Shown in pieces: positions 1 to 64,000 of a stretch of DNA of 64,000 nt; position 1 is the first letter of the stretch; every line of letters starts with the position of its first letter. Source of the stretch: Chthonomonas calidirosea (lineage in GTDB: Bacteria; Armatimonadota; Fimbriimonadia; Fimbriimonadales; Fimbriimonadaceae); contig CAMCWC010000014.1 of NCBI GenBank assembly GCA_945882415.1, positions 1-64,000 on the forward strand, in the 5' to 3' direction. Below the pieces are notes generated by a model, which worked only from the letters and a program-made list of their open reading frames with translations, was not told the DNA's origin and did no database searches. The position numbers and the translations under genes were made by a program.

Positions 1-1
1 T

Positions 2-472
2 CCGAACTTGGAAGAAATGGCAGAGCTTTACGAGTGCGGCGTGCTGTTCTCTTATTCAATCCATGAGAGAAGAATGCCTGTTTTCGTTCCGTGTTACCTG
101 CTCGACTTCTTCCTTCCGAACCTATTCTGGTCTCAAACGTTTGGGCCTACTTACGTTGCGCTGTTTGGTAAAGAACGGTTGCTCAGCTGTCCGGCCTACA
201 GCGTTTTGGAATGGCCAAACGGCAGCATCTCAATTCAATTGACGGCAGAAATGTCAGATACGCAGAACTCCTTACCAGAGTTTCGTGAGGCTAGAGCGAA
301 TGCGAAAGCGCACCTTGGCGACGACATAAATTTCTCCGAAGAGAAGGGGCGCTTTGGAAAGTACCTTACGCCGGATTTTGGACTGTCTCCACGACCACCA
401 CATCTACAACAGCTTAGGCCTTTGCTTGACCTTCAAGGTGTCTTAAAAGGGCAATATAACGTATTCTATTAA
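2..472 (+). CDS. Unknown protein, 5' end cut by the window edge
   Basis: The reading frame is open from the first complete codon, so the true start probably lies outside the window; a TTG at 8 is the first possible internal start. About 155 residues are visible. The centre carries a pattern of FGP.YV..FGKERLL followed by a short LEWPNG turn and a IQLT strand, and the C-terminus is basic and polar. There is no signal peptide or membrane segment. The pattern vaguely recalls immunity-type proteins of polymorphic toxin systems, but I cannot name a family. A good intrinsic terminator follows at 497-538, which supports a real gene ending here. Confidence 0.55.
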   Translation, partial: PNLEEMAELYECGVLFSYSIHERRMPVFVPCYLLDFFLPNLFWSQTFGPTYVALFGKERLLSCPAYSVLEWPNGSISIQLTAEMSDTQNSLPEFREARANAKAHLGDDINFSEEKGRFGKYLTPDFGLSPRPPHLQQLRPLLDLQGVLKGQYNVFY

Positions 473-496
473 GTTTAATCCTGAGCAGCTAGCAAG

Positions 497-538
497 TTTA
501 CGATTGCGCGTCCTGATTCGCAACCGCGTAAATTTTTT
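497..538 (+). terminator. Rho-independent terminator after the first gene
   Basis: TTTACG (497-502) pairs with CGTAAA (527-532), and after a small internal loop TTGCG (504-508) pairs with CGCAA (519-523). Six T residues follow directly at 533-538. The position 25 bases after the stop of the upstream gene fits an intrinsic terminator for rightward transcription, and the leftward priA unit ends just beyond it. Confidence 0.7.
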
Positions 539-621
539 CAATCAGCCTGATGTTTTGACGTTTTCTCCTTACGGTAAATCATCAGATCTAGATTGACCTA
601 AACTATCCATCGAACTGTATC

Positions 622-3048
622 CTAACTCAAACTCACCGGATCCACGTCAATCACCACGCTCACCCCGCGCACCGAGACCGACTCCACCGCCGATTGAACC
701 TCGGCCAGATCAGCAACAGCCGGAAGCTTCAGTAGCAAGTGCCGCCGCCAGCGGTTGTTTAGGCGCTCCAGTGGACAATCGGCGGGGCCCAAAACCGTCA
801 ATCCACTAGGCAATGCATCTCGAACCAGCCCCGACGCCTTGCCTACCGCCTCCCGATCTGGTCCGGTGACCAAGATATTCACTAGCCGCAAAAACGGTGG
901 ATAACCCACGCCTTGCCGCTCCAGAATCGCCTCTTCAAAGAACCCAACGTAGTCGTGCCCCTGAGCGTGAACCACCGCTGGATGCTCGGGGTTGAACGTC
1001 TGCACAAACACCCGCCCCGGCAGCGAACCCCGCCCCGCTCGGCCGGCGACCTGGCTGAGCAGTTGGAAAGTCCGCTCCCCGCTCCGAAAGTCCGGCACGC
1101 TGAGCGAGATATCCGCCGCTACCACGCCGACCACGGTCACGTTCGGAAAGTCGAGCCCTTTGGCAACCATCTGCGTGCCCACCAAAATGTCCATGTCCTG
1201 AGCACGAAAAGCTGACAAAACCTCCTCTAACGCACCTTTGCGAGACGCGATGTCGCGGTCGAGCCGGCCGATCCGCGCGGCGGGGAACAGCTCGCGCAGC
1301 CCTTCTTCCACCTTCTCTGTCCCTAGCCCAAACGGGTTTAGCCGCGTGCTCGTGCACTTGGGGCATTCCGACGGCACCACGACGGAATGTCCGCACTGGT
1401 GGCATCGCAGCTTCCGCTCGCCCCGGTGATAGCTCAGAGCCACGCTGCACTGCGGGCAAGCGGTGCGATATCCGCAATCGCGGCACATCAAAAACGGCGC
1501 ATACGCCCGCCGGTTCAAGAACAAGATCGCCTGCTCACCCCGGGCCAAGGCGTCCGAAATAGCCGTGGCCAACTCCGGCACCAGAAGGGCTGGCTTGCCG
1601 TTTCGGTACCCCTGCGTCAGGTCGCAAATCTCCACCGTCGGCATCTGCGCGCTAGCCGCCCGCGAGGGCAGCGAAATCAAGGTCACCCCGCCCTTCTCGG
1701 CTTCGTAAAAGGTCTCCAAACTCGGTGTCGCCGAACCCAAAACGATCGGACACCCGTGCAGCCGCGCCAATTCTCTCGCCACCGTTCGGGCGTGGTAGCG
1801 CGGAGATTGCTCCTGCTTGTAGGCCGATTCGTGCTCCTCGTCCATCACGATCAGTCCGAGGTTTGGTAGCGGCGCAAAGATCGCCGACCGCGGCCCAAGC
1901 ACCACGCTCGCCTCCCCGTTCGCAATCCGCAACCAAGTTCGCAATCGCTCGAGTTGTGTAAGTTCGGAATGCAAAACTGCAACTCCTCGCCCAAATCGCG
2001 ACCGCATTTGCGAGATCGCCTGCGTTGCCAGGGCAATCTCGGGCACGAGGTAAAGCACCTGTCGCCCCATGGCCAGCGCCTGCGCCGCCGCCCGCAGATA
2101 GACCTCCGTCTTCCCGCTCCCCGTGACGCCAAAGAGCAAAAACGCCGTGCTCTCCCGGTCAGAAATCGCGGATGAAATCGCATCGACCGCCAGTTGCTGT
2201 TCAGGATTCGGGGTCGGCGGAACCGAGAGCTTCACCTCGTCCGTGGTCACCCATTCCAGCAGCCCCTCCTGCGCCAGCGCGCGCACCGTGGTCTCCGTCA
2301 CCCCCGCCAACGCGCGGACTTCCAGCGGAGAAAGCGGCGGCCCACCCGCGGCCTGAAGCCGCATAAGGGTCAGCGCCTGCGCCGGCTTCCGCTTCCCCTC
2401 ACTCCGCAAAAACGCCTCAATCGCCGCCTCGTCACTGGTCAGCCGTACCAGCTTCTCCTTCTGCCTCCGCTCCAAAAACGGGGCCAGCCGCTGCACAAAG
2501 TTCACTTGCCCACTGGCGCGCAAAGCCTTAAAAGCGCGCTGGATTCCTTCTGGCAAGGCACCTACCTCCGCCTCCGAAAGCTCGCCTCCCGCCTCCTGCA
2601 AGGTCCGCAAAACCTCTTGCTGAACCACCGAAAGCTTCTCGCCCGCCGGAGCCCCCAAGCTCCAAGCCCCCTCCAGCCGCTCCCGCACCCCCGGCGGAAC
2701 GCAAACGCTCAGTGCCACGGGCAGCGAACAAAGATAAGTTTCGGCAACAAACTTAGCGAGATCAAGCAACACCCCGGGAATCCGAATCCCGTTGACGACT
2801 TCTATAATCGACTTAAGCTCATCAAACCGAAACCCAAGCTCGTCTGCCGTCGCCTCGTACCGCCGAACAACAAACCCCAGCGCCTGCCGCTTCCCAATCG
2901 GCACCAAAACCGCATCGCCCAGCGCCGCATCCCCGTTATCGGCATAAGTCCAAAGCGCCCGCCGCCCCGCTGACTTCGGATCCAGGGCGACATCCAAAAC
3001 CGCCCGTGTCGATTCTCCGTGATCACGCCCGCCCAGTTGTGTACTCAA
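622..3048 (-). CDS. priA: Primosomal protein N' (replication restart helicase PriA)
   Basis: PriA recognises stalled forks and loads the replicative helicase; it is a 3'-5' superfamily 2 DNA helicase. Visible parts are an N-terminal DNA-binding region, Walker A (GVTGSGKTE), the Walker B box DEEH followed by the aromatic-rich loop, and a cysteine cluster of four CxxC pairs (CRDCG, CPQC, CHQCG, CPKC) that binds two zinc ions, then the C-terminal helicase motifs (QVAGRAGRG). I place the start at TTG 3048 because it overlaps the stop of the upstream gene as TTGA and has a GGTGG-like ribosome site. This gives about 808 residues, close to Bacillus PriA; an ATG at 3111 would bury the start inside the neighbour. 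Confidence 0.93.
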   Translation of the reverse strand: MSTQLGGRDHGESTRAVLDVALDPKSAGRRALWTYADNGDAALGDAVLVPIGKRQALGFVVRRYEATADELGFRFDELKSIIEVVNGIRIPGVLLDLAKFVAETYLCSLPVALSVCVPPGVRERLEGAWSLGAPAGEKLSVVQQEVLRTLQEAGGELSEAEVGALPEGIQRAFKALRASGQVNFVQRLAPFLERRQKEKLVRLTSDEAAIEAFLRSEGKRKPAQALTLMRLQAAGGPPLSPLEVRALAGVTETTVRALAQEGLLEWVTTDEVKLSVPPTPNPEQQLAVDAISSAISDRESTAFLLFGVTGSGKTEVYLRAAAQALAMGRQVLYLVPEIALATQAISQMRSRFGRGVAVLHSELTQLERLRTWLRIANGEASVVLGPRSAIFAPLPNLGLIVMDEEHESAYKQEQSPRYHARTVARELARLHGCPIVLGSATPSLETFYEAEKGGVTLISLPSRAASAQMPTVEICDLTQGYRNGKPALLVPELATAISDALARGEQAILFLNRRAYAPFLMCRDCGYRTACPQCSVALSYHRGERKLRCHQCGHSVVVPSECPKCTSTRLNPFGLGTEKVEEGLRELFPAARIGRLDRDIASRKGALEEVLSAFRAQDMDILVGTQMVAKGLDFPNVTVVGVVAADISLSVPDFRSGERTFQLLSQVAGRAGRGSLPGRVFVQTFNPEHPAVVHAQGHDYVGFFEEAILERQGVGYPPFLRLVNILVTGPDREAVGKASGLVRDALPSGLTVLGPADCPLERLNNRWRRHLLLKLPAVADLAEVQSAVESVSVRGVSVVIDVDPVSLS

Positions 3049-3584
3049 GCGCCACCCAGGCGATCGAGGAATATCGCGTACCGGTCTAAGCATCCCTCGC
3101 GACGACACCAATCGCGAATCAGATCCAAATTGACCAAGTTGTTTTTTGCAACTGCTACTGCCTGTGCTAGGGCGCTGTAGTCCGGTGCCCGAGAAAACAG
3201 AAACCAGGCCAGCCGATCTCGGGTGCTATCCGTGGCGCTCAGGATGTTAAGGACTTGGCCGTTGTCTTCCAGAGTTGCCCAAGAAGTAACTAATTCATCG
3301 CCGATGGCTAGGGGCCCTTTTGGGAACTCAAGAGTAAATCGCGTTTCTGGGTGAATATAGGTACCCGATTCTCTTCGAAAGCCGAGCTTAGTGAGTGGCT
3401 CATCGGTAACTCCTAAGGCCCCCCAGTAATCTAGAATGAAGTCCAAATCGCGCGATTGGACCGCATCGGGTGCATAGATGGTCGCTGCACCGCCTCCCGA
3501 AAGTACAGCGGTGATGCCGTGATCCGAAAGCGCGGTGCCAACTATAAAGGCAACCTGTCGAAGCGTCGATGAGCCAGTGATCAA
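3045..3584 (-). CDS. Nucleotidyltransferase-like protein of a two-gene module
   Basis: A 179-residue protein with an apparent polymerase-beta-type nucleotidyltransferase core: SGGGAATIY (about 29-37) followed by the acidic pair in SRDLDF (D47, D49), and an alpha-helical C-terminal half that starts near a DSTRDRLAW segment. This arrangement resembles the AbiEii/MNT-like and DUF6036-like nucleotidyltransferases often found in toxin-antitoxin or defence pairs. It starts at TTG 3584, which overlaps the stop of the winged-helix gene (TTGA), and ends in another TTGA overlap with priA, so the three genes look translationally coupled. The toxin-like role is inferred from the gene pairing; substrate unknown. 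Confidence 0.65.
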   Translation of the reverse strand: MITGSSTLRQVAFIVGTALSDHGITAVLSGGGAATIYAPDAVQSRDLDFILDYWGALGVTDEPLTKLGFRRESGTYIHPETRFTLEFPKGPLAIGDELVTSWATLEDNGQVLNILSATDSTRDRLAWFLFSRAPDYSALAQAVAVAKNNLVNLDLIRDWCRREGCLDRYAIFLDRLGGA

Positions 3585-3922
3585 AGCGCCTTCCCGCTCC
3601 GGCGAGGACGCCTTCGCAACGTCGCTAACCGTTCCTGAAATGCAGCATCGTTCGACCCAATCCTGGAAAGCAAACTCTCAAGCTCCGCCTTCGCTACAAA
3701 TCTAGGATTCAAGACCACCCGTCGCGCGTTCCCGACCTCCGTCCCAACGACAACACCCGCTTGCTCAAGGCTGTCGATGGCGTCCTTGATCCGGCTGGGA
3801 CTGCGCTGGAGCACCCTCGCGATCTCGGCAGCGTGCGTTTCGCCCAGCATGTGAATCGCGAGTAAGGTGTTGGTTCTGGTCGCGGTGCCGAACAGGCCCA
3901 CGTTACCAAAGAGAGAATCCAC
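3581..3922 (-). CDS. Winged helix-turn-helix regulator paired with the nucleotidyltransferase
   Basis: About 113 residues if translation starts at GTG 3922. It contains a MarR/ArsR-like winged helix: a helix ending in LLAIHMLGE, THAAEIARVL and a recognition helix SPSRIKDAIDSL, then a wing with VGNARRVVLNP. The open frame extends to 4033, but that would run across the inverted repeat and into the ribE start; GTG 3922 lies six bases after a perfect TATAAT (3934-3929), so a leaderless start there is the best reading. It is followed without a gap by the nucleotidyltransferase gene, which matches a sensor/antitoxin-first layout. Autoregulation through the repeat at 3937-3968 is inferred. Confidence 0.65.
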   Translation of the reverse strand: MDSLFGNVGLFGTATRTNTLLAIHMLGETHAAEIARVLQRSPSRIKDAIDSLEQAGVVVGTEVGNARRVVLNPRFVAKAELESLLSRIGSNDAAFQERLATLRRRPRRSGKAL

Positions 3923-3928
3923 GCACAC

Positions 3929-3968
3929 ATTATAGACCGCTTTTCGCTTTATATCGACCGAAAAGCGG
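3929..3968 (-). promoter_or_regulatory. Promoter and inverted-repeat operator of the winged-helix/nucleotidyltransferase unit
   Basis: On the minus strand a perfect TATAAT occupies 3934-3929. Directly upstream is a perfect 10-bp inverted repeat, CCGCTTTTCG at 3937-3946 and CGAAAAGCGG at 3959-3968, with a 12-base AT-rich spacer. The repeat lies between the -10 box and the -35 region (TCGATA about 17 bases upstream), the classic position for a repressor site. The adjacent winged-helix protein is the obvious candidate ligand. Confidence 0.6.
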
Positions 3969-4014
3969 AATGACCCACGAGCCGATCGACCTTTCCTGAA
4001 AACGGTTGCAAGCC

Positions 4015-4020
4015 CATAAT
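4015..4020 (+). promoter_or_regulatory. -10 box of ribE, possibly giving a leaderless transcript
   Basis: CATAAT ends five bases before the GTG start codon of ribE. With a normal distance from the -10 box to the first transcribed base, transcription would begin at or next to the start codon. No ribosome-binding site is visible, which agrees with a leaderless message. A -35 match is weak. Confidence 0.4.
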
Positions 4021-4025
4021 AAACC

Positions 4026-4616
4026 GTGTTCACCGGACTCGTTCAGGGCGTAGGGACCGTCGCGGCGCGCGACGAGAGTCACCTCGAAATCGCCTTCCCG
4101 CCCAACCTCTGGGACGACGCTCTCAGTCTCGGCGAAAGCGTCGCGATCAACGGAGCTTGCCTTACCGTCACCCACTTCACCGAGAGCCAAATGAGCTTCG
4201 ACGTGAGCCAAGAGACCTGGAATCGAACCTCCCTTGGCCAGCTCAAACCGGACTCAACCGTAAACCTCGAGCGCGCCATGCGCGCGACCGATCGGTTCGG
4301 TGGCCACATCGTTCAGGGCCACGTGGACGGCGTCGGAAAAGTCCTCACGACAACCGACAGCGGCGAGTTCACGGTAATCCGATTCGAAATCCCCGCCGAA
4401 GGAACCCCGTTCCTCATCGACAAAGGGTCCATCACCATCGACGGCGTGTCCCTCACCGTCGTCCAGCCGACCGGCACCGAGTTCGACGTCTGGGTCATTC
4501 CGCACACCCTCGCGAACACCAATCTCAATAGCCGCAAGCCCAGCGATGAAGTGAATCTCGAATACGACGTGATCGCAAAATACGTCCAGCGACTCGTCAA
4601 GCCGTTTATCGCGTAG
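4026..4616 (+). CDS. ribE: Riboflavin synthase, alpha subunit
   Basis: The enzyme converts two molecules of 6,7-dimethyl-8-ribityllumazine to riboflavin and a pyrimidine. The 196-residue protein starts with the diagnostic MFTGLVQG and is an internal duplication of two lumazine-binding beta-barrels: SVAINGACLTV in the first half and GSITIDGVSLTV in the second, each followed by a threonine-containing strand. The length is normal. It starts with GTG 4026 and shares a divergent control region with the leftward winged-helix gene. Its substrate-producing partner ribH is 6 kb away, so the riboflavin genes are not clustered. No FMN riboswitch is visible upstream. Confidence 0.95.
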   Translation: MFTGLVQGVGTVAARDESHLEIAFPPNLWDDALSLGESVAINGACLTVTHFTESQMSFDVSQETWNRTSLGQLKPDSTVNLERAMRATDRFGGHIVQGHVDGVGKVLTTTDSGEFTVIRFEIPAEGTPFLIDKGSITIDGVSLTVVQPTGTEFDVWVIPHTLANTNLNSRKPSDEVNLEYDVIAKYVQRLVKPFIA

Positions 4617-4624
4617 AAGGCACC

Positions 4625-5335
4625 ATGAACCCATCCACCGTCGCCCTCGTCACCGGCGCAAACAAAGGCATCGGCTTCGAAATCGCTCGTCAGCTCGGCG
4701 AGCAGAACATCGAAGTTCTCCTCGGCGCCCGTGATCCCGAGCGCGGAAACGCCGCCGCCCTGCAGCTTCGCAACGAAGGGCTCAACGTCGACTTCTTCCA
4801 CCTCGACCTCGAAGACCCCGCGACGATCCACAGCGCCGCCGAGCGAATTCAATCTGCATACGGCCGCCTAGACATCCTTGTCAACAACGCGGGCATCCTC
4901 AACGACCGTGGACTCCTCCCCAGCGAACTCACCGAAGCCGCTCTGCGGCAGAACTTCGAGATCAACTTCTTCGGACCTTGGTTGCTCACCAGCGCACTTC
5001 TTCCACTCCTGAAAGCAAGTGAGCATCCACGCATCGTCAATCAGTCCAGCATCCTCGCAAGCCTCACCTCCATCGGAAAGATGGACGGCTGGATCACCCC
5101 CGGCTACACCGCCGCCAAAACCGCGCTCAACGCTATGACCGTCCTTTTCGCGAAGGAACTTAAGCACGGCAAAGTCAATTCCGCGCACCCCGGCTACGTG
5201 GAAACCGACATGACCGGCCCCGACGCTCCGCTAACCCCCGCCCAAGGCGCCGCCACCGCCGTCTGGCTGGCAACCCTCGAAGCAGATGGCCCAACCGGCG
5301 GATTCTTCAACGAGAAAAAACCCCTTGCATGGTGA
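4625..5335 (+). CDS. Short-chain dehydrogenase/reductase
   Basis: A 236-residue classical SDR. The Rossmann cofactor motif TGANKGIGFEIA is at the N-terminus (about residues 10-21), NNAGIL follows near residue 88, and the active-site YTAAK tyrosine-lysine pair is near 159-163 with a preceding serine in NQSSILA. The fold and order match NADPH carbonyl reductase-like members, but the substrate cannot be read from the sequence. It begins eight bases after the ribE stop, so it is probably cotranscribed with ribE. The short C-terminus ends in NEKKPLAW. Confidence 0.85.
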   Translation: MNPSTVALVTGANKGIGFEIARQLGEQNIEVLLGARDPERGNAAALQLRNEGLNVDFFHLDLEDPATIHSAAERIQSAYGRLDILVNNAGILNDRGLLPSELTEAALRQNFEINFFGPWLLTSALLPLLKASEHPRIVNQSSILASLTSIGKMDGWITPGYTAAKTALNAMTVLFAKELKHGKVNSAHPGYVETDMTGPDAPLTPAQGAATAVWLATLEADGPTGGFFNEKKPLAW

Positions 5336-5360
5336 TGTGAAGCCAGCATAGACTGGCTAC

Positions 5361-5852
5361 ATGGCGGCACAAAGCTATCCAAACGCGATAAAGTTCGTTC
5401 TGCAGTGGGAAGGGGGTTACGTCAACGACCCCGACGATAAGGGTGGTGCCACCAATAAGGGAATCACGCAGAAAACCTACGATGCCTACCGAAAGAAGGT
5501 GAAAAAGCCGCTGCAACCGGTCAAGCAAATCGCCGATGCCGAAGTCCAGGCGATCTATAAGTCAGGTTACTGGGACACTATCGGCGGCGATGCCCAACCC
5601 GCACCGCTCGACCTCGTGCTTTTCGACGCCGCCGTTAACCACGGACCCGGCAAAGCCAAACAGTTCTTGGCAAAAGCGAAGACGACCATGGACGACGACG
5701 CAACAAACGACGGCATCGAACTTGCCCGCCGCGTCGTCGACCTCCGGGTCAACTTCTACTACACCATCGTAAAGAACAACCCGTCCCAGAAGAAATTCCT
5801 GAACGGGTGGCTCAATCGAATGCGCGCGCTCAAAAAAGCAATCGGCTACTGA
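5361..5852 (+). CDS. Glycoside hydrolase family 108 muramidase (endolysin-like)
   Basis: A 163-residue protein with the GH108 signature near the N-terminus: WEGGYVNDPDDKGGATNKGIT, where the glutamate after W is the catalytic acid in this family. A central YWDTIGGD segment and a helical region VLFDAAVNHGP follow. Such enzymes cleave the glycan strand of peptidoglycan and usually come from phage lysis cassettes or act in cell-wall remodelling. No holin, phage gene or signal peptide is visible next to it, so export is unexplained. It could be a domesticated phage lysozyme. Confidence 0.82.
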   Translation: MAAQSYPNAIKFVLQWEGGYVNDPDDKGGATNKGITQKTYDAYRKKVKKPLQPVKQIADAEVQAIYKSGYWDTIGGDAQPAPLDLVLFDAAVNHGPGKAKQFLAKAKTTMDDDATNDGIELARRVVDLRVNFYYTIVKNNPSQKKFLNGWLNRMRALKKAIGY

Positions 5853-5855
5853 CCG

Positions 5856-6680
5856 TTACTTCGATCGCGCCAAGTAGGCGTAGGCGTTGTGGTCGTGAAT
5901 CGATTCATGGTTCTCGACCTCAATCTCATAGCTCGAAATGAGGGCGTTGGCGTCAAAAGCCAGCGCCACTTCTCGAACCATGTCTTCCACAAACCGTGGG
6001 TTCAAGTAAGCCTGCTCGGTCACAAACTTCTCGTCTGGTCGCTTCAAAACCGGATACAACTGCGCCGAACCGGATGCCTCGATCAGGTCGATCACATCCT
6101 CGAGCCAAAGCATGCCGTTCGGCTTCACTCGCACCTTCACGTATCCGCGCTGGTTGTGTGCACCATAAGCGCTGATCTCTTTGCTACATGGGCAAAGCGT
6201 GGTCACGGGCACGGTCAGCTCAAGAATGAACTCATTCTTCGATCCGCCGGAAGCGATGAAAGCGCACTCGTAGCCCATCATGCCGACCTTTCCGGTGACC
6301 GGCGCGGCCTTTTCGCGGAAGAAAGTAAAGCCAACTTCGAGGTGAGAAGTCTCTGCGTTCAGCCGCTCACGCAGCTTGGCCAAAATGTCTGGAATCGTTT
6401 CCGAGCTGATGTCCTGGCTATATTCGCCCAGTACCTCTAGGAATCGGCTCATGTGCGTGCCCTTGTATTCCTTTGGCAGGTCAACGGTCAGCGTGAAAAC
6501 ACCGACCGTGCGTTGAAGCCCGTTGTCGCGCTCTCGCACGTGAATCGGGAACTTCACTTTCTTCACTCCCACTTTGTCAATAGGAATGTTTCGTTCGTCT
6601 TGAGAATTTTGAATGTCGACCATTGGAATTACGGCGGAGTTTTCTTCCGCCTGGGCGCTCGGTACTGTTCGCAGAGCCAT
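5856..6680 (-). CDS. folE2: GTP cyclohydrolase FolE2 (type IB)
   Basis: The enzyme makes 7,8-dihydroneopterin triphosphate from GTP, the first step to folate and queuosine-type products, and can use metals other than zinc. The family marks are the metal-binding LCPCSKEIS cysteine, the AHNQRGYVKV strand and the C-terminal NHESIHDHNA segment. The ORF is open to 6866, but that would overlap glcF; ATG 6680 gives about 274 residues, a normal length, and a second ATG at 6623 starting MVDIQNSQDER is also possible. It lies 71 bases after glcF on the same strand. Confidence 0.93.
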   Translation of the reverse strand: MALRTVPSAQAEENSAVIPMVDIQNSQDERNIPIDKVGVKKVKFPIHVRERDNGLQRTVGVFTLTVDLPKEYKGTHMSRFLEVLGEYSQDISSETIPDILAKLRERLNAETSHLEVGFTFFREKAAPVTGKVGMMGYECAFIASGGSKNEFILELTVPVTTLCPCSKEISAYGAHNQRGYVKVRVKPNGMLWLEDVIDLIEASGSAQLYPVLKRPDEKFVTEQAYLNPRFVEDMVREVALAFDANALISSYEIEVENHESIHDHNAYAYLARSK

Positions 6681-6751
6681 GCTAGGCAGTCCTACGCCTA
6701 AAGTATTGTTGGGGGTAGCAAAGACGGTTCTAGCCCTAATTTTGGACCCAG

Positions 6752-7972
6752 TTAATCTGATAGCGCATCCAGCCCAATAAACGACGCCTCCAGCATCTCG
6801 GCTAGGTGCAACACCACCGGCTTTCGGGCCGACTCGTAGCAACCCTGAGCAATCCAAGCGTGACAACCCGGATTGCCGAGAACCACAATTTCCGCCTCCG
6901 TGTCCTCAATGTGCCGCATCTTTCGGTCTAGCAACTGGCGGGCCAGCTTCGGCTGCGTCACGTTATAAATCCCCGCGCTGCCGCAACAGGTGTCCGCCTC
7001 GGCCAACGGAACTAGATCCAGCCCGGGCACCGCCGCGAGCAGCTTGCGTGGTGCTTCCCAAATCTTCTGTCCATGCGCTAAGTGACATGCATCGTGGTAC
7101 GTCGTGCGGTTGGTGAGTCCTGGTGAATCCATCAGCTTCTTCGCCAAACCCTCCGCCAAAAAGAACTCGCTCACGTCGCGGACCCGTTTGGCAAAGCTCA
7201 CACCCTCCGGGCCGAGCAGTTCGCCGTACTCCTTCATGGTCGATCCGCAGCCAGCGCTATTCACAATCACGGGCAAATCGTCGGGCATCGCCTGAATCAG
7301 GTCCCGTGCGCGTTCGCGGGCTTCGTCCAATCCGCCGTTGTGGGCATGCATCGCGCCGCAGCAGCCTGCCTTCACTTCCCGAACTTGGTAGCCCACTCGT
7401 CGCAGCAGCCTCCGGGTCGCCAAATGAACCCGTGGGAATAGCACCCGCATCGCGCAGCCTTCCAACAAATACACTTCACCCCTCACCGGCGGAACTTGCT
7501 TTGCCAACAGCGGCGCAACGTGCCAGTCGCTGGGAATTTGTGGCTTATCCACCTCTGCGTCCACTCCGCTCACAAATCGGCTGACAAAGTTTGGAATCCG
7601 ATGGCCCGGAAGAAAAGTAGACAGCTTGGCTTGCAGCCGCATCAGGCCCGGGTCGGTCGCCACCTTCAAGAGCGCCTGACGCGGTCGGTTAGGGCGTTGC
7701 CCTTCAATTGCGTCGCGCGCAAGTTCCAGGATGTTCCCGTACTCAACCCCGCTGGGACATGCCGTCTCGCAAGCGCGGCACCCGAGGCAACGGTCCAAGT
7801 GCGGCTTCACATCGTCCTGCCAGTTCAGCTTCCCGTCAAGCGCGCTTCTCACCAGATAGATTCGGCCCCGCGGAGATTCAAGTTCGCTCGCCGTTTCGGT
7901 AAACGTCGGACACGCCTCCAGGCAAAATCCGCAGCGAATGCATTGCGATGTCAGCGCGGATAGTTCTTTCAT
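6752..7972 (-). CDS. glcF: Glycolate oxidase iron-sulfur subunit GlcF
   Basis: This subunit passes electrons from the flavin subunits to the membrane quinone pool. Two [4Fe-4S] ferredoxin motifs sit at the N-terminus, CIRCGFCLEACP (about 11-22) and CLGCRACETACPSG (about 62-75). Two CCG domains follow, with GCCGAMHAHNGG in the first and CCGSAGIYN in the second. The length of 406 residues is typical. Its ATG overlaps the glcE stop by four bases (ATGA), so it is the third gene of the glcD-glcE-glcF operon. Confidence 0.93.
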   Translation of the reverse strand: MKELSALTSQCIRCGFCLEACPTFTETASELESPRGRIYLVRSALDGKLNWQDDVKPHLDRCLGCRACETACPSGVEYGNILELARDAIEGQRPNRPRQALLKVATDPGLMRLQAKLSTFLPGHRIPNFVSRFVSGVDAEVDKPQIPSDWHVAPLLAKQVPPVRGEVYLLEGCAMRVLFPRVHLATRRLLRRVGYQVREVKAGCCGAMHAHNGGLDEARERARDLIQAMPDDLPVIVNSAGCGSTMKEYGELLGPEGVSFAKRVRDVSEFFLAEGLAKKLMDSPGLTNRTTYHDACHLAHGQKIWEAPRKLLAAVPGLDLVPLAEADTCCGSAGIYNVTQPKLARQLLDRKMRHIEDTEAEIVVLGNPGCHAWIAQGCYESARKPVVLHLAEMLEASFIGLDALSD

Positions 7973-8769
7973 AGCTGCACTTCTCCCGGGTTCAGTTTGC
8001 CCGAAGGATCAAACTCCGCCTTCGCTCGTTGCCAATACTTTGCCTGAACCCGATCCGCGATGGCGTATCGTCCCGCCGTTAGCACCCAGCCCGTCGAGGC
8101 TTCCGCCGGCTCGCCAACGCCATAAACCACGCTTGCCGCCTTGTCGGCCAGAACGACGGCATCTCCCAAAGCGGCTACGAGCGACGGGAATTCCGTTGGC
8201 AGCGTCCGCTGGATGAAGTCGACCTGAGCTGCCTGGGTCACAGCAACATCCGGCAATGCCTTCAGCGGGCAAGTGCGCAAAATCACTTCGGCGATGATCC
8301 CAAGCGTTCCTCTCGCGCCAACCAAGAGTCGCTGAACATCGTAACCCGCAACGTTTTTTACCGCCCGGCTACCGCAATGCACTATCTCGCCGCTTGGTTG
8401 AACCACCGTAAGCCCCAGGACCCACTCCCGCCAACTCCCGTGGGTCGCCATTCCGAGATGCGGCAGGTTCATCCCAATCGCAGTGACAAGGTCAAGGTTC
8501 TCCTCTTCCCCCGGCCCCGGCACCCAAGGCAAACCTTGACCTTGGGTAGCGAGTTCCGTTTGAAGATCCCGAATCCCCGTACCCGCTCGTACAACAACCA
8601 CCTGATCGGCCGGATGGACCTCTATCAAGCCCCGATAAGATCGCAAGTCGAGTTCATCCGCTTCTGGCAGAGGGGCGTTCCGAAATGGATGCGGCGACAT
8701 GTGCCGAATCGCACGACTCTCCCGCACGGCGTTCTGCAAAAAGTCCAAGGAATCGACGCCCAACTTCAC
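7969..8769 (-). CDS. glcE: Glycolate oxidase FAD-binding subunit GlcE
   Basis: GlcE is the second flavin-type subunit of the glycolate dehydrogenase complex. It has an FAD-binding type 4 (PCMH) fold with VVVRAGTGIRDLQTEL and a shortened C-terminus ending near FDPSGKLNPG, which is shared with GlcD-type enzymes. I choose GTG 8769 because it overlaps the glcD stop as GTGA and follows a GGGGGA ribosome site by seven bases, giving 266 residues. An ATG at 8844 is also open but would overlap glcD by 79 bases. Confidence 0.88.
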   Translation of the reverse strand: MKLGVDSLDFLQNAVRESRAIRHMSPHPFRNAPLPEADELDLRSYRGLIEVHPADQVVVVRAGTGIRDLQTELATQGQGLPWVPGPGEEENLDLVTAIGMNLPHLGMATHGSWREWVLGLTVVQPSGEIVHCGSRAVKNVAGYDVQRLLVGARGTLGIIAEVILRTCPLKALPDVAVTQAAQVDFIQRTLPTEFPSLVAALGDAVVLADKAASVVYGVGEPAEASTGWVLTAGRYAIADRVQAKYWQRAKAEFDPSGKLNPGEVQL

Positions 8770-10199
8770 CACGCCATCCCCCGCCAGCGCGACTTGTGCT
8801 CCACGCAGCTCTTTTGGTTCGGCAAAATCTTGCACGGATTGCACAGCGCTCCATCGTTAAAAATGCGCTTCGCCTGGGCCTGAAACTCAAGGTCCGCCGG
8901 ACTAAACATCAGCCCCATCAGGTCTAGCTTTTCGACCCCGATCCCGTGCTCACCCGTGATCGACCCGCCTAACTCAATGCACCGTCGCATGATCTCCTCT
9001 CCCGCTTCAACCACTCGACGCACCTGGTCCGGGTCGCGGTCATCAAAGTAGAAGCACGGATGCAGGTTCCCATCTCCCGCATGAAAGATGTTCGCGACCC
9101 CGATCTGATGCCGCGATGCGACTTCGTAAACCGTGTCCAGCATCTCCGGCAATTTTGATCGCGGAATAACGCCGTCATGCGTCACGATGCTGGGCGCAAG
9201 CCGCCCCATCGCTCCGACTCCTTTCTTCCGCGCGGTCCAAAGCTTCTGCCGTGCCACCTCGTCTTCGGCTGTCTCCAGGTTCAGGCAGTTCTGTGAGCGG
9301 CAAATGGCATCAACGGTCGCCATTTCTGCCTTAACCAACTCGGCTGAATCTCCGTCGCATTCCACCAGAAGTAGCGCCTCCGTTCCGACCGGATACTCCA
9401 AGTTGAACGCCGCCTTAAGCGCACCAAGAATCCCGCGGTCCATGATTTCCAGTGCGGCCGGAATCGTGCCGGAAGCGATGATTTCCGCAACCGATTCCGT
9501 GGCCTCGCGCACGGTGCCAAACGCAACCAACGCGGTAATGACGTGGTTCGGTAACGGAGTCAGCGTGACCCAGGCTTCGGTGGCTATGCCAAGCGTCCCT
9601 TCCGAGCCGATCACCAGCCCGGCGAGATCAAGCCCTGGTCCGCCCGGAACTCGGTCGCCCAACTGAACAACGTCACCTTCCGGGGTCACCAGGGTCAGCG
9701 CGACTACGTGGCTCGCGGTGACTCCGTACTTGAGCGTGTGCGGCCCGCCCGCGTTTTCGGCGATGTTTCCGCCCAGCGTGGCGACGGTTTGCGAAGAAGG
9801 ATCGGGTGCAAAGTGCAGCCCTGCCGCTTTCACTGCATCCGATAGCTTCTTGTTCGCAATCCCGGTTTGGGCGAGCATTTGGCGGTTGGGCAGGTCTATC
9901 TCAAGAATTTGCGTGAGCTTCTTGGTAGAGATCACGATCCCGCCCAGGGCCGGAAGCGATCCGCCGCTGAGCCCGGTACCGGCGCCTCTGGCTGTAAAAG
10001 GAACGTTCCGTAAGTTGCACCAGCGCACGACCTCCGCTACTTCTGCCGTCGATTCCGGAAGAACAATCGCCACTGGCGGAAAACGATCAACCGTGTAAGC
10101 GTCGCAATCGTATCCGCGTCGCGCCGCCGCGCCGGTCAGCACTTGGTCCGGGCGCAAGAATCCCATCAGTTCTGCCAGCCAACCGCGCTCAACATCCAC
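8766..10199 (-). CDS. glcD: Glycolate oxidase subunit GlcD (FAD-linked)
   Basis: The catalytic flavoprotein oxidises glycolate (or D-lactate) to glyoxylate. The FAD-binding motifs are FTARGAGTGLSGGSLP (about residues 68-83) and ATLGGNIAENAGGPHTLKYG near 140. The FAD-oxidase C-terminal domain contains NIFHAGDGNLHP and the GSITGEHGIGVEK loop. At 477 residues it has the usual length. It is the first gene of the glcDEF operon and is divergent from ribH, with a 55-base gap. Confidence 0.94.
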   Translation of the reverse strand: MDVERGWLAELMGFLRPDQVLTGAAARRGYDCDAYTVDRFPPVAIVLPESTAEVAEVVRWCNLRNVPFTARGAGTGLSGGSLPALGGIVISTKKLTQILEIDLPNRQMLAQTGIANKKLSDAVKAAGLHFAPDPSSQTVATLGGNIAENAGGPHTLKYGVTASHVVALTLVTPEGDVVQLGDRVPGGPGLDLAGLVIGSEGTLGIATEAWVTLTPLPNHVITALVAFGTVREATESVAEIIASGTIPAALEIMDRGILGALKAAFNLEYPVGTEALLLVECDGDSAELVKAEMATVDAICRSQNCLNLETAEDEVARQKLWTARKKGVGAMGRLAPSIVTHDGVIPRSKLPEMLDTVYEVASRHQIGVANIFHAGDGNLHPCFYFDDRDPDQVRRVVEAGEEIMRRCIELGGSITGEHGIGVEKLDLMGLMFSPADLEFQAQAKRIFNDGALCNPCKILPNQKSCVEHKSRWRGMAW

Positions 10200-10242
10200 T
10201 CCCCCATTGTCTCACTTTCGGGTCATGACCACGCTAACGAGT

Positions 10243-10248
10243 TAAACT
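10243..10248 (+). promoter_or_regulatory. -10 box of ribH, possibly leaderless
   Basis: TAAACT is followed by exactly six bases and then the ATG of ribH at 10255. No ribosome-binding site fits in the gap, so transcription probably begins at the start codon. The -35 region is weak. Confidence 0.35.
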
Positions 10249-10254
10249 AGACAT

Positions 10255-10713
10255 ATGAAAACCGTGCGCGGGTCGATGGATGCGTCTTCAAAGCGCTTTG
10301 TAATCGTGGTCAGCCGTTGGAACGAGGCCATCACTAAAGAGTTGCTCGAAGGTGCGCTGGATGAACTCGCCCGCCATGGCGATCCCGAAGTCACCGTGGT
10401 TCACGTGCCCGGAACGTGGGAAATCCCCCCGGTCATTTCAGAATTGCTCTCTCGACACGAACGGCCAGACGCCGTCATCGCCCTCGGCTGCATCATGCAG
10501 GGTCAAACTCCCCACGCTCGCTTGCTCGGCGGAGATGTCAGTGGTGCCCTCATGGGCCTGCAGGTTCAATACGCCGCGCCGGTCGCTTGGGGAATCCTCA
10601 CTCCCGACACCCAAGATCAGGCCTGGGATCGGGCCGGATTGAAGATGGGCAATAAAGGTCGCGAGGCCGCGCTTGCCGCCATCGAGCTCAGCAGCGTGCT
10701 GGATCAGATTTGA
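10255..10713 (+). CDS. ribH: 6,7-dimethyl-8-ribityllumazine synthase
   Basis: The enzyme condenses 5-amino-6-ribitylaminouracil with dihydroxybutanone phosphate, the penultimate step of riboflavin synthesis. Family marks are SRWNEAIT near the N-terminus, VHVPGTWEIP (about residues 49-58), ALGCIMQGQTPH with the catalytic histidine near 85, and the C-terminal RAGLKMGNKGREAA. The 152-residue length is normal for the icosahedral or pentameric enzyme. The next gene starts inside its stop codon (TTGA). Confidence 0.94.
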   Translation: MKTVRGSMDASSKRFVIVVSRWNEAITKELLEGALDELARHGDPEVTVVHVPGTWEIPPVISELLSRHERPDAVIALGCIMQGQTPHARLLGGDVSGALMGLQVQYAAPVAWGILTPDTQDQAWDRAGLKMGNKGREAALAAIELSSVLDQI

Positions 10714-11471
10714 CGCCGCTTGAATTCGGCGGGCTTGTGCTTTTCGGAGCCATCGCGAGCGGAATCAATGTCATCGCCGGGGGCGGCACTCTCGTCACCT
10801 TCCCGTTTCTGACCTTCGGCTTGCACATGCCGGCCAACGTCGCGAACGCCACCAACTCGGTTTCGCTCTGGCCCGGTTCCTTGGGCGGCGTGTTTGGACT
10901 CCGTGCGCTGTTTCCGAAAGTCAAGGCGCAGCTTCTTCAGCTCGCAATCCCCACCATCATCGGGGCTACCCTGGGCGCTTGGTTGTTTGTCACCTCGGGC
11001 GAATCGGCGTTTAAGAGGGTCGTTCCCTACCTCATCCTCTTTGCCGCATTACTACTGCTCTTCCAACCGAAAATCAAAAAATTCCTCCTCGGAGACCGGC
11101 CGCATGTACCGGTCTGGCTGGGAGTTTTCATGCAGTTCCTAGTCGCGCTTTACGGCGGCTACTTCGGCGCGGGAATGGGGATCATGATGATGGCGGCGTT
11201 CGCGCTATTCATCGACGCCGACACCCACGAGATCAACCTGATCAAAAACTCCCTCGGCGTCCTCATCAACTTCTCCGCCAGCGTCTACTTCTTCTTCTCG
11301 GGAATCGTAAACCTCCCCGCCGCCGGCGCCCTCACCATCGGCGCCGTCCTCGGCGGCTACGGAATGGCCCGCTGGAGCCTCCGCGTCCCGCCCGACAAAC
11401 TCAGAACCGGCGTAGCCATCTACGGCGTCCTCATGGCTGGCATCTACTTCGTGCAGTCGCTTCGGGGCTGA
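10710..11471 (+). CDS. TSUP family (TauE/SafE) membrane transporter
   Basis: A 253-residue integral membrane protein with about eight hydrophobic segments. It carries the family-typical early glycine-rich turn NVIAGGGTLVTFP and a second repeat GGYFGAGMGIMMMAAF, reflecting the internal duplication of TauE/SafE permeases. Members export sulfite, sulfoacetate or other small organosulfur or organic anions; the substrate here is unknown. It starts with TTG 10710, which overlaps the ribH stop, so it should be cotranscribed with ribH, although a functional link is not evident. Confidence 0.85.
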   Translation: MTPLEFGGLVLFGAIASGINVIAGGGTLVTFPFLTFGLHMPANVANATNSVSLWPGSLGGVFGLRALFPKVKAQLLQLAIPTIIGATLGAWLFVTSGESAFKRVVPYLILFAALLLLFQPKIKKFLLGDRPHVPVWLGVFMQFLVALYGGYFGAGMGIMMMAAFALFIDADTHEINLIKNSLGVLINFSASVYFFFSGIVNLPAAGALTIGAVLGGYGMARWSLRVPPDKLRTGVAIYGVLMAGIYFVQSLRG

Positions 11472-11507
11472 AGCCAAAAATCCGGCTATGCTCAATAGCA
11501 ATCCGAC

Positions 11508-12809
11508 ATGTTTCTCAAACGCCTGAAACTAGAGAATGTCCGCTGCATCGATAGTCTAGAAATCGACTTTCGCGTTGCAGATGTCGACGGTGACGTGAGG
11601 TCAAGTGCGCGAGGAATCAACCGAAAATGGACCATGATTCTGGGCCAAAACGGCACCGGAAAGAGCTCGATTCTCCGTGCCTCAGCTCTAATCTTGGCGG
11701 GAAGTGATGCCCTAACGGAACTCCTCGGAACTGCGAACAAATGGATCCAACAAGATCAATCCTTCGCAGAAATTCAGGCGGAAGTCGAAACCGCAGAAGG
11801 TGAGCCACGCGAACTTCGACTCCGGATTCCGCGAGACAAAACGATCCTCGACATCCTTGAGCTAAACCGAGATTCGCTGAAGGCGATTGACGCCGCCCTT
11901 GCCCACACGCAGCGTAGCTACTTCTTCGTCGGTTACGGGGCTTCTCGTCGTCTGTCGTCCAAGCGGATGGCGCAGTTTGGCGAGACCTATAAACATCCGC
12001 GTGCCCAGGCGGTTTCGACGCTTTTCTCCAGCGATGCGAACCTCAATCCCCTAGAAAGTTGGGCGATGAACCTCGCGTTTAGCCGACCAAAGTCCGGCAT
12101 CGAAATCATTCGATCCGCCCTGGCGGAGATCATGCCGGATGTCACGTTCCTCGACATCGATCGAGAAACCGGAGACCTGATGTTCGACACGCCCGACGGA
12201 GTGATCCCGCTGAGCCAGCTGAGCGATGGCTACCAGAACATGGCCGCGTGGTGTGGCGATTTGCTCTTCCGGATCACCTCGGCATTCAAGGACTACAAGA
12301 AGCCGCTAGAAGCGCGCGGGCTACTGCTTCTAGACGAGATCGATCTGCACCTGCATCCCGTTTGGCAACGCCAACTTCACGAGTTCATTACGAACAAACT
12401 TCCCAACATTCAAATCATCGCGACCACCCACTCTGCGCTCACCGCACAGCAGTCCGGTCCCGGCGAGCTCTACTTCCTGCAAAGAGGTGAAAACGCTCAA
12501 GCGCCGAAGCTCGAACCGTTCCGAGGTTCGCCAAATCTCCTCCTCGCTCATCAGATTCTCGCGAGTCCTGCATTCGGAGTCAAGACTCTTGATTCGAAGT
12601 ACGTCGAAGATCTAAAAACTCGTTACCGACAGATCAAAGCAATCTCCTCCAATGAGCGTTCTCGATCTGAGGCAAAGGAGTTCAAAGAGTTGTCCGAGCT
12701 CTTGGAATCGTTACCGACGTACCCGATGCCAAGCCGTTCCAACGCCGACCTAGAGAGCTTGCTACAGGATGTGCGGACCGAGCTCAAACTCGCGAAGGGC
12801 GAAAAGTAG
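11508..12809 (+). CDS. ptuA: Septu-type defence ATPase (PtuA-like)
   Basis: A 433-residue ABC/RecF-like AAA ATPase: Walker A GQNGTGKS (46-53), an ABC-signature-like LSDGYQ (about 238-243), Walker B LLLLDEID (about 271-278), then a D-loop LHLHP and a switch histidine in ATTHSAL. After about residue 320 there is a helical C-terminal region rich in charged residues. In Septu systems such an ATPase forms a complex with an HNH nuclease and gates its activity against phage or plasmid DNA. The nuclease gene follows with no gap (stop TAG, start ATG). The pair sits between housekeeping genes, as expected for mobile defence genes. Assignment rests on domain content and pairing. Confidence 0.8.
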   Translation: MFLKRLKLENVRCIDSLEIDFRVADVDGDVRSSARGINRKWTMILGQNGTGKSSILRASALILAGSDALTELLGTANKWIQQDQSFAEIQAEVETAEGEPRELRLRIPRDKTILDILELNRDSLKAIDAALAHTQRSYFFVGYGASRRLSSKRMAQFGETYKHPRAQAVSTLFSSDANLNPLESWAMNLAFSRPKSGIEIIRSALAEIMPDVTFLDIDRETGDLMFDTPDGVIPLSQLSDGYQNMAAWCGDLLFRITSAFKDYKKPLEARGLLLLDEIDLHLHPVWQRQLHEFITNKLPNIQIIATTHSALTAQQSGPGELYFLQRGENAQAPKLEPFRGSPNLLLAHQILASPAFGVKTLDSKYVEDLKTRYRQIKAISSNERSRSEAKEFKELSELLESLPTYPMPSRSNADLESLLQDVRTELKLAKGEK

Positions 12810-13637
12810 ATGATCGCTTTGGCTCGTGACCGGAAAAAGTCTGTCGTGCCCAAGCTCTTCCAAGGCGAAAAGCGGCTTGAACTAGCGCAGAAGCTTTTGC
12901 CAAAACTGGACGGTAGCCGGGAGTTCGACTCCAAAAAGTGGAAACAAGCCAAAAAGCATCTCATTAAAGAGAGCCACGGCAAATGCGCATATTGCGAAGC
13001 AGACACCACGGTCGTCGCTCATGGCGATGTTGAGCACTTTCGGCCCAAATCGGTGTATTGGTGGCTCGCGTACTGCTACGACAACTTTCTCTTTGCCTGT
13101 CAAATTTGCAATCAGACGTACAAGTCGGACAACTTTCCGGTTCGGGGAACGGTGCTCTCTCCGCCACAGATTCCCGCTGGAGTTTCCGCCGAGGAATTTG
13201 CCCAGCTTGTTTCCCGCGCCAGCATCGAGCCCGTTGACGAAGCAAGCGGGATGCCTTATGATGAGTTTTTCAGGGTCTGCACGGAAGAAGATTGCGACCT
13301 ACTCAATCCTTACTTTGACAATCCTGAGGAAAAGTTTTCCTGGGAAGTCGATGATGTGCTCAAGACCGTGACCATCACCGCGAAGGAGCCACAGTTTGAA
13401 AGGTACGTCCAAGCCGCCCGAGCATTCTATGGCTTGGATCGGGAAGAACTCAAAAGCCTCCGGTACAGCGTCTACCGAGACATCGATACTTTTAGAGAAA
13501 TCCTTGGTGCCGAGACGATAACTGAGGACCTTAAGGAAAGAGTTCGCGCTCGACTCCAAGCCCACCTGTTGCCAGAGGCTCAGTTCGCTGCCATGTCCCG
13601 GTATTTCATCTGGGAGAAGTGGAAACTCCAAGTCTGA
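12810..13637 (+). CDS. ptuB: Septu-type HNH endonuclease (PtuB-like)
   Basis: A 275-residue HNH nuclease. The motif is compact: zinc cysteines C59 and C62 in CAYCE, the HGDVEHFRPKS core with H71 and H76, and the second cysteine pair C97/C100 in ACQICN, followed by KSDNFP. This spacing matches the PtuB/retron-associated HNH proteins. The C-terminal half is helical with many acidic and aromatic residues and no recognisable domain. Its ATG directly abuts the ptuA stop, so the two are translated together. It probably degrades DNA when released or activated by the ATPase; target specificity is unknown. Confidence 0.82.
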   Translation: MIALARDRKKSVVPKLFQGEKRLELAQKLLPKLDGSREFDSKKWKQAKKHLIKESHGKCAYCEADTTVVAHGDVEHFRPKSVYWWLAYCYDNFLFACQICNQTYKSDNFPVRGTVLSPPQIPAGVSAEEFAQLVSRASIEPVDEASGMPYDEFFRVCTEEDCDLLNPYFDNPEEKFSWEVDDVLKTVTITAKEPQFERYVQAARAFYGLDREELKSLRYSVYRDIDTFREILGAETITEDLKERVRARLQAHLLPEAQFAAMSRYFIWEKWKLQV

Positions 13638-13755
13638 ACAAATCAGCAGCGCAAAGAGCTTTTGCCTTAACTAGAAACTGCTGCAAAGTGGAGTGAACTC
13701 GGAGGCCGGCAGATCGTTGTTCTCTCTCAAGCGGGTCAATTGGAGCAAATTTAGA

Positions 13756-14328
13756 ATGGAAAGAATCTTCATCAAGCTTTTACCGATCGTGTTCCTCGTC
13801 GGATCTGCATACGGAACGGCCAGCGGAGATTTGTCCAGCAGTCTCCGGCCCCAATCGAGACCCGAGATTCCAAGCCAGGAGGAGCAGCTGGAGGACACCC
13901 TGAAGCGAGCGAAGGTTTTGCTAGACGTGCTTCGAGAGAAGAACTGGGACCGGTGGAGCGTGCCCAATCATATGTTTAGGGTTCCAGCTCAAGATTATGC
14001 TGAGGACGCTTTCAATCGCCGACCCGAGGCTGGAACGTTTTCGGTCTCAGTAACAAATCCGGAGACCTATCGCGAGGTCGCTTTCTACTCGCTCCTGTTT
14101 GTAAGACGCAACATTCAGAAGGGTAACGGGCCAGAAGGGCTCGTCTCATCGCCAACCGGCGTATACATTCTGGCTTGGAAAAACGGCAAGATCGAGACCG
14201 GACCCGTGGAGGACATCAGCGCTGTGCCCCATCCGTACATTGAAGACGCTTACAACTTCGTCTTTCCCGGCATGAAGGCCTACAAGAATGCCATCCACGG
14301 ATGGTATGTCCGCACCGATATTCCTTAG
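13756..14328 (+). CDS. Secreted protein of unknown function
   Basis: I start this at ATG 13756, where a basic N-terminus and a hydrophobic stretch (IFIKLLPIVFLVGSAYG) form a signal peptide; an upstream ATG at 13693 would add 21 polar residues. The mature protein of roughly 170 residues begins with a charged helix (EEQLEDTLKRAKVLLDVL), then a beta-rich part with GVYILAWKNGK and a C-terminal GMKAYKNAIHGWY. No known family is recognised. It follows the Septu pair at 118 bases on the same strand, but nothing suggests it belongs to the defence system. Confidence 0.6.
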   Translation: MERIFIKLLPIVFLVGSAYGTASGDLSSSLRPQSRPEIPSQEEQLEDTLKRAKVLLDVLREKNWDRWSVPNHMFRVPAQDYAEDAFNRRPEAGTFSVSVTNPETYREVAFYSLLFVRRNIQKGNGPEGLVSSPTGVYILAWKNGKIETGPVEDISAVPHPYIEDAYNFVFPGMKAYKNAIHGWYVRTDIP

Positions 14329-14333
14329 GGAAA

Positions 14334-15191
14334 CTACGCCGCCTGCGCGAGACGAGCGTAGTCGCCGTTCATGATCCGTTCATAAGCCCCGGTCAAGTAC
14401 CACCGCTCCAGCTCCTGGGCGCGGTGGACCGGCATGGGGTGAGTGAAGGTCTTGCCGTACATCATGAACAGCACGGCCTTCCCAATCTGATCCAGCGTGT
14501 CCGCGTCCTGATATGCCCGCGCTTGGTCCATAAACGCTTCTCGGTTCTGCTCGTGCCGCAACCGGCTTGGTCCTGCGGTCAGCGAAATCTGCGAATCCAA
14601 GCTGGTCGTCAGCGACTGAGACACCAGCAATCCAGCCCGGTCTGCCGAGAACTCTGCCTGCCGCGACCACTCGTAATAAGCCAGCACCAAGGCATAAGAA
14701 GCAACGTCCGTTGTCCCCAAAGTCCGCTTGCCCAACAGATCAAGCAGCGCAAACAGCACCGCGCCAACGCTGAAATACAGCACGTGGTTCGCCTTAATGT
14801 GCCCTAGCTCATGCCCAATCAGGTGATACAACTGCTCGTCCGAAAGGTTGTCCACAATCCCGGACCGCAGGGTGATATAGGGTCGCTCCACGCCACCCGC
14901 AAAGGCGTTCGGAAACGGGTTGTTCGTAATGTAAAGCTCCGGCTCCGGCATGTCCAGCACCGCGCAGCTCTCCTTCAAAATTCGGTGCAAGGTCGGATAT
15001 TGGTTAGGTCCGCACCGAACCGACATCGACATATTCATCACGTAGAACCACCGGTCAAAACCGACCTCGTAAAACTTCCGCATCACCAGCGGCAACAAAG
15101 GAACCTTCTGGAGCTTTTCAAGCGCCCATCGATCGGCATCAGAAACGAAAGCGTCGGAAGAGATTCCCGTGAGAAGTTTGCGGTCCGCCAT
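14334..15191 (-). CDS. M48 family zinc metallopeptidase
   Basis: A 285-residue HtpX/Ste24-like peptidase. The zinc site HELGHIKANH lies near residues 150-159, and the third ligand glutamate is in the following EFSADRAG helix. PNAFAGGVERPYI upstream is the usual substrate-cleft strand. A hydrophobic segment after the HELGH helix (VLYFSVGAVLFALLDLL) suggests membrane association. I use ATG 15191, which gives MADRKLLTG; the ORF is open to 15269 but that stretch looks non-coding. Such peptidases act in membrane-protein quality control. The gene is convergent with the preceding secreted protein. Confidence 0.85.
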   Translation of the reverse strand: MADRKLLTGISSDAFVSDADRWALEKLQKVPLLPLVMRKFYEVGFDRWFYVMNMSMSVRCGPNQYPTLHRILKESCAVLDMPEPELYITNNPFPNAFAGGVERPYITLRSGIVDNLSDEQLYHLIGHELGHIKANHVLYFSVGAVLFALLDLLGKRTLGTTDVASYALVLAYYEWSRQAEFSADRAGLLVSQSLTTSLDSQISLTAGPSRLRHEQNREAFMDQARAYQDADTLDQIGKAVLFMMYGKTFTHPMPVHRAQELERWYLTGAYERIMNGDYARLAQAA

Positions 15192-15321
15192 GGCTGTGGG
15201 ATTAGTGTAGAGGCAACCGGTTCCGAAAGGGGCATTTAGTCCCTGACCACCGGCGCGATGCCCTAACATAGCTTACGTCGAGCCCGCAACCGATGCCACG
15301 GCCCGACTGGAGACAAAGACA

Positions 15322-15834
15322 ATGCTGTTTGGAGACGTTCTTGCCGTTATCACCGGGTTTATTGCCCTCACGCTTACCACTTGGGCAGCCCTATTGGCCG
15401 CTGGACTGATGTTCGACGCCAAGGTTCACCGCGCTCACACGAAACTGCAAAGCGGATTCTGGGCCCCCATGCTCCACGGAGTAGGGATCCTCCTGGTTCT
15501 CGGAGGTCTCGGTCTCGCATTGCTAAACGCCCCCTCCCCAGGAGTCAAGTTCCTCGGCGCGGCCCTGATCGGCGGACTGCTCGCCATCGGAACCGTCGGC
15601 GGAGCCGGACTTTCGCGACTCGTCGCCATCCGAATGCGAGAGCAGCACACGGACATGTCCGAGTTCACCGCCTTCTCCCGAAGCTCACTCATCTTAGTCG
15701 GCGTCGGTCTGCTCCCTGTCCTCGGCTGGTTCCTCTTCCTCCCCGCTTTGCTCTGTATTGCCTTCGGTGCCGGCTGGTCGGCCCTGCTCGGCAAGCAGAG
15801 AGTCGAAGCCCTCGAGCCAACTCCGCTGCAGTAA
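15322..15834 (+). CDS. Small integral membrane protein, unknown
   Basis: The 170-residue product has about four hydrophobic segments: residues 6-30, 51-70, 79-98 and 125-155. A histidine- and charge-containing loop (DAKVHRAHTKLQSG) separates the first two. No family is recognised. It ends 12 bases before the DUF1800 gene on the same strand, so it may lead that operon. Confidence 0.6.
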   Translation: MLFGDVLAVITGFIALTLTTWAALLAAGLMFDAKVHRAHTKLQSGFWAPMLHGVGILLVLGGLGLALLNAPSPGVKFLGAALIGGLLAIGTVGGAGLSRLVAIRMREQHTDMSEFTAFSRSSLILVGVGLLPVLGWFLFLPALLCIAFGAGWSALLGKQRVEALEPTPLQ

Positions 15835-15846
15835 GGAAGGCCACCC

Positions 15847-17238
15847 ATGAGCAACCAACCCAACATCTCCCGGCGTGATGCCCTCGCCCTCGGCCTAGCC
15901 GCCGGCGGTGCCGCCCTCCTTGCGGGTTGTTCCGACGTCTCTCGCCGCATCTCGCCCGAAGGCAAGGCCCTCAAGACTCCAACCGGCAACGTCTCCGAAG
16001 AAGTCCGCCTGGCAAATCGCCTCACCTTCGGCCCCCAAGGCAACGACCTCGCCGAGATCAAAACCCTCGGCCGCAAAGCCTGGCTAGACAAGCAGCTCGC
16101 CGCCGATCAGCAAGACGACCCGCGCCTCCTGCTTCAACTCCGCCGACTCTCCGCCATCTATTACGAAGGCGGCGAACTCCGCGACCTGCCCGACTACGAA
16201 GTCATTCGCCACCTGCAGCAAGCCGCCGTCCTCCGCGCCGTCTACAGTCCAAATCAACTGCAAGAGCGCATGGTCGACTTCTGGTCGAACCACTTCAACC
16301 TGTACGGCAGAAAGTGGCCGATCGCCTACAGCGTTCCCGAAGACACCCGAAAAGTCATTCGCCAACACGCCCTCGGCCGCTTCGAAGACATGCTCATGGC
16401 CAGCGCCAAAAGCCCGGCGATGCTGCAGTACCTCGACAACCAGATCAACCGCAAAGGCGTCCCGAACGAAAACTACGCCCGCGAAATCATGGAACTCCAC
16501 ACCCTCGGCGTGAGCGGCGGCTACAGCCAAAAAGACGTCATGGAAGTCTCCCGCTGCTTCACCGGCTGGGGCATCCAAACCGGGTTCCTAAAGCGACGCG
16601 GTGCTTTCCTCTTCGAATCCGAAAAGCACGATGACGGCGCAAAGATCGTTCTCGGCAAGAAAATCCCGGCCGGCCAAGGAGAAAAGGACGGCGAGATCGT
16701 CATCGACATCCTCGCCCACCACCCCCAAACCGCAAACTTCCTCTGCCGAAAACTCGCCCGCTACTTCCTCGGCGACGAGCCCGAGCCGGTCATCAACAAG
16801 ATGAAAGCCGCTTACCTAGAAAGCAAAGGCGACATCAAGGCGACCCTCAAACCGATGCTATTGAGCAACGCCCTCCTCGATGCCCCACCGATCTTCAAGC
16901 GCCCGTTCGACTACGCCGTCAGCGCCGTCCGAGCCAGCGGCGCCCAAACCGACGCTGGCCCCGGCCTGCTCAAACATCTCTTCGACATGGGCCAACCGCT
17001 CTACGAGTGGCCGATGCCCGACGGCTACCCCGACGAAACCCAAGCCTGGACCGGCGGCATGCTCGCCCGCTGGAACTTCGCCGCCGACCTCGCCGAAAAC
17101 CGCATCCAAGGAACCCAAATCCCCGATGCCAAAATCGCCAGCGCCGGAATCGCCACCCTCTCGACCAAAGTCGTGGCCGAACGAGCCAAGACCGGCCTCG
17201 CCCTGATGCTCATGGCCCCGGCCTTCCAGTGGAAATAA
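15847..17238 (+). CDS. DUF1800 protein with Tat signal
   Basis: A 463-residue secreted protein. The N-terminus has a twin-arginine-like SRRDALALGLAAGGAALLAGC, where the terminal cysteine could also be a lipobox. The body matches DUF1800 proteins: an early LANRLTFGP, the MVDFWSNHFN motif, NYAREIMELHTLGV, and a C-terminal DGYPDETQAW. DUF1800 genes are nearly always next to a DUF1501 gene, as here, and the pair is common in Planctomycetes, Armatimonadota and others. The reaction is not established. Codon use is strongly C-rich. Confidence 0.85.
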   Translation: MSNQPNISRRDALALGLAAGGAALLAGCSDVSRRISPEGKALKTPTGNVSEEVRLANRLTFGPQGNDLAEIKTLGRKAWLDKQLAADQQDDPRLLLQLRRLSAIYYEGGELRDLPDYEVIRHLQQAAVLRAVYSPNQLQERMVDFWSNHFNLYGRKWPIAYSVPEDTRKVIRQHALGRFEDMLMASAKSPAMLQYLDNQINRKGVPNENYAREIMELHTLGVSGGYSQKDVMEVSRCFTGWGIQTGFLKRRGAFLFESEKHDDGAKIVLGKKIPAGQGEKDGEIVIDILAHHPQTANFLCRKLARYFLGDEPEPVINKMKAAYLESKGDIKATLKPMLLSNALLDAPPIFKRPFDYAVSAVRASGAQTDAGPGLLKHLFDMGQPLYEWPMPDGYPDETQAWTGGMLARWNFAADLAENRIQGTQIPDAKIASAGIATLSTKVVAERAKTGLALMLMAPAFQWK

Positions 17239-17240
17239 AA

Positions 17241-18569
17241 ATGCCAAACCCACAGAAATTTTCAGGACCTTGGATCTCCTGCGACGGCGACGGAAACTAC
17301 GGCCGTCCCGAAGTCATCCGCCAACCAAAGGCATCGACAAAAGTCGAAGGCGTTTCCCGCCGCGGCCTCCTCGTCGGCGCATCCATGGCCAGCCTCGCCT
17401 GGGCCAGCCGAGGCACCGCCCTCGCCGGATTCACCGTTTCAGAAGAGAAAAAAGACAACGTCCTCATCGTCATCTTCCTGCGTGGCGGAGCCGACGGCAT
17501 GAGCGTTCTCGTGCCCTTCTTCGAAGACCAGTACTACAAAATCCGGCCCAACATCGCCATCACCGAGCGGCAATCCATCAAGCTCGACGACAAGTTCGGT
17601 CTGCACCCCGCCTTCGACCCCATCAAGCCGCTCATCGAGGAAAAGAAGCTCCTCGCCATCCACGCCGTCGGTAGCTTCGACCAAACCCGCAGCCACTTCG
17701 AAGCCATGAGCGCCATGGAGCGCGGCCTCGCCAACGACGGCGCCGGACCCGCGAGCGGCTGGCTTGGCCGGTACCTCGCCGCCTCCGCCCGACCCGACCA
17801 CACCCCCCTCCGCGCGGTCGCTTTTGGCTCCACGATGCCCGATGCCTTCCGCGGTGGGCTAAACGCCATCGGCCTCAACAGCATCGCCGACTACCGCCTC
17901 AATGGTAGCGACGCCGAACGAAAAGAACTCGTCCAACGCCTGCGCAAACTCTGCGCCGAAGGCGACGACGCTGCCTCAGAAGCCGGCCGAAGCACCCTCG
18001 CCGTTCTGGAATCCGTGCAAAACCTAAAAATGAGCACCGACCTAGAAGCGCGCGGAATCAAGTATCCCGAAACCGGCCTCGGCCAGGGACTCAAAGAGAC
18101 CGCCACCCTCATGCGATCCGGCATCGGGATGGAAGTCGCCTTCCTCAACATGGGCGGCTGGGACACCCACGTCACCCAAGGCTCCACCGCCGGCTGGATG
18201 CCCGGACTCCTCGGCGAGCTCGGAACCGCCCTCGGTGCCTTCGCCAAAGACCTCGGACCACTCTTGGATAAAGCCACCATCGTCGTCAAATCCGAATTCG
18301 GACGCCGCGCCTACGAAAACGGCGGCCTCGGCACCGACCACGGCCGCGCCGGAGCCATGCTCGTCATGGGCGGCGGAATCAAAAAGCCCGGCGTCTACGC
18401 CGACTGGCCCGGCCTAAAGCCCGACGAACTCGAAGGCCCCGGCGACCTCCGCGTCACCACCGACTACCGCAGCGTCCTCAAAGAAATCCTCGCCAAACGG
18501 CACGGATTCAACGACGGCGGCGAAGTTTTCCCCTCCTTCAAAGGCGCGACTTCAAACTTCCTCTCCTAA
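17241..18569 (+). CDS. DUF1501 protein with Tat signal
   Basis: Starts at ATG 17241, two bases after the DUF1800 stop. The 442-residue product has a twin-arginine export segment SRRGLLVGASMASLAWA near residues 39-54 and then the DUF1501 alkaline phosphatase/sulfatase-like fold: VIFLRGGADGMSVLVP with metal-binding residues, GLHPAFDPIKPL, HFEAM, and the C-terminal SEFGRRAYENG with TDHGRAGAML. Members are periplasmic or extracellular hydrolase-like proteins without a proven substrate. It forms an operon with DUF1800 and probably with the membrane protein before it. Confidence 0.88.
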   Translation: MPNPQKFSGPWISCDGDGNYGRPEVIRQPKASTKVEGVSRRGLLVGASMASLAWASRGTALAGFTVSEEKKDNVLIVIFLRGGADGMSVLVPFFEDQYYKIRPNIAITERQSIKLDDKFGLHPAFDPIKPLIEEKKLLAIHAVGSFDQTRSHFEAMSAMERGLANDGAGPASGWLGRYLAASARPDHTPLRAVAFGSTMPDAFRGGLNAIGLNSIADYRLNGSDAERKELVQRLRKLCAEGDDAASEAGRSTLAVLESVQNLKMSTDLEARGIKYPETGLGQGLKETATLMRSGIGMEVAFLNMGGWDTHVTQGSTAGWMPGLLGELGTALGAFAKDLGPLLDKATIVVKSEFGRRAYENGGLGTDHGRAGAMLVMGGGIKKPGVYADWPGLKPDELEGPGDLRVTTDYRSVLKEILAKRHGFNDGGEVFPSFKGATSNFLS

Positions 18570-18574
18570 CGCAC

Positions 18575-18602
18575 CCGGGGATGGTCCTAGGACCATCCCC
18601 GG
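18575..18602. terminator. Perfect 28-bp palindrome after the DUF1501 gene
   Basis: CCGGGGATGGTCC at 18575-18587 and its exact complement continuing to 18602 form an uninterrupted palindrome with a CCTAGG centre. It starts five bases after the DUF1501 stop. There is no T run on the + strand, so it would be an RNA 3'-end hairpin or a rho-independent terminator without a tail. Confidence 0.5.
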
Positions 18603-18694
18603 CCGGGAACCCTCGGCTCAATACCCGTGTTGTAATTCGTGTAAGGAGAGTCGTGAAAAAAAGTACGCGACCGAAGCAGATGAGTCTATCCTCA

Positions 18695-18764
18695 GCCGGG
18701 GTTGTTTCCTCCCCCAGGGACCAGCAAAGCTGGTAACGCGCAAAACCCTAGCCCCGGCATTTTT
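18695..18764 (+). promoter_or_regulatory. Structured element upstream of the BCCP-like gene
   Basis: GCCGGGG (18695-18701) can pair with CCCCGGC (18752-18758), and the second arm is followed by ATTTTT (18759-18764), as in an intrinsic terminator. Between the arms a small hairpin CCAGC/GCTGG (18721-18733) can form. The gene start at 18789 lies 24 bases later, behind a TACACT -10-like box at 18774-18779. It could be an attenuator, a leader RNA or a terminator of an unseen transcript. I could not match it to a riboswitch class. Confidence 0.35.
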
Positions 18765-18788
18765 CTTACTCGGTACACTCCAGCTAGA

Positions 18789-19217
18789 ATGGCGAACGAA
18801 ACCCCGACCCCAGAAGAACCGACTAGCTCGGCTTGGTCGTCGGTTCGGCACGCTCTTTCCACCGCCCGATCCAACGGATTCGCCGAAGTCGAACTCACCA
18901 TCGGCGACACCAGCTTCACCGCCACCCTCTCCCCGGCTCCGGCAAAGCCGAAACCACCCGAAGCCACCACGCCCGAGCAAGCAAAGGACACCAAGAAGCC
19001 AATCAAGTCCAACTATGTCGGCTACTTCCGCCCCGCTAGCTCACCGCTTGAAGTTGGACAAACCGTCGCCGCCGGACAGATCATCGGCCACATCGCCGTT
19101 CTCGGCCTTGCCAACGATGTCGAATCGAACGTCGCCGGAACCGTCATCGAAGTCCTCGCCGAAACCGACGCCCCCGTCCAATTCGGCCAAATCATCGCCT
19201 GGGTGGAACCAACATGA
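18789..19217 (+). CDS. BCCP-like protein lacking the biotinyl lysine
   Basis: A 142-residue protein with the layout of the acetyl-CoA carboxylase biotin carrier AccB: a helical N-terminus with a SARSNGFAEVEL-type segment, a Pro/Ala/Lys linker (about residues 51-75) and a C-terminal biotinyl/lipoyl hammerhead fold. In true carriers the hairpin reads EAMKM; here the aligned position reads AVLGLANDVE, with G106 in the lysine site, so biotin cannot be attached there. The rest of the fold (SPLEVGQTVAAGQII, AGTVIEVL, PVQFGQIIAWVEP) is intact. It leads an apparent operon with a pilin-like gene (ATGA overlap) and accC. It may be a structural or regulatory subunit, comparable to plant BADC proteins; that role is inferred. 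Confidence 0.85.
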   Translation: MANETPTPEEPTSSAWSSVRHALSTARSNGFAEVELTIGDTSFTATLSPAPAKPKPPEATTPEQAKDTKKPIKSNYVGYFRPASSPLEVGQTVAAGQIIGHIAVLGLANDVESNVAGTVIEVLAETDAPVQFGQIIAWVEPT

Positions 19218-19600
19218 CGCAATCCAAAACGCGCGGAAACACGCTCGTCGGCCTCCTGGCGACCCTCGCCATCATCGCCGTCCTCAGCGTCGCCCTCTTC
19301 TACGGTAGCGGCGCCTTTGGCGGAGAAAAGAAGAGCTCCCGTGCCGACGGCAAAGGCACCACCGTCCTCGGCGCGGCAAAGTACGCTGCCAAAGACGACG
19401 TCTGCCGCAGCAACCTCGGCCAAGTCCGCAACGCCCTCCAAATCGTCGCGATGACCAACGAGGACCAGCCGCCCGCCGACATCAAAGAGACCAAGCTCCC
19501 TTCCGAATTCTATGTTTGCCCGGTTGGCGGAGAAGCCTACGAATACAACCCAGCGGATGGCCTGGTGAAATGCCCCCACCCCGGCCACGGAAAATACTGA
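19214..19600 (+). CDS. Type IV pilin-like protein without Glu5
   Basis: A 128-residue protein with a prepilin-like N-terminus: a basic leader ending in RG, then NTLVGLLATLAIIAVLSVAL, one long hydrophobic helix. Position 5 after the cleavage glycine, normally glutamate, is glycine here, as in some capping minor pseudopilins. The soluble part contains CRSNLGQVRNALQIVA and two late cysteines (YVCPVGG, VKCPHPGHG) of the kind seen in pseudopilin-like proteins. The ATG overlaps the BCCP-like stop and the stop is followed directly by accC, so it lies in an acetyl-CoA carboxylase operon, an unexpected context. Confidence 0.7.
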   Translation: MTQSKTRGNTLVGLLATLAIIAVLSVALFYGSGAFGGEKKSSRADGKGTTVLGAAKYAAKDDVCRSNLGQVRNALQIVAMTNEDQPPADIKETKLPSEFYVCPVGGEAYEYNPADGLVKCPHPGHGKY

Positions 19601-20953
19601 ATGTTTAAGAAGATCCTCATTGCAAACCGAGGCGAAATCGCCTGCCGAGTCATCCGCGCCTGCCGCGAACTCGGCGTCCTCAGCGTCGCCGTTCACAGCG
19701 AAGCCGACCGCGAAAGCCTGCACGTCAAACTCGCCGATGAAGCCGTTTGCGTCGGCGCAGGATCAAACACCGATAGCTACCTCAACCTCGCCAACGTGCT
19801 GATGGCCTGCCAAATCTCCGGCGCCGAAGCCGTCCACCCCGGCTACGGCTACTTCAGCGAGCGCGCCAACTTCGCCATCGCCCTGCAAAGCCTCGGCATC
19901 GCCTTCATCGGCCCCCCGCCCGGAGCCATTGAGGCCATGGGCGATAAAGCGAAAGCCAAAGCCGCTGCCATCGCCGCCAACGTCCCCGTGGTCCCTGGCT
20001 CCCCCGGCGCCGTGCCAAACGAAAGCGTCGCCCTCGACATCGCCGACGAGATGGGCTACCCCATCCTCCTCAAAGCCGTCGCCGGTGGCGGAGGCCGAGG
20101 CATCCGCCGCGTCGATGGCCCCGACGACCTCGCCCGACTCTGGAAAATGGCCCAAGCCGAGGCCCAAGCCAGCTTCGGCTCCGGCGAAATCCTCATCGAA
20201 AAGTGCGTCGTCCGACCCCGCCACGTCGAAATCCAAGTCATCGGCGACCACTACGGAAACATGGTCTACCTGGGTGAGCGCGAGTGCTCCATCCAGAACC
20301 TCCGCCACCAAAAAATCGTCGAAGAAGCCCCCTTCGAGCAGATGCGCCCCGAAGTCCGAAAGGCCATGGGCGAAGCCGCCGTGCGCGTTGCCCTCAGCGT
20401 CGGCTACCACAACGCCGGCACCGTTGAGTTCCTCCTCGATGACGATCACAACTTCTACTTCCTCGAGATGAACACCCGTCTCCAGGTCGAACATCCGGTC
20501 ACCGAAGAAATCACCAATCTCGACCTCGTGCACCTCATGCTCCGCATCGCCAGCGGCGAAAAGCTCCCGATCACCCAAGAGGAAGTCAACCTCGAAGGCC
20601 ACAGCATCGAGGCCCGCATCACTGCCCAAGACCCCGACAAAGACTTCGCCCCGAGCACCGGCCAAATCACCGAATGGGTCGCCCCGAGCGGTCGCGGCGT
20701 GCGCATGGAAACCCACGCCTACGCTGGATTCTCCGTCTCCCCCTACTACGACCCCCTGATCGCCAAGCTGATCGTGAAAGCCCCCACCCGCGAGCAAGCC
20801 GTCGCGAAGCTCGCCGTCGCCCTAAACGAGTTCCAAATCGGCGGCATCCAAACCAACCTGCCGTTTCTCCGACGCTTGGTCGAGAGCGGAGCCTACAAAT
20901 CCGGCAACTTCGATACCGGCTGGGTCCCGCGCTTCCTTGAGGGCTTGGGTTGA
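19601..20953 (+). CDS. accC: Acetyl-CoA carboxylase, biotin carboxylase subunit
   Basis: AccC carboxylates biotin on the carrier protein using ATP and bicarbonate, the first half-reaction of malonyl-CoA synthesis. All family parts are present in 450 residues: KILIANRGEIACRVIRA at the N-terminus, the ATP-grasp glycine-rich loop KAVAGGGGRGIRRV (about 157-170), ERECSIQNLRHQK, and the active-site EMNTRLQVEHPVTEE near 287-301. The start ATG 19601 directly follows the TGA of the pilin-like gene. nusB begins inside its stop codon (TTGA). Confidence 0.96.
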   Translation: MFKKILIANRGEIACRVIRACRELGVLSVAVHSEADRESLHVKLADEAVCVGAGSNTDSYLNLANVLMACQISGAEAVHPGYGYFSERANFAIALQSLGIAFIGPPPGAIEAMGDKAKAKAAAIAANVPVVPGSPGAVPNESVALDIADEMGYPILLKAVAGGGGRGIRRVDGPDDLARLWKMAQAEAQASFGSGEILIEKCVVRPRHVEIQVIGDHYGNMVYLGERECSIQNLRHQKIVEEAPFEQMRPEVRKAMGEAAVRVALSVGYHNAGTVEFLLDDDHNFYFLEMNTRLQVEHPVTEEITNLDLVHLMLRIASGEKLPITQEEVNLEGHSIEARITAQDPDKDFAPSTGQITEWVAPSGRGVRMETHAYAGFSVSPYYDPLIAKLIVKAPTREQAVAKLAVALNEFQIGGIQTNLPFLRRLVESGAYKSGNFDTGWVPRFLEGLG

Positions 20954-21618
20954 TCTTCTCCAAATCTCGCCGCCACGCCCGCGAACTCGCCCTCCGCGTT
21001 CTGTACGAATCGGAATATGGCGACCGCCCCGCCGCCGAAATCCTCACCGAAGCCTTCACCGAAGTGCCGCAAGTCACCGCAGGCGTCGTAGAGCCATCCC
21101 TGCTCTACAACCCAGATGACGACGGCTACTGGACCCAGCTCGAGTACGGCTTCAACCCCGAGCTCGAACGCTACACCGAAGAACTCGTCTACGGCGTGCA
21201 AAACCAGCAAGCCCGAATCAACGAGCTAATCCAAGACCACCTGCACGACTACGAGCTCGATCGCCTCGCCGCGATGGACCGCATCGTCATGCAAATCGCC
21301 ACCTTCGAGCTGCTCTACGTCCCCTACATCAGCCCCTTCATCACCATCAACGAAGCCATCGAAATCGCCAAGAAATTCTCCAGCGTCGAGAGCGGCAAGT
21401 TCGTAAATGGCGTCCTCGGCAACCTGTACAAGGTCACCGAGAAGCACCATTGGGATCCGAAAATGGGCGAAGCCGAACCGGAGGTTTACGTAGCTCCGGT
21501 GGTGAAAGAGGAACTGGTGGAGGAAGTAGTCGACGCCGATTCGCAAGAAGGCAAAAACGCCCGCCGCTTCGGTTGGGTGCTGAAGTCAGAGTTGATGCCA
21601 GAGCCAACGCCAGAATAG
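20950..21618 (+). CDS. nusB: Transcription antitermination factor NusB
   Basis: NusB pairs with NusE (S10) on boxA RNA and supports rRNA antitermination. The product starts with SKSRRHARELALRVLYE, the RNA-binding N-terminus of the family, and has the later helices LAAMDRIVMQIATFELLY, TINEAIEIAKKFSS and KFVNGVLGNLYK. At 222 residues it is longer than usual NusB (about 140) because of an insertion after residue 30 and an acidic C-terminal extension. The start is TTG 20950 in a TTGA overlap with accC. Confidence 0.9.
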   Translation: MIFSKSRRHARELALRVLYESEYGDRPAAEILTEAFTEVPQVTAGVVEPSLLYNPDDDGYWTQLEYGFNPELERYTEELVYGVQNQQARINELIQDHLHDYELDRLAAMDRIVMQIATFELLYVPYISPFITINEAIEIAKKFSSVESGKFVNGVLGNLYKVTEKHHWDPKMGEAEPEVYVAPVVKEELVEEVVDADSQEGKNARRFGWVLKSELMPEPTPE

Positions 21619-21626
21619 AATCATTC

Positions 21627-21815
21627 ATGGGCGTCATGGAAACCGCACCGAAACCACACAAGAGCTACATCAAAGTACGGATCGAAAAGCACCGTTCGGA
21701 GAACCCGGTGTACCGCGCTGCCTACGACGAAGAAGAGGCGCTCTACCAGTTGTCTCTGCAAAAGAAATCCGCGGATGAGCCGCAAGCGTCGCCAAACGCG
21801 ACCGACGCCAGCTAG
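21627..21815 (+). CDS. Small protein of unknown function
   Basis: A 62-residue charged protein with no hydrophobic segment: a lysine-rich start (KPHKSYIKVRIEKHRSENP), a glutamate-rich middle (YDEEEALYQLSL) and a polar tail. ATG 21627 is eight bases after the nusB stop and 17 bases before folD, on the same strand, so it may be part of the same transcript. Nothing identifies its function. Confidence 0.4.
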   Translation: MGVMETAPKPHKSYIKVRIEKHRSENPVYRAAYDEEEALYQLSLQKKSADEPQASPNATDAS

Positions 21816-21832
21816 GGCTCTCATAATAAGAA

Positions 21833-22690
21833 ATGCCCGCCCAAATCCTTGATGGCCTCGCCCTGTCGAAACAACTCCGCGCGGAGTTGAAAGAGCGCGT
21901 CGGCGTCCTCAAAGAAAAAGGCATCACCCCCCGCCTCGAAGCCATCGTCGCCGCCCAAGACCCCGCGAGCCTGGCCTATGTCCGCATGAAGCGAAAGTGG
22001 GCCGAAGCCGCCGGAATGGAAAGCGGATCCTGGGAAGCCACCGCGGAAACCACCCAAGAAGAACTTCTCGCGAAGGTGCATGAGCTCAACGCGAACCCTC
22101 TCGTCCATGGCGTCCTCATCCAGCACCCGCTGCCCAAACACCTCGACGAAAACGCCGCCCTCATGGCCCTGGGGTCAGAAAAAGACGTCGACGGCATCAC
22201 CCCCCAATCGCTCGGCCGCCTCGTCGGCGACCTCCCCGGCTTCCGCTGCGCCACCCCGCTCGGAATCACCAAGATCCTGAAGCATTACCAAATCCCCACC
22301 GCCGGAAAGCACGCCGTCGTCATCGGCCGCAGCGTCATCCTCGGCAAACCGATGGCCCTCATGCTCCTGCAAATGAACGCCACCGTAACCATCGCCCACA
22401 GCAAAACCGAAAACCTCCAGGCCCTCTGCCGCCAAGCCGATATCGTCGTAGCCGCCGTCGGCCGAGCTGAATTGGTGAAGTCCGACTGGATCAAACCCGG
22501 CGCCGTAGTCGTGGATGCCGGCTACAACAAAGTAGAAGGCCGAACCCACGACGTCGGCGACGTGGACTTCGCGGGTGTGTCGGAAGTGGCGTCTTGGCTG
22601 ACGCCCGTGCCGGGAGGCGTGGGGCCGATGACCGTGGCAAGCCTGCTGGCGAACTGCGTTGAGGCTGCGGAGCTGACCGCGGTGGAGTAG
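21833..22690 (+). CDS. folD: Bifunctional methylenetetrahydrofolate dehydrogenase/cyclohydrolase
   Basis: FolD interconverts 5,10-methylene-, 5,10-methenyl- and 10-formyl-tetrahydrofolate with NADP. The catalytic YVRMKRK lysine motif is near residues 44-50, VHGVLIQHPLPKH near 84-96, the DVDGI substrate loop, then the NADP-binding GRSVILGKPMALML and the late TPVPGGVGPMTVASLL. Length 285 residues is normal. A 66-bp piece of this gene (22298-22363) is repeated 8.5 kb away at 30813-30878. The accessory island starts just after this gene. Confidence 0.95.
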   Translation: MPAQILDGLALSKQLRAELKERVGVLKEKGITPRLEAIVAAQDPASLAYVRMKRKWAEAAGMESGSWEATAETTQEELLAKVHELNANPLVHGVLIQHPLPKHLDENAALMALGSEKDVDGITPQSLGRLVGDLPGFRCATPLGITKILKHYQIPTAGKHAVVIGRSVILGKPMALMLLQMNATVTIAHSKTENLQALCRQADIVVAAVGRAELVKSDWIKPGAVVVDAGYNKVEGRTHDVGDVDFAGVSEVASWLTPVPGGVGPMTVASLLANCVEAAELTAVE

Positions 22691-23055
22691 CTTGGTCTTC
22701 TCATCCCACAGCAATCGAACTAGGAATATTCGGTTAGAGTCCTCCCGGCATTCTTTTCACACCAGTGATAAGTGATCTGTTCACCTTGTGTAGCGTTCTC
22801 TGTTACTAATCCGCTAAAACGTGCAGGCGGAACAACTATCACGCCACGACGGTCATTTCACGGGTCAGTAGCCACTCATCTTCCGCACTAATCGAGGCAA
22901 GGACTTTTCGTAAGTTCCTGGTCAAAACTGAATAGAATTTGGCCGAGCTAGAGCTTCCAAGCCGCTGACTTTTCCCCGCATACTCGAAGCCAGTTCCCGG
23001 ACCGTGCGCTAGTCGCGAACTGAAGGGCGGAGCGGCGAACGTGAGGTGGAAAATC
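22691..23055. promoter_or_regulatory. Intergenic region with promoter cassette of the barrel gene
   Basis: This 365-base gap after folD contains no convincing gene. Its second half (from 22919) is the first copy of the promoter cassette shared with the sulfatase gene: a 44-bp box, a CATACT -10-like hexamer about 18 bases later and the conserved GAGGTGG ribosome site six bases before ATG 23056. The first half shows no recognisable element. Confidence 0.5.
22919..22962 (+). repeat. Regulatory box, copy 1
   Basis: A 44-bp element beginning TGGTCAAAACTGAATAG and ending GAGCTTCCAAGC. Copy 2 at 25308-25351 matches 40 of 44 positions. Both copies lie 91-94 bases before an ATG with the same GTGAGGTGG leader, and both genes begin with similar signal peptides. 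The likely ligand is the AraC-family protein encoded between them. Confidence 0.7.
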
Positions 23056-23907
23056 ATGAACCAGAACGAACTCAGAAGACCATTTTGCGCGCAAGTTCAG
23101 CCGGCGTTGGCTGCGGCCCGTGCCAGCCTTTCCGTAATGGTCTTGGTGCTAGCGTCTGCGGTTCCGACTAGAGCGCAAGCCGATACTCCCATAGCGCAAC
23201 AAGTGCGTACAAACGATAGTCCTTCCGCGCAGGCTGCGGAAGCCGAAAAGTGGGTCATCGACGTTACGCCCTACGTGTGGGCTACTGGAGTAAGTGGGAC
23301 GCTTCAGCCGTTTAGAACGGGACGGACCATCAAGTTCGACGAGTCGTTTTCGGATGTGTTGGAAGACCTGAACAGTGCATTCTTTCTGGCCGCGTCCGCT
23401 AGAAAGGGCCGCCTCGTCTGTGTCGGGGATTTGAGCTTTGTGGACCTATCCCAAGAAGGCGTCGTGCCGCCAAACACTAAGGCGCGCGGGAGCCTGCGGC
23501 AAGTCTCGCTTACCTTTGCCGGCGGATACCAAGCCGTCGCTCAGCAAAAGATGACTCTCGACGTTGTCGGAGGCTTCCGGTCTTGGCTTCTAAAGCCTGG
23601 CGTAGAAGCTGAGACTGGCGGCATCGATGTTTCCCGGGAAAAGAGCTTTACGGACATCGTGTTCGGTACCCGCGCAAACTTCCGCATTTCCAATGACTGG
23701 GCATTCGTTCTCTACGGAGACGTCGGACTTTTTCGAGTCGGATCGCACGCAACAAGCCAGATCGTTGGCACGGTCAGCTACCGGGCTAGCCGAGACTTCT
23801 TCCTCTCCCTCGGGTATCGCGAGTTGTCGGTGGACTACCGCGAAAACGGTAGCCGAGTAGACGCACAGCTTTCGGGGCCAATTTTGGGAGCGACTTGGCG
23901 ATTCTAA
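23056..23907 (+). CDS. Outer-membrane beta-barrel-like protein
   Basis: A 283-residue exported protein. The signal peptide ends in VLASAVPTRAQA (about residue 42), and the DNA for it resembles that of the sulfatase gene. The mature part is made of alternating amphipathic strands (for example WVIDVTPYVWATGVSG, FLSLGYRELSVDY) and ends in a terminal phenylalanine after ATWRF, the C-terminal mark of outer-membrane barrels. A porin-like or scaffold role in sulfated substrate use is possible but unproven. The ATG at 23056 follows a GAGGTGG site; the frame is open upstream to 23041. Confidence 0.65.
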   Translation: MNQNELRRPFCAQVQPALAAARASLSVMVLVLASAVPTRAQADTPIAQQVRTNDSPSAQAAEAEKWVIDVTPYVWATGVSGTLQPFRTGRTIKFDESFSDVLEDLNSAFFLAASARKGRLVCVGDLSFVDLSQEGVVPPNTKARGSLRQVSLTFAGGYQAVAQQKMTLDVVGGFRSWLLKPGVEAETGGIDVSREKSFTDIVFGTRANFRISNDWAFVLYGDVGLFRVGSHATSQIVGTVSYRASRDFFLSLGYRELSVDYRENGSRVDAQLSGPILGATWRF

Positions 23908-24288
23908 AATGTGACTAGCCCTGAAGGGTTTTTGGGATCGGCTTGAAATTCTTGGCGGGGAATTCAATGCGTCGAGATTAACGACGATGTGTTCGCTAAA
24001 CAAGGTTGGCCGTCAAACGATTTCGCTAGAGCCCACATTTGAAAGGAGAGCTACAATTTCGGATGTGGACCGCGCTACAAATCGGTCGACTGTCGCAGGG
24101 AGCAGCCCGAGCTTAGCTGCAAACCCGCCGGGAAAGCTTGAAGAAGTGCTGCAGCAGTTCGCGAACATCGCAATGGGATCAATTGCAAATTGTGCATCGT
24201 GCTAGTTCAGGGGCCGGCCTGCAATTATAATCTTCTTGTGTTGCCCACGCTAAGACTTGCGATATGATCTGATTTGGATTGATGCCGT
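23908..24288. other. Gap between barrel and AraC genes
   Basis: A weak terminator-like hairpin (CCC TGAA GGG at 23919-23928 followed by five T) stands just after the barrel gene. A likely promoter for the regulator is TTGCCC (24241-24246), 16 bases, TATGAT (24263-24268). The open stretch 23987-24205 (72 codons) has no ribosome site and no recognisable protein features, so I do not call it a gene. Confidence 0.4.
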
Positions 24289-25320
24289 ATGCTACGAATG
24301 ACTTACCCAGGGTTCGTGTTTCGTGCGCTTTCAAAAGAGGGCTATGACCCGGCAAAGTTGCTTGCGAATACAGGACTGTCGGCGGCCGACTTCTCCGATC
24401 CAAAATTCCTGACCGAGTTGCCGCCCCTTCGGCAGTTCTTTCTTAATGCGATCGAACAAACGGGTGAACCGCACCTCGGAATTCGGCTTGCCCAGCAGTT
24501 CGAAGCCAGCTTCATCGGTCTGCCGGCTTACGCCGCAATGAACGCGGCGACTTTCAGCGACGCACTCGCTGTGCTAAACCGCTTTTTCTTCCTTGCATTC
24601 CCGGCCATTGAGTTCACTTTCCGCGACAAAGACGCTGCAACGCAGCCCGGAGAATTCGCCATCCGGTTGCGGCCGAAAGTCCCGCTCGGAGACATTTCCT
24701 GCTTTGCATCCACCAGTGCCCTCGTTGGATGTGAGCGCCTTTGCAGCGCGATCTTGCGCACCTCCGACCCAGTGCTTCGCGCGGAGCTCAGCATTAGCAA
24801 GCCCGAAGGTTGGGCGCGAGTTCAAGGAGAAATTGGATTTCCCGTCCGGTTCGAAGCCCAAGAGATTCGGCTGTACCTCGCCGAAGTGCTGCTGAACAGA
24901 GTTCTGCCTGGAGCAGACCCGCTCAATCATCCCCGGCTACTGAATCTGTGTGAAAAGGTTGCCGAAGGATTACAAGCGGAGGAGACGCCAGTGGGCAAAC
25001 TCACCGCATTCCTACAAGAAGGAGAAAACTTGGCCCTGTCAATCTCGCAAGTCGCCGCCGCTCTTGGCTATTCCGAACGAAGTCTGCGTCGGCACCTTGA
25101 GAACTCAGGCACAACGTTCCGACAACTGACAAATGCGATTCGAGAACGAAGAGCACGCGGCATGCTCTCGAACCCCGCAATAACAATCCAGACCATTGCT
25201 CATGAATTGGGTTTTGACACCCCGTCGAACTTCACCCGCAGTTTCAAACGCTGGACAGGCTTATCACCTTCGGCCTTTCGGCAAACACAAAACGAAACTG
25301 ACACTAGTGGTCAAAACTGA
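24289..25320 (+). CDS. AraC-family transcriptional regulator
   Basis: A 343-residue activator with an N-terminal Arabinose_bd-type ligand domain (residues about 15-200; the region with IGLPAYAAMNAATFSDALAVL is typical) and a C-terminal AraC DNA-binding domain with two helix-turn-helix motifs: ISQVAAALGYSERSLRRHL and IQTIAHELGFDTPSNFTRSF, followed by WTGLSPSAFR. This architecture is common in proteobacterial OruR-like regulators. Its last codons overlap copy 2 of the regulatory box, and copy 1 precedes the barrel gene, so it probably activates both flanking promoters. The inducer is unknown. Confidence 0.88.
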   Translation: MLRMTYPGFVFRALSKEGYDPAKLLANTGLSAADFSDPKFLTELPPLRQFFLNAIEQTGEPHLGIRLAQQFEASFIGLPAYAAMNAATFSDALAVLNRFFFLAFPAIEFTFRDKDAATQPGEFAIRLRPKVPLGDISCFASTSALVGCERLCSAILRTSDPVLRAELSISKPEGWARVQGEIGFPVRFEAQEIRLYLAEVLLNRVLPGADPLNHPRLLNLCEKVAEGLQAEETPVGKLTAFLQEGENLALSISQVAAALGYSERSLRRHLENSGTTFRQLTNAIRERRARGMLSNPAITIQTIAHELGFDTPSNFTRSFKRWTGLSPSAFRQTQNETDTSGQN

Positions 25321-25351
25321 ATAGCAATTGGCCTAACTAGAGCTTCCAAGC
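25308..25351 (+). repeat. Regulatory box, copy 2, with sulfatase promoter
   Basis: Matches copy 1 at 40 of 44 positions and overlaps the end of the AraC gene. A TATACT -10 hexamer lies about 19 bases after its CTTCCA end (near 25366-25371), at the same distance as CATACT in the first cassette. The position close to the -10 box fits a class II activator site. Confidence 0.65.
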
Positions 25352-25441
25352 TGGCTCGACTGCTACCTATACTCGATCCACATTCACGCCTGACGTTACG
25401 GTCACAAACGTGCCCTTTCGGCAACCGTGAGGTGGCAAGCC

Positions 25442-27289
25442 ATGAACTCAAACAATCATAAATGTGCACAGGTAGTGCCGGTCCGACGAGCATTGATGGC
25501 CATCGCGAGATCTTGCCTATCCGCACTTGTCTTGGTCCTCGCAAGTGCCGTTCCGGCCAAAGCACAAGCAGCACGTCCCAATATTCTCGTTGTGCTTTTC
25601 GATGATGTTGGTTTCATGGACTTTGGGGCATATGGCAGTGACACAAAGACCCCAAATATAGATGCCGTTGCCAAGAAGGGGGTGATGCTCTCTCGATTCC
25701 ACTCATCGCCGTTCTGTGGACCAAGCCGAGCGATGCTCCTCACTGGAATGGACAATCACCAGTGCGGCATGGGGACGCTGGTTGAGACCGTGACCGAAGA
25801 GATGCGAACCAAACCGGGTTATTCGATGCTCTGGGGGGCAAATCAAAAGACCATCGCAAGTCTGCTCTCCGAAGCGGGCTACAAGACTTACGTATCCGGA
25901 AAATGGGGCATTGGCGAGTCGGGCGCAAACCTGCCAAACCGTTACGGATTCGATCGATCGTACGTGATGGATGCGACCGGTGGTAGCAATTACAACGCTA
26001 AGCCCTACCTTCCCGGTTACCACGAAGTGGGTTGGTACGAAGACGGTAAGCCGGTAAAGCTACCAGAGGATTACTACTCCTCCCGCTCGCTTGTCGACAA
26101 GATGATTAGTTACATCGATTCGAGCGACCCCAAGACACCCTTCTTCGCTTTTTTACCGCTGCAGGCCGTCCACATCCCGGTCCAGGCTCCGAAACCCTAC
26201 ATCGATTCCTACAATGGTGTTTTCGACGCCGGCTGGGATGTGATGCGCAAGGCGCGGCTTCAGCGGGCCATCAAACTCGGCCTTGTACCGGCAACTACAA
26301 AGCTAGCACCCGTCCACAAAACGCATCGCGCATGGGACGATTTGACCGCTGATGAAAAAGCGGTTTCTGCCCGCGAGATGCAGGTCAATGCCGGAATGAT
26401 GACCGCCGCCGACGAGCATGTCGGACGGTTGCTGGCGCACTTGGATGCCGCTGGCAAGCTTGATAACACGCTCGTCATCATAACCTCCGACAATGGGGCA
26501 GAAGCCGCGGTCACTAAGTTCAAAGGGTTGCAGAACGTGCTCGTGCGCGGAATCGAGTTGATCGAAGGCTTTGAGACCTCACCGGACAACATGGGGCAGG
26601 TCAACAGCTTGACCGCAATCGGGCCAGAATGGGCTTCGGTTTCATCAGCACCCTTCAATCTCTACAAGTTCTATGGAAGCGAAGGGGGCCTGAGGGTGCC
26701 CTTAATCGCCGCTGGCCCCGGTATTAAAGCGACGGGCATTCTGGATCAGCCGGTCCACGTTGCCGATCTGGTTCCGACCATCCTTGATGCCGCGCAGGTC
26801 TCCTACGCCGCAAACGACTTCTATGGGCGGAGTGCCTATCCGATGTTAGCCAAAGAAGCAGGCGGCGGGCGGAAAGAGAACGAGGGCTTTGGCTTTGAGG
26901 TAAGCGGCAACGCCGCGCTCTATCGAGGGCAATGGAAAATAACTCGGCTCTCGCCTCCTCTCGGTGACAGAAAGTGGCGCCTTTATGATCTCTCAACCGA
27001 TCCCGGCGAGACGACAGACGTTTCGGCCGCAAACATTAAGCTCTTTGAAAGCATGGTGGCGGAATACGAGACCTACTCAAAAACGGTTGGCGTGATCGAG
27101 CTTGGCCCTAACGACTCCGCCTTCAAGCAGCTATTCAAAAATGTCGCGACGAAAGCCTTGCACAAGTATTGGCCCCACGCACTTGGGGTGATCCTCGCGA
27201 TCGTCGCCGTTCTCTACTTCGCGTTCCGCAAGATCCGAAGTCTTGTCCGAACCCGACGACAAAAAGCGAGCAGCGGTCAGCCGAAATAA
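25442..27289 (+). CDS. Formylglycine-dependent sulfatase, membrane anchored
   Basis: The 615-residue enzyme has a signal peptide ending in VLASAVPAKAQA (about residue 43) and the type I sulfatase core: LFDDVGFMDFG metal site, FCGPSRAMLLTG with C92 in the C-x-P-S-R motif that is converted to formylglycine, GKWGIGE and SDNGAE near residue 345. A hydrophobic helix near the C-terminus (ALGVILAIVAVLYFAF) followed by basic residues would anchor it in the inner membrane with the active site in the periplasm. ATG 25442 follows GAGGTGG by six bases. The maturation enzyme is encoded three genes downstream. Substrate not readable from sequence; arylsulfatase-type. Confidence 0.92.
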   Translation: MNSNNHKCAQVVPVRRALMAIARSCLSALVLVLASAVPAKAQAARPNILVVLFDDVGFMDFGAYGSDTKTPNIDAVAKKGVMLSRFHSSPFCGPSRAMLLTGMDNHQCGMGTLVETVTEEMRTKPGYSMLWGANQKTIASLLSEAGYKTYVSGKWGIGESGANLPNRYGFDRSYVMDATGGSNYNAKPYLPGYHEVGWYEDGKPVKLPEDYYSSRSLVDKMISYIDSSDPKTPFFAFLPLQAVHIPVQAPKPYIDSYNGVFDAGWDVMRKARLQRAIKLGLVPATTKLAPVHKTHRAWDDLTADEKAVSAREMQVNAGMMTAADEHVGRLLAHLDAAGKLDNTLVIITSDNGAEAAVTKFKGLQNVLVRGIELIEGFETSPDNMGQVNSLTAIGPEWASVSSAPFNLYKFYGSEGGLRVPLIAAGPGIKATGILDQPVHVADLVPTILDAAQVSYAANDFYGRSAYPMLAKEAGGGRKENEGFGFEVSGNAALYRGQWKITRLSPPLGDRKWRLYDLSTDPGETTDVSAANIKLFESMVAEYETYSKTVGVIELGPNDSAFKQLFKNVATKALHKYWPHALGVILAIVAVLYFAFRKIRSLVRTRRQKASSGQPK

Positions 27290-27321
27290 CCAGAACCCAT
27301 CAAAGGAGCAACACCAAAACC

Positions 27322-28155
27322 ATGCACTGGAGCCTCTACCTTATCGCCGGCATCTTAGTCCTTCTTGGAGTCATCGCAATCTTTCTCCGCCAAATTCTCG
27401 CCGCGATGGGTCTGCATCGCCACTACACCATCCCAGAGTTCGACCTAAAGGGCCGACGCGCGCTGATCATTTGTACGAACCACAACCGGCTTGATCCCCG
27501 CAATAAGGACACCGGAGCATTTGGCTCGGAATTCACCGTCCCGTACTACGCGTTCATCAATGCCGGCATGGACGTGGACATGGCATCACCAAAAGGCGGT
27601 CCCATCCCCGTTCAGCCCCCGAGTTGGTCGTGGCCGCTCTCCTGCGCTGACGACCGCCGTTTCATGGCGGATAAGGACGCCATGGTGAAGCTGAGAAATT
27701 CGAAGAAGATTCGAGATATCGATCCCAAGGACTACGATGTGATCTTCATGGCGGGCGGATGGGGTGCGGCCTACGACCTGATGCAGAGCGAAGACCTTAC
27801 CGACCTTATCACGCGCGCGAACGCCCTCGGAAAGATCCTCGGCTCGGTCTGTCATGGCGCACTTGGCCTGTGCAGTGCCAAGGGTCTTGATGGAGAACTT
27901 TTGGTTAAGGGTCGCCGCGTGACCGGTGTGACCAACGATCAAATCAATACATTTGGTATCGCTGTGACCCCCAAACATCCGGAGGAAGAATTACGGAAGG
28001 CGGGCGCGATTTTCGAGTGTCAACACGGAAGGTTGGATCCCTTTAAAACCCACACTACGATCGACAACAACTTGATCACCGGGCAAAACCAGAACAGCGG
28101 GTACGAAACGGCTCACCGCATTCTAGAGAGACTGGCAACCCAAAAGACCGCATAG
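27322..28155 (+). CDS. DJ-1/PfpI family protein with membrane anchor
   Basis: The 277-residue product begins with one hydrophobic helix (SLYLIAGILVLLGVIAIFL) and then a DJ-1/PfpI amidotransferase-like fold: ALIICTNH strand, VIFMAGGWGAAYDL, the nucleophile elbow GSVCHGALGL with the catalytic cysteine, and a VTPKHPEEEL segment with a late GYETAHRILE helix. ATG 27322 is preceded by AAAGGAG at a rather long distance. It sits 32 bases behind the sulfatase gene, apparently in its operon. Members include proteases, chaperones and glyoxalases; which applies is unknown. Confidence 0.82.
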   Translation: MHWSLYLIAGILVLLGVIAIFLRQILAAMGLHRHYTIPEFDLKGRRALIICTNHNRLDPRNKDTGAFGSEFTVPYYAFINAGMDVDMASPKGGPIPVQPPSWSWPLSCADDRRFMADKDAMVKLRNSKKIRDIDPKDYDVIFMAGGWGAAYDLMQSEDLTDLITRANALGKILGSVCHGALGLCSAKGLDGELLVKGRRVTGVTNDQINTFGIAVTPKHPEEELRKAGAIFECQHGRLDPFKTHTTIDNNLITGQNQNSGYETAHRILERLATQKTA

Positions 28156-28175
28156 GCGCTAAACGCACACCAGCA

Positions 28176-28682
28176 ATGCAGATGAACCCGGATCTTAAGG
28201 CTGAATGGCGCTCCGTAGATCAAGCCGCGCTCGGCTTAATCTACGGCTCCATATTGGTGCTAAGTGTGCTCATGGCTTTGGAAGAATCTCGGTCAGCACC
28301 ATTCCGGCCCGCCATCGTCCTGTTTGGGTCGGTTCTAGCCGTGACCTTAGCGAAGGCGTTCTCAGAGTTGCTCGCCCATGCCGTCCAAACGCATGAACGG
28401 ATCCTTACCCGCGGTGCTTGGGCCGTTGCCTGGCATAGCTCGAAGACGACAGTTTCGGTCGCCAACCTACCAACCCTGGTCCTTCTCGTAGCTGGGCTCG
28501 GATGGATCAAGTTTCCCGTTGCCGTCGGAATCTCGCAAGGGTTCTGTGTGGCAATTCTAGCCATTCTCGGTGCTCGCGTGGGCTGGTCAATTCACCCCAA
28601 GTCTTGGCTCCCACTCGGCGGCGCCTTCTTTGTTGGCGGGATCGGATCTGCGCTTGCAGCTCTGAAATATGCGATTCACTGA
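28176..28682 (+). CDS. Four-helix membrane protein of the sulfatase operon
   Basis: A 168-residue protein with about four hydrophobic helices (near residues 18-38, 44-65, 93-120 and 125-165). One charged cytoplasmic-type loop carries HAVQTHERILTRGAW. I recognise no family. It starts 20 bases after the DJ-1-like gene and is followed closely by the formylglycine-generating enzyme gene, so it is part of the unit. Confidence 0.65.
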   Translation: MQMNPDLKAEWRSVDQAALGLIYGSILVLSVLMALEESRSAPFRPAIVLFGSVLAVTLAKAFSELLAHAVQTHERILTRGAWAVAWHSSKTTVSVANLPTLVLLVAGLGWIKFPVAVGISQGFCVAILAILGARVGWSIHPKSWLPLGGAFFVGGIGSALAALKYAIH

Positions 28683-28693
28683 ACGGACGGAAG

Positions 28694-29611
28694 ATGAGAG
28701 CACATTGGGCGAGTACTTTAAGCATGCACCCGAGCAAGGCGGCAAAGCTTGCAACGCTAGCGATTGCTGCAATATTTATTTGGCAGCTGAATCCCTCTGA
28801 TGCACTAACGGGAAGTCCGCGCCTTAGTCAAGAAACGTTGGGTGAATTCATTGACGTCCCAGGAGGCGGGTTCGTGAAAGGAGCCGATCCCGTCTACGCC
28901 GAAGAGGGGCCACCTGAAACCGTGTTTGTCTCGCCGTTTCGATTGCAAGCGCATGAGGTGACGAACAGCCAGTTCGCCGCCTTTGTGGCGGGAACCGGAT
29001 ACGTGACCGATGCTGAACGAAAAGGCGGCTCTGCGCGGTTTACAAAAAGTGATACGCCTGAAGTCTTTCTCTCTTGGTGGTCAATCGACTCCTCCGCGAC
29101 CTGGCGAACGCCCGAAGGCAAAGGGTCTACCCTTGACGGGCGGTCCCTCCACCCGGTTGTTCATGTCACGCTAAACGACGCCCGCGCCTATGCCAAGTGG
29201 GCCGGCGGTCGTCTACCCTCCGAAGTGGAGTGGGAATACGCCGCAACCCTTGGCCTCTTCGATCCAACAAACCCAGAATCCGGTGCTCATCGGCCAGATG
29301 GGACCCTCCGCGCTAACATCTGGACCGGCAGCTTTCCAAAGACTAATTCGCGCCGGGACGGCTTTGAAGGAACCGCACCGGTGGGCTCTTTCGAACCTGG
29401 CGCCATTGGAGCCTACGACATGATCGGCAACGTCTGGGAATGGACCGAGACGGCTTTTCGCCCAGCCGGACCCCGCTTTACCATCAAAGGTGGCTCCTAC
29501 CTGTGCAGCGAAAACCACTGTAGAAGGTTCCGTGCGGCGGCACGCCAGAGCCTCGATGTCGACTTTAGCACCGCCCACATTGGCTTTCGCATCGTAATGC
29601 CTGCGAAGTAG
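28694..29611 (+). CDS. Formylglycine-generating enzyme (sulfatase maturase)
   Basis: This copper oxidase of the SUMF1/FGE family turns the sulfatase-motif cysteine into formylglycine with oxygen. The 305-residue product has an N-terminal hydrophobic anchor (LATLAIAAIFIWQL) and the full FGE-sulfatase domain: VPGGGFVKGAD, SPFRLQAHEVTN, PVVHVTLNDARAYAKWAG, RLPSEVEWEYAA, IGNVWEWTE and GGSYLCSENHCRRFRAAAR. C271 and C276, separated by four residues, match the two copper-binding catalytic cysteines. The start ATG 28694 is 11 bases after the membrane protein gene. Its place in the operon explains how the nearby sulfatase is activated. Confidence 0.92.
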   Translation: MRAHWASTLSMHPSKAAKLATLAIAAIFIWQLNPSDALTGSPRLSQETLGEFIDVPGGGFVKGADPVYAEEGPPETVFVSPFRLQAHEVTNSQFAAFVAGTGYVTDAERKGGSARFTKSDTPEVFLSWWSIDSSATWRTPEGKGSTLDGRSLHPVVHVTLNDARAYAKWAGGRLPSEVEWEYAATLGLFDPTNPESGAHRPDGTLRANIWTGSFPKTNSRRDGFEGTAPVGSFEPGAIGAYDMIGNVWEWTETAFRPAGPRFTIKGGSYLCSENHCRRFRAAARQSLDVDFSTAHIGFRIVMPAK

Positions 29612-29674
29612 GAGCGGTACGTAGCAGCCGTATAGGTCGATTACTGCGTTGCGAGAGGAGATCTTTAATTCATG

Positions 29675-30616
29675 TCATCGAGCAGGCAACTTCTGGATCG
29701 CTATGCTCGTTTCCGGATTCAAGTCCTTCCTAGGGTCTTTCAACTTTCCGGCTGGGAAGAAAACGGATTGTGGCGTGCCCATCACGTCAAGACATAGCTC
29801 GTGATTATTATCTCCATCCCCTAAGTCAGAAATTGCGAATGGGGTCACGTCTACCTTGTTACCATTTTCAAGAAGTAGGGTGACTTTATACAGTAAACGC
29901 TCAACATCATTTATTTCGTCCCCACCCGGCTTAGTAACGCCTCCACTCCAAGTGACTCGCACCACTTGCTTCGACCCTTCCGCCGCTCCACTACCGCCAC
30001 CCCAGGGCAAAGGAGTGGCCTTCTTACCAATCGCCCACTCCTCGTCCGGAACAACCTCCGCCCAAACCATCGTTGGGCCTTCCTCTAGAGGGATGACTTT
30101 GATACTTTCGCCTTTAAAGTTTAGGGTTTTATCGATGGAAAGAAGGTTGCCCACAATTTCCACTTTCACAGGCTGGTCATCAATACTGCCATAGCTACCT
30201 GCGAGCAAAACCGTTCGCAGTTCACCCGTATCATCCGCGGGTGCAAGCGTCACGGCCAGAATCTCTCCCACTTTTCCAGAGGCTGTAGTCACGCGAAAAT
30301 CTCCAGCTTGCATCGTCTTGTAATCAATCTCGTGGGAAAAAATGACCGGCATGCCGTCTTTACCGCCAGCTCCGGGCCAAATCCCCTTATCCGCTGCCTT
30401 TGCAAGAGCGTCATCCAATCCGAAAAATGCTGAAATCAGACCCGCCTGGCGTCCATCGTTATCACGTTTCGAGGTAACCGTCGTAACCGTAGTGTCAACT
30501 TTAGAGGCGTTGGAAAACACAGGATCATAGTTTCGAATGGATTGGATTTGCTGAACCTTGCCGCATCCTGCAAGGATCAAAATAAAAGAAGCCGCCTGCA
30601 GAGGATTAATTTTCAT
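29675..30616 (-). CDS. Predicted lipoprotein of unknown function
   Basis: I start at ATG 30616, where a short basic N-terminus and the lipobox ILAGC (cysteine near residue 18) give a lipoprotein of 313 residues; the ORF is open to 30682. The mature protein is beta-rich, with a glycine patch PLPWGGGSGAAEG and a late acidic GDGDNNHELCLD. No domain is recognised. It is convergent with the formylglycine enzyme gene and its base composition is AT-richer than the housekeeping genes, so it may belong to the same accessory region. Confidence 0.7.
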   Translation of the reverse strand: MKINPLQAASFILILAGCGKVQQIQSIRNYDPVFSNASKVDTTVTTVTSKRDNDGRQAGLISAFFGLDDALAKAADKGIWPGAGGKDGMPVIFSHEIDYKTMQAGDFRVTTASGKVGEILAVTLAPADDTGELRTVLLAGSYGSIDDQPVKVEIVGNLLSIDKTLNFKGESIKVIPLEEGPTMVWAEVVPDEEWAIGKKATPLPWGGGSGAAEGSKQVVRVTWSGGVTKPGGDEINDVERLLYKVTLLLENGNKVDVTPFAISDLGDGDNNHELCLDVMGTPQSVFFPAGKLKDPRKDLNPETSIAIQKLPAR

Positions 30617-30812
30617 AGTTCCACTCGATTTTCTACGGTTTGTTACACAACTGAGTACTAGTTTACCTGTTACGTCTTGCAATCATAAGGAAAGTCGCTG
30701 AATATAACATGCTGGTTGGGCTCCAAAATTTGTCGGAATCAGACTTATAAAGGCGTCTCTATCCCTGCCGCCTTTGCGATGAAGTTAATGCGTTGAAAGT
30801 CCGCCACTGACA

Positions 30813-30878
30813 ACCGCCGGAAAGCACGCCGTCGTCATCGGCCGCAACGTCATCCTCGGCAATCCGATGGCCCTCATG
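30813..30878 (+). pseudogene. Fragment of folD
   Basis: This 66-bp stretch matches folD 22298-22363 with only two differences and in the same orientation. It would encode TAGKHAVVIGR and GNPMALM, part of the NADP-binding motif. There is no folD sequence before it, and similarity ends just after. It cannot be functional. Confidence 0.85.
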
Positions 30879-30951
30879 GACTCCCTGTAAAGTGAGCTGT
30901 ATGGAGTGTTCGTTGTTTCATCTCCACTTTAGGAAAGGCTTGCGCAACGGA

Positions 30952-31020
30952 AAACGCTGAACAGAAAAACAGATCATAAAGGTGCTGAAGGAAATTTGCC
31001 CTGCGGCAAGCACCGATGAC
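30952..31020 (+). pseudogene. Possible IS3-family transposase orfA remnant
   Basis: Read in frame from 30952, the product is KR, a stop, then TEKQIIKVLKEICPAAS. This resembles the usual orfA start (KRYTEEQIIKVLKE) with the tyrosine codon replaced by TGA. The similarity fades after about 15 residues and no second orf or inverted repeat is visible. Identification is from memory of the family and is tentative. Confidence 0.35.
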
Positions 31021-31108
31021 ATGGGCGAGGGATCATCCAGAATGCGAAAATGCTAGGAACCCCAGTTTCGAAGGGGTGACTCTACGTCAGTATTAGCTTG
31101 CTGTTTCC

Positions 31109-32314
31109 CTAGATAAGGTAGGCCTTCACCCCATCCTGCGCGACGAGCCGCGCGAACTTTCTCCAGTTCCCTGTGTCGTGTCGAACTCTTCCCGCAACAA
31201 TCGCCGGGTGAACACGAGCTCGTCGGGCATAGCCGAAAAGATCGCCGACATTGAGGCTTTCCAGTTCCGCTACGTCCTTCGGCAAAATCCCGGGTGGTAC
31301 TAAAGCATCGGCGGCTTCCGCGTCCGCTCTACGCTCAATCTCACTTCCTCCCGAAGGAATGCTGAAATCGTCGTAAACGATTTCGCATTCTCCCTTGAGG
31401 TCGTTCTTCACGTGCACCAGCTCGTGGAGAAGGCTGTGCCAAAAACTGTCTAAGCGGTCGCACCGGAGAGTGAGGGCAATAACCGGTGAACCGTCGGCCA
31501 TCAGCATCGCCGCACCGTCCAGATAGGTTTTCTTGAGGTGATCCACGATGACAAGGCGTATTCCAAGTTCGGCTAAAAGCTCTTGTGCTCTCAATGGACC
31601 TTCCGGCAAGACGCTTAGCGTGGCCACCTGCCGAAGCACCTCCTCGTTGATCGAGCCACCCTCATAGCGGTTTCGGAGAGGCACGGCGGACGCTCGTGCA
31701 AGAACTTGAAGACACCACGCTCGAAACGCATAGCTGTCCATCTTCGCGTTTTGCCTGGCTTCGTCGTTCTTCCGGCACAACGCAGCAATTGTTCCCGGCC
31801 CCACTTCTGCCCGTTGAGCGAGCCATCGCATCGCCTCTTCCGAACGTCCATTCACCTCGCCAAAGCCATCGAACCATCCCTTATCCGCCATCTCCTTCAC
31901 GGGGTATTTCTCCGCGTTCTCAGCAAAAGAGTCATTGTCAAGCTGGCGGCTTGGGTTTCCCAAGAGCACCTCGGCAGGAATAGCCAGGTGTCGATGGAGC
32001 GCTCGGATCATCTTCAGCGTCAGCGGTTGCTTGCCACTGAGAACTTCAGAAACCTTGCCTGAACTGCCAATGTACGGTTCAAGGTCGCGACGCGTTAGGC
32101 CCTCTTGCTCCATACGGAACTTGATCGCACCGATCGCCAACGGCATTCCAATCGGCCAGCGCTCGTTCTCGTAAATTTCGACCAGCTGGGCCAGGACTTC
32201 AAGTTCATCCATTTCGGCGGTCCCGGGCTCCGCGTCCATCAATTCTTCAATGCAACCGAGCGCCCAAGCATGATCCTCGTCGTTTCGTATCGGTCTGATT
32301 CGCGTTTTGTTCAT
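31109..32314 (-). CDS. higA: HigA-type antitoxin fused to an ImmA/IrrE-like peptidase domain
   Basis: A 401-residue protein with two parts. Residues 1-120 are a HigA antitoxin: an acidic helical start and the Xre-type helix-turn-helix (LTRRDLEPYIGSSGKVSEVLSGK). The C-terminal part has the zinc motif HELVH near residue 296 and a downstream RRADAEAAD segment, as in ImmA/IrrE (COG2856) metallopeptidases. The gene starts in an ATGA overlap with the HigB toxin gene. The antitoxin half should bind the toxin and repress the promoter. The peptidase half may allow regulated self- or target cleavage, which is inference. Confidence 0.85.
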   Translation of the reverse strand: MNKTRIRPIRNDEDHAWALGCIEELMDAEPGTAEMDELEVLAQLVEIYENERWPIGMPLAIGAIKFRMEQEGLTRRDLEPYIGSSGKVSEVLSGKQPLTLKMIRALHRHLAIPAEVLLGNPSRQLDNDSFAENAEKYPVKEMADKGWFDGFGEVNGRSEEAMRWLAQRAEVGPGTIAALCRKNDEARQNAKMDSYAFRAWCLQVLARASAVPLRNRYEGGSINEEVLRQVATLSVLPEGPLRAQELLAELGIRLVIVDHLKKTYLDGAAMLMADGSPVIALTLRCDRLDSFWHSLLHELVHVKNDLKGECEIVYDDFSIPSGGSEIERRADAEAADALVPPGILPKDVAELESLNVGDLFGYARRARVHPAIVAGRVRHDTGNWRKFARLVAQDGVKAYLI

Positions 32315-32610
32315 ATTGTTCTTGCGTCGATCTGGTCGTACTCAGCGTGCGTGCCAACGAATCGTACGAAAACGATTCCTGCAAAGTAGTTCACCTTTAC
32401 GATCAGTCGGTACTTGTTCCCGCCGATGTTGAACACCACGCGGTTATCGGCGACGCCACTCGCACTCGCGTAGGTCCGCTTGATGTCCCCGAAGTTCTTC
32501 CAAAGCGCAGCTTCCGCTTCAGCGTGCCAAGCTTCAAGCGGCTCTTTCGAATCCGCACGACCTGACTTTTCCCAATGCTCTCGCAAGGGCCTCTTAGCAA
32601 TGACGCGCAT
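32311..32610 (-). CDS. higB: HigB-family mRNA interferase toxin
   Basis: A 99-residue toxin of the HigB (RelE-like, PF09907-type) family. Diagnostic strings are MRVIAKRPLREHWE at the start, NRVVFNIGGNKYRL and VRFVGTHAEYDQIDA at the end. Members cleave mRNA on the ribosome when not bound by HigA. I use ATG 32610, matching the family's usual first residues; the frame is open to 32640. It precedes the antitoxin gene, the usual higBA order. Confidence 0.93.
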   Translation of the reverse strand: MRVIAKRPLREHWEKSGRADSKEPLEAWHAEAEAALWKNFGDIKRTYASASGVADNRVVFNIGGNKYRLIVKVNYFAGIVFVRFVGTHAEYDQIDARTI

Positions 32611-32656
32611 AAAGTTCGAAAGGTTCCTGAATGCTCCCAAAAAAGGAGCGTTGTGT

Positions 32657-32684
32657 TCTCTCTCTGTACGAGAGAGTTGATTTT
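32657..32684 (-). promoter_or_regulatory. higBA promoter and putative operator
   Basis: TAAAAT at 32684-32679 (minus strand) is a plausible -10 box. Immediately downstream an inverted repeat CTCTCTC (32657-32663) and GAGAGAG (32669-32675) with a five-base spacer covers the expected transcription start. That is where HigA-type antitoxins usually bind to repress their own operon. Confidence 0.45.
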
Positions 32685-33162
32685 ACTACTAGGAGAACGC
32701 AGTGACCCGGTTGATGATTTAAGATGCCCCATACTAGCGCCGCGCCGACTCTTCTGATCGGACCACTCGGCCTGCTTACCCCTTATAACCCACTAGGTTG
32801 ACCAATCCGCCCCTCACCTACTAAAAGGCATGACCACAAACAAACCCGCCCCGTCCCGGACCCACAAAACCCAAAATTTACATTCCGCCCCAACGCGGGA
32901 AGTGTAAATAATAAATTTTCGCCACCCACGCATGGCCGTCCCGACGCTTCAGAAACTCCGCCACTCAAAGCAACCCAGAGCCATGCAAAGCAACGCAAAG
33001 CGCCGCCTTAATGGCCATCCAAAGCGCCCTGAACAAACCCGAACCCCCGAACAAATCCGAACAAACCCGAACCTAAAACCAGCTGTAATTAGTTAATCTC
33101 CCTGGGGGGGGAACGTTAATTAATTCCGCCCAAACCCTCGGAAACTGCGCTAAACTCCGCTC
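32685..33162. repeat. A/C-rich intergenic region with short repeats and a G8 tract
   Basis: No gene is evident. The + strand is strongly A/C-rich from about 32815 to 33080. It contains CAAAGC at 32966, 32986, 32996 and 33020, then a 10-bp unit GAACAAA(C/T)CC at 33031, 33049 and 33059. An imperfect inverted repeat lies at 32876-32909 (ATTTACA... and ...TGTAAAT arms). Eight consecutive G occupy 33104-33111, followed by an AT-rich TTAATTAATT before the oxidoreductase gene at 33163. Confidence 0.55.
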
Positions 33163-34248
33163 ATGGCAGACCTTTCTCGGCGCGAAATGATGGCGGGTGT
33201 TGGCGGCTTGGCGCTGGCCGGACTTCCGAACCTCAACCTCTTCCAAGAGCCGGCAAAGCCCGTCGGCTGGGCCATCCTCGGCCTCGGCGGATACGCCACC
33301 CGAAACATCCTGCCGAACTTTAAGGATTGCAAACTCAGCAAGCCCGTCGCCGTCATCAGCGGTAGCCCGGACAAAGCCAAGGGAATCGCCAACGAATACG
33401 GCATCCCCGAAAGCAAGATCTACAACTACCAAAACCTGGAGAAGATCAAAGACGACCCGGACATCGAAGTCGTCTACGTCATCACCCCGCCGGGAACGCA
33501 CCACGAGTTCACCATGCGCTCCCTCGCCGCCGGAAAGCACGTCTGCTGCGAAAAGCCCATGACCGGCGATCTGAAGGAAGCTGAGGAAATGGTTGCCATG
33601 GCCAAGAAGGTCAACCGGCGACTCGGCATCGGCTACCGTTGCCACTTCGAGCCGCACAATCTGGAGGCCATGCGCCTCTGCCGCTCCGGCGCCCTCGGCA
33701 CCCTCCGAACCGTCCGCAGCGACCACGGCTTCACCATGGGCTGGGACAACGGCTGGCACTCCAAGCGCAAGCTCGGCGGCTACGGCGCCATCAGCGAAAT
33801 CGGAATCTACGCCATCCAGGCCCTGTGCTACCTCGCCGGCGCCGACCCGGTTGAAGTCTACGGAACCCGCGACAAGCTCAAAGTCGACCGGTTTAAGGAA
33901 GTGGAAGACGTCAATCACTTCAACCTCATCTTCCCGAACGGCGTCCAAGGCTTCGGCGCCACCGCCTATTCCTGGAACGCCAACAACTTCCGGGTCTACG
34001 GCGACCGCGGCAACATCACCGCCGAACCCGCCACCGGCTACACCGGCCACGTGTTCACGCTGAACAATAAGAAAATCGAAGTCGCCCCCGCCAACCAATG
34101 GGCCCTCCAAATGGACCACCTATCAGAATGCATCCGCGACCCGAAAATGACCCTCCGAACCCCCGGCGAAATGGGCCTCCGAGACATCCGCATCATCGAT
34201 GCCGTCCTTAGGTCCGCCGAATCGAAGTCGTCCATCCGGCTCGTATAA
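33163..34248 (+). CDS. Gfo/Idh/MocA-family oxidoreductase with Tat signal
   Basis: The 361-residue NAD(P)-dependent sugar-type oxidoreductase starts with a twin-arginine segment (SRREMMAGVGGLALAGLP), suggesting folded export as in glucose-fructose oxidoreductase. The Rossmann motif WAILGLGGYATRNILP follows at about residue 29, then TPPGTHHEFTMRSLAAGKHVCCEKPM with the conserved EKP lysine near 127, and the C-terminal domain with GYGAISEIGIYAIQ. The substrate is unknown. Very C-rich codon use sets it off from the accessory DNA on its left. It may share a transcript with the hydrolase gene six bases downstream. Confidence 0.88.
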   Translation: MADLSRREMMAGVGGLALAGLPNLNLFQEPAKPVGWAILGLGGYATRNILPNFKDCKLSKPVAVISGSPDKAKGIANEYGIPESKIYNYQNLEKIKDDPDIEVVYVITPPGTHHEFTMRSLAAGKHVCCEKPMTGDLKEAEEMVAMAKKVNRRLGIGYRCHFEPHNLEAMRLCRSGALGTLRTVRSDHGFTMGWDNGWHSKRKLGGYGAISEIGIYAIQALCYLAGADPVEVYGTRDKLKVDRFKEVEDVNHFNLIFPNGVQGFGATAYSWNANNFRVYGDRGNITAEPATGYTGHVFTLNNKKIEVAPANQWALQMDHLSECIRDPKMTLRTPGEMGLRDIRIIDAVLRSAESKSSIRLV

Positions 34249-34254
34249 CGTCAA

Positions 34255-35109
34255 GTGCCAAACCCAAACGTTAAAAAGCGGGTCCTAATCTACACAGCGG
34301 GCACAGTGCTCATCTACACCACCGCCGTCATATACCTGGCGCACAAATACGTCCAACCTTCCCGCCAAAAGTTGGACACTCCAGCGGGACTAGTCGAGTC
34401 CACCATCAAAGGCCCCCACGGCGAAGCCCCGATCTGGAGCAAGGATGTCGAGAATCCCAAAGCCATCGTCATCTTCGCCCACGGCTACGGCGGCACCCGC
34501 CTCCACTGGCCAAAGCTGATGGCGAAACTCGCCGAAGCCAAGATCAGCAGCTTCGCCATCTCAATGCCCGGCCAAGAAGAGTCCCCCATGCCCCAAGTCG
34601 GCTTCGGCGGAATCGAAGCCGACATCATCACCGACGTGGCCAACGAAATTCGAAGCAAGAATCCGAAGACGAAAATCATCCTCTACGGCGTCTCCCTCGG
34701 CGGAGCCTCCACCTGGATCGCCGCCGGTCGAAACCCAGAAATCGCCGACGCCGTAATCACCGAAGCCGCCTACGCGAACCTAAACCAAACCAGCCGCCGC
34801 TACCTCTCGCTCAAACTCCCCGCCGCCAGCCCCATCCTAGAGCCCATCGTCCTCATCGGCCAAAAGATGGCCAACGTCGACCCCAACACCCTAAACCCCG
34901 TCGACTTCGCCCCCAAGTTCGGCAAGCCCGCCCTGCTGATTCACGACGATGAGGACACCCTCGTCACCCCAGAAATCACGGAAGAACTCCAAAAGGCCAC
35001 CAAGGCCGAAGTCTGGAAAGTCCCCGGCGCCGAACACGCCCGCGCCATCGAACAAGACCTCCCCGGCCTAACCGCGCGCGTCCTAAAATTTATCGCGTCG
35101 CTGAAGTAG
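34255..35109 (+). CDS. Alpha/beta hydrolase, membrane anchored
   Basis: A 284-residue protein with an N-terminal hydrophobic helix (VLIYTAGTVLIYTTAVIYLA) and an alpha/beta hydrolase fold: oxyanion strand VIFAHGYGGTR, nucleophile elbow GVSLGGAS with the catalytic serine, a later DDEDTLV acid and GAEHARAIE with the histidine. Close to the BEM46/YfhR-type serine hydrolases. It starts with GTG 34255 and its last 20 bases overlap the convergent methyltransferase gene. Confidence 0.82.
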   Translation: MPNPNVKKRVLIYTAGTVLIYTTAVIYLAHKYVQPSRQKLDTPAGLVESTIKGPHGEAPIWSKDVENPKAIVIFAHGYGGTRLHWPKLMAKLAEAKISSFAISMPGQEESPMPQVGFGGIEADIITDVANEIRSKNPKTKIILYGVSLGGASTWIAAGRNPEIADAVITEAAYANLNQTSRRYLSLKLPAASPILEPIVLIGQKMANVDPNTLNPVDFAPKFGKPALLIHDDEDTLVTPEITEELQKATKAEVWKVPGAEHARAIEQDLPGLTARVLKFIASLK

Positions 35110-36919
35110 CAACCGCTTCAATCACCCGCTGGGCAATCACCGCACTCCCAAACGGCGGCATCAAGTACAAGCCCTCCGCCGAAGCCCGAATGAACTGGCT
35201 CAACCTCTGCGCCTCTTCGATCCCGATGTTCAAAGCCACATCGTCATCTGCCGCCTCCGCAATCCGCTTCCGCAAAGCATCCGGAATCACAATCCCCGGT
35301 ACCTCGTGGTGCATAAACTCCGCATGCCGCGCCGACTTCAGCGGCAAAACCCCCACCAACATCGGAACCCCAAACCGCTTTCCTGCCTCAAAGCAAATCT
35401 CCGCCTGCGCCTCGTCAAACACCGGCTGCGTATAAACCACCTGCGCCCCCGCCTCCACCTTCCGCGCAAGCCGATCCATCTCCTCCGCGGCATCAAATGC
35501 AAGCGGATTGAAGGCACAAGCAATCGTAAACCCGCACTTCACGCCGATGCTGTATCCGGCCAAGTCAATGCCGTCATTGAACCGCTTCAATATCCGGCAA
35601 AGCCCAATCGAGTCGATGTCAAAAACGCTCGTCGCACTCGGATAGTCGCCAATGTTCGCCGGATCGCCAGTGACCGCGAGGATGTTTCGAATCCCCAGCG
35701 CATGCGCCCCCAGCAAATCGCTCTGAACCGCGAGCAGGTTCCGGTCCCGGCAAGCAAAGTGCATCGTGACCTCAACCCCCGCGTCGCGTTGCAGGATCGT
35801 CGATACCGCCGCCGGCGACATCCGCAACCTGGCCCGCGCACCGTCCGAGATGTTGATCGTGTCCACGCCAACCGCCTTCAGCGCCATCGCCCCTTCCGTC
35901 AGCTTCTTCAGGCTCAGTCCGCGCGGAACGTCAAGCTCGACCGCGATCACAAACTCCTTTCCAAGCTTTTGACCAAACTCGCTCGGCTCCGTAACCGGCA
36001 CCGGCTTCTTCGCCTGGCCCTCCCGAACCACTTCGCCGCGAGGGCGAACCTTCACCTTCGTGTTGTCCAGCAGCTGTCGCAACGCCGCAATGTGCGCTGG
36101 AGAGGTCCCGCAACATCCGCCCAACAACCGCGCACCTTCTTCCACAAACCGCATGGTTGCTTTCGCGAAGTACTCCGGCTGAATGTCGTAGGTCACCTGA
36201 CCCTTAACCAACTGCGGCAAACCCGGCGTAGGCATCGCCAGAACGGGCAAATCGGTCGCTTCTACCAGCTGCCGAATGATGTCCAGCATTCGCTGAGGCC
36301 CCACCACGCAGTTCGCCCCGACAATATCAACGCCAAGCACTGCCATCTCCCGCGCGCACCGAATCGGAAGCCCCTCAGCGAGCGCCTCGCCGTCCTCAAT
36401 GTACGCCTTGCTCGCAATCAGCGGCAGATCGGTGACTGCCCGCACCGCCCGGATCGCGACTTCAAGCTCGTGCATCGCGCTGTAAGTCTCAAGGATGATC
36501 CCATCCACCCCGCCTTCGATCAGCCCGAGAACCTGCTCAGTGATCGAAGCAAACACCTCTTCCTTCGAGAGCTGTCCAAAAGGCTCCACCGTCTTGCCCG
36601 ACGGGCCAATCGCGCCGAGCACAAAGCGTTCTCCGCCAACTTCTGAAACAGCTTGGCGCGCAATCTCCGCTCCTCGCCGATTTACTGCGCGAACGCTGAC
36701 TTGTTCCGGCAACCGAAAGCGATTCGCTTGGTAGGTGTTGGTTTCAATAACATCGCTGCCGGCAGCCAAGTACTCGCGATGAACTCGCAGAACGAGTTCA
36801 GGAGCATCGAGGTTAGCCAGGTCATAGGGCTGATGCTGGTAGCCGTACTGGCCAAGGAGAGTTCCGTTCGCCCCGTCCGCAATCAGGACACGGTCTCGGA
36901 CTGCTTCGAGCAGGGTCAC
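35090..36919 (-). CDS. Bifunctional homocysteine S-methyltransferase / 5,10-methylene-THF reductase
   Basis: The 609-residue fusion resembles Bacillus YitJ. The N-terminal half is a homocysteine S-methyltransferase: LIADGANGTLL, ETNTYQANRFRL, ANCVVGP and the zinc pair GGCCGTSPAHI near residue 267. The C-terminal half (from about residue 315) is a MetF-type flavin reductase with HFACRDRN, ILAVTGDP and TQPVFDEA. Together they would methylate homocysteine and supply 5-methyl-THF. The GTG start overlaps the stop of the metalloprotease gene (GTGA), so the two are coupled. Confidence 0.93.
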   Translation of the reverse strand: MTLLEAVRDRVLIADGANGTLLGQYGYQHQPYDLANLDAPELVLRVHREYLAAGSDVIETNTYQANRFRLPEQVSVRAVNRRGAEIARQAVSEVGGERFVLGAIGPSGKTVEPFGQLSKEEVFASITEQVLGLIEGGVDGIILETYSAMHELEVAIRAVRAVTDLPLIASKAYIEDGEALAEGLPIRCAREMAVLGVDIVGANCVVGPQRMLDIIRQLVEATDLPVLAMPTPGLPQLVKGQVTYDIQPEYFAKATMRFVEEGARLLGGCCGTSPAHIAALRQLLDNTKVKVRPRGEVVREGQAKKPVPVTEPSEFGQKLGKEFVIAVELDVPRGLSLKKLTEGAMALKAVGVDTINISDGARARLRMSPAAVSTILQRDAGVEVTMHFACRDRNLLAVQSDLLGAHALGIRNILAVTGDPANIGDYPSATSVFDIDSIGLCRILKRFNDGIDLAGYSIGVKCGFTIACAFNPLAFDAAEEMDRLARKVEAGAQVVYTQPVFDEAQAEICFEAGKRFGVPMLVGVLPLKSARHAEFMHHEVPGIVIPDALRKRIAEAADDDVALNIGIEEAQRLSQFIRASAEGLYLMPPFGSAVIAQRVIEAVATSATR

Positions 36920-37593
36920 CTAGAAATTATAGCTTCGGTTGTGATCGCCCGAATCCGATCGCGAATCCGGATCACGCGCTCCACTTCGCTGGGCGACGGC
37001 TTTACGCGCGGATTCCGCACATCAACTGGTCCCATCACCCCGTCCGTGCCGTCATCAAGGCCGAGCACGTGCCCAAGTTCATGGGCGACCGACTGCAAGA
37101 TGCAACCTGCAGAAAGCGGCTTTCCGTTAGGTGCCTTGGTTCTAATCTGGATGCGGACGTTCAACCCATTTTGAGTCAGTAGCCACCTAGCGTGGCCCGC
37201 AACCGGCGCTCCCTGATACGTGAGGTCGTCTTTGAACTCCAGCACAACATGCGCATCGCGCGCCGTCGGCACCGGTTCAAACGCCACGAGACCGTTCGTC
37301 TCAGATTCCCAAAGGTTGAGCCCAGCAAGGAAACCCTCGATCCCAGGTTTTAAAGGACCCGTTGGCAACTTCTTCAAAAAGATGCGGAACCTTCCGTTCG
37401 GAATCAACGCCTTACTGTAACGGGCAACCTCTTCGTGTTCTCCACGCGCGAGCTTGGCTTCGATCGCAGAAATATAGGACTCAAAGCTGGAAGCACTGGC
37501 CGGAATCGGGTCTTGAATAGCAGGCGCAGCGACGCTTAACGTTGCAAGCGCTGAAATCATCAGCGCGCCTTTGGCTGCGAAAAAGCGTGACAC
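36916..37593 (-). CDS. Secreted metzincin-like zinc protease (snapalysin-like site)
   Basis: A 225-residue protein with a signal peptide (MISALATLSVAAPA) and a zinc motif HELGHVLGLDD near residues 170-180. The third ligand position of HExxHxxGxx(H/D) is aspartate, as in snapalysin (M7) rather than matrixins, and VMGP ten residues later could be the Met-turn. The part before it (AHVVLEFKDDLTYQG, GHARWLLTQNGLNVRIQI) looks like the beta-sheet of the catalytic domain. It starts with GTG 37593. Coupling to the methionine-synthesis gene is unexpected. Function is likely extracytoplasmic peptide cleavage. Confidence 0.7.
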   Translation of the reverse strand: MSRFFAAKGALMISALATLSVAAPAIQDPIPASASSFESYISAIEAKLARGEHEEVARYSKALIPNGRFRIFLKKLPTGPLKPGIEGFLAGLNLWESETNGLVAFEPVPTARDAHVVLEFKDDLTYQGAPVAGHARWLLTQNGLNVRIQIRTKAPNGKPLSAGCILQSVAHELGHVLGLDDGTDGVMGPVDVRNPRVKPSPSEVERVIRIRDRIRAITTEAIISR

Positions 37594-37695
37594 CGTGAAC
37601 CCCCGGTAAAGTTACGGCAAGTTTGCTGTTTTGCGTACTGGCGATTATTGCCAATTGTCCGACATATAGCCAACTTTAGGTTCAACTTGGGGCTC

Positions 37696-38319
37696 ATGGA
37701 TCGACTCATTTGTTTCGATATTGGCGGCGTTTTGGTGAGGATTTCGCAAACCTGGCAAGAAGCCGCCAAATACGCTGGCGTCAACGTCACGCTTGCTGAT
37801 ACCCCTCCCCTCTTCTTGGCCGATGCAGATCCCATGAATCGGCATCAGGCTGGGCACATTGACTACGCTACGTATCTGCATGAAATGGGCCAGCTGATGG
37901 GTTGCCCGAGCGAGCACGCAGAGAAAGCGCACCTGTCCATCCTTCAGCACGAATATGTGGGCATCCCCGAGTTTGTCGCTGAGGTTCGAGAAAACGGATT
38001 TCGGACAGCCTGTCTTTCCAACACCAACGCTCCGCATTGGGAAGACCTGATGAATACCGAGAAATTCCCAACCGTCGCGAACCTAGAGTTTCGCTGCGCT
38101 TCACACCTGTTTCAACTCGGCAAGCCAGACCCGGCAATCTACCGTCGCTTCGAGGCCGAAACCGGATTCCGCCCAGATCAAATCATCTTTTTCGACGATA
38201 ACCGACAAAACGTCGAGGCCGCGAATCAGGTTGGCTGGCTCAGTTTCCGAATCGATCCATACGGCGATACGGTGGCCCAAATGCGCGAGGCCCTGAAAGA
38301 CCTTGAGATCCTGAACTAG
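37696..38319 (+). CDS. HAD-superfamily hydrolase
   Basis: A 207-residue HAD phosphatase-like protein. Motif I is CFDIGGVLV with the second aspartate replaced by glycine-glycine (DIGG, common in the YihX/epoxide-hydrolase-N group), motif II is CLSNTN, motif III lysine is in QLGKPDPAIY and motif IV is FFDDNRQN. I use ATG 37696 for MDRLICFDIGG; the frame is open to 37648. Cofactor or sugar phosphate substrate unknown. Its stop overlaps the convergent lpxA stop by four bases. Confidence 0.85.
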   Translation: MDRLICFDIGGVLVRISQTWQEAAKYAGVNVTLADTPPLFLADADPMNRHQAGHIDYATYLHEMGQLMGCPSEHAEKAHLSILQHEYVGIPEFVAEVRENGFRTACLSNTNAPHWEDLMNTEKFPTVANLEFRCASHLFQLGKPDPAIYRRFEAETGFRPDQIIFFDDNRQNVEAANQVGWLSFRIDPYGDTVAQMREALKDLEILN

Positions 38320-39104
38320 CGCTGGCGAGCTCGGCCGTTGCGGCCAAACGCGCGCTGCTCCTCAAATTCGAGGAGGTACTCAACCTCAGGCGTCATCGGG
38401 ACTTCTCGTCGCACGATCTCTACCGCATTCCGCAATCCGAGCTGAGACTTGAATAGCAACTTACAGGCTCGGTGAAGGGCGAGTCGGCCGTCCGGCGTGA
38501 TTCCGTACCGCCGCAAGCCAACCGCATTGATATCGATGACTTCTTGCTCGATGCCATCGACAATCATGAACGGCGGAACATCTTTGACGATCTTCGAATA
38601 GCCACCGACCATGGCCACTTTGCCGAGCCGACAGAATTGGTGAACGCCGGTAAACCCGCCAACCGTAACGTAATCTTCCGCCGCCACGTGCCCGCCGAAA
38701 GCGGAATTGTTCGCAATCGTGATGTGGTCATGTACTTCGCAGTTATGGCCAATGTGGGCGTAGGCCATCATATACAAATCGCTGCCGATCTTCGTGGTCA
38801 AGCCCTCGCCAGTTGCCCGATGAACCGTGGCGTATTCCCGGAATACGTTGTCGTTTCCGATCTCGAGAAAGGTCTTTTCGCCTTTGTATTTTCGGTCCTG
38901 CGGGTCGCCGCCGAGGATTGCACCGTGGCCAACAAAGTTCCTGTCTCCCAGAGTCGTTCCGGTGCAAATCCGAACATGCGATTGAAGAATGCAACCCGCG
39001 CCGATCTTTACGCCGGCATCCACGATACAGCCCGGGCCGATTTCTACATCATCTGAAATTTCGGCGGAGGGGTCAACAATCGCGAACGGGTGAATCTGGG
39101 CCAA
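38316..39104 (-). CDS. lpxA: UDP-N-acetylglucosamine acyltransferase
   Basis: LpxA transfers a hydroxyacyl chain to UDP-GlcNAc, the first step of lipid A synthesis, so its presence indicates an LPS outer membrane. The protein is a left-handed beta-helix of hexapeptide repeats (for example IHPFAIVDPSAEI, VEIGPGCIVDAG), with GGDPQDRKYKGE, the catalytic histidine in AYAHIGHNCEVHD and a helical C-terminus. TTG 39104 gives 262 residues, exactly the usual length, and follows a GAGGG site at the end of fabZ. A longer frame to 39155 would overlap fabZ. Confidence 0.93.
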   Translation of the reverse strand: MAQIHPFAIVDPSAEISDDVEIGPGCIVDAGVKIGAGCILQSHVRICTGTTLGDRNFVGHGAILGGDPQDRKYKGEKTFLEIGNDNVFREYATVHRATGEGLTTKIGSDLYMMAYAHIGHNCEVHDHITIANNSAFGGHVAAEDYVTVGGFTGVHQFCRLGKVAMVGGYSKIVKDVPPFMIVDGIEQEVIDINAVGLRRYGITPDGRLALHRACKLLFKSQLGLRNAVEIVRREVPMTPEVEYLLEFEEQRAFGRNGRARQR

Positions 39105-39105
39105 C

Positions 39106-39558
39106 TCAGAATTCCCTCTCGACCAGCTTAAACGTGAGCTCCATGCTCGCCGCAAGCTCGCCCTCTACCGAAGCTTGGCCCTTAATCCTACCAATCGAGC
39201 CGCGCATCCAAATCAGCTGACAGTCGATGATCAGTTGATCGCCCGGAACAACCATTCGGCGGAACTTAACATCGTCGATGGCGCCGATCAACGGAATTCG
39301 CCCTCTCGCGTCGTCTCGTTGCATCGTCAAAACCGCGCCAACTTGGGCCATGGCTTCCACGATCAGGACGCCAGGCATCACGGGAAAACCGGGATAGTGA
39401 CCCTGGAAGAATGACTCGTTGAACGTAACGTTCTTTAGCCCCTTGATCGTGGCGCCGTCTTCTGCAATATTCAGAATCCGATCTACGAGGATCATCGGAT
39501 AACGATGCGGAAGAACGCCGAGAATTTCTTGTAAGTTCAGAGTCAAGTGAGGCCTCAA
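39106..39558 (-). CDS. fabZ: 3-hydroxyacyl-ACP dehydratase
   Basis: FabZ dehydrates beta-hydroxyacyl-ACP in fatty acid synthesis and competes with LpxA for hydroxymyristoyl-ACP, which explains the fabZ-lpxA pairing. The 150-residue hot-dog protein has LPHRYPMILVDRI, NESFFQGHYPGFPVMPGVLIVEAMAQ with the catalytic histidine and glutamate, and the late FRRMVVPGDQL. The ORF starts with TTG 39558; a second TTG four codons later (LTLNLQ) is also possible. lpxA starts just after its stop. Confidence 0.94.
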   Translation of the reverse strand: MRPHLTLNLQEILGVLPHRYPMILVDRILNIAEDGATIKGLKNVTFNESFFQGHYPGFPVMPGVLIVEAMAQVGAVLTMQRDDARGRIPLIGAIDDVKFRRMVVPGDQLIIDCQLIWMRGSIGRIKGQASVEGELAASMELTFKLVEREF

Positions 39559-39617
39559 TAATGCTGACTTGGGAGGGTACCCGCCCCTCCCAAATCAGCT
39601 GGATGACGATAACGTGC

Positions 39618-40871
39618 TTAAGGGAAGATGCCGCGCTTGATCGTGGCGTCGGCCACTCGCTTCACGCCAATAATCAGAGCCGCATTGCGCATGTCGGTCT
39701 TGTGGGCTCGCATCGTGGAATCGACCGACGCGTAGCTTGCACGCATGATTCGGGTGAGCCGCTTGTTCACTTCGTCTTCTTCCCAGAAGAAGTTCTGCAG
39801 GTCCTGCACCCACTCAAAGTAACTCACGATCACGCCGCCCGCGTTCGCAAGGATGTCCGGCACGATCAACTTCCCGCTGTCGTTCAAAATCACGTCGGCC
39901 GCTGGCGTGCAAGGGCCGTTTGCACCTTCGACGATCAAGCCCGCCTTAATTCGGCCAGCATTCTCTTCGGTGATCTGTCCCGAAATTGCGGCTGGAATCA
40001 AAACGTCGCAATCAAGCTCAAGAAGCTCTGAGTTGCTCACCTTTTCGGCGTTCTTAAACTCGCGAATGCCGCCTTCTCGTCCAGAGAACCGAGTGGAAAG
40101 TTCGCGAATAGGCAAGCCTTCCGGGTTATAAATGCCACCCGTGGCATCGCTCACGGCAACGACCGTGCCACCAGCCTCTTCCACGAGAAGAGCAGCCGTG
40201 CTACCAACGTTTCCAAACCCTTGAACGGCTACTTTCATGTTGCCGAGGTCTAGGTTCCGAACCTTCGCCGCTTCTTCAAGGGCAACCACCACACCACGGC
40301 CGGTTGCTTCAACACGCCCTTCCGATCCGCCGAGCTCAACCGGCTTGCCGGTGACCACGCCAGGGGTCGTGTAGCCCGCAGACATCGACATCGTGTCCAT
40401 GATCCAGCTCATGACCTGAGCGTTCGTTCCAATGTCCGGAGCCGGAATGTCGCTTCGCTCGCCAATCATCGAACTGATGTCGCTCGTAAAGCGTCGGGTG
40501 AGCTTTTCAATTTCCCGCTTCGAAAGTCGCTTGGTGTCAACCCGTACGCCGCCCTTCGCTCCGCCGTAGGGGATGTTTACGACCGCGCACTTCCAGGTCA
40601 TCCACATGGCGAGCGCCGAGGTCTCATTCAAATCGACGTGCGGGTGATAGCGAATTCCACCTTTCGTTGGGCCGCGAGACGCGTTGTGCTGGACTCGATA
40701 GCCCTCAAAAACTTCAACCGTGCCATCGTCCATGACCACCGGGAAGTTGACAACTAGAGCCCGTTGCGGATGAGCGAGCACTTTGTGCAGCCCTTCATCC
40801 AGGTCTAAGTATTGTGCAGCAATCGCAAGTTGCTGTCGGGCCATTTTTAGGACATCAAATTGACTGCTCAT
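39618..40871 (-). CDS. gdhA: Glutamate dehydrogenase (Glu/Leu dehydrogenase family)
   Basis: The hexameric-type enzyme interconverts glutamate and 2-oxoglutarate plus ammonia. Visible are GYRVQHNASRGPTKGGIRYHP, the catalytic lysine region VNIPYGGAKGGV, DIPAPDIGTN and the NAD-binding VQGFGNVGSTAA. ATG 40871 gives 417 residues and starts MSSQFDV; the frame is open to 40892, overlapping mreD. It follows mreD by four bases and thus seems to be the last gene of the mre operon. NAD or NADP use is not decided here. Confidence 0.93.
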   Translation of the reverse strand: MSSQFDVLKMARQQLAIAAQYLDLDEGLHKVLAHPQRALVVNFPVVMDDGTVEVFEGYRVQHNASRGPTKGGIRYHPHVDLNETSALAMWMTWKCAVVNIPYGGAKGGVRVDTKRLSKREIEKLTRRFTSDISSMIGERSDIPAPDIGTNAQVMSWIMDTMSMSAGYTTPGVVTGKPVELGGSEGRVEATGRGVVVALEEAAKVRNLDLGNMKVAVQGFGNVGSTAALLVEEAGGTVVAVSDATGGIYNPEGLPIRELSTRFSGREGGIREFKNAEKVSNSELLELDCDVLIPAAISGQITEENAGRIKAGLIVEGANGPCTPAADVILNDSGKLIVPDILANAGGVIVSYFEWVQDLQNFFWEEDEVNKRLTRIMRASYASVDSTMRAHKTDMRNAALIIGVKRVADATIKRGIFP

Positions 40872-40875
40872 GCTA

Positions 40876-41321
40876 TCAGTTGTTGCTCGCAAACACCTTG
40901 GAAGCGAGCCAATAGAGTGGTATCGCCAGCGCAGCGTTGAGCAAAGCTGCTCCTAGTGTAGCCAACGCGACCTCTACAAAACTCCCGCCTGGCACCCCAA
41001 TCCGGAATAGGATTTGCGCCGTTATGCAAGTCAGGAACGCCCACACCGCCGCCACGATAAAGTTCGCATCGAAATCCAGGGACCGCAGCGACCCAAGAAT
41101 GTAGCCAACGATCATCCGCGAAGCCGCAAACGCCGCAATGTTCGAGCCGATGACCGCCCCTTCAACTAACCCAACCAAGAAGCCACCCAGCAAGCCCTGC
41201 ATCCGCGAGCCAAACAGTGTCATGATGGCCAGCACCAAAAGGGTCAGCTTCGAAACAGGCCCAGGTACGCCAAGGAACCCGGCAGAAAGCCACAGCAGGA
41301 ATCCAAAAGTCACCCACCATT

Positions 41322-41325
<4 letters not shown>
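40876..41325 (-). CDS. mreD: Rod shape-determining protein MreD
   Basis: A 149-residue integral membrane protein with about five hydrophobic helices and the MreD-like GLLGGFLVGLVEG and LGSLRS segments. It links MreC to the elongasome in cell-wall growth. The ATG overlaps the mreC stop (ATGA). Identification depends on both hydrophobic pattern and position in mreBCD. Confidence 0.88.
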
Positions 41326-43448
<2,123 letters not shown>

Positions 43449-43509
43449 TTCCGTAAGCTCCTTGGAAGCTTACAGTTTACACGTACGCGTGGTTAATTCG
43501 GGACTATGC

Positions 43510-43824
43510 TTACTTGGAGCCGCCGACGCTGACGCCGGGCCGAGTTGCGCCGCTACCGCCACCAACGCTTACGCCTGGTCGAGCTCCGCCAGGACCGCCA
43601 GGGCCGCCAGCCAGTCCAGCAAAACCGCCGGCTGCCGTTCCGCCGCCAGCCAGTCCGTTGGTCATCTTTGTAGAACCAGCAGGGAGCACCGGCGCGGTTA
43701 CGTTAGCCTTGGTGACCGCCGCTGGAGTCTCTGGAACTCGCTTCGTGAAATACAGAGTGGTGATTCCGCCGATTGCGAGGACTCCGCACACGATGGAGAT
43801 GATGAGGTCGTTCTGATTTTTCAT
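43510..43824 (-). CDS. Glycine-rich protein with one membrane helix
   Basis: A 104-residue protein with an N-terminal hydrophobic helix (LIISIVCGVLAIGGITTLYF), a short polar linker with VPETPAAVTKANVTAPVLP and a glycine-rich tail ending in two copies of RPGVSVGG. The tail would be extracytoplasmic or disordered. No family recognised. It lies between the mre cluster and purH on the same strand, 61 bases before the RemA-like gene. Confidence 0.6.
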   Translation of the reverse strand: MKNQNDLIISIVCGVLAIGGITTLYFTKRVPETPAAVTKANVTAPVLPAGSTKMTNGLAGGGTAAGGFAGLAGGPGGPGGARPGVSVGGGSGATRPGVSVGGSK

Positions 43825-43890
43825 CGCTGGTTTGATTTATTCTGACGCAGTTTTGCGGTTCCTGTGTCACATTCCTCTACTTTCTCGAGA

Positions 43891-45426
43891 TTAGTGCCGG
43901 AAGTGCCGGGTTCCCGTAAAGACCATCGGAATCCCAAGTTCGTTCGCTTTCGCGATCACGTCTGGGTCCTTTTTGCTTCCGCCCGGTTGCACAATGGCAC
44001 CAATCTTCGCCGCCGCCGCAGTTTCAATGCTGTCCGGAAAAGGGAAGAACGCGTCGCTCGCGAGTCCTGCGCCGATCGCTCCTTCGCCTGCCTGCTCCAA
44101 CGATAGTCGAACAGATTGGACTCGATTCATCTGCCCTGCACCAACGCCGAGCAACCGATCAGCCTTGCCAACTACAATCGCGTTCGATTTGACGTGCGGG
44201 ATGATTCTCCACAAGAACCGGAGCGATGCCATCTGCTCCTCCGTAGGCTGAACTTCGGTCACGACTTGCCAATCCTTGCCCGGATCCTCGTCGGAATCTT
44301 GAATCAGGGCCCCGCCCCGAATCGTTCGCACGGTCAAGCCGGACTTCGGCTCTGGCAAAGGTGCCGTCAGCAGCCGAACCTCCTGCCCCCAACCTTTGCG
44401 CTCCTTAAACATTGCCAGCGCCTCGTCCGTAAAGCCAACCGCCACGATCACATCGAGCTTATTGCCCTTTGCCGTCATCGCACTTGCAGCTTCCGCGTCC
44501 AGAACCCCGTTGATCGCTACAACTCCGCCAAATGCGCTGATCGGATCAGCCACTCGGGCCAATTCAAATGCCTCGCCAAAAGTCGCCGCCGTCGCCGCAC
44601 CACACGGATTGCCGTGCTTGGTGATCGCACAAGAGATCGGCGGAAGATCCGCGACCAACTCCCAAGCACCGTCCGCGTCGTTCCAGTTGTTGTAACCCAT
44701 CTCCCAGCCCCACAGGCTGGTTGCATTCGCGAGCCCTTTTCCGGATAAAGGATCCAGATAAAGTGCCCCACGCTGGTGTGGATTCTCTCCGTACCGGAAC
44801 GGCTGAGCGCGTCGATATCCGACGGTGAGGGTCTCCGTGAACGCATCGAGGCCTGCCTTTTCCGTCATGTATCGGGCGATCATCGAGTCATAGAACGCGG
44901 TGTGACGGAACGCCTTTGCGGCCAACTCTCTTCGCAAACCTTCGCCGTCAATCGAACCAGCCAATGCTTCAATGACGCGTCCATAGTCCGCGGGATCAAC
45001 CACAACATAAGTGTTCGCGTGGTTCTTCGCGGCCGCACGAATCATGGCTGGACCGCCGATGTCAATCGATTCGACCGCCTCTTCAAAAGTGTGGGGGCCG
45101 GAAACAGTCTGCTCGAAAGCGTACAGATTAACGCCGACGACCGAAATCGGAACCATCTTCAGGGATTCCATCGCCGACCGATGCTCTGCCAGCCGGAGGT
45201 CGCCGAGAATCCCACCGTGGATCAGTGGGTGTAGGGTCTTGACTCGCCCGTCAAGGGTTTCCGGAAAGCCGGTGACTTGCGCAACGTCGGCAACGGTTAA
45301 ACCAGCCTCTCGCAGGCGAGTTGCGGTCCCGCCGGTGCTGATAACTTCAAAGTTCAAACCTTGGAGGGCCTGAGCGAATTCGACGATGCCGGTTTTGTCG
45401 GTAACGGAAAGAAGCGCGCGTGTCAT
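43891..45426 (-). CDS. purH: Bifunctional AICAR formyltransferase / IMP cyclohydrolase
   Basis: PurH performs the last two steps of purine synthesis, from AICAR to IMP, using 10-formyl-THF. The 511-residue product begins with the MGS-like cyclohydrolase domain (ALLSVTDKTGIVEFA, ISTGGTA, GRVKTLHPLIHGGIL). It continues with the formyltransferase domain (FRYGENPHQRGALY, AITKHGNPCGAA, SDAFFPFPDSIETAAAAKIGAIVQPGGSKKD) and ends in VFTGTRHFRH. The length is normal. Confidence 0.95.
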   Translation of the reverse strand: MTRALLSVTDKTGIVEFAQALQGLNFEVISTGGTATRLREAGLTVADVAQVTGFPETLDGRVKTLHPLIHGGILGDLRLAEHRSAMESLKMVPISVVGVNLYAFEQTVSGPHTFEEAVESIDIGGPAMIRAAAKNHANTYVVVDPADYGRVIEALAGSIDGEGLRRELAAKAFRHTAFYDSMIARYMTEKAGLDAFTETLTVGYRRAQPFRYGENPHQRGALYLDPLSGKGLANATSLWGWEMGYNNWNDADGAWELVADLPPISCAITKHGNPCGAATAATFGEAFELARVADPISAFGGVVAINGVLDAEAASAMTAKGNKLDVIVAVGFTDEALAMFKERKGWGQEVRLLTAPLPEPKSGLTVRTIRGGALIQDSDEDPGKDWQVVTEVQPTEEQMASLRFLWRIIPHVKSNAIVVGKADRLLGVGAGQMNRVQSVRLSLEQAGEGAIGAGLASDAFFPFPDSIETAAAAKIGAIVQPGGSKKDPDVIAKANELGIPMVFTGTRHFRH

Positions 45427-45443
45427 AGCTATGCGTGGAACGG

Positions 45444-47075
45444 TTATCGTCCGGCCGTTGAAGGACCGGTTGTGCCGCCGGTGGTGATATCTCCCGGTGG
45501 TGTTGTGCCAACTCCCGGCGATCCGCCGTCGGTTGCCGGTGGCGGTACATCAGGCTTGTCGATGTACTCAATCGTGATCTGGCGCGGCAATCGCCGTCCC
45601 CGATCATCGATCGCGGTCAACGTGAAGGTGGTCTTCGCGTCGATCGTAAATTCGCGCTCACCCTTGAGCTCAACTTCAAACTGTTCGCCGGTTGAAGACT
45701 TCAGTTCAACCCGCGCTGCTCGCGTCACCTGCCAAGAAATCGAAACGGCATTGTCAAACGGCTCAACTCTCGTTTTGTTCGCGGTGAACTCGAGAATCTG
45801 CGCTTCCGATTCATCGTAAACCTGAATCTGAATCGACTTCACCGTGGCGATCCCTAGTTTGTTCTTGGCGCTGATCTCGTACGTGTAGGGCCCAGGAACT
45901 GTGTCGGTCGGAATTGCAACTTCAACGCGGCTGAGCGTGGTGTCAATGTCCTTGTTCCCAGGTCCGAGGGTTGCCGAAACAACCGCGGAACTGAATTTGT
46001 AATTCAAGAAGAACGAACTGCCCACCCGAACGCGAGTTGCCGACGCCTTCAGTGATAGGATTTGCGGTTCGGGAACAACCTCCGGCTCGGCGATCTTGAT
46101 CGTGACCGGATCCGACTTGGTGGTCATGTTGTCCCGCTTTGCCTGGGCAAAAATCGTTACCGAGTCTTTCTGCTCAACCTTGAAAGTGAAGACGCCTTCT
46201 GGGTTGCCATTTTCAAGCAAGACCGTTCCATCCTCAAGAATCAGATTCACGCGGCTACGTTCGGAGGATTCCCAACTGAGCTTAACTTCATCGCCACGGG
46301 TGACCTGCAAAAGATCGGCGCGCAAACCCACCGCCGGTGGCTTCGGCATGTTGATAAACCAGAGGAACGCGAGAAGCGCAGCAATGACAATCGCGGCGAG
46401 GCTGCCGGGCGTCAAAAGTGACCGCTGTTCAAGCTGACCCTGCGTTACCGCAGAAACGGAGCCGTGCTCAACGCTCCGCGCGGTGACGCTAAATCCGATC
46501 AATCGGCTCTGCGCGATCACGTTTGTCTTTCGCGGTTTGACCTCGACGGAAACGGTTTTCGTCTGGCCCGGTCCGAGTTGGATGCGTTCGTCGCTAAACT
46601 CGTATGCGCAGGCATCTTCGGGATCGCTACCCACCAGTTGAACCGTGTGCGGCGTGTTGCCGAGGTTCATGACCGATAGCTCGAAAACGTTCCGCTTCGT
46701 CGTCGGCGATACGTAACCCTTGCGTGGGTTCACCTCCATGCTCAGGGTATGGAACGGCTTGATTTCCAGGATGCCCTGCGCCTGTCGGGTCTCTCCTGTC
46801 CCGAGGCTTCGAACTTTGACAACGAATGGATAGTGACCGGCTAGGCTCTCGCTCTCTCGCGGTGGTTTGAAGAACGCCTTTTCCTCGGCGGTTTCGCCGG
46901 GTCGAACTTCAATTTCTGGAACGGGAATTGCCTTCCAAACGGTGTCGATGCCCTCAATCTCGATCTCAAATCGGTCCGATTCGGCGCCGCGATTTGTGAT
47001 GGAGATAGACAGTGGAGTCGTGGTTCCCGCTTCCACCGGCACCACGTCCTGACTCAGGAGGACGCTGAAGCTCAT
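45444..47075 (-). CDS. Membrane protein with repeated Ig-like domains
   Basis: A 543-residue protein starting at ATG 47075 (MSFSVLLSQ); the frame is open to 47099. The first 230 residues look like two beta-sandwich domains of NEW3/CARDB type (TPLSISITNRGAESDRFEIEI, ELSVMNLGNTPHTVQL). One hydrophobic helix (LAAIVIAALLAFLWFI, near 235) follows, then three or four further Ig-like repeats, each beginning with a short IL-type strand. The C-terminus is a Pro/Gly/Thr-rich tail. No signal peptide is visible, so topology is unclear. Confidence 0.75.
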   Translation of the reverse strand: MSFSVLLSQDVVPVEAGTTTPLSISITNRGAESDRFEIEIEGIDTVWKAIPVPEIEVRPGETAEEKAFFKPPRESESLAGHYPFVVKVRSLGTGETRQAQGILEIKPFHTLSMEVNPRKGYVSPTTKRNVFELSVMNLGNTPHTVQLVGSDPEDACAYEFSDERIQLGPGQTKTVSVEVKPRKTNVIAQSRLIGFSVTARSVEHGSVSAVTQGQLEQRSLLTPGSLAAIVIAALLAFLWFINMPKPPAVGLRADLLQVTRGDEVKLSWESSERSRVNLILEDGTVLLENGNPEGVFTFKVEQKDSVTIFAQAKRDNMTTKSDPVTIKIAEPEVVPEPQILSLKASATRVRVGSSFFLNYKFSSAVVSATLGPGNKDIDTTLSRVEVAIPTDTVPGPYTYEISAKNKLGIATVKSIQIQVYDESEAQILEFTANKTRVEPFDNAVSISWQVTRAARVELKSSTGEQFEVELKGEREFTIDAKTTFTLTAIDDRGRRLPRQITIEYIDKPDVPPPATDGGSPGVGTTPPGDITTGGTTGPSTAGR

Positions 47076-47133
47076 CGAATGGCAGGGTACCAGACCCATT
47101 CGTCATGCAAGAAGGATCACGCACAATCGTATT

Positions 47134-48369
47134 GTGAAGACCGCCGAAATCGTCTCTGTAGGCACCGAGCTCCTGCTAGGGCAAATCATCGATACCCATG
47201 CCCCGGTAATGGCGCAAATCCTTGCGGAGTGCGGGATTGGTTGCCAACGGCGCTCCACGATTGGCGATAACTTTAACCGCCTGACCGATGCCTTGCGCGA
47301 GAGCCTTAGCCGGGCGGATGTTCTGGTGACCATCGGCGGTCTAGGTCCAACCATGGATGACCTCACCCGCGATGCCATTGCGGCCGCGCTTGGCGATAGC
47401 CTGGTTCGAGACGAAGCTTACGAGGCCGAACTTCGCGCCTGGTTTGCAAGCCGGAACTATGAGTTTGCCGAGTCGAATGCGAAGCAAGCCGATCGACCCG
47501 AGTCTGGCGTTACGATAAAGAACCCGTTCGGCACCGCTCCCGGCCTGCTTTGCCAAAAGAATGGCAAAGTCGTCATCGCCCTCCCAGGGCCCAAAGGCGA
47601 ATTCGTGCCGATGGCGCAAGGGCCGGTTCGAGAATTTCTTGAGACCCTCGGCGGCGGGGTGATCCACTCGCGAGTTCTGCGCGTAATTGGGATCGGCGAA
47701 AGCATGGTTGAGCAAATGCTCGAGGAACTCATGGATGCCGAGAATCCCACCGTGGCGCCTTATGCGCACACTGGCGAAGTCCACCTGCGTGTGACCGCTC
47801 GGGCAAAGACAAAGGCCGAAGCCAATGTCCTGATCGATCCCGTAGAAGCCCAGATTCGATCGATCTTGGGCGATCACTTGTACGGCACCGATGACACCAC
47901 CCTCGAGGAGAGTTTGCTGCGAGTACTCGAGTCGAAAGGACAAACCGTTGCCGTTGCCGAAAGCATGACCGGCGGACAACTTGCGGGGCGGTTGACCGCC
48001 GTCCCTGGCGCTTCGAAGGTGTTTATCGGCGGCTGGGTCACCTACACCGTTTCGATGAAGGAGAACGCCCTTGGTATTCCTGGAGACCTGATTTCGGAGC
48101 ACGGACCCGTAAGCGCGGCCGTGGCCGAGCAGATGGCCATCGCTGCCCGAATTCGATCGGGTGCCACTTTCGGAATCGCCATCACCGGCAATGCTGGACC
48201 GACTGCGGACGTGGACGGAAAACCGGTTGGCTTAGTCTTCATTTCGACATCCACTCAGACCGGAACCAAGGTCGAGGAATTGAAGCTACGCGGAACCCGA
48301 GAAGACATCCAGCGCCGTGCTACCCAGACCGCCCTTAGCTTGCTCCTCGATGTAGCGAAAGTTCTCTAA
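47134..48369 (+). CDS. cinA: CinA-like protein (competence/damage-inducible family)
   Basis: A 411-residue CinA: the N-terminal MoCF-like domain with EIVSVGTELLLGQIIDT and VTIGGLGPTMDDLTRDAI, and the C-terminal PncC-type domain with VAVAESMTGGQLAGRL and FGIAITGNAGPTADVDGKPVG. It acts as NMN deamidase and ADP-ribose pyrophosphatase in several bacteria. Translation begins at GTG 47134; CACAAT six bases before it could be a -10 box. Divergent from the Ig-like protein gene and convergent with the lipoprotein gene, sharing four bases. Confidence 0.92.
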   Translation: MKTAEIVSVGTELLLGQIIDTHAPVMAQILAECGIGCQRRSTIGDNFNRLTDALRESLSRADVLVTIGGLGPTMDDLTRDAIAAALGDSLVRDEAYEAELRAWFASRNYEFAESNAKQADRPESGVTIKNPFGTAPGLLCQKNGKVVIALPGPKGEFVPMAQGPVREFLETLGGGVIHSRVLRVIGIGESMVEQMLEELMDAENPTVAPYAHTGEVHLRVTARAKTKAEANVLIDPVEAQIRSILGDHLYGTDDTTLEESLLRVLESKGQTVAVAESMTGGQLAGRLTAVPGASKVFIGGWVTYTVSMKENALGIPGDLISEHGPVSAAVAEQMAIAARIRSGATFGIAITGNAGPTADVDGKPVGLVFISTSTQTGTKVEELKLRGTREDIQRRATQTALSLLLDVAKVL

Positions 48370-49589
48370 GGGATCGGTTCGAGCACTAAATCTGGGGCAA
48401 GGCCCGACTGGTCGGTCTCGCCCCCGTTATCCTGCCCATCCGCTCCCACGCTGTACACCCGCGTGAATCGACCGTCAGGCAAAAATCCGAAGTCGGTTCC
48501 GCTGAACGGGTCAGTTCGAACGGCCTCGCTGAACTTTGTGATCGAAACCGGCGCGTTCTGATCTAGCAATCGTGCTCGTTCAAGCATCGTTGCGATGATC
48601 AGCAAGCGAGTACGCGCAACCATCCGGTCATATTTGCTGAACATCGGGGTCCACGTGCCCAGATAGTGCGCTGCCACCTTTCGCCACACGCGCTTGTCGT
48701 CAAACTCTTTCGGCTTCCGCTTGCTTGCGCCCTTCTCCGAATGCTCTAGCGCTTGCTTGACGCGCTCTTGCCGTTCCGCTTCTAATCCGGCAAAGAAGGC
48801 CGCGTTCTTGTCTCCGCCCTTGTTCGATTTCAGGTACTTGGCAATCGTATCGCCATCGGGCAAGAAGGTTTTCTCAATCGTTGCCCAGTCGTCCTTCTGC
48901 ACTTGGCTCGCGAGCAACCCAAGCGAAACGGACTGGTTCTTGCCTTCGTTTTCAATCGTCGGTTTCAAACTCGGCGAGCGGGCAAGCACGGCTTTCAGTC
49001 CCCCAACGTATTTCCAAAGCTGAGAAACGGTGAGTCGGTTGAGCAACGGCATGCTGGCAACGCGAATCTCGTCCGCAATCGTAGAGCCCAAGTCGAGATC
49101 AATCGCGTCTCCGCCCATAAGGTCGAAGGCAAATTTCATTCCATCGATGCTGAGGGCCTGTGCCTCGTCAAGCTTTCCGGCCGCGATGGCATCGGCAATC
49201 TGCCACGTAAAGATTCGGCCAAGTAGCCGCCAGGACGCTCGGCGCGAAACCATCTCCGGACTGCCGACCGAGCCCTGAGCGCTGTAATCCCAAGTGCATT
49301 TCAGCTTCGTACCACTACGAACCATGGCAATCGCTTTGGCCCCTTTGGTCGTTGCGGTGGCGCGTTGGGTCTCGTAAAACTTGGTCGCCGTGATCAAATT
49401 CGGGAGCGACCGCTGGACCTCAAGGGCTGCTAAACCGTACCGGTCAAACGCATCTTGCGTTCCCGAAACCGGCTGTCTCAGCGTCTCGGGTGCCGGAAAC
49501 GTCGGCATCGTCGCTTTCGCCCCGAACTGGCATCCGGTCCCGATTCCAAGAGTCGCCAGCCCTACCATCCATGGCAATGCGCGTCGCAT
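48366..49589 (-). CDS. Lipoprotein of unknown function
   Basis: The 407-residue product has a lipoprotein signal (LPWMVGLATLGIGTGC, cysteine near residue 20). The long middle region is alpha-helical, with hydrophobic and charged alternation (for example LLGRIFTWQIADAIAAGKLDEAQAL). The C-terminus carries DPFSGTDFGFLPDGRFTRVYSVGADGQDNGG, a tail often seen in Planctomycete- and Armatimonad-type secreted proteins. No catalytic motif. Divergent from the nucleotidyltransferase gene. Confidence 0.72.
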   Translation of the reverse strand: MRRALPWMVGLATLGIGTGCQFGAKATMPTFPAPETLRQPVSGTQDAFDRYGLAALEVQRSLPNLITATKFYETQRATATTKGAKAIAMVRSGTKLKCTWDYSAQGSVGSPEMVSRRASWRLLGRIFTWQIADAIAAGKLDEAQALSIDGMKFAFDLMGGDAIDLDLGSTIADEIRVASMPLLNRLTVSQLWKYVGGLKAVLARSPSLKPTIENEGKNQSVSLGLLASQVQKDDWATIEKTFLPDGDTIAKYLKSNKGGDKNAAFFAGLEAERQERVKQALEHSEKGASKRKPKEFDDKRVWRKVAAHYLGTWTPMFSKYDRMVARTRLLIIATMLERARLLDQNAPVSITKFSEAVRTDPFSGTDFGFLPDGRFTRVYSVGADGQDNGGETDQSGLAPDLVLEPIP

Positions 49590-49682
49590 TTCGAGAATCT
49601 ACCGTACACCAGCCACCCGGGCGTTCCCTTCCGAACGGTTGGGGGGTTAGACTAGCCGAAGTTTCGTCTGGAGACCTATGGA

Positions 49683-50612
49683 ATGAAAGGTGTAATTCTT
49701 GCTGCCGGAAAAGGAAGTCGTTTGTATCCCGCCACGCACATCGTGCCTAAGCCGCTGTTGCCGATGGCAAACCGGATCACCCTGCACTACGCCCTGGATC
49801 GGTTGACCGAGATGGGCATCAAGGACATCTGCGTCGTCGTTGGCGAGAATGAACCGAAAATGCGGGCTGCCCTCGGCGATGGTTCCGATTACGGTGTGAA
49901 CCTTTCGTATGTTCGCCAAACCGAACCCAAGGGCCTTGCCCATGCGGTCGGGTTTGCAAAGGAGTTCGTCGGCGATGACACTTTTGCGCTGTACCTTGGC
50001 GACGCCATCTACGGCTCCGGCTTCGCGGAACACAAGAAGAAGTTTGAAGAATCCGGGGCGGCAAACCTCAACATCGTGAAACCTGTGCCGGACCCTTCCC
50101 GATTTGGCGTTGCCAATGTCGAAGGCGATCGAATTGTCAAGCTCGTGGAGAAGCCTAAGAATCCGGAGTCCAATCTTGCTATGGCCGGGCTCTACTTCTT
50201 CGGCCCTGAGCTATGGTCGGTGTTGCCCGACCTGCAGCCAAGCGGACGAGGTGAGTACGAAATCACCGATGCGATTCAGATGTTGATCGACCGAGGACAC
50301 TTGGTTCTCGCGGGCGAGTTCGATGATGCTTGGTTCGATACCGGAACCTTGGATTCCTATCTCGAAACCACTGCCTACCTCGCGAAGGGTGAAAACCTCA
50401 TCGCGGGAACGGTGAACGGCGAAATTGGGTCTGGCGTAGTTATCGGTGAGGGTGCAGAACTGACCTGCGAAAAAATTGAGGATTCCGTCATTCTTCCTGG
50501 GGCAAAAGTCTCAGTGAGCGGCGTCATCCGGCACTCGCTCATTGGCGGTACGGTCAATTCCACTGGTTCGGTTGAGAGCCAAATATTGCATGGTGACTAT
50601 CAAGGCGAATAA
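49683..50612 (+). CDS. Sugar-phosphate nucleotidyltransferase (RmlA-like)
   Basis: The 309-residue enzyme has the N-terminal signature GVILAAGKGSRLYPATHIVPKPLLPMAN with the uridylyl/thymidylyl-binding lysine, YLGDAIYGSG with metal aspartate, VEKPKNPESNLAMAGLYFF and the DTGTLDSYLE segment. A C-terminal tail forms left-handed beta-helix turns (GEIGSGVVIGEGAEL), as in long-type RmlA or GlmU-like enzymes. It would make an NDP-sugar, probably dTDP- or UDP-glucose, for surface polysaccharide. The following lipoprotein gene overlaps its end by 23 bases. Confidence 0.88.
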   Translation: MKGVILAAGKGSRLYPATHIVPKPLLPMANRITLHYALDRLTEMGIKDICVVVGENEPKMRAALGDGSDYGVNLSYVRQTEPKGLAHAVGFAKEFVGDDTFALYLGDAIYGSGFAEHKKKFEESGAANLNIVKPVPDPSRFGVANVEGDRIVKLVEKPKNPESNLAMAGLYFFGPELWSVLPDLQPSGRGEYEITDAIQMLIDRGHLVLAGEFDDAWFDTGTLDSYLETTAYLAKGENLIAGTVNGEIGSGVVIGEGAELTCEKIEDSVILPGAKVSVSGVIRHSLIGGTVNSTGSVESQILHGDYQGE

Positions 50613-51177
50613 AGCGCTCAGCGGATTTCTGCTGGCTGGCATCTTGGCCCTCACCGGTTGCCAGCTCCAAAATCGGATCACCGGGCAGCGCGAGCTTGAT
50701 CGCACAGAAGCCCTTCTCCGGGCGGCGTGGCTTAACGCAAACGAAGAGGCCTTGCGACTCTCCGCTGCGAGCTCGCTCCAGGCGAAAATCGTTGCGCGAG
50801 ACGAGCTCGTTGACTTGCAGGCCCAAATTGCAAACACGCGAAAGCCGAAGTCGATGGACAACTTGCGACTGGCATACGTTGAGGAGCACATCGCGAAGCT
50901 GGATGCGGCCATCCAAGTGGACGAGGCGAAGCAACAATTGGACCGCCGACTGAAAGAAGCAAAGTCTTGGCCGGAAAACTTAAAAAAATCGAGCGCTCAA
51001 GTTCGTCAAATCCTGGAGAAAACGGATGATCAGGTCCAGTCATTAATGGCCGAGATCGAAGAGGGCCAGAGCAACTACAAGGCCGCCGAGAACACGATGA
51101 ACGAAATCTGGGGTCGGCTCAAAACGGCCGGAGCCATTCTCCCGAATTCAAAATCAGGTCAAGACAAACAAAAATAG
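50590..51177 (+). CDS. Coiled-coil lipoprotein of unknown function
   Basis: I start at ATG 50590, just inside the end of the nucleotidyltransferase gene, because it begins a lipoprotein signal (LSGFLLAGILALTGC, cysteine near 24); the frame is open to 50542. The mature part of about 170 residues is nearly all charged helix with heptad-like repeats (EEHIAKLDAAIQVDEAKQQL, ILEKTDDQVQSLMAEIEE), so a coiled-coil periplasmic protein is likely. A strong hairpin overlaps the stop codon. Confidence 0.75.
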   Translation: MVTIKANKALSGFLLAGILALTGCQLQNRITGQRELDRTEALLRAAWLNANEEALRLSAASSLQAKIVARDELVDLQAQIANTRKPKSMDNLRLAYVEEHIAKLDAAIQVDEAKQQLDRRLKEAKSWPENLKKSSAQVRQILEKTDDQVQSLMAEIEEGQSNYKAAENTMNEIWGRLKTAGAILPNSKSGQDKQK

Positions 51178-51202
51178 GTCACCAGAGCAAGCTCTGGTGA
51201 CC
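51177..51202 (-). terminator. Hairpin between the two lipoprotein genes
   Basis: GGTCACCAGAGC (51177-51188) and its complement (51191-51202) form a perfect 12-bp stem with an AA loop. On the minus strand the stem is followed by TATTTTTG, so it looks like an intrinsic terminator of the small leftward lipoprotein gene; on the plus strand it may also end the preceding gene. Confidence 0.65.
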
Positions 51203-51222
51203 CGGTCGTTGAACCGAAAGGC

Positions 51223-51363
51223 TTATTCGCCTTCTGGCTTTTCGGCTGGCGTCTTGGTTTCTGCTGGCTTGGTTTCGCCCTCAGCTGCTGGCTGGCTGCA
51301 GCCAGCGAGAATGCCACCGATAACGGCGAATGCGAATGCGAATGCGAAAATCTTCTTGGTCAT
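51223..51363 (-). CDS. Small lipoprotein (46 residues)
   Basis: A short gene read on the minus strand from ATG 51363 to TAA 51223. It begins MTKKIFAFAFAFAVIGGILAGC, a basic start, a hydrophobic run and a lipobox ILAGC at residue 22, and continues with a Glu/Lys/Pro/Ala-rich tail including TKPAETKTPAEKPEGE. GGAG seven bases before the ATG is a good ribosome site and a strong terminator follows at 51177-51202. The hydrophobic part is encoded by a three-fold 6-bp repeat of Ala-Phe codons, which could vary in length. Function unknown, probably a tiny envelope lipoprotein. Confidence 0.8.
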   Translation of the reverse strand: MTKKIFAFAFAFAVIGGILAGCSQPAAEGETKPAETKTPAEKPEGE

Positions 51364-51696
51364 AACTAATCTCCTCTTGCTTGATTCAGCCTAGGACTTC
51401 GTTTGCGAACATTCGAACCTAACCAGACTGGATTGCACCGAGATTATAGACAAGAATTCCGATATCCGCAACGGTGAGTGAAATTTCTCTGCCATATGTC
51501 CCGCTTTTTCTGGGTAACTTACGGTTTCGATGGGCGGGCAGCACATCCCTACAAACCTAATTCCGAGCGAAAACGGCCGCCGTTTTCGGATGTCTCGTCG
51601 GAGCTAGGGGAGCTGGGCTTGCCTTCTGAACCTTCCTGCCTCCCCGAAATTTCCTTGTCCTTTCATTTCTCCACGCCCGGTCCATCGAGAATCTGA
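51364..51696. other. Leader region of the argD-argF gene
   Basis: No gene is convincing here; the open stretch from 51478 has no ribosome site and no protein-like pattern. A hairpin at 51568-51588 lies about 110 bases before the start codon. Pyrimidine-rich DNA precedes the ATG, with no obvious strong Shine-Dalgarno sequence. No ArgR-type box could be recognised. Confidence 0.4.
51568..51588 (+). promoter_or_regulatory. Stem-loop in the argD-argF leader
   Basis: CGAAAACGG (51568-51576) and CCGTTTTCG (51580-51588) form a perfect 9-bp stem with a CCG loop. There is no T run after it, so an operator or RNA structure is as likely as an attenuator. Confidence 0.35.
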
Positions 51697-53811
51697 ATGC
51701 TCAAGTACGACGTCATCAAATCTCTCGACGATTCCCATGTGATGGGAACCTACCAACGCCTCCCGGCCCTTTTTGTCCAGGGTGCCGGAGCCAAGCTGTG
51801 GGATAACCGAGGCAAGGAATATCTCGACCTGCTTTCCGGAATCGCGGTTTGCGCTCTAGGCCACTGCCACCCCGCCATCACCGCCGCGCTCGCTCGACAG
51901 TCGCAGCAGCTCATCCACGGCAGCAATTACTTGCTCACTGCCCCTCAGGCTCAGCTCGCCCAAAAGCTCTGCCAAATCAGCGGCATGGAGAAGGTCTTCT
52001 TCGGCGTTTGCGGCGCGACCGCCAACGAAGCCGCCCTGAAAATTGCCAAGAAGCACGGTCGCCGAAAGACCGGCGACGAGAGCTACGAAATCATCGCGCT
52101 GAACCGCAGTTTCCACGGCCGAACCATGGGTGCTCTTTCGGCAACCGGAAACTCCCGCTACCACGAGCCGTTCCTGCCGCTCGTTCCCGGCTTCCGCCAC
52201 ATCGAGCCAGATGATATCGACGCCCTGCGAGCCGCGTTCTCGGACAGCACCGCTGCCGTCATCCTCGAAACCGTCATGGGCGAGGGTGGAGTGCATGCGC
52301 TCTCGACGGAGTTCCTCGCCGAAGCTCGACGCCTCTGCGACGAGCACAACGCGTTTTTGATCCTGGACGAAGTCCAGTGCGGAATGGGCCGCACGGGCCG
52401 CTGGTTCGCGTTTCAGCACACCGATGTCGTTCCGGACATCCTCGTTCTCGCAAAGGGCCTCGGCGGCGGTATCCCGATCGGTGCCGCGCTGGCTCGCGGA
52501 CTCGCCGCGACGATGCTTGTTCCTGGCGATCATGGCAGCACCTTTGGCGGAAACCCGCTGGCTTGCGCGACCTCGCTTGCCGTCATCGACACGATCGAGC
52601 ACCAGGGCTTGCTTGAGCACACGGAACGGATTGGGAATCAACTCGCTTCGGGCCTAAAACAGCTCGACGGCGTCACAAAGGTCGAGGGCCTCGGACTCAT
52701 GCTCGGTGCCAAGCTCCGTACGCCCGTTGCAAAGGAGATCGTTGCCAAGTGCTTTGAGAACGGCCTGATCATCAACGCCACCGACCTCAGCACGCTCCGC
52801 CTCGTTCCGCCGCTCATCCTCACCGACGAGGAAGCGCGCCGTGCGCTGGACATCATCGCCGACGCGATGGAAACCGCGCGCCCCGTCCTTACACCGCTCG
52901 CCGTTCGAACCGAATCCAAGCCAGCGTTCCACGATGTCCTTTCCATCGACGACCTGACGAACGATCAGCTAGAAGAGGTCCTGTCCCTCGCCGCAGCGCA
53001 GAAGCACCGCCGCAAAGTGGCTCCGGCACCGATTCAACGCGTCGAGAACCGAACCGTCGCCATGGTCTTCGAAAAGCCCAGCTTGCGAACCCGCGTCAGT
53101 TTCGAGAGCGCCGTTTCCGAGCTTGGCGGGCACCCCGTCTATCTCAGCCGAAACGACATTGGCATGGGATCTCGCGAGTCGGTCAAGGACGTCGCGAGCA
53201 ACCTCTCGCAGTGGTGCTCGCTCATCATCGCCCGCCTCTACTGGCACCGCCAGTTGGTCGAGCTATCGGATGTTTCGGACGTTCCGGTCGTGAACGCTCT
53301 CACCGAGTGGGAGCACCCTTGCCAAGCCCTCGCCGACATGCAGACCGTGCGCGAAAGCTTCGGCGACGAGCGAGTAAAGATCACCTATGTCGGAGACGGG
53401 AACAACGTCGCCCGGTCGCTTGCCAAGCTGGCCACCCGACTCGGATATCCGTTCACCGTCGCCGGCCCCGCAAACTTCCAACTTGAGCCGATGGAAGGCC
53501 TGACCCAGACCGCCAACATCGAAGAAGGCGTGAAAGACGCCAGCGTGATCTACACGGATGTCTGGATCTCGATGGGCGACGAGCACGAGCAGGAGCACCG
53601 CATGAAGGTCTTTGCGGCCTACCAGGTCAACGAGGACGTTATGGAAATGGCGAACTCGGAAGCGATCTTCCTGCACTGTCTCCCTGCGCGCCGAGGCTAC
53701 GAGGTGACCGACGGTGTCATCGACGGCCACCAAAGCCGAGTCGTCCCCCAAGCCGAAAACCGCTTCCACGCCCAGAAGGCCCTCCTGGCCAAAATGATGG
53801 GCCTCGCTTAG
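51697..53811 (+). CDS. Fused acetylornithine aminotransferase (ArgD) - ornithine carbamoyltransferase (ArgF)
   Basis: One 704-residue reading frame holds two arginine enzymes. Residues about 1-398 are a PLP class III transaminase (GIAVCALGHCHPA, FHGRTMGALSATGN, LDEVQCGMGRTG, LAKGLGGG with PLP lysine K253, STFGGNPLACA). Residues about 405-704 are ornithine carbamoyltransferase, with SLRTR at 462-466 (carbamoyl-phosphate binding), HPCQ at 540-543 and HCLP at 660-663. All catalytic motifs are kept and the linker is short, so both domains should work. The two reactions are linked by ornithine, which ArgJ makes from the ArgD product. argC and argJ lie 4-5 kb downstream; argB is not in the window. 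Confidence 0.93.
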   Translation: MLKYDVIKSLDDSHVMGTYQRLPALFVQGAGAKLWDNRGKEYLDLLSGIAVCALGHCHPAITAALARQSQQLIHGSNYLLTAPQAQLAQKLCQISGMEKVFFGVCGATANEAALKIAKKHGRRKTGDESYEIIALNRSFHGRTMGALSATGNSRYHEPFLPLVPGFRHIEPDDIDALRAAFSDSTAAVILETVMGEGGVHALSTEFLAEARRLCDEHNAFLILDEVQCGMGRTGRWFAFQHTDVVPDILVLAKGLGGGIPIGAALARGLAATMLVPGDHGSTFGGNPLACATSLAVIDTIEHQGLLEHTERIGNQLASGLKQLDGVTKVEGLGLMLGAKLRTPVAKEIVAKCFENGLIINATDLSTLRLVPPLILTDEEARRALDIIADAMETARPVLTPLAVRTESKPAFHDVLSIDDLTNDQLEEVLSLAAAQKHRRKVAPAPIQRVENRTVAMVFEKPSLRTRVSFESAVSELGGHPVYLSRNDIGMGSRESVKDVASNLSQWCSLIIARLYWHRQLVELSDVSDVPVVNALTEWEHPCQALADMQTVRESFGDERVKITYVGDGNNVARSLAKLATRLGYPFTVAGPANFQLEPMEGLTQTANIEEGVKDASVIYTDVWISMGDEHEQEHRMKVFAAYQVNEDVMEMANSEAIFLHCLPARRGYEVTDGVIDGHQSRVVPQAENRFHAQKALLAKMMGLA

Positions 53812-55130
53812 CGAACCGAAGCGGTGTAAGGCAAGCTCACCGTGAGCTGGTCCGGGTCGTTACTGGTAACGGTAACCGTCCCGGACTTTGTTCCGGCACT
53901 CGTCGCCGTGTAAGAAATCTGATACCGAATCGGCTTGCCCCGAGCGAATAGGATTCGGCGTCCGCCATCCCGTACGACTCCTGAAGGCACCGTCACGTTG
54001 TGGGTTAGCGCCGCGATGCCGTTTGGACCCCACAGTACGCGATCGCCGTCATCATAAACGTCTAGCGGAACCGAGACGGTTTCGCCGACCACCATCTTTC
54101 CAAAGTCGATGCTGGTCTCGGAGAGACGCATCTTCGCGGGAGCCTTGATGTCGAGAAAAACCGGAAGGTGGCCGTTTGCCGGCGTGGCATCCACGAGCGC
54201 CTGAGCGATCACGCTTCCAACCATCGAGTTACCAGTGATTGTCATCGGCACGTTGTAGCTCGACCCATCGTTGCCCCAGCATCGGTACGAGTGGTTCGGG
54301 TCATTCCACGTGGTCGTGCTGTAAACGAGGTTCTGGACGCCAATGTAATCCATTCCCACGCCGTCCACGAGGTCGGGCGAAAGCAGAATCTGGTCGTACC
54401 GGCTGTCCATCTGCCCTACCGGATCTTGCGTGTGGATAAAGCGGAACGAATTGTTATTGTCCCAACTCCCGGGGGACGCAATCGGGTCAATGAACGGACC
54501 AAAGCTGTTCACGGAGCGAGTCAATGTTTGATAAGCCGACTGCGACGCATTCTGGATGTTGAGATCGCCCGCAACCATTCGTGATCTCTCCGGCGGTAGT
54601 CCACCAGCATTAGAAATGATGTTGTTGACTTCAAGTAGCCGCCGACTAAGATCCGTGGACCCGGTTCCAGATTTTAAGTGAACGCTGTAAGCCGAGATCG
54701 TCGCCCGCTCGCTGCTGTATCCCTTAAGCCGAAAGTCGTAGCGCATCGTGTTGCGCGGCTGACCACTCGTGCCAGACGACCCAGCCGCCGCGATGACTTG
54801 CCCCAGGAAAGTGACCTTCGAGGTTCGATAAAAGAAAGCACTGTCCGTATCTGGACCGTCGATAAAAGTTGCCGCTGCCCAGTCGCCCGGGCTGCCCGGT
54901 GCCGTGTTTAGAATCGAAAGGAACGCCGTGACACCGGCCTGCGAGAGAAATTCTTGACCGATGAAAACGTCTGGCGCGAACTTTCGCCCCTGAAACTCGC
55001 CATAAATCGAGGTCTGGAACGCGGACACCCGCCCGCTTGAATAGTTGGTAACGTTCCAAGTTCCAACGCGCAATTGCGCCGCGGAAACTGTCGACAAACA
55101 AACACAAAGTGCAACGGTTTGGAATTTCAT
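53808..55130 (-). CDS. Secreted endonuclease/exonuclease/phosphatase-like protein
   Basis: The 440-residue product has a signal peptide (VALCVCLSTVSAAQ) and an EEP-superfamily fold: RVGTWNVTNYS, the metal glutamate in FIGQEFL, YSVHLKS, GDLNIQN and DSRYDQILLS. The last motif, usually SDHxPV, reads NGHLPV, so the histidine is present but the acidic partner is glycine. From about residue 345 a beta-sandwich domain follows (SETSIDFGKMVVGETVSVPL) of the choice-of-anchor/ASH-like type, ending VTSNDPDQLTVSLPY. Its stop overlaps the fused arg gene stop by four bases. Confidence 0.78.
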   Translation of the reverse strand: MKFQTVALCVCLSTVSAAQLRVGTWNVTNYSSGRVSAFQTSIYGEFQGRKFAPDVFIGQEFLSQAGVTAFLSILNTAPGSPGDWAAATFIDGPDTDSAFFYRTSKVTFLGQVIAAAGSSGTSGQPRNTMRYDFRLKGYSSERATISAYSVHLKSGTGSTDLSRRLLEVNNIISNAGGLPPERSRMVAGDLNIQNASQSAYQTLTRSVNSFGPFIDPIASPGSWDNNNSFRFIHTQDPVGQMDSRYDQILLSPDLVDGVGMDYIGVQNLVYSTTTWNDPNHSYRCWGNDGSSYNVPMTITGNSMVGSVIAQALVDATPANGHLPVFLDIKAPAKMRLSETSIDFGKMVVGETVSVPLDVYDDGDRVLWGPNGIAALTHNVTVPSGVVRDGGRRILFARGKPIRYQISYTATSAGTKSGTVTVTSNDPDQLTVSLPYTASVR

Positions 55131-55237
55131 CTTAAACCGTGTATTATGGTAACTCAGGAGGGGGCCTTTAGGTGGACACGTATCTGTGTGACGAAGTCAA
55201 TCGGAACATGTCTAGCACACTAAGGTGTCAAACAAAC

Positions 55238-56041
55238 ATGAGAACGCCACTGCTTGCCTTCGGGCTAATCCTCTGTAGCGTTCCATCGCTCGCTCATTCG
55301 CAAGATCAAATCGTGATCGTGAATGAAGACACCGTTAAGTCGGCTTTCCAGGGCTTCCGAGACTATCCTCAACTGCACCTTCGTATGTCCGGCCAAATGA
55401 ACCGCGGTCCGGAAATCAGCGCCTTTACTGCCGATATCTACTGGCAGAAAGTCGTGGTCGATGGTCGCACCATCGTCAAAGTAGAAGTACTCGAGCAAGC
55501 TCAGCAGCCAAACGGTTCCTTCCGCGTTGTAAACCGAATTTACGGAGACGGCGTCAATATCTACCGATTTGACCCCTTGAGTCGCGAAATTTCCGCAAAG
55601 CAGTACGGATCAATCTCGGGAAATCAGCCACAAAAATACGTTGCCAATGTCCTAGACCTGGTCAACTCCACCCCGCTCGGACACGTTTCCTTCGGCGCGC
55701 GGATGATGCAAGACATTCAAGGCGGAGATGCCGCGACCTATAGCGGCTGGCTCCCTGGCAACGAACGACTCTCAAACGAATACATGCTGAGCTTTTCGCT
55801 CGGCGTGCCAAAGTCTCGCGAGCTCCAGTTCCGATTCAATCCGAACACTCAGGCCCTGATTGACATCCGGTATCAAGAAACTCGTAACCTCGGAACGATC
55901 ATTCGAGGCATCACCTGGGGGCTCACGGTTGACAACGATTTCGTTTCGTACGTGCCGTTCCGCCCGTGGCCAAACAACACCGTTGCCGGTTGGAAAACCG
56001 TGCCCTGGTCAACCGTTCGACAAGTCCGCGACGGATCGTAA
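55238..56041 (+). CDS. Secreted protein of unknown function
   Basis: From ATG 55238 the 267-residue product has a clear signal peptide (LLAFGLILCSVPSLAHSQ). The mature protein is beta-rich with many aromatic residues and a repeated pattern resembling LolA/outer-membrane lipoprotein carriers (EISAFTADIYWQKVVVDGRTIVKVEV, GDGVNIYRFDP), but I cannot assign it firmly. Upstream frames to 55172 look non-coding. Its last 33 bases overlap the convergent unknown gene. Confidence 0.65.
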   Translation: MRTPLLAFGLILCSVPSLAHSQDQIVIVNEDTVKSAFQGFRDYPQLHLRMSGQMNRGPEISAFTADIYWQKVVVDGRTIVKVEVLEQAQQPNGSFRVVNRIYGDGVNIYRFDPLSREISAKQYGSISGNQPQKYVANVLDLVNSTPLGHVSFGARMMQDIQGGDAATYSGWLPGNERLSNEYMLSFSLGVPKSRELQFRFNPNTQALIDIRYQETRNLGTIIRGITWGLTVDNDFVSYVPFRPWPNNTVAGWKTVPWSTVRQVRDGS

Positions 56042-56440
56042 TCGCTTAAGGCGATTCTCAAACTCTTCCCACACGTCTTCGGTCGGCGGCCCGACCACGA
56101 GCATTTCAATGGTCGTGCCGTTTCCGAGAACGGCAAAGCTGCGCTCCGGCCGGTCCGGCTGAATCAAGTTTCGCCAATCGGCGACTGGCGCCGATACCGT
56201 GGTCCGCGCGAAAACCGAAGGTGGGAGCACGGTGTCCAGCGGTTGAGAAGAATCCAAGAAGAATCGAATGTTGGGTTGATAGCCAGCATCCTCAAAGAGC
56301 CGAAGCCACACCCCGAGCTCAGAAATGCATCGAAGGTCAAATCCGCCGAGCCAGGCGCTACGCGAAATGTCGTCCGGAATCAAGGCAGGACGGGGAATAT
56401 CGTGGACAACTATCGGCTCGTACGCGTCTCGCCAGCGCAC
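56009..56440 (-). CDS. Unknown protein downstream of tlpA-like gene
   Basis: A 143-residue protein without signal peptide or recognisable motif. It contains several tryptophans and prolines (MRWRDAYEPIVVHDIPRP, WLGGFDLRCISELGVWLRLFEDAGY) and a late acidic helix EDVWEEFENRLKRL. The GTG start touches the tlpA-like stop (TAGTG), which supports translation as the second gene of that pair. Confidence 0.55.
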   Translation of the reverse strand: MRWRDAYEPIVVHDIPRPALIPDDISRSAWLGGFDLRCISELGVWLRLFEDAGYQPNIRFFLDSSQPLDTVLPPSVFARTTVSAPVADWRNLIQPDRPERSFAVLGNGTTIEMLVVGPPTEDVWEEFENRLKRLRSVADLSNG

Positions 56441-56943
56441 TAGAGCGCGGACTCGACCATCTTTTGCAGCTCGTTCGGCGAAAAGCCCATGACGCTGCCA
56501 ACGATGTTTCCATCTCGGTTCACAACAAAAGTCGTCGGGAGCGCGCTGACTTTGTATGCGCTGTACGCGGTTCGGAACGAGTCTCGGTAGAAACCAAAAC
56601 GGTAGTTGTTGTTCCGAATAAATTCGTTGATCTTGCCCTCGTCCTCATCCGAGATCGCGACGATTTCAAACCCCTTATCTTTGTACTTCTCGTACATTTC
56701 CTGCATGTGAGGGAAGGACTGGCGGCACGGCCCGCACCACGTCGCCCAAAAGTCTACGATCACGACCTTGCCCTTGAGGCTGCTAAGGGTCTTCGGTTTA
56801 CCGTTGATCGCAAGTGAATCCACCTCGAAGTCAGGTGCGATCGCTCCGGCCGAAATGCCTTCCTCGGCACACCCGGCTAAGAGCGATGCACCGAGGAAAA
56901 AGGCAGCGAACTGCACTCCGCGTGAGATTCTGATGTTCTTCAT
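56440..56943 (-). CDS. TlpA/ResA-like lipoprotein thiol-disulfide oxidoreductase
   Basis: A 167-residue membrane-anchored thioredoxin. The signal ends in ASLLAGC (lipobox cysteine near 25). The thioredoxin fold carries VVIVDFWATWCGPCRQSFP with the CGPC active site near residues 70-73, and the cis-proline segment ALPTTFVVNRDG. Such proteins reduce periplasmic disulfides, often for cytochrome c maturation or metal delivery. The next leftward gene overlaps its stop; the cysteine-rich protein gene lies upstream on the same strand. Confidence 0.9.
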   Translation of the reverse strand: MKNIRISRGVQFAAFFLGASLLAGCAEEGISAGAIAPDFEVDSLAINGKPKTLSSLKGKVVIVDFWATWCGPCRQSFPHMQEMYEKYKDKGFEIVAISDEDEGKINEFIRNNNYRFGFYRDSFRTAYSAYKVSALPTTFVVNRDGNIVGSVMGFSPNELQKMVESAL

Positions 56944-56988
56944 GGAAAGACTCCTCCAACCGAGTTAGTTGGCGGAAGCACCTGCTGG

Positions 56989-57351
56989 TTAGAGACTCTT
57001 AACGGAAAGACGAGGCTGGACTGGACCAACTTTCGCGCCCTTGGCGATCAATGCGGCGCGGCCCGAACCGGCCATTTCCTGGCAGCCAAAGAACTTGTAG
57101 CCTTCGCCTGCGACAAAGACCTTGAATTTGGCCTGGGTGCCCATTGCCATGCAGCACTTGCTCTCCGCCTTTGCAACTGGCACGGCCTTGGCCATGCAGC
57201 AAGCCTGTTTACCTTCGGCCTTCTCGGTCATTTCCTGAGCCATGGCCAAGAACTCGGCGTCTGGGTTCTTTGCCTTCTGGCAGCAAGCCTTATCATCGGC
57301 CATCGCCGCGGCGGCGAGGGAAACGAGAACGATACCGGCGAACATCTTCAT
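56989..57351 (-). CDS. Secreted cysteine-rich protein with CC pairs
   Basis: Starting at ATG 57351, a 120-residue protein with a signal peptide (MFAGIVLVSLAAAAMA). The mature part has three CC pairs (KACCQKA, QACCMAKA, SKCCMAMG) separated by charged spacers and a final domain-like segment FKVFVAGEGYKFFGCQEMAG. The vicinal cysteines suggest metal or thiol chemistry, and the neighbouring TlpA-like thioredoxin supports a redox link. The name of the family is unknown to me. Only 28 bases separate it from the divergent argC. Confidence 0.7.
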   Translation of the reverse strand: MKMFAGIVLVSLAAAAMADDKACCQKAKNPDAEFLAMAQEMTEKAEGKQACCMAKAVPVAKAESKCCMAMGTQAKFKVFVAGEGYKFFGCQEMAGSGRAALIAKGAKVGPVQPRLSVKSL

Positions 57352-57379
57352 AACATCGTTATTGTGACACGATGATGGA

Positions 57380-58384
57380 ATGATGCCCACCAAAATTCGC
57401 ATCGGGATTGTCGGCGCAACCGGATATACCGGCGCGGAGCTCGTGCGGCTGCTCAGTAGCCATCCGAACGTGGAGATCGCGGTGGTCACTTCTGGCCGAC
57501 ATGCCGGCGAGCTACTCTCCGCCCACTGTCCCTGGCTCGATTCCGAGCTTGTCCTTTCAAGTTTCGATCCGGCCAACCTCGACGTCGATACGGTTTTCCT
57601 CTGCCAAGAAAGTGGTTTCGCCCTCCACCACGCGGCCGAGTTGGCGCAGCGAATGCGCGTGATCGACCTATCTGCCGACTTCCGATTGAAAGATGCCGAT
57701 GCCTTCCGCGCCGCATACGGCCTTGAACCGGCCACGCTTCCGGAAGGAATTCGTACGGTTTACGGATTGCCCGAGATCACCGATCATGCCCGCATCCGCG
57801 AAGCGCACATCATCGCGAACGCGGGTTGCCATGTCGCGGCAAGCACCCTTGCGCTTAACCCATTCGCCAAAGCCGGTCTGGTCAGCGGCACACCGGTCAT
57901 CGACACCAAAACGGGTGTCTCTGGAGCAGGAAGGTCACGGGCTGAAACTGCCTATCTCTTCTCCGAACTTGACGGCTCCGTCTCCGCTTATAAGATCACG
58001 GGTCACCGGCACATTCCCGAAATTGAACAGAACATCGGTATCGCTGTTCGATTCACCCCGCATCTTGTCCCCGTGCCCCGCGGCCTCCACGCCACGATCC
58101 AATTCCCATCCACCTGCACTGATCCGATTTCGATTTTGGAACTTGCTTACGAAAACGAACCGTTCGTCCGGGTGGTTCACACCCCGCCCCAGACCAAGCA
58201 TGTCCTCGGCTCTAACCGGTGCGACGTCTACGCAACCCACGATCCCCACACTGGTTTTGTCATCGCGATTGCTGTTCTTGACAACCTGGTCAAGGGCGCC
58301 AGCGGCAATGCGATCCAGAACCTCAATCTCGCCTTTGGGCTTCCTGAAACCGCCGGATTGCCGATCCACGGACTATGGCCGTAA
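57380..58384 (+). CDS. argC: N-acetyl-gamma-glutamyl-phosphate reductase
   Basis: ArgC reduces acetylglutamyl phosphate to the semialdehyde with NADPH, the substrate of the ArgD half of the fusion. It has the dinucleotide motif GIVGATGYTGAELVRLL, the DLSADFRL strand, the active-site cysteine in ANAGCHVAAS and GHRHIPEIEQ with the catalytic histidine. Around the cysteine the usual NPGCYPT is changed to NAGCHVA. The length of 334 residues is normal. Two ATGs, at 57380 and 57383, are both possible starts. argJ follows 35 bases downstream. Confidence 0.94.
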   Translation: MMPTKIRIGIVGATGYTGAELVRLLSSHPNVEIAVVTSGRHAGELLSAHCPWLDSELVLSSFDPANLDVDTVFLCQESGFALHHAAELAQRMRVIDLSADFRLKDADAFRAAYGLEPATLPEGIRTVYGLPEITDHARIREAHIIANAGCHVAASTLALNPFAKAGLVSGTPVIDTKTGVSGAGRSRAETAYLFSELDGSVSAYKITGHRHIPEIEQNIGIAVRFTPHLVPVPRGLHATIQFPSTCTDPISILELAYENEPFVRVVHTPPQTKHVLGSNRCDVYATHDPHTGFVIAIAVLDNLVKGASGNAIQNLNLAFGLPETAGLPIHGLWP

Positions 58385-58419
58385 AGATCGCCGCGAAATT
58401 GCGGTAGCTTCCTAAGCTC

Positions 58420-59574
58420 ATGAGTTTGCTAACGGGACCGAAGGGATTTCAATTTGCGGGGGTGCGTTGCGGGTTAAAGAACAAGCGGAACGACCTCGGC
58501 TTGTTGGTGTCCGATGTTCCCGCCCGAGCAGCCGGAGTCTTCACCCAGAACGTCGTCCGCGCTGCATGCGTGGACCATTCTCGCGCCGTACTCAGCACGG
58601 GCACGCTCCGTGCCCTCGTGGTCAATAGCGGTAACGCCAACTGCTGCACCGGTGAGCAAGGGGCGCGTGACACCGCCCGAATGGCCCAATTGGCCGTTGC
58701 TGCGCTGAACTTAGAAGATCAGCCCGTCGCCGTCGCCTCTACCGGAGTCATCGGCCAGCTTCTCGATATGGCCAAAGTCGAGCGTGGTGTGTTCAGCGCT
58801 GCCTCCCAACTCGGCGCGGACGTCCGCCCGTTCATGGACGCCATTCTCACGACCGACTTGGTCGAAAAGCACGCCTCGGCGACCATCGGCGGAGCCCAAA
58901 TCCTCGGCGTCGCCAAAGGCTCCGGCATGATTGCGCCAAACATGGCGACCATGCTCGCCTTTGTCGTCACGGACGCCGCCATTGGTGACTATGACCTCCA
59001 AGGCATGTGGAAGCGCGTCATGGACCGCTCCTTCAACCGCGTCACCGTCGACAGCGACACCAGCACCAACGACATGGCGCTGCTGCTAGCCAACGGACTC
59101 TCGGGCGAAACGCCATCCGAAGCGGAGTTCGAACGAGCCTTGCTCGAAGTCGCCGACTCCCTCTCTCGCCAAATCGCGCGCGACGGTGAAGGTGCGACCA
59201 AGCTCCTCGAGATTCAGGTCACCGGTTCCGCAAACCCCCGACGGATTGCCGAAAGCATCGCGAACTCGCCGCTGGTCAAAACTGCGATGTTCGGGTGCGA
59301 TCCTAACTGGGGCCGCATCCTTATGGCCGCCGGAAAAGCAGAAATTCCGTTTGAAATGGACGGCATCGTCCTGACGCTCAAATCGAACGGCGAAGACCAT
59401 GTGCTCTTCGAAGCGGGATCACCTGCGCCCTTTGATCCCAAGAAGGTCTCGAGCGGCCTCAAGTCCGACCACGTGATCGTTGATCTCTACTTGGGACCCG
59501 GCGAGTCCGAGACCGTCTACACCTGCGACTTTGGCTACGGCTATGTTCGCATTAACGCCGAATATCACACCTAA
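58420..59574 (+). CDS. argJ: Glutamate N-acetyltransferase / ornithine acetyltransferase
   Basis: ArgJ recycles the acetyl group from acetylornithine to glutamate, closing the cyclic arginine pathway. The 384-residue precursor has VVNSGNANCCTGEQG with the oxyanion region, KGSGMIAPNMATMLAFVVTDA where the A-T bond of MATML is the self-cleavage site and the threonine the nucleophile, and SDTSTNDMALLLANG. It ends YGYVRINAEYHT. It is directly behind argC on the same strand. Confidence 0.95.
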   Translation: MSLLTGPKGFQFAGVRCGLKNKRNDLGLLVSDVPARAAGVFTQNVVRAACVDHSRAVLSTGTLRALVVNSGNANCCTGEQGARDTARMAQLAVAALNLEDQPVAVASTGVIGQLLDMAKVERGVFSAASQLGADVRPFMDAILTTDLVEKHASATIGGAQILGVAKGSGMIAPNMATMLAFVVTDAAIGDYDLQGMWKRVMDRSFNRVTVDSDTSTNDMALLLANGLSGETPSEAEFERALLEVADSLSRQIARDGEGATKLLEIQVTGSANPRRIAESIANSPLVKTAMFGCDPNWGRILMAAGKAEIPFEMDGIVLTLKSNGEDHVLFEAGSPAPFDPKKVSSGLKSDHVIVDLYLGPGESETVYTCDFGYGYVRINAEYHT

Positions 59575-59575
59575 G

Positions 59576-60508
59576 ATGCCGAACCACTACGTTTGCCCAA
59601 AGCTCGATGTGCCGTTCAGCATCAACGGCCGGCTCGACCATCCGGCGTGGATGAATGCACCTTGGACGGAGGACTTTGTCGACATCCTCGGCCCAGAAGC
59701 GAAGAAGCCTCGTTTCCGAACCCGCGCGAAAATGCTCTGGGATTCGCAGTACCTGTACGTCGGGGCGGAACTCGAAGAACCGCACGTGTGGGGCACCCTC
59801 ACCGAGCACGATTCGGTCATCTTTCAGGACAACGATTTCGAGATTTTCCTCGACCCCGACGGCGATAACCATCTCTACGCCGAGTTCGAAATGAACGCCC
59901 TGAACACGACGTGGGACCTCCTTCTCGTGAAGCCGTACCGCGATGGCGGTCCGCCGGTGGATGGATTTGAGCTCGCCGGACTTCGATCGGCTGTCCACAT
60001 TCGCGGCACTCTCAACGATCCACGTGACACCGATGAGGGCTGGACCTTAGAGGTGGCCATTCCCTTCGCCGCGCTCAAACAGATCGCCGGAACAACTTGC
60101 CCTCCAAAGCCCGGAGACGTCTGGCGCATCAACTTCTCCCGCGTCCAATGGATCACCGACATCATCGAAGGCAGGTACGTGAAGCGTCCCGGTTTGCCCG
60201 AAGACAACTGGGTCTGGTCCCCGCAGGGCGTGGTCGATATGCACCAGCCAGAGCATTGGGGACTTCTACAATTCTCGGACGGAACACCCCTGCCAACACC
60301 AACTTTAGAGCCCGAGCGAGCAAAGCTGATGGCGGTATATCACGCTCAACATCGATTCCGTTCGAAGTCTGGACGTTGGGCCAGCGAGCTATCCCAACTC
60401 GGCTTGGAAACCGGGGACATCCGTATTGAGGCAACCGGCTACCAATGGAGCGCACAACTCGGCGACTGGATGATTGACCATGAATCGCGTTTGCGCAGGT
60501 TCAAATAA
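59576..60508 (+). CDS. Carbohydrate-binding family 9-like protein
   Basis: Starts with ATG 59576, one base after the argJ stop codon. The 310-residue product has the CBM9-like (DOMON-related) beta-sandwich: FSINGRLDHPAWMNAPW, LWDSQYLYVGAELEEPHVWG, DNDFEIFLDPDGDNHLYAEFEMNA and EVAIPFAALK, with WRINFSRVQW near residue 180. It has no signal peptide at this start. Such domains bind xylan or cello-oligosaccharide ends in secreted enzymes, but stand-alone proteins of this size are common in Planctomycetes and Armatimonadota with unknown roles. Confidence 0.85.
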   Translation: MPNHYVCPKLDVPFSINGRLDHPAWMNAPWTEDFVDILGPEAKKPRFRTRAKMLWDSQYLYVGAELEEPHVWGTLTEHDSVIFQDNDFEIFLDPDGDNHLYAEFEMNALNTTWDLLLVKPYRDGGPPVDGFELAGLRSAVHIRGTLNDPRDTDEGWTLEVAIPFAALKQIAGTTCPPKPGDVWRINFSRVQWITDIIEGRYVKRPGLPEDNWVWSPQGVVDMHQPEHWGLLQFSDGTPLPTPTLEPERAKLMAVYHAQHRFRSKSGRWASELSQLGLETGDIRIEATGYQWSAQLGDWMIDHESRLRRFK

Positions 60509-60596
60509 GCCGTTCGTTGCGGAAATAATTGCATCATCTCCCGCAAATCTGCATAGCATATACATTAATCTTAGGCGTCGGCGTAAAGTAGGACAA

Positions 60597-61007
60597 GTGG
60601 AAAACAAGTCCGATACTGGTTGTTCCGGTTGCCCAATGGTGCGCCTCCTGGATTTCTTGTCTGGACGCTGGGCGTTACCGGTCCTCTTTCATCTGCACCG
60701 CGCACAGGGCCCAATTCGCTTTGGCGAACTTCGGCGTAGCATTGGCCGGGTGACCCAGAAAGAACTCACGCGCACCCTTCGCGAGTTTGAGCTCCGGGGT
60801 CTGGTCACACGAACCGTTTATGCCGAAGTGCCACCCCGGGTTGAGTACGGTCTCACTCCTCTCGGCGATTCGCTTAAGGCGCCGCTCGCTGCTCTGGCCG
60901 CATGGTCCGAGGAGCACCCAGAAGCCGTGGCGGTTATCCCGCAGTCCCGAATTGACGCTTCCAGTCATCCAGCAGACGAAGTGCCTGAATTGGCGTTAGC
61001 TGGTTGA
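60597..61007 (+). CDS. HxlR-family transcriptional regulator
   Basis: The GTG 60597 start, after an AGGA ribosome site, yields 136 residues. It has the HxlR winged helix: GCPMVRLLDFLSGRWALPVLFHLH, IRFGELRRSIGRVTQKELTRTLRELE-like recognition helix, and the wing VPPRVEYGLTPLGDSL. Members sense reactive electrophiles or act on nearby enzymes. The C-terminal tail overlaps the 3' end of mutS on the other strand by 74 bases, so the last 20 residues may not be conserved. Confidence 0.85.
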   Translation: MENKSDTGCSGCPMVRLLDFLSGRWALPVLFHLHRAQGPIRFGELRRSIGRVTQKELTRTLREFELRGLVTRTVYAEVPPRVEYGLTPLGDSLKAPLAALAAWSEEHPEAVAVIPQSRIDASSHPADEVPELALAG

Positions 61008-63501
61008 CGTCGAGGTCTTTCAGCGCCTGCACCACCGCAGGCTCCTCCACGTCAAACAACGTTAATTGAAGCTTCTGGTGCTGTAGCGGCACCGATTTTG
61101 GTGCGTCGTTGCTTTGCTCTAAATCGGCCAGCACTTCGCGTGCGCGGCGGAGAACACTCGCTGGAACGCCCGCGCGCTGCGCCACGTGAATGCCATAGGA
61201 GCGATCCGTCCCACCCGGCAGCACCCGGTGCGTCCAAACAATATCCTGCCCGATCTCTTCCACAGCAACTCGGTAGTTCGCAAGGCTCGGAAGTTGGTCG
61301 GCAAGAGCGTTGAGCTGGTGATAGTGGGTGGCGAAAAGCGTCTTCGCCCCGATCTCTGCCAGGTGCTCAATCATCGCCCAAGCGATCGCGAGGCCGTCAA
61401 ACGTGCTCGTGCCCCTGCCAACCTCGTCCAAGATCACCAGCGAGCGCGGCGTGGCGTGGTTGAGGATGTTCGCGCTCTCCAGCATCTCCACCATGAAGGT
61501 GCTTTGCCCGAGCGCAAGTTCGTCCTTCGCTCCGATCCGCGCGAAGATTCGATCGCAGAGACTCAACGTCGCCGACTCGGCGGGCACAAAGCACCCCACC
61601 TGCGACATGAGTTGGATCAACGCGTTCTGCCGCAGGAAGGTCGACTTTCCGGCCATGTTCGGCCCGGTCAAGATCATGATCCGCTTGTCGCCAAGATCGG
61701 TATCGTTCGGCACAAACGAGGCGCTGGCAAGCTCAACGACCGGATGCCGCCCGGCCCGAAGCCGAATCTCGTCGGTCTCCGAGAAGGTGGGTTTGACGTA
61801 CCGGTTGCGCACCGAAGCTTCCGCGAAAGTCGCAAGCACATCGAGTTCGGCCAGCGCCCGTGCCGTTTGTAAAAGGCTTCCCGCGTTCTCTGCCACCCGT
61901 TGCCGAACCCGGAAAAACAGGTGAGACTCGAGTTCGGACGATTTCTCCTGCGCGCCGAGTACGAGGGACTCCTGATCTTTAAGCTCCGCCGTGATGTACC
62001 GTTCCGCGTTTGCAGTGGTCTGTTTCCGGATGTACGTGTCGGGAACGTTGGCCGAGAACTGCTTGCTCACCTCCAGGTAGTAGCCAAACACGTTGTTGAA
62101 TCCGACCTTCAGCGAGTTGATGCCCGACTTTTCGCGTTCGGTTTTCTCAAGGGCCGCGATAAACGATTTCCCGTCCCGGGCAAGTTCGCGCAGTTTGTCG
62201 AGCTCCAAGTCAAACTCGGGCCGAATCAGTCCGCCTTCACGCACGGAGAACGGCGGATCATCGACCAAGGCTTGGCTGAGATAGTTCGCCAACTCTCGGT
62301 GGTCGGCAAGATCCTGCTTCAGTTCGAAGAGCCGTCCGAGCGCCACCTTCACCAACGGATCTTCGAGGAACGGTAACGCCAGTAGGGATGCCCGCAGGGC
62401 GACCAAATCGCGCGGGTTTGCGTGGCCGGTGCTGCACCGCGCAACGAGTCGCTCCAGATCCGCGACCTTGCTAAGCAGATCTCGCAAATCGCCTCGCGCC
62501 ATCGGATTGTTGATCAGCCGCTCCACCGCGTCGAGTCGAGCCTGAATCGTGCCTTGATCCAGCAGCGGTTGCTCAATCCAGCGCCGGATCAACCTCGCAC
62601 CCATCGGAGTTAGGGTCTGGTCTAATGCCGCCAAAAGCGTAAATCGCTTAGAGCCGTCGTGCAAGTTTTGCGTCAGTTCCAGCGAACGACGCGTCGAAGG
62701 ATCGAGCCGCATAAAGCCATCCACCGAGTAGGTGGAAAGCTGTTCAATGTGCTGCAACGGGAGCCCGTTCTTCTCCGCATAGGCCAGCACCATCGATGCG
62801 GCAATGACTGCGCCAGGCTTATCTTCGCAGCCGAATCCGGCCAGGTTTCCGGCCTGGAACTGCTGCAAAAGCTTTCGAGTGGCTCGTTCCAGCGCAAGCG
62901 ATGGCTGCCCGGAAGTTACGGTTCCCAAAGCCTGCTGCGCCATCTCCGCAAAGGGGTCCGCGTCCGGACCGTATAGCAACTCGGCCGGGCGAATGCGAGC
63001 TAGTTCCGGGAAAAGCAATTCCTGCGCACGGTCGTTCGAGACCTCCGTAACGTTAAATTCGCCCGTGCTCGGATCGAGAATCGCCAGCCCGGTCCGATCC
63101 TTCTGAACGCAGATCGCGGCGAGGTAGCTGTTCTGCCCGCTCGAAAGCATCGAGTCCTCGACCAAAGTGCCCGGCGTGAGCACCCGGGTTACGCCTCGCT
63201 TCACGAGTCCCTTTGCTTGCTTCGGGTCCTCCAGCTGTTCGCAAAGGGCGACCTTGTGTCCCTTTTGGATCAGCCGGATTAAGTACTTTTCGATGCTGTG
63301 AAACGGGACCCCGGCCATGGGGATTCGGCCGTTACTGCCGTCTTCTCGCCCGGTGAGGGTGATCTCGGCCGAGGCGGCGGCCAACTCGGCATCTTCGCCG
63401 TAAAACTCGTAAAAGTCCCCGATCCGAATCGCCATCAAGACGCCCGGATGCTCCGCCTTTACGGCAAAGTACTGCCGGAGCATGGGCGTCTGCGGGGTCA
63501 T
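60934..63501 (-). CDS. mutS: DNA mismatch repair protein MutS
   Basis: MutS binds mismatches and recruits MutL. The 855-residue product has the mismatch-binding start (TPMLRQYFAVKAEHPGVLMAIRIGDFYEFYGEDAE with the conserved phenylalanine-x-glutamate), GRIPMAGVPFHS, the clamp and lever domains, and the ATPase with Walker A LTGPNMAGKSTFLR, the DELALGQSTFMVEM loop and LVILDEVGRGTSTFDG. A helix-turn-helix-containing end has LTPIQALRLLDDWKR. The ATG 63501 lies five bases after CATAAT. Length is typical. Confidence 0.96.
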   Translation of the reverse strand: MTPQTPMLRQYFAVKAEHPGVLMAIRIGDFYEFYGEDAELAAASAEITLTGREDGSNGRIPMAGVPFHSIEKYLIRLIQKGHKVALCEQLEDPKQAKGLVKRGVTRVLTPGTLVEDSMLSSGQNSYLAAICVQKDRTGLAILDPSTGEFNVTEVSNDRAQELLFPELARIRPAELLYGPDADPFAEMAQQALGTVTSGQPSLALERATRKLLQQFQAGNLAGFGCEDKPGAVIAASMVLAYAEKNGLPLQHIEQLSTYSVDGFMRLDPSTRRSLELTQNLHDGSKRFTLLAALDQTLTPMGARLIRRWIEQPLLDQGTIQARLDAVERLINNPMARGDLRDLLSKVADLERLVARCSTGHANPRDLVALRASLLALPFLEDPLVKVALGRLFELKQDLADHRELANYLSQALVDDPPFSVREGGLIRPEFDLELDKLRELARDGKSFIAALEKTEREKSGINSLKVGFNNVFGYYLEVSKQFSANVPDTYIRKQTTANAERYITAELKDQESLVLGAQEKSSELESHLFFRVRQRVAENAGSLLQTARALAELDVLATFAEASVRNRYVKPTFSETDEIRLRAGRHPVVELASASFVPNDTDLGDKRIMILTGPNMAGKSTFLRQNALIQLMSQVGCFVPAESATLSLCDRIFARIGAKDELALGQSTFMVEMLESANILNHATPRSLVILDEVGRGTSTFDGLAIAWAMIEHLAEIGAKTLFATHYHQLNALADQLPSLANYRVAVEEIGQDIVWTHRVLPGGTDRSYGIHVAQRAGVPASVLRRAREVLADLEQSNDAPKSVPLQHQKLQLTLFDVEEPAVVQALKDLDVNQLTPIQALRLLDDWKRQFGTAG

Positions 63502-63506
63502 TTCCT

Positions 63507-63512
63507 ATTATG
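63507..63512 (-). promoter_or_regulatory. -10 box of mutS
   Basis: CATAAT on the minus strand is followed by AGGAA and the mutS ATG. Either the message is leaderless or AGGAA is a too-close ribosome site. The five-base spacing repeats that seen at ribE. Confidence 0.35.
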
Positions 63513-63525
63513 AGCTTTCAGGAAA

Positions 63526-64000
63526 CTACGCGGACTCGGTGACGGTTTCCACGTCGGTGGCGACTTCGGCCTTCGCCTTGAAGAAGCTGTCGGCAAGCGG
63601 CACCGTCACGGGGGCTACCGCCTTTGCCGCCTCTGGCAGCGCGACTTGCTTATCGATATGGTCAAGCGCCCTGGTTGCGGCGGTTGCCAAGCTCGGTACC
63701 GACTGGATCGCTTGCATCACATCCACGGGCACCGCGAGAACGACGGTGTTTGCCGAGGATGTTCCTAGGCTGTCAAGGGTCTGCAAGGTTCGAAGCTGCA
63801 GCGCACCCGGAGATGCGTGCATTGTTGCCGCAGCGGCAGCGAGGTTGGAGGCCGCATCGCGGTCACCTTCCGACTTCGTAATGTTCGCGCGCTTTTCTCG
63901 TTCGGCAGAAGCTTCTCGCGACATAACTCGCTTCAGGTCTTCCGGAAGAATGATGTCCTGGATTCGAATGCCCGGAACCTCAAGTCCCCAGCCGTCGATT
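63526..64000 (-). CDS. Slipin/SPFH-domain protein, 5' end outside the window
   Basis: The gene continues past the window end. The visible 157 residues begin DGWGLEVPGIRIQDIILPEDL, the end of the SPFH (band 7/stomatin) domain, then the helix KRVMSREASAEREKRANI and TKSEGDRDAASNLAAAAATM of the slipin family, and a variable tail rich in alanine and valine ending ATDVETVTESA. Slipins form ring-shaped membrane scaffolds and are usually cotranscribed with a NfeD protease, which would lie outside the window. Confidence 0.85.
   Translation of the reverse strand, partial: IDGWGLEVPGIRIQDIILPEDLKRVMSREASAEREKRANITKSEGDRDAASNLAAAAATMHASPGALQLRTLQTLDSLGTSSANTVVLAVPVDVMQAIQSVPSLATAATRALDHIDKQVALPEAAKAVAPVTVPLADSFFKAKAEVATDVETVTESA

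Follow-up and report, generated by a model that had tools for sequence, protein, structure and literature searches.

In the 64,000-nucleotide stretch of Chthonomonas calidirosea DNA analysed here (the window), acetylornithine aminotransferase (ArgD) and ornithine carbamoyltransferase (OTC) are encoded as one uninterrupted chain of 704 residues. Judging from the sequence, this protein very probably performs both ordinary reactions, with a free ornithine acetyltransferase, ArgJ, acting between them. The arrangement is conserved within one family of the phylum, and it would join two steps of arginine synthesis that are not adjacent.

The fused gene and its two halves

Coordinates are reported in Table 1. 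Translation of the frame revealed zero internal stops. The N-terminal half scored 458.1 bits against the NCBIfam profile TIGR00707, argD (cut-off 410.05; residues 15-391, profile positions 2-380 of 381), and the C-terminal half 317.1 bits against TIGR00658 (cut-off 280.85; residues 413-701, profile positions 2-303 of 304). Pfam placed Aminotran_3 at residues 22-390 of the chain, OTCace_N at 413-553 and OTCace at 560-698. The first-pass annotation had described a single-chain fusion with a short linker and both sets of catalytic motifs intact (K253, SLRTR, HPCQ and HCLP), joining two steps that are not consecutive. All of this was borne out: the 704-residue frame is open and both halves exceed their cut-offs, the profile ends leave residues 392-411 as the linker, the motifs lie where they had been placed, and the profile scores identify the second half as a true OTC.

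Table 1. Features of the fused gene and of the downstream arginine genes (window positions)
Feature	Position	Strand	Basis
Fused argD-argF gene	51697..53811	+	single ORF, ATG to TAG, 704 aa
ArgD half, residues 1-391	51697..52869	+	TIGR00707 match; 2ord closest solved structure
PLP lysine K253, ArgD half	52453-52455	+	
Linker, residues 392-411	52870..52929	+	variable, predicted disordered
OTC half, residues 412-704	52930..53808	+	TIGR00658 match, motif conservation, PDB relatives 1pvv/1a1s
SLRTR, OTC half, residues 462-466	53080-53094	+	
HPCQ, OTC half, residues 540-543	53314-53325	+	
SMG of ornithine loop, OTC half	53569-53577	+	
HCLP, OTC half, residues 660-663	53674-53685	+	
argC, N-acetyl-gamma-glutamyl-phosphate reductase	57380..58384	+	TIGR01850, 336 bits (cut-off 234)
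argJ, ornithine acetyltransferase, step between the fused activities	58420..59574	+	NF003802, 446 bits (cut-off 351); TIGR00120, 424 bits (cut-off 298)

In OTCs, the motifs SxRTR and HPxQ serve for carbamoyl phosphate, and DxxxSMG and HCLP for ornithine (PMC6022934). The C-terminal half carries all four (SLRTR, HPCQ, HCLP and, in addition to those already named, the ornithine loop DVWISMG at residues 621-627), and they are kept across the fused relatives. An alignment of fused proteins comprised 34 rows, two of which are duplicates (L006 of G089, L007 of G145), leaving 32 distinct proteins; throughout these, K253, SLRTR, HPCQ, HCLP and DVWISMG were invariant or nearly so. The PLP lysine and PLP-binding residues D224, Q227, K253 and T282 did not vary in any fused row, and the positions invariant in the fused proteins further included H140, S462-L-R-T465, H540-P, Q543, D621, S625-M-G and H660-C-L-P. 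The N-terminus MLKYD.IK, start methionine included, was kept in most relatives.

Both halves are under strong purifying selection. Between the window's genome and G088, the closest pair, dN/dS (Nei-Gojobori) was 0.031 for ArgD, 0.027 for OTC and 0.111 for the linker, and the linker was looser in several further pairs too, all linker values being rough since this segment has only some 20 codons. Over the aligned core the linker spans 13 to 18 residues, and its length and sequence vary among fused proteins. In the AlphaFold model of the chain (49 aligned sequences, mean pLDDT 91.5), the sole stretch with pLDDT below 50, residues 403-408, falls inside the linker; with a pTM of 0.65, the model does not fix the relative placement of the halves. 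The top Foldseek matches in the PDB were ArgD structures, for example 2ord (46% identity over 390 columns), and sequence matches of the OTC half were 1pvv and 1a1s; among the 50 Foldseek and 60 sequence matches listed, none spanned both halves. Being variable and predicted to be disordered, the linker looks more like a plain tether than part of a fixed interface.

The genome to which the window belongs (3.36 Mb, 38 contigs, 99% complete) was also searched for the other argD or argF copies that the first-pass annotation had wanted checked. A PF00185 search found no second OTC, the only other protein with this domain being the aspartate carbamoyltransferase PyrB (347 bits, cut-off 263). Three PF00202 aminotransferases were found, namely the fusion, a 420-residue protein on contig C11 and a 443-residue protein on C4. 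The C11 protein was rejected as a spare ArgD, as it is putrescine-aminotransferase-like and scored 382.7 bits, below the cut-off of 410; its homologues lie just below or above that cut-off in nearly all family members, with or without the fusion. Among the PF00202 proteins classified, the fusion and the C11 protein, no second ArgD above cut-off was found.

A convergent gene of 440 residues (53808-55130, minus strand) shares 4 bases with the 3' end of the fused gene. Pfam gave nothing for it beyond a choice-of-anchor D match below threshold at its C-terminus.

Distribution and origin of the fusion

The range of the fusion within the phylum was assessed in 291 genomes, first with the whole protein as query and then with OTC profiles. 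The fusion was found in 31 of the 85 genomes of family f1, 30 of them with an intact copy, across 8 genera and at 60-96% identity. The first-pass annotation had held that a stop or frameshift between the domains in other strains would speak against a fusion; no stop between them was found in any fused relative of this family. One metagenome-assembled genome, G086 (locus L102), has a TAG at codon 538 of the fused frame, inside the OTC half, and ArgJ was not found in that assembly; the stop may reflect pathway decay or an assembly error.

Outside family f1, two species of family f10 (G011 and G014) carry a fused open frame of 737 codons, with about 45% identity and a longer linker, so that the search for the domain order returned 30 intact f1 genomes and these two species. 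A broad range was rejected: when 84,980 species were scanned, only L006 and L007 were fused among the best 80 loci, and these are the same genes as those of G089 and G145. None of 392 Planctomycetota or 385 Alphaproteobacteria had the fusion; stop-separated argD-argF neighbours are common in both. Distant fusions may exist in further phyla.

Some relatives possess a single half. In G101 this is an OTC related to that of the fused gene; in G121, G129 and G130, which all carry an N-acetylornithine carbamoyltransferase, it is an ArgD related to the fused ArgD. These lone halves suggest later loss of one half, and since they lack their partner, some species at least can do without the tether.

Most likely, the fused gene arose by loss of the stop between neighbouring argD and argF genes. 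This origin is deduced from other lineages in which the two genes are neighbours in one frame with a single stop; in families f8, f9, f13, f14 and f31, argD adjoins argF with one in-frame stop between them. In family f3, which belongs to the same order as f1, argD and argF are unfused and widely spaced (about 390 kb in G163). The trees of the two halves differed. The fused clade was sister to family f3 in the ArgD tree, and to the other OTCs of families f1 and f2 in the OTC tree, where a grouping of the fused clade with the f3 OTCs was rejected (p = 0.026). Given this discordance, the halves may have met from different backgrounds before fusing; such separate histories would be harder to reconcile with an ancient argDF pair that simply lost its stop. 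The OTC tree rejected a single origin of the f1 and f10 fusions (AU p = 0.012), the ArgD tree did not (p = 0.34); from these trees the two fusions are likely, if unproven, to be independent.

Pathway context and proposed mechanism

The genes argC and argJ lie 3.6-5.8 kb downstream of the fusion on the same strand, argJ being 4.6 kb away, and ArgH was found on contig C2 of the same genome (510.8 bits, cut-off 279.5). ArgH was present in 30 of the 31 genomes with the fusion. Within the 85 family genomes, 30 had both the fusion and ArgJ, 1 the fusion only, 2 ArgJ only and 52 neither. ArgJ thus occurred in 30/31 fused against 2/54 unfused genomes (Fisher p ~2e-19, species being counted as independent despite their relatedness). 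Both genomes with ArgJ only look like MAGs, with completeness of 94% and 68%. N-acetylornithine carbamoyltransferase showed the opposite pattern, 0/31 fused against 33/54 unfused genomes, the species again being counted as independent, which they are not. In the window's own genus, G081, G083, G084 and G097 have this enzyme and no ArgJ, and the others have the fusion with ArgJ, which is a complete swap of the arginine route within one genus.

Several other configurations were seen. In G083 (locus L158), the N-acetylornithine carbamoyltransferase gene adjoins another ArgD-like gene. Twelve genomes had no OTC, and neither N-acetylornithine carbamoyltransferase nor ArgH above cut-off; these may be arginine auxotrophs. 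Four more (G078, G099, G106 and G107; L116-L119) have an unfused OTC and ArgH, with neither ArgJ nor the acetylornithine enzyme, and an aminotransferase gene stands in the same cluster in three of the four; they possibly make arginine from ornithine that is formed without acetylated intermediates. The ArgJ match of G080 is in two pieces within one frame of 487 residues (G080:C1:2278602-2279810), pointing to an insert of some 25 residues. An ArgC-ArgJ fusion, suspected in genus g31 from long ArgJ frames, was rejected, the two being separate frames in G147.

We propose that the chain consists of two ordinary enzymes on a flexible tether of about 20 residues. The ArgD half would convert N-acetylglutamate semialdehyde to N-acetylornithine, the separate ArgJ would transfer the acetyl group to glutamate and release ornithine, and the OTC half would carbamoylate that ornithine to citrulline. 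ArgJ must act between the halves because the second one is a true OTC, not an N-acetylornithine carbamoyltransferase. ArgD-type aminotransferases are dimers. Anabolic OTCs are trimers (PMC6022934, PMC8517447). Tethering a trimer to a dimer should give larger particles, and the expected effect of the fusion would be to fix a 1:1 ratio and to gather OTC trimers and ArgD dimers in one such particle. Substrate would presumably not be handed directly from site to site: ArgJ intervenes, the linker is loose and the need for ArgJ follows from chemistry alone, so that direct channelling is unsupported. An elaboration that we regard as unlikely is a closed cage or ladder, for instance one in which three ArgD dimers connect two OTC trimers, holding ArgJ or its substrates and recycling acetyl locally. 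If true, the acetyl cycle would have a metabolon fixed at the level of the gene, one that evolved at least twice in the phylum.

The near-perfect co-occurrence of the fusion with ArgJ, together with the position of argC and argJ downstream of the fused gene here and of argJ about 5 kb downstream of it in G088, could also be read as a scaffold docking ArgJ, with N-acetylornithine channelled to ArgJ and the ornithine returned to the active site of OTC. The first-pass annotation had suggested such a metabolon around ArgJ, or a trimeric or hexameric assembly set by the OTC part; both stay conjectural. Co-occurrence does not discriminate, however, because an OTC that takes ornithine and depends on ArgD for its supply always requires a deacetylation step in between, whether or not the two are tethered. 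As the linker is unconserved and disordered, and argJ often lies on a different contig in the other fused genomes, we consider a docking scaffold rather improbable.

Fainter still are the chances that one message yields two working proteins, either through a start codon within the frame or through a cut in the linker. The linker is disordered, the window's own gene has an in-frame ATG at codon 391, and the chain may be cleaved after translation. No conserved internal start codon was found in the linker of the aligned fused proteins, however; possible starts differ in place in G098, G145 and G134, some being inside the OTC fold, and all 30 intact genes read through the linker without a stop.

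It is very hard to sustain that the second half is an N-acetylornithine or succinylornithine carbamoyltransferase, which would make the fused steps consecutive. N-acetylornithine carbamoyltransferase does occur in the same family (33 genomes) and in the same genus, but the C-terminal half scored only 145.9 bits against NF003384 (cut-off 288), compared to 317 bits against 281 for OTC; it keeps the DxxxSMG ornithine loop and HCLP, and the fusion occurs with ArgJ, never with the acetylornithine enzyme. Finally, although single-gene fusions in MAGs are in general experience often artefacts, a sequencing or assembly error, or a gene prediction running over a missed stop, has practically no chance of explaining the joined frame and is refuted by the same open frame in 30 species, including the single-contig genomes G080 (one contig of 5.23 Mb), G134 and G135.

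Comparison with known fusions

The nearest precedent for the joining of non-consecutive arginine enzymes is argH(A) of marine gammaproteobacteria, a fusion of argininosuccinate lyase and N-acetylglutamate synthase (PMC1382215). As there, two complete pathway enzymes share one conserved frame, here in 30 species of f1 and 2 of f10. However, argH(A), which is thought to be operon-born, unites the last and the first step, whereas ArgD and OTC have ArgJ between them. The adjacent argD and argF genes of Planctomycetota, Alphaproteobacteria and others have the same domains in the same order, often in the same reading frame, but they encode two polypeptides, with one or more stop codons between them. 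A trimeric transcarbamylase tied to a pathway partner is also known from CAD, fungal CPS II-ATCase and the class A ATCase-dihydroorotase dodecamers, which form large particles (PMC6022934); the partners there are consecutive enzymes of pyrimidine synthesis and include no aminotransferase. The bifunctional N-acetylglutamate synthase-kinase of Xanthomonas (PMC1865377) is likewise a fusion within arginine synthesis, but of consecutive steps and different folds.

We found no description of an ArgD-OTC pair in the open-access papers searched. The pair appears to be undescribed; few arginine-pathway fusions are known, and those that join non-adjacent steps, as here, are rare. Annotation pipelines that give one name per gene could miss either of its activities. 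The family also offers a natural experiment, with sister species of one genus having either the fused ArgD-OTC with ArgJ or N-acetylornithine carbamoyltransferase; as both routes occur in one genus, what the tether does and how the route switches can be studied by direct comparison.

A different OTC fusion was observed in family f11 of the same phylum, at L201 3794-1932 (minus strand) in G023 and at L202 in G021. By Pfam, it is one chain of 620 residues with two Clp_N repeats and a T2SSE-like segment on the N-terminal side of a complete OTC, and its gene adjoins argD and an argB-like ORF. OTC seems prone to gain N-terminal partners in Armatimonadota.
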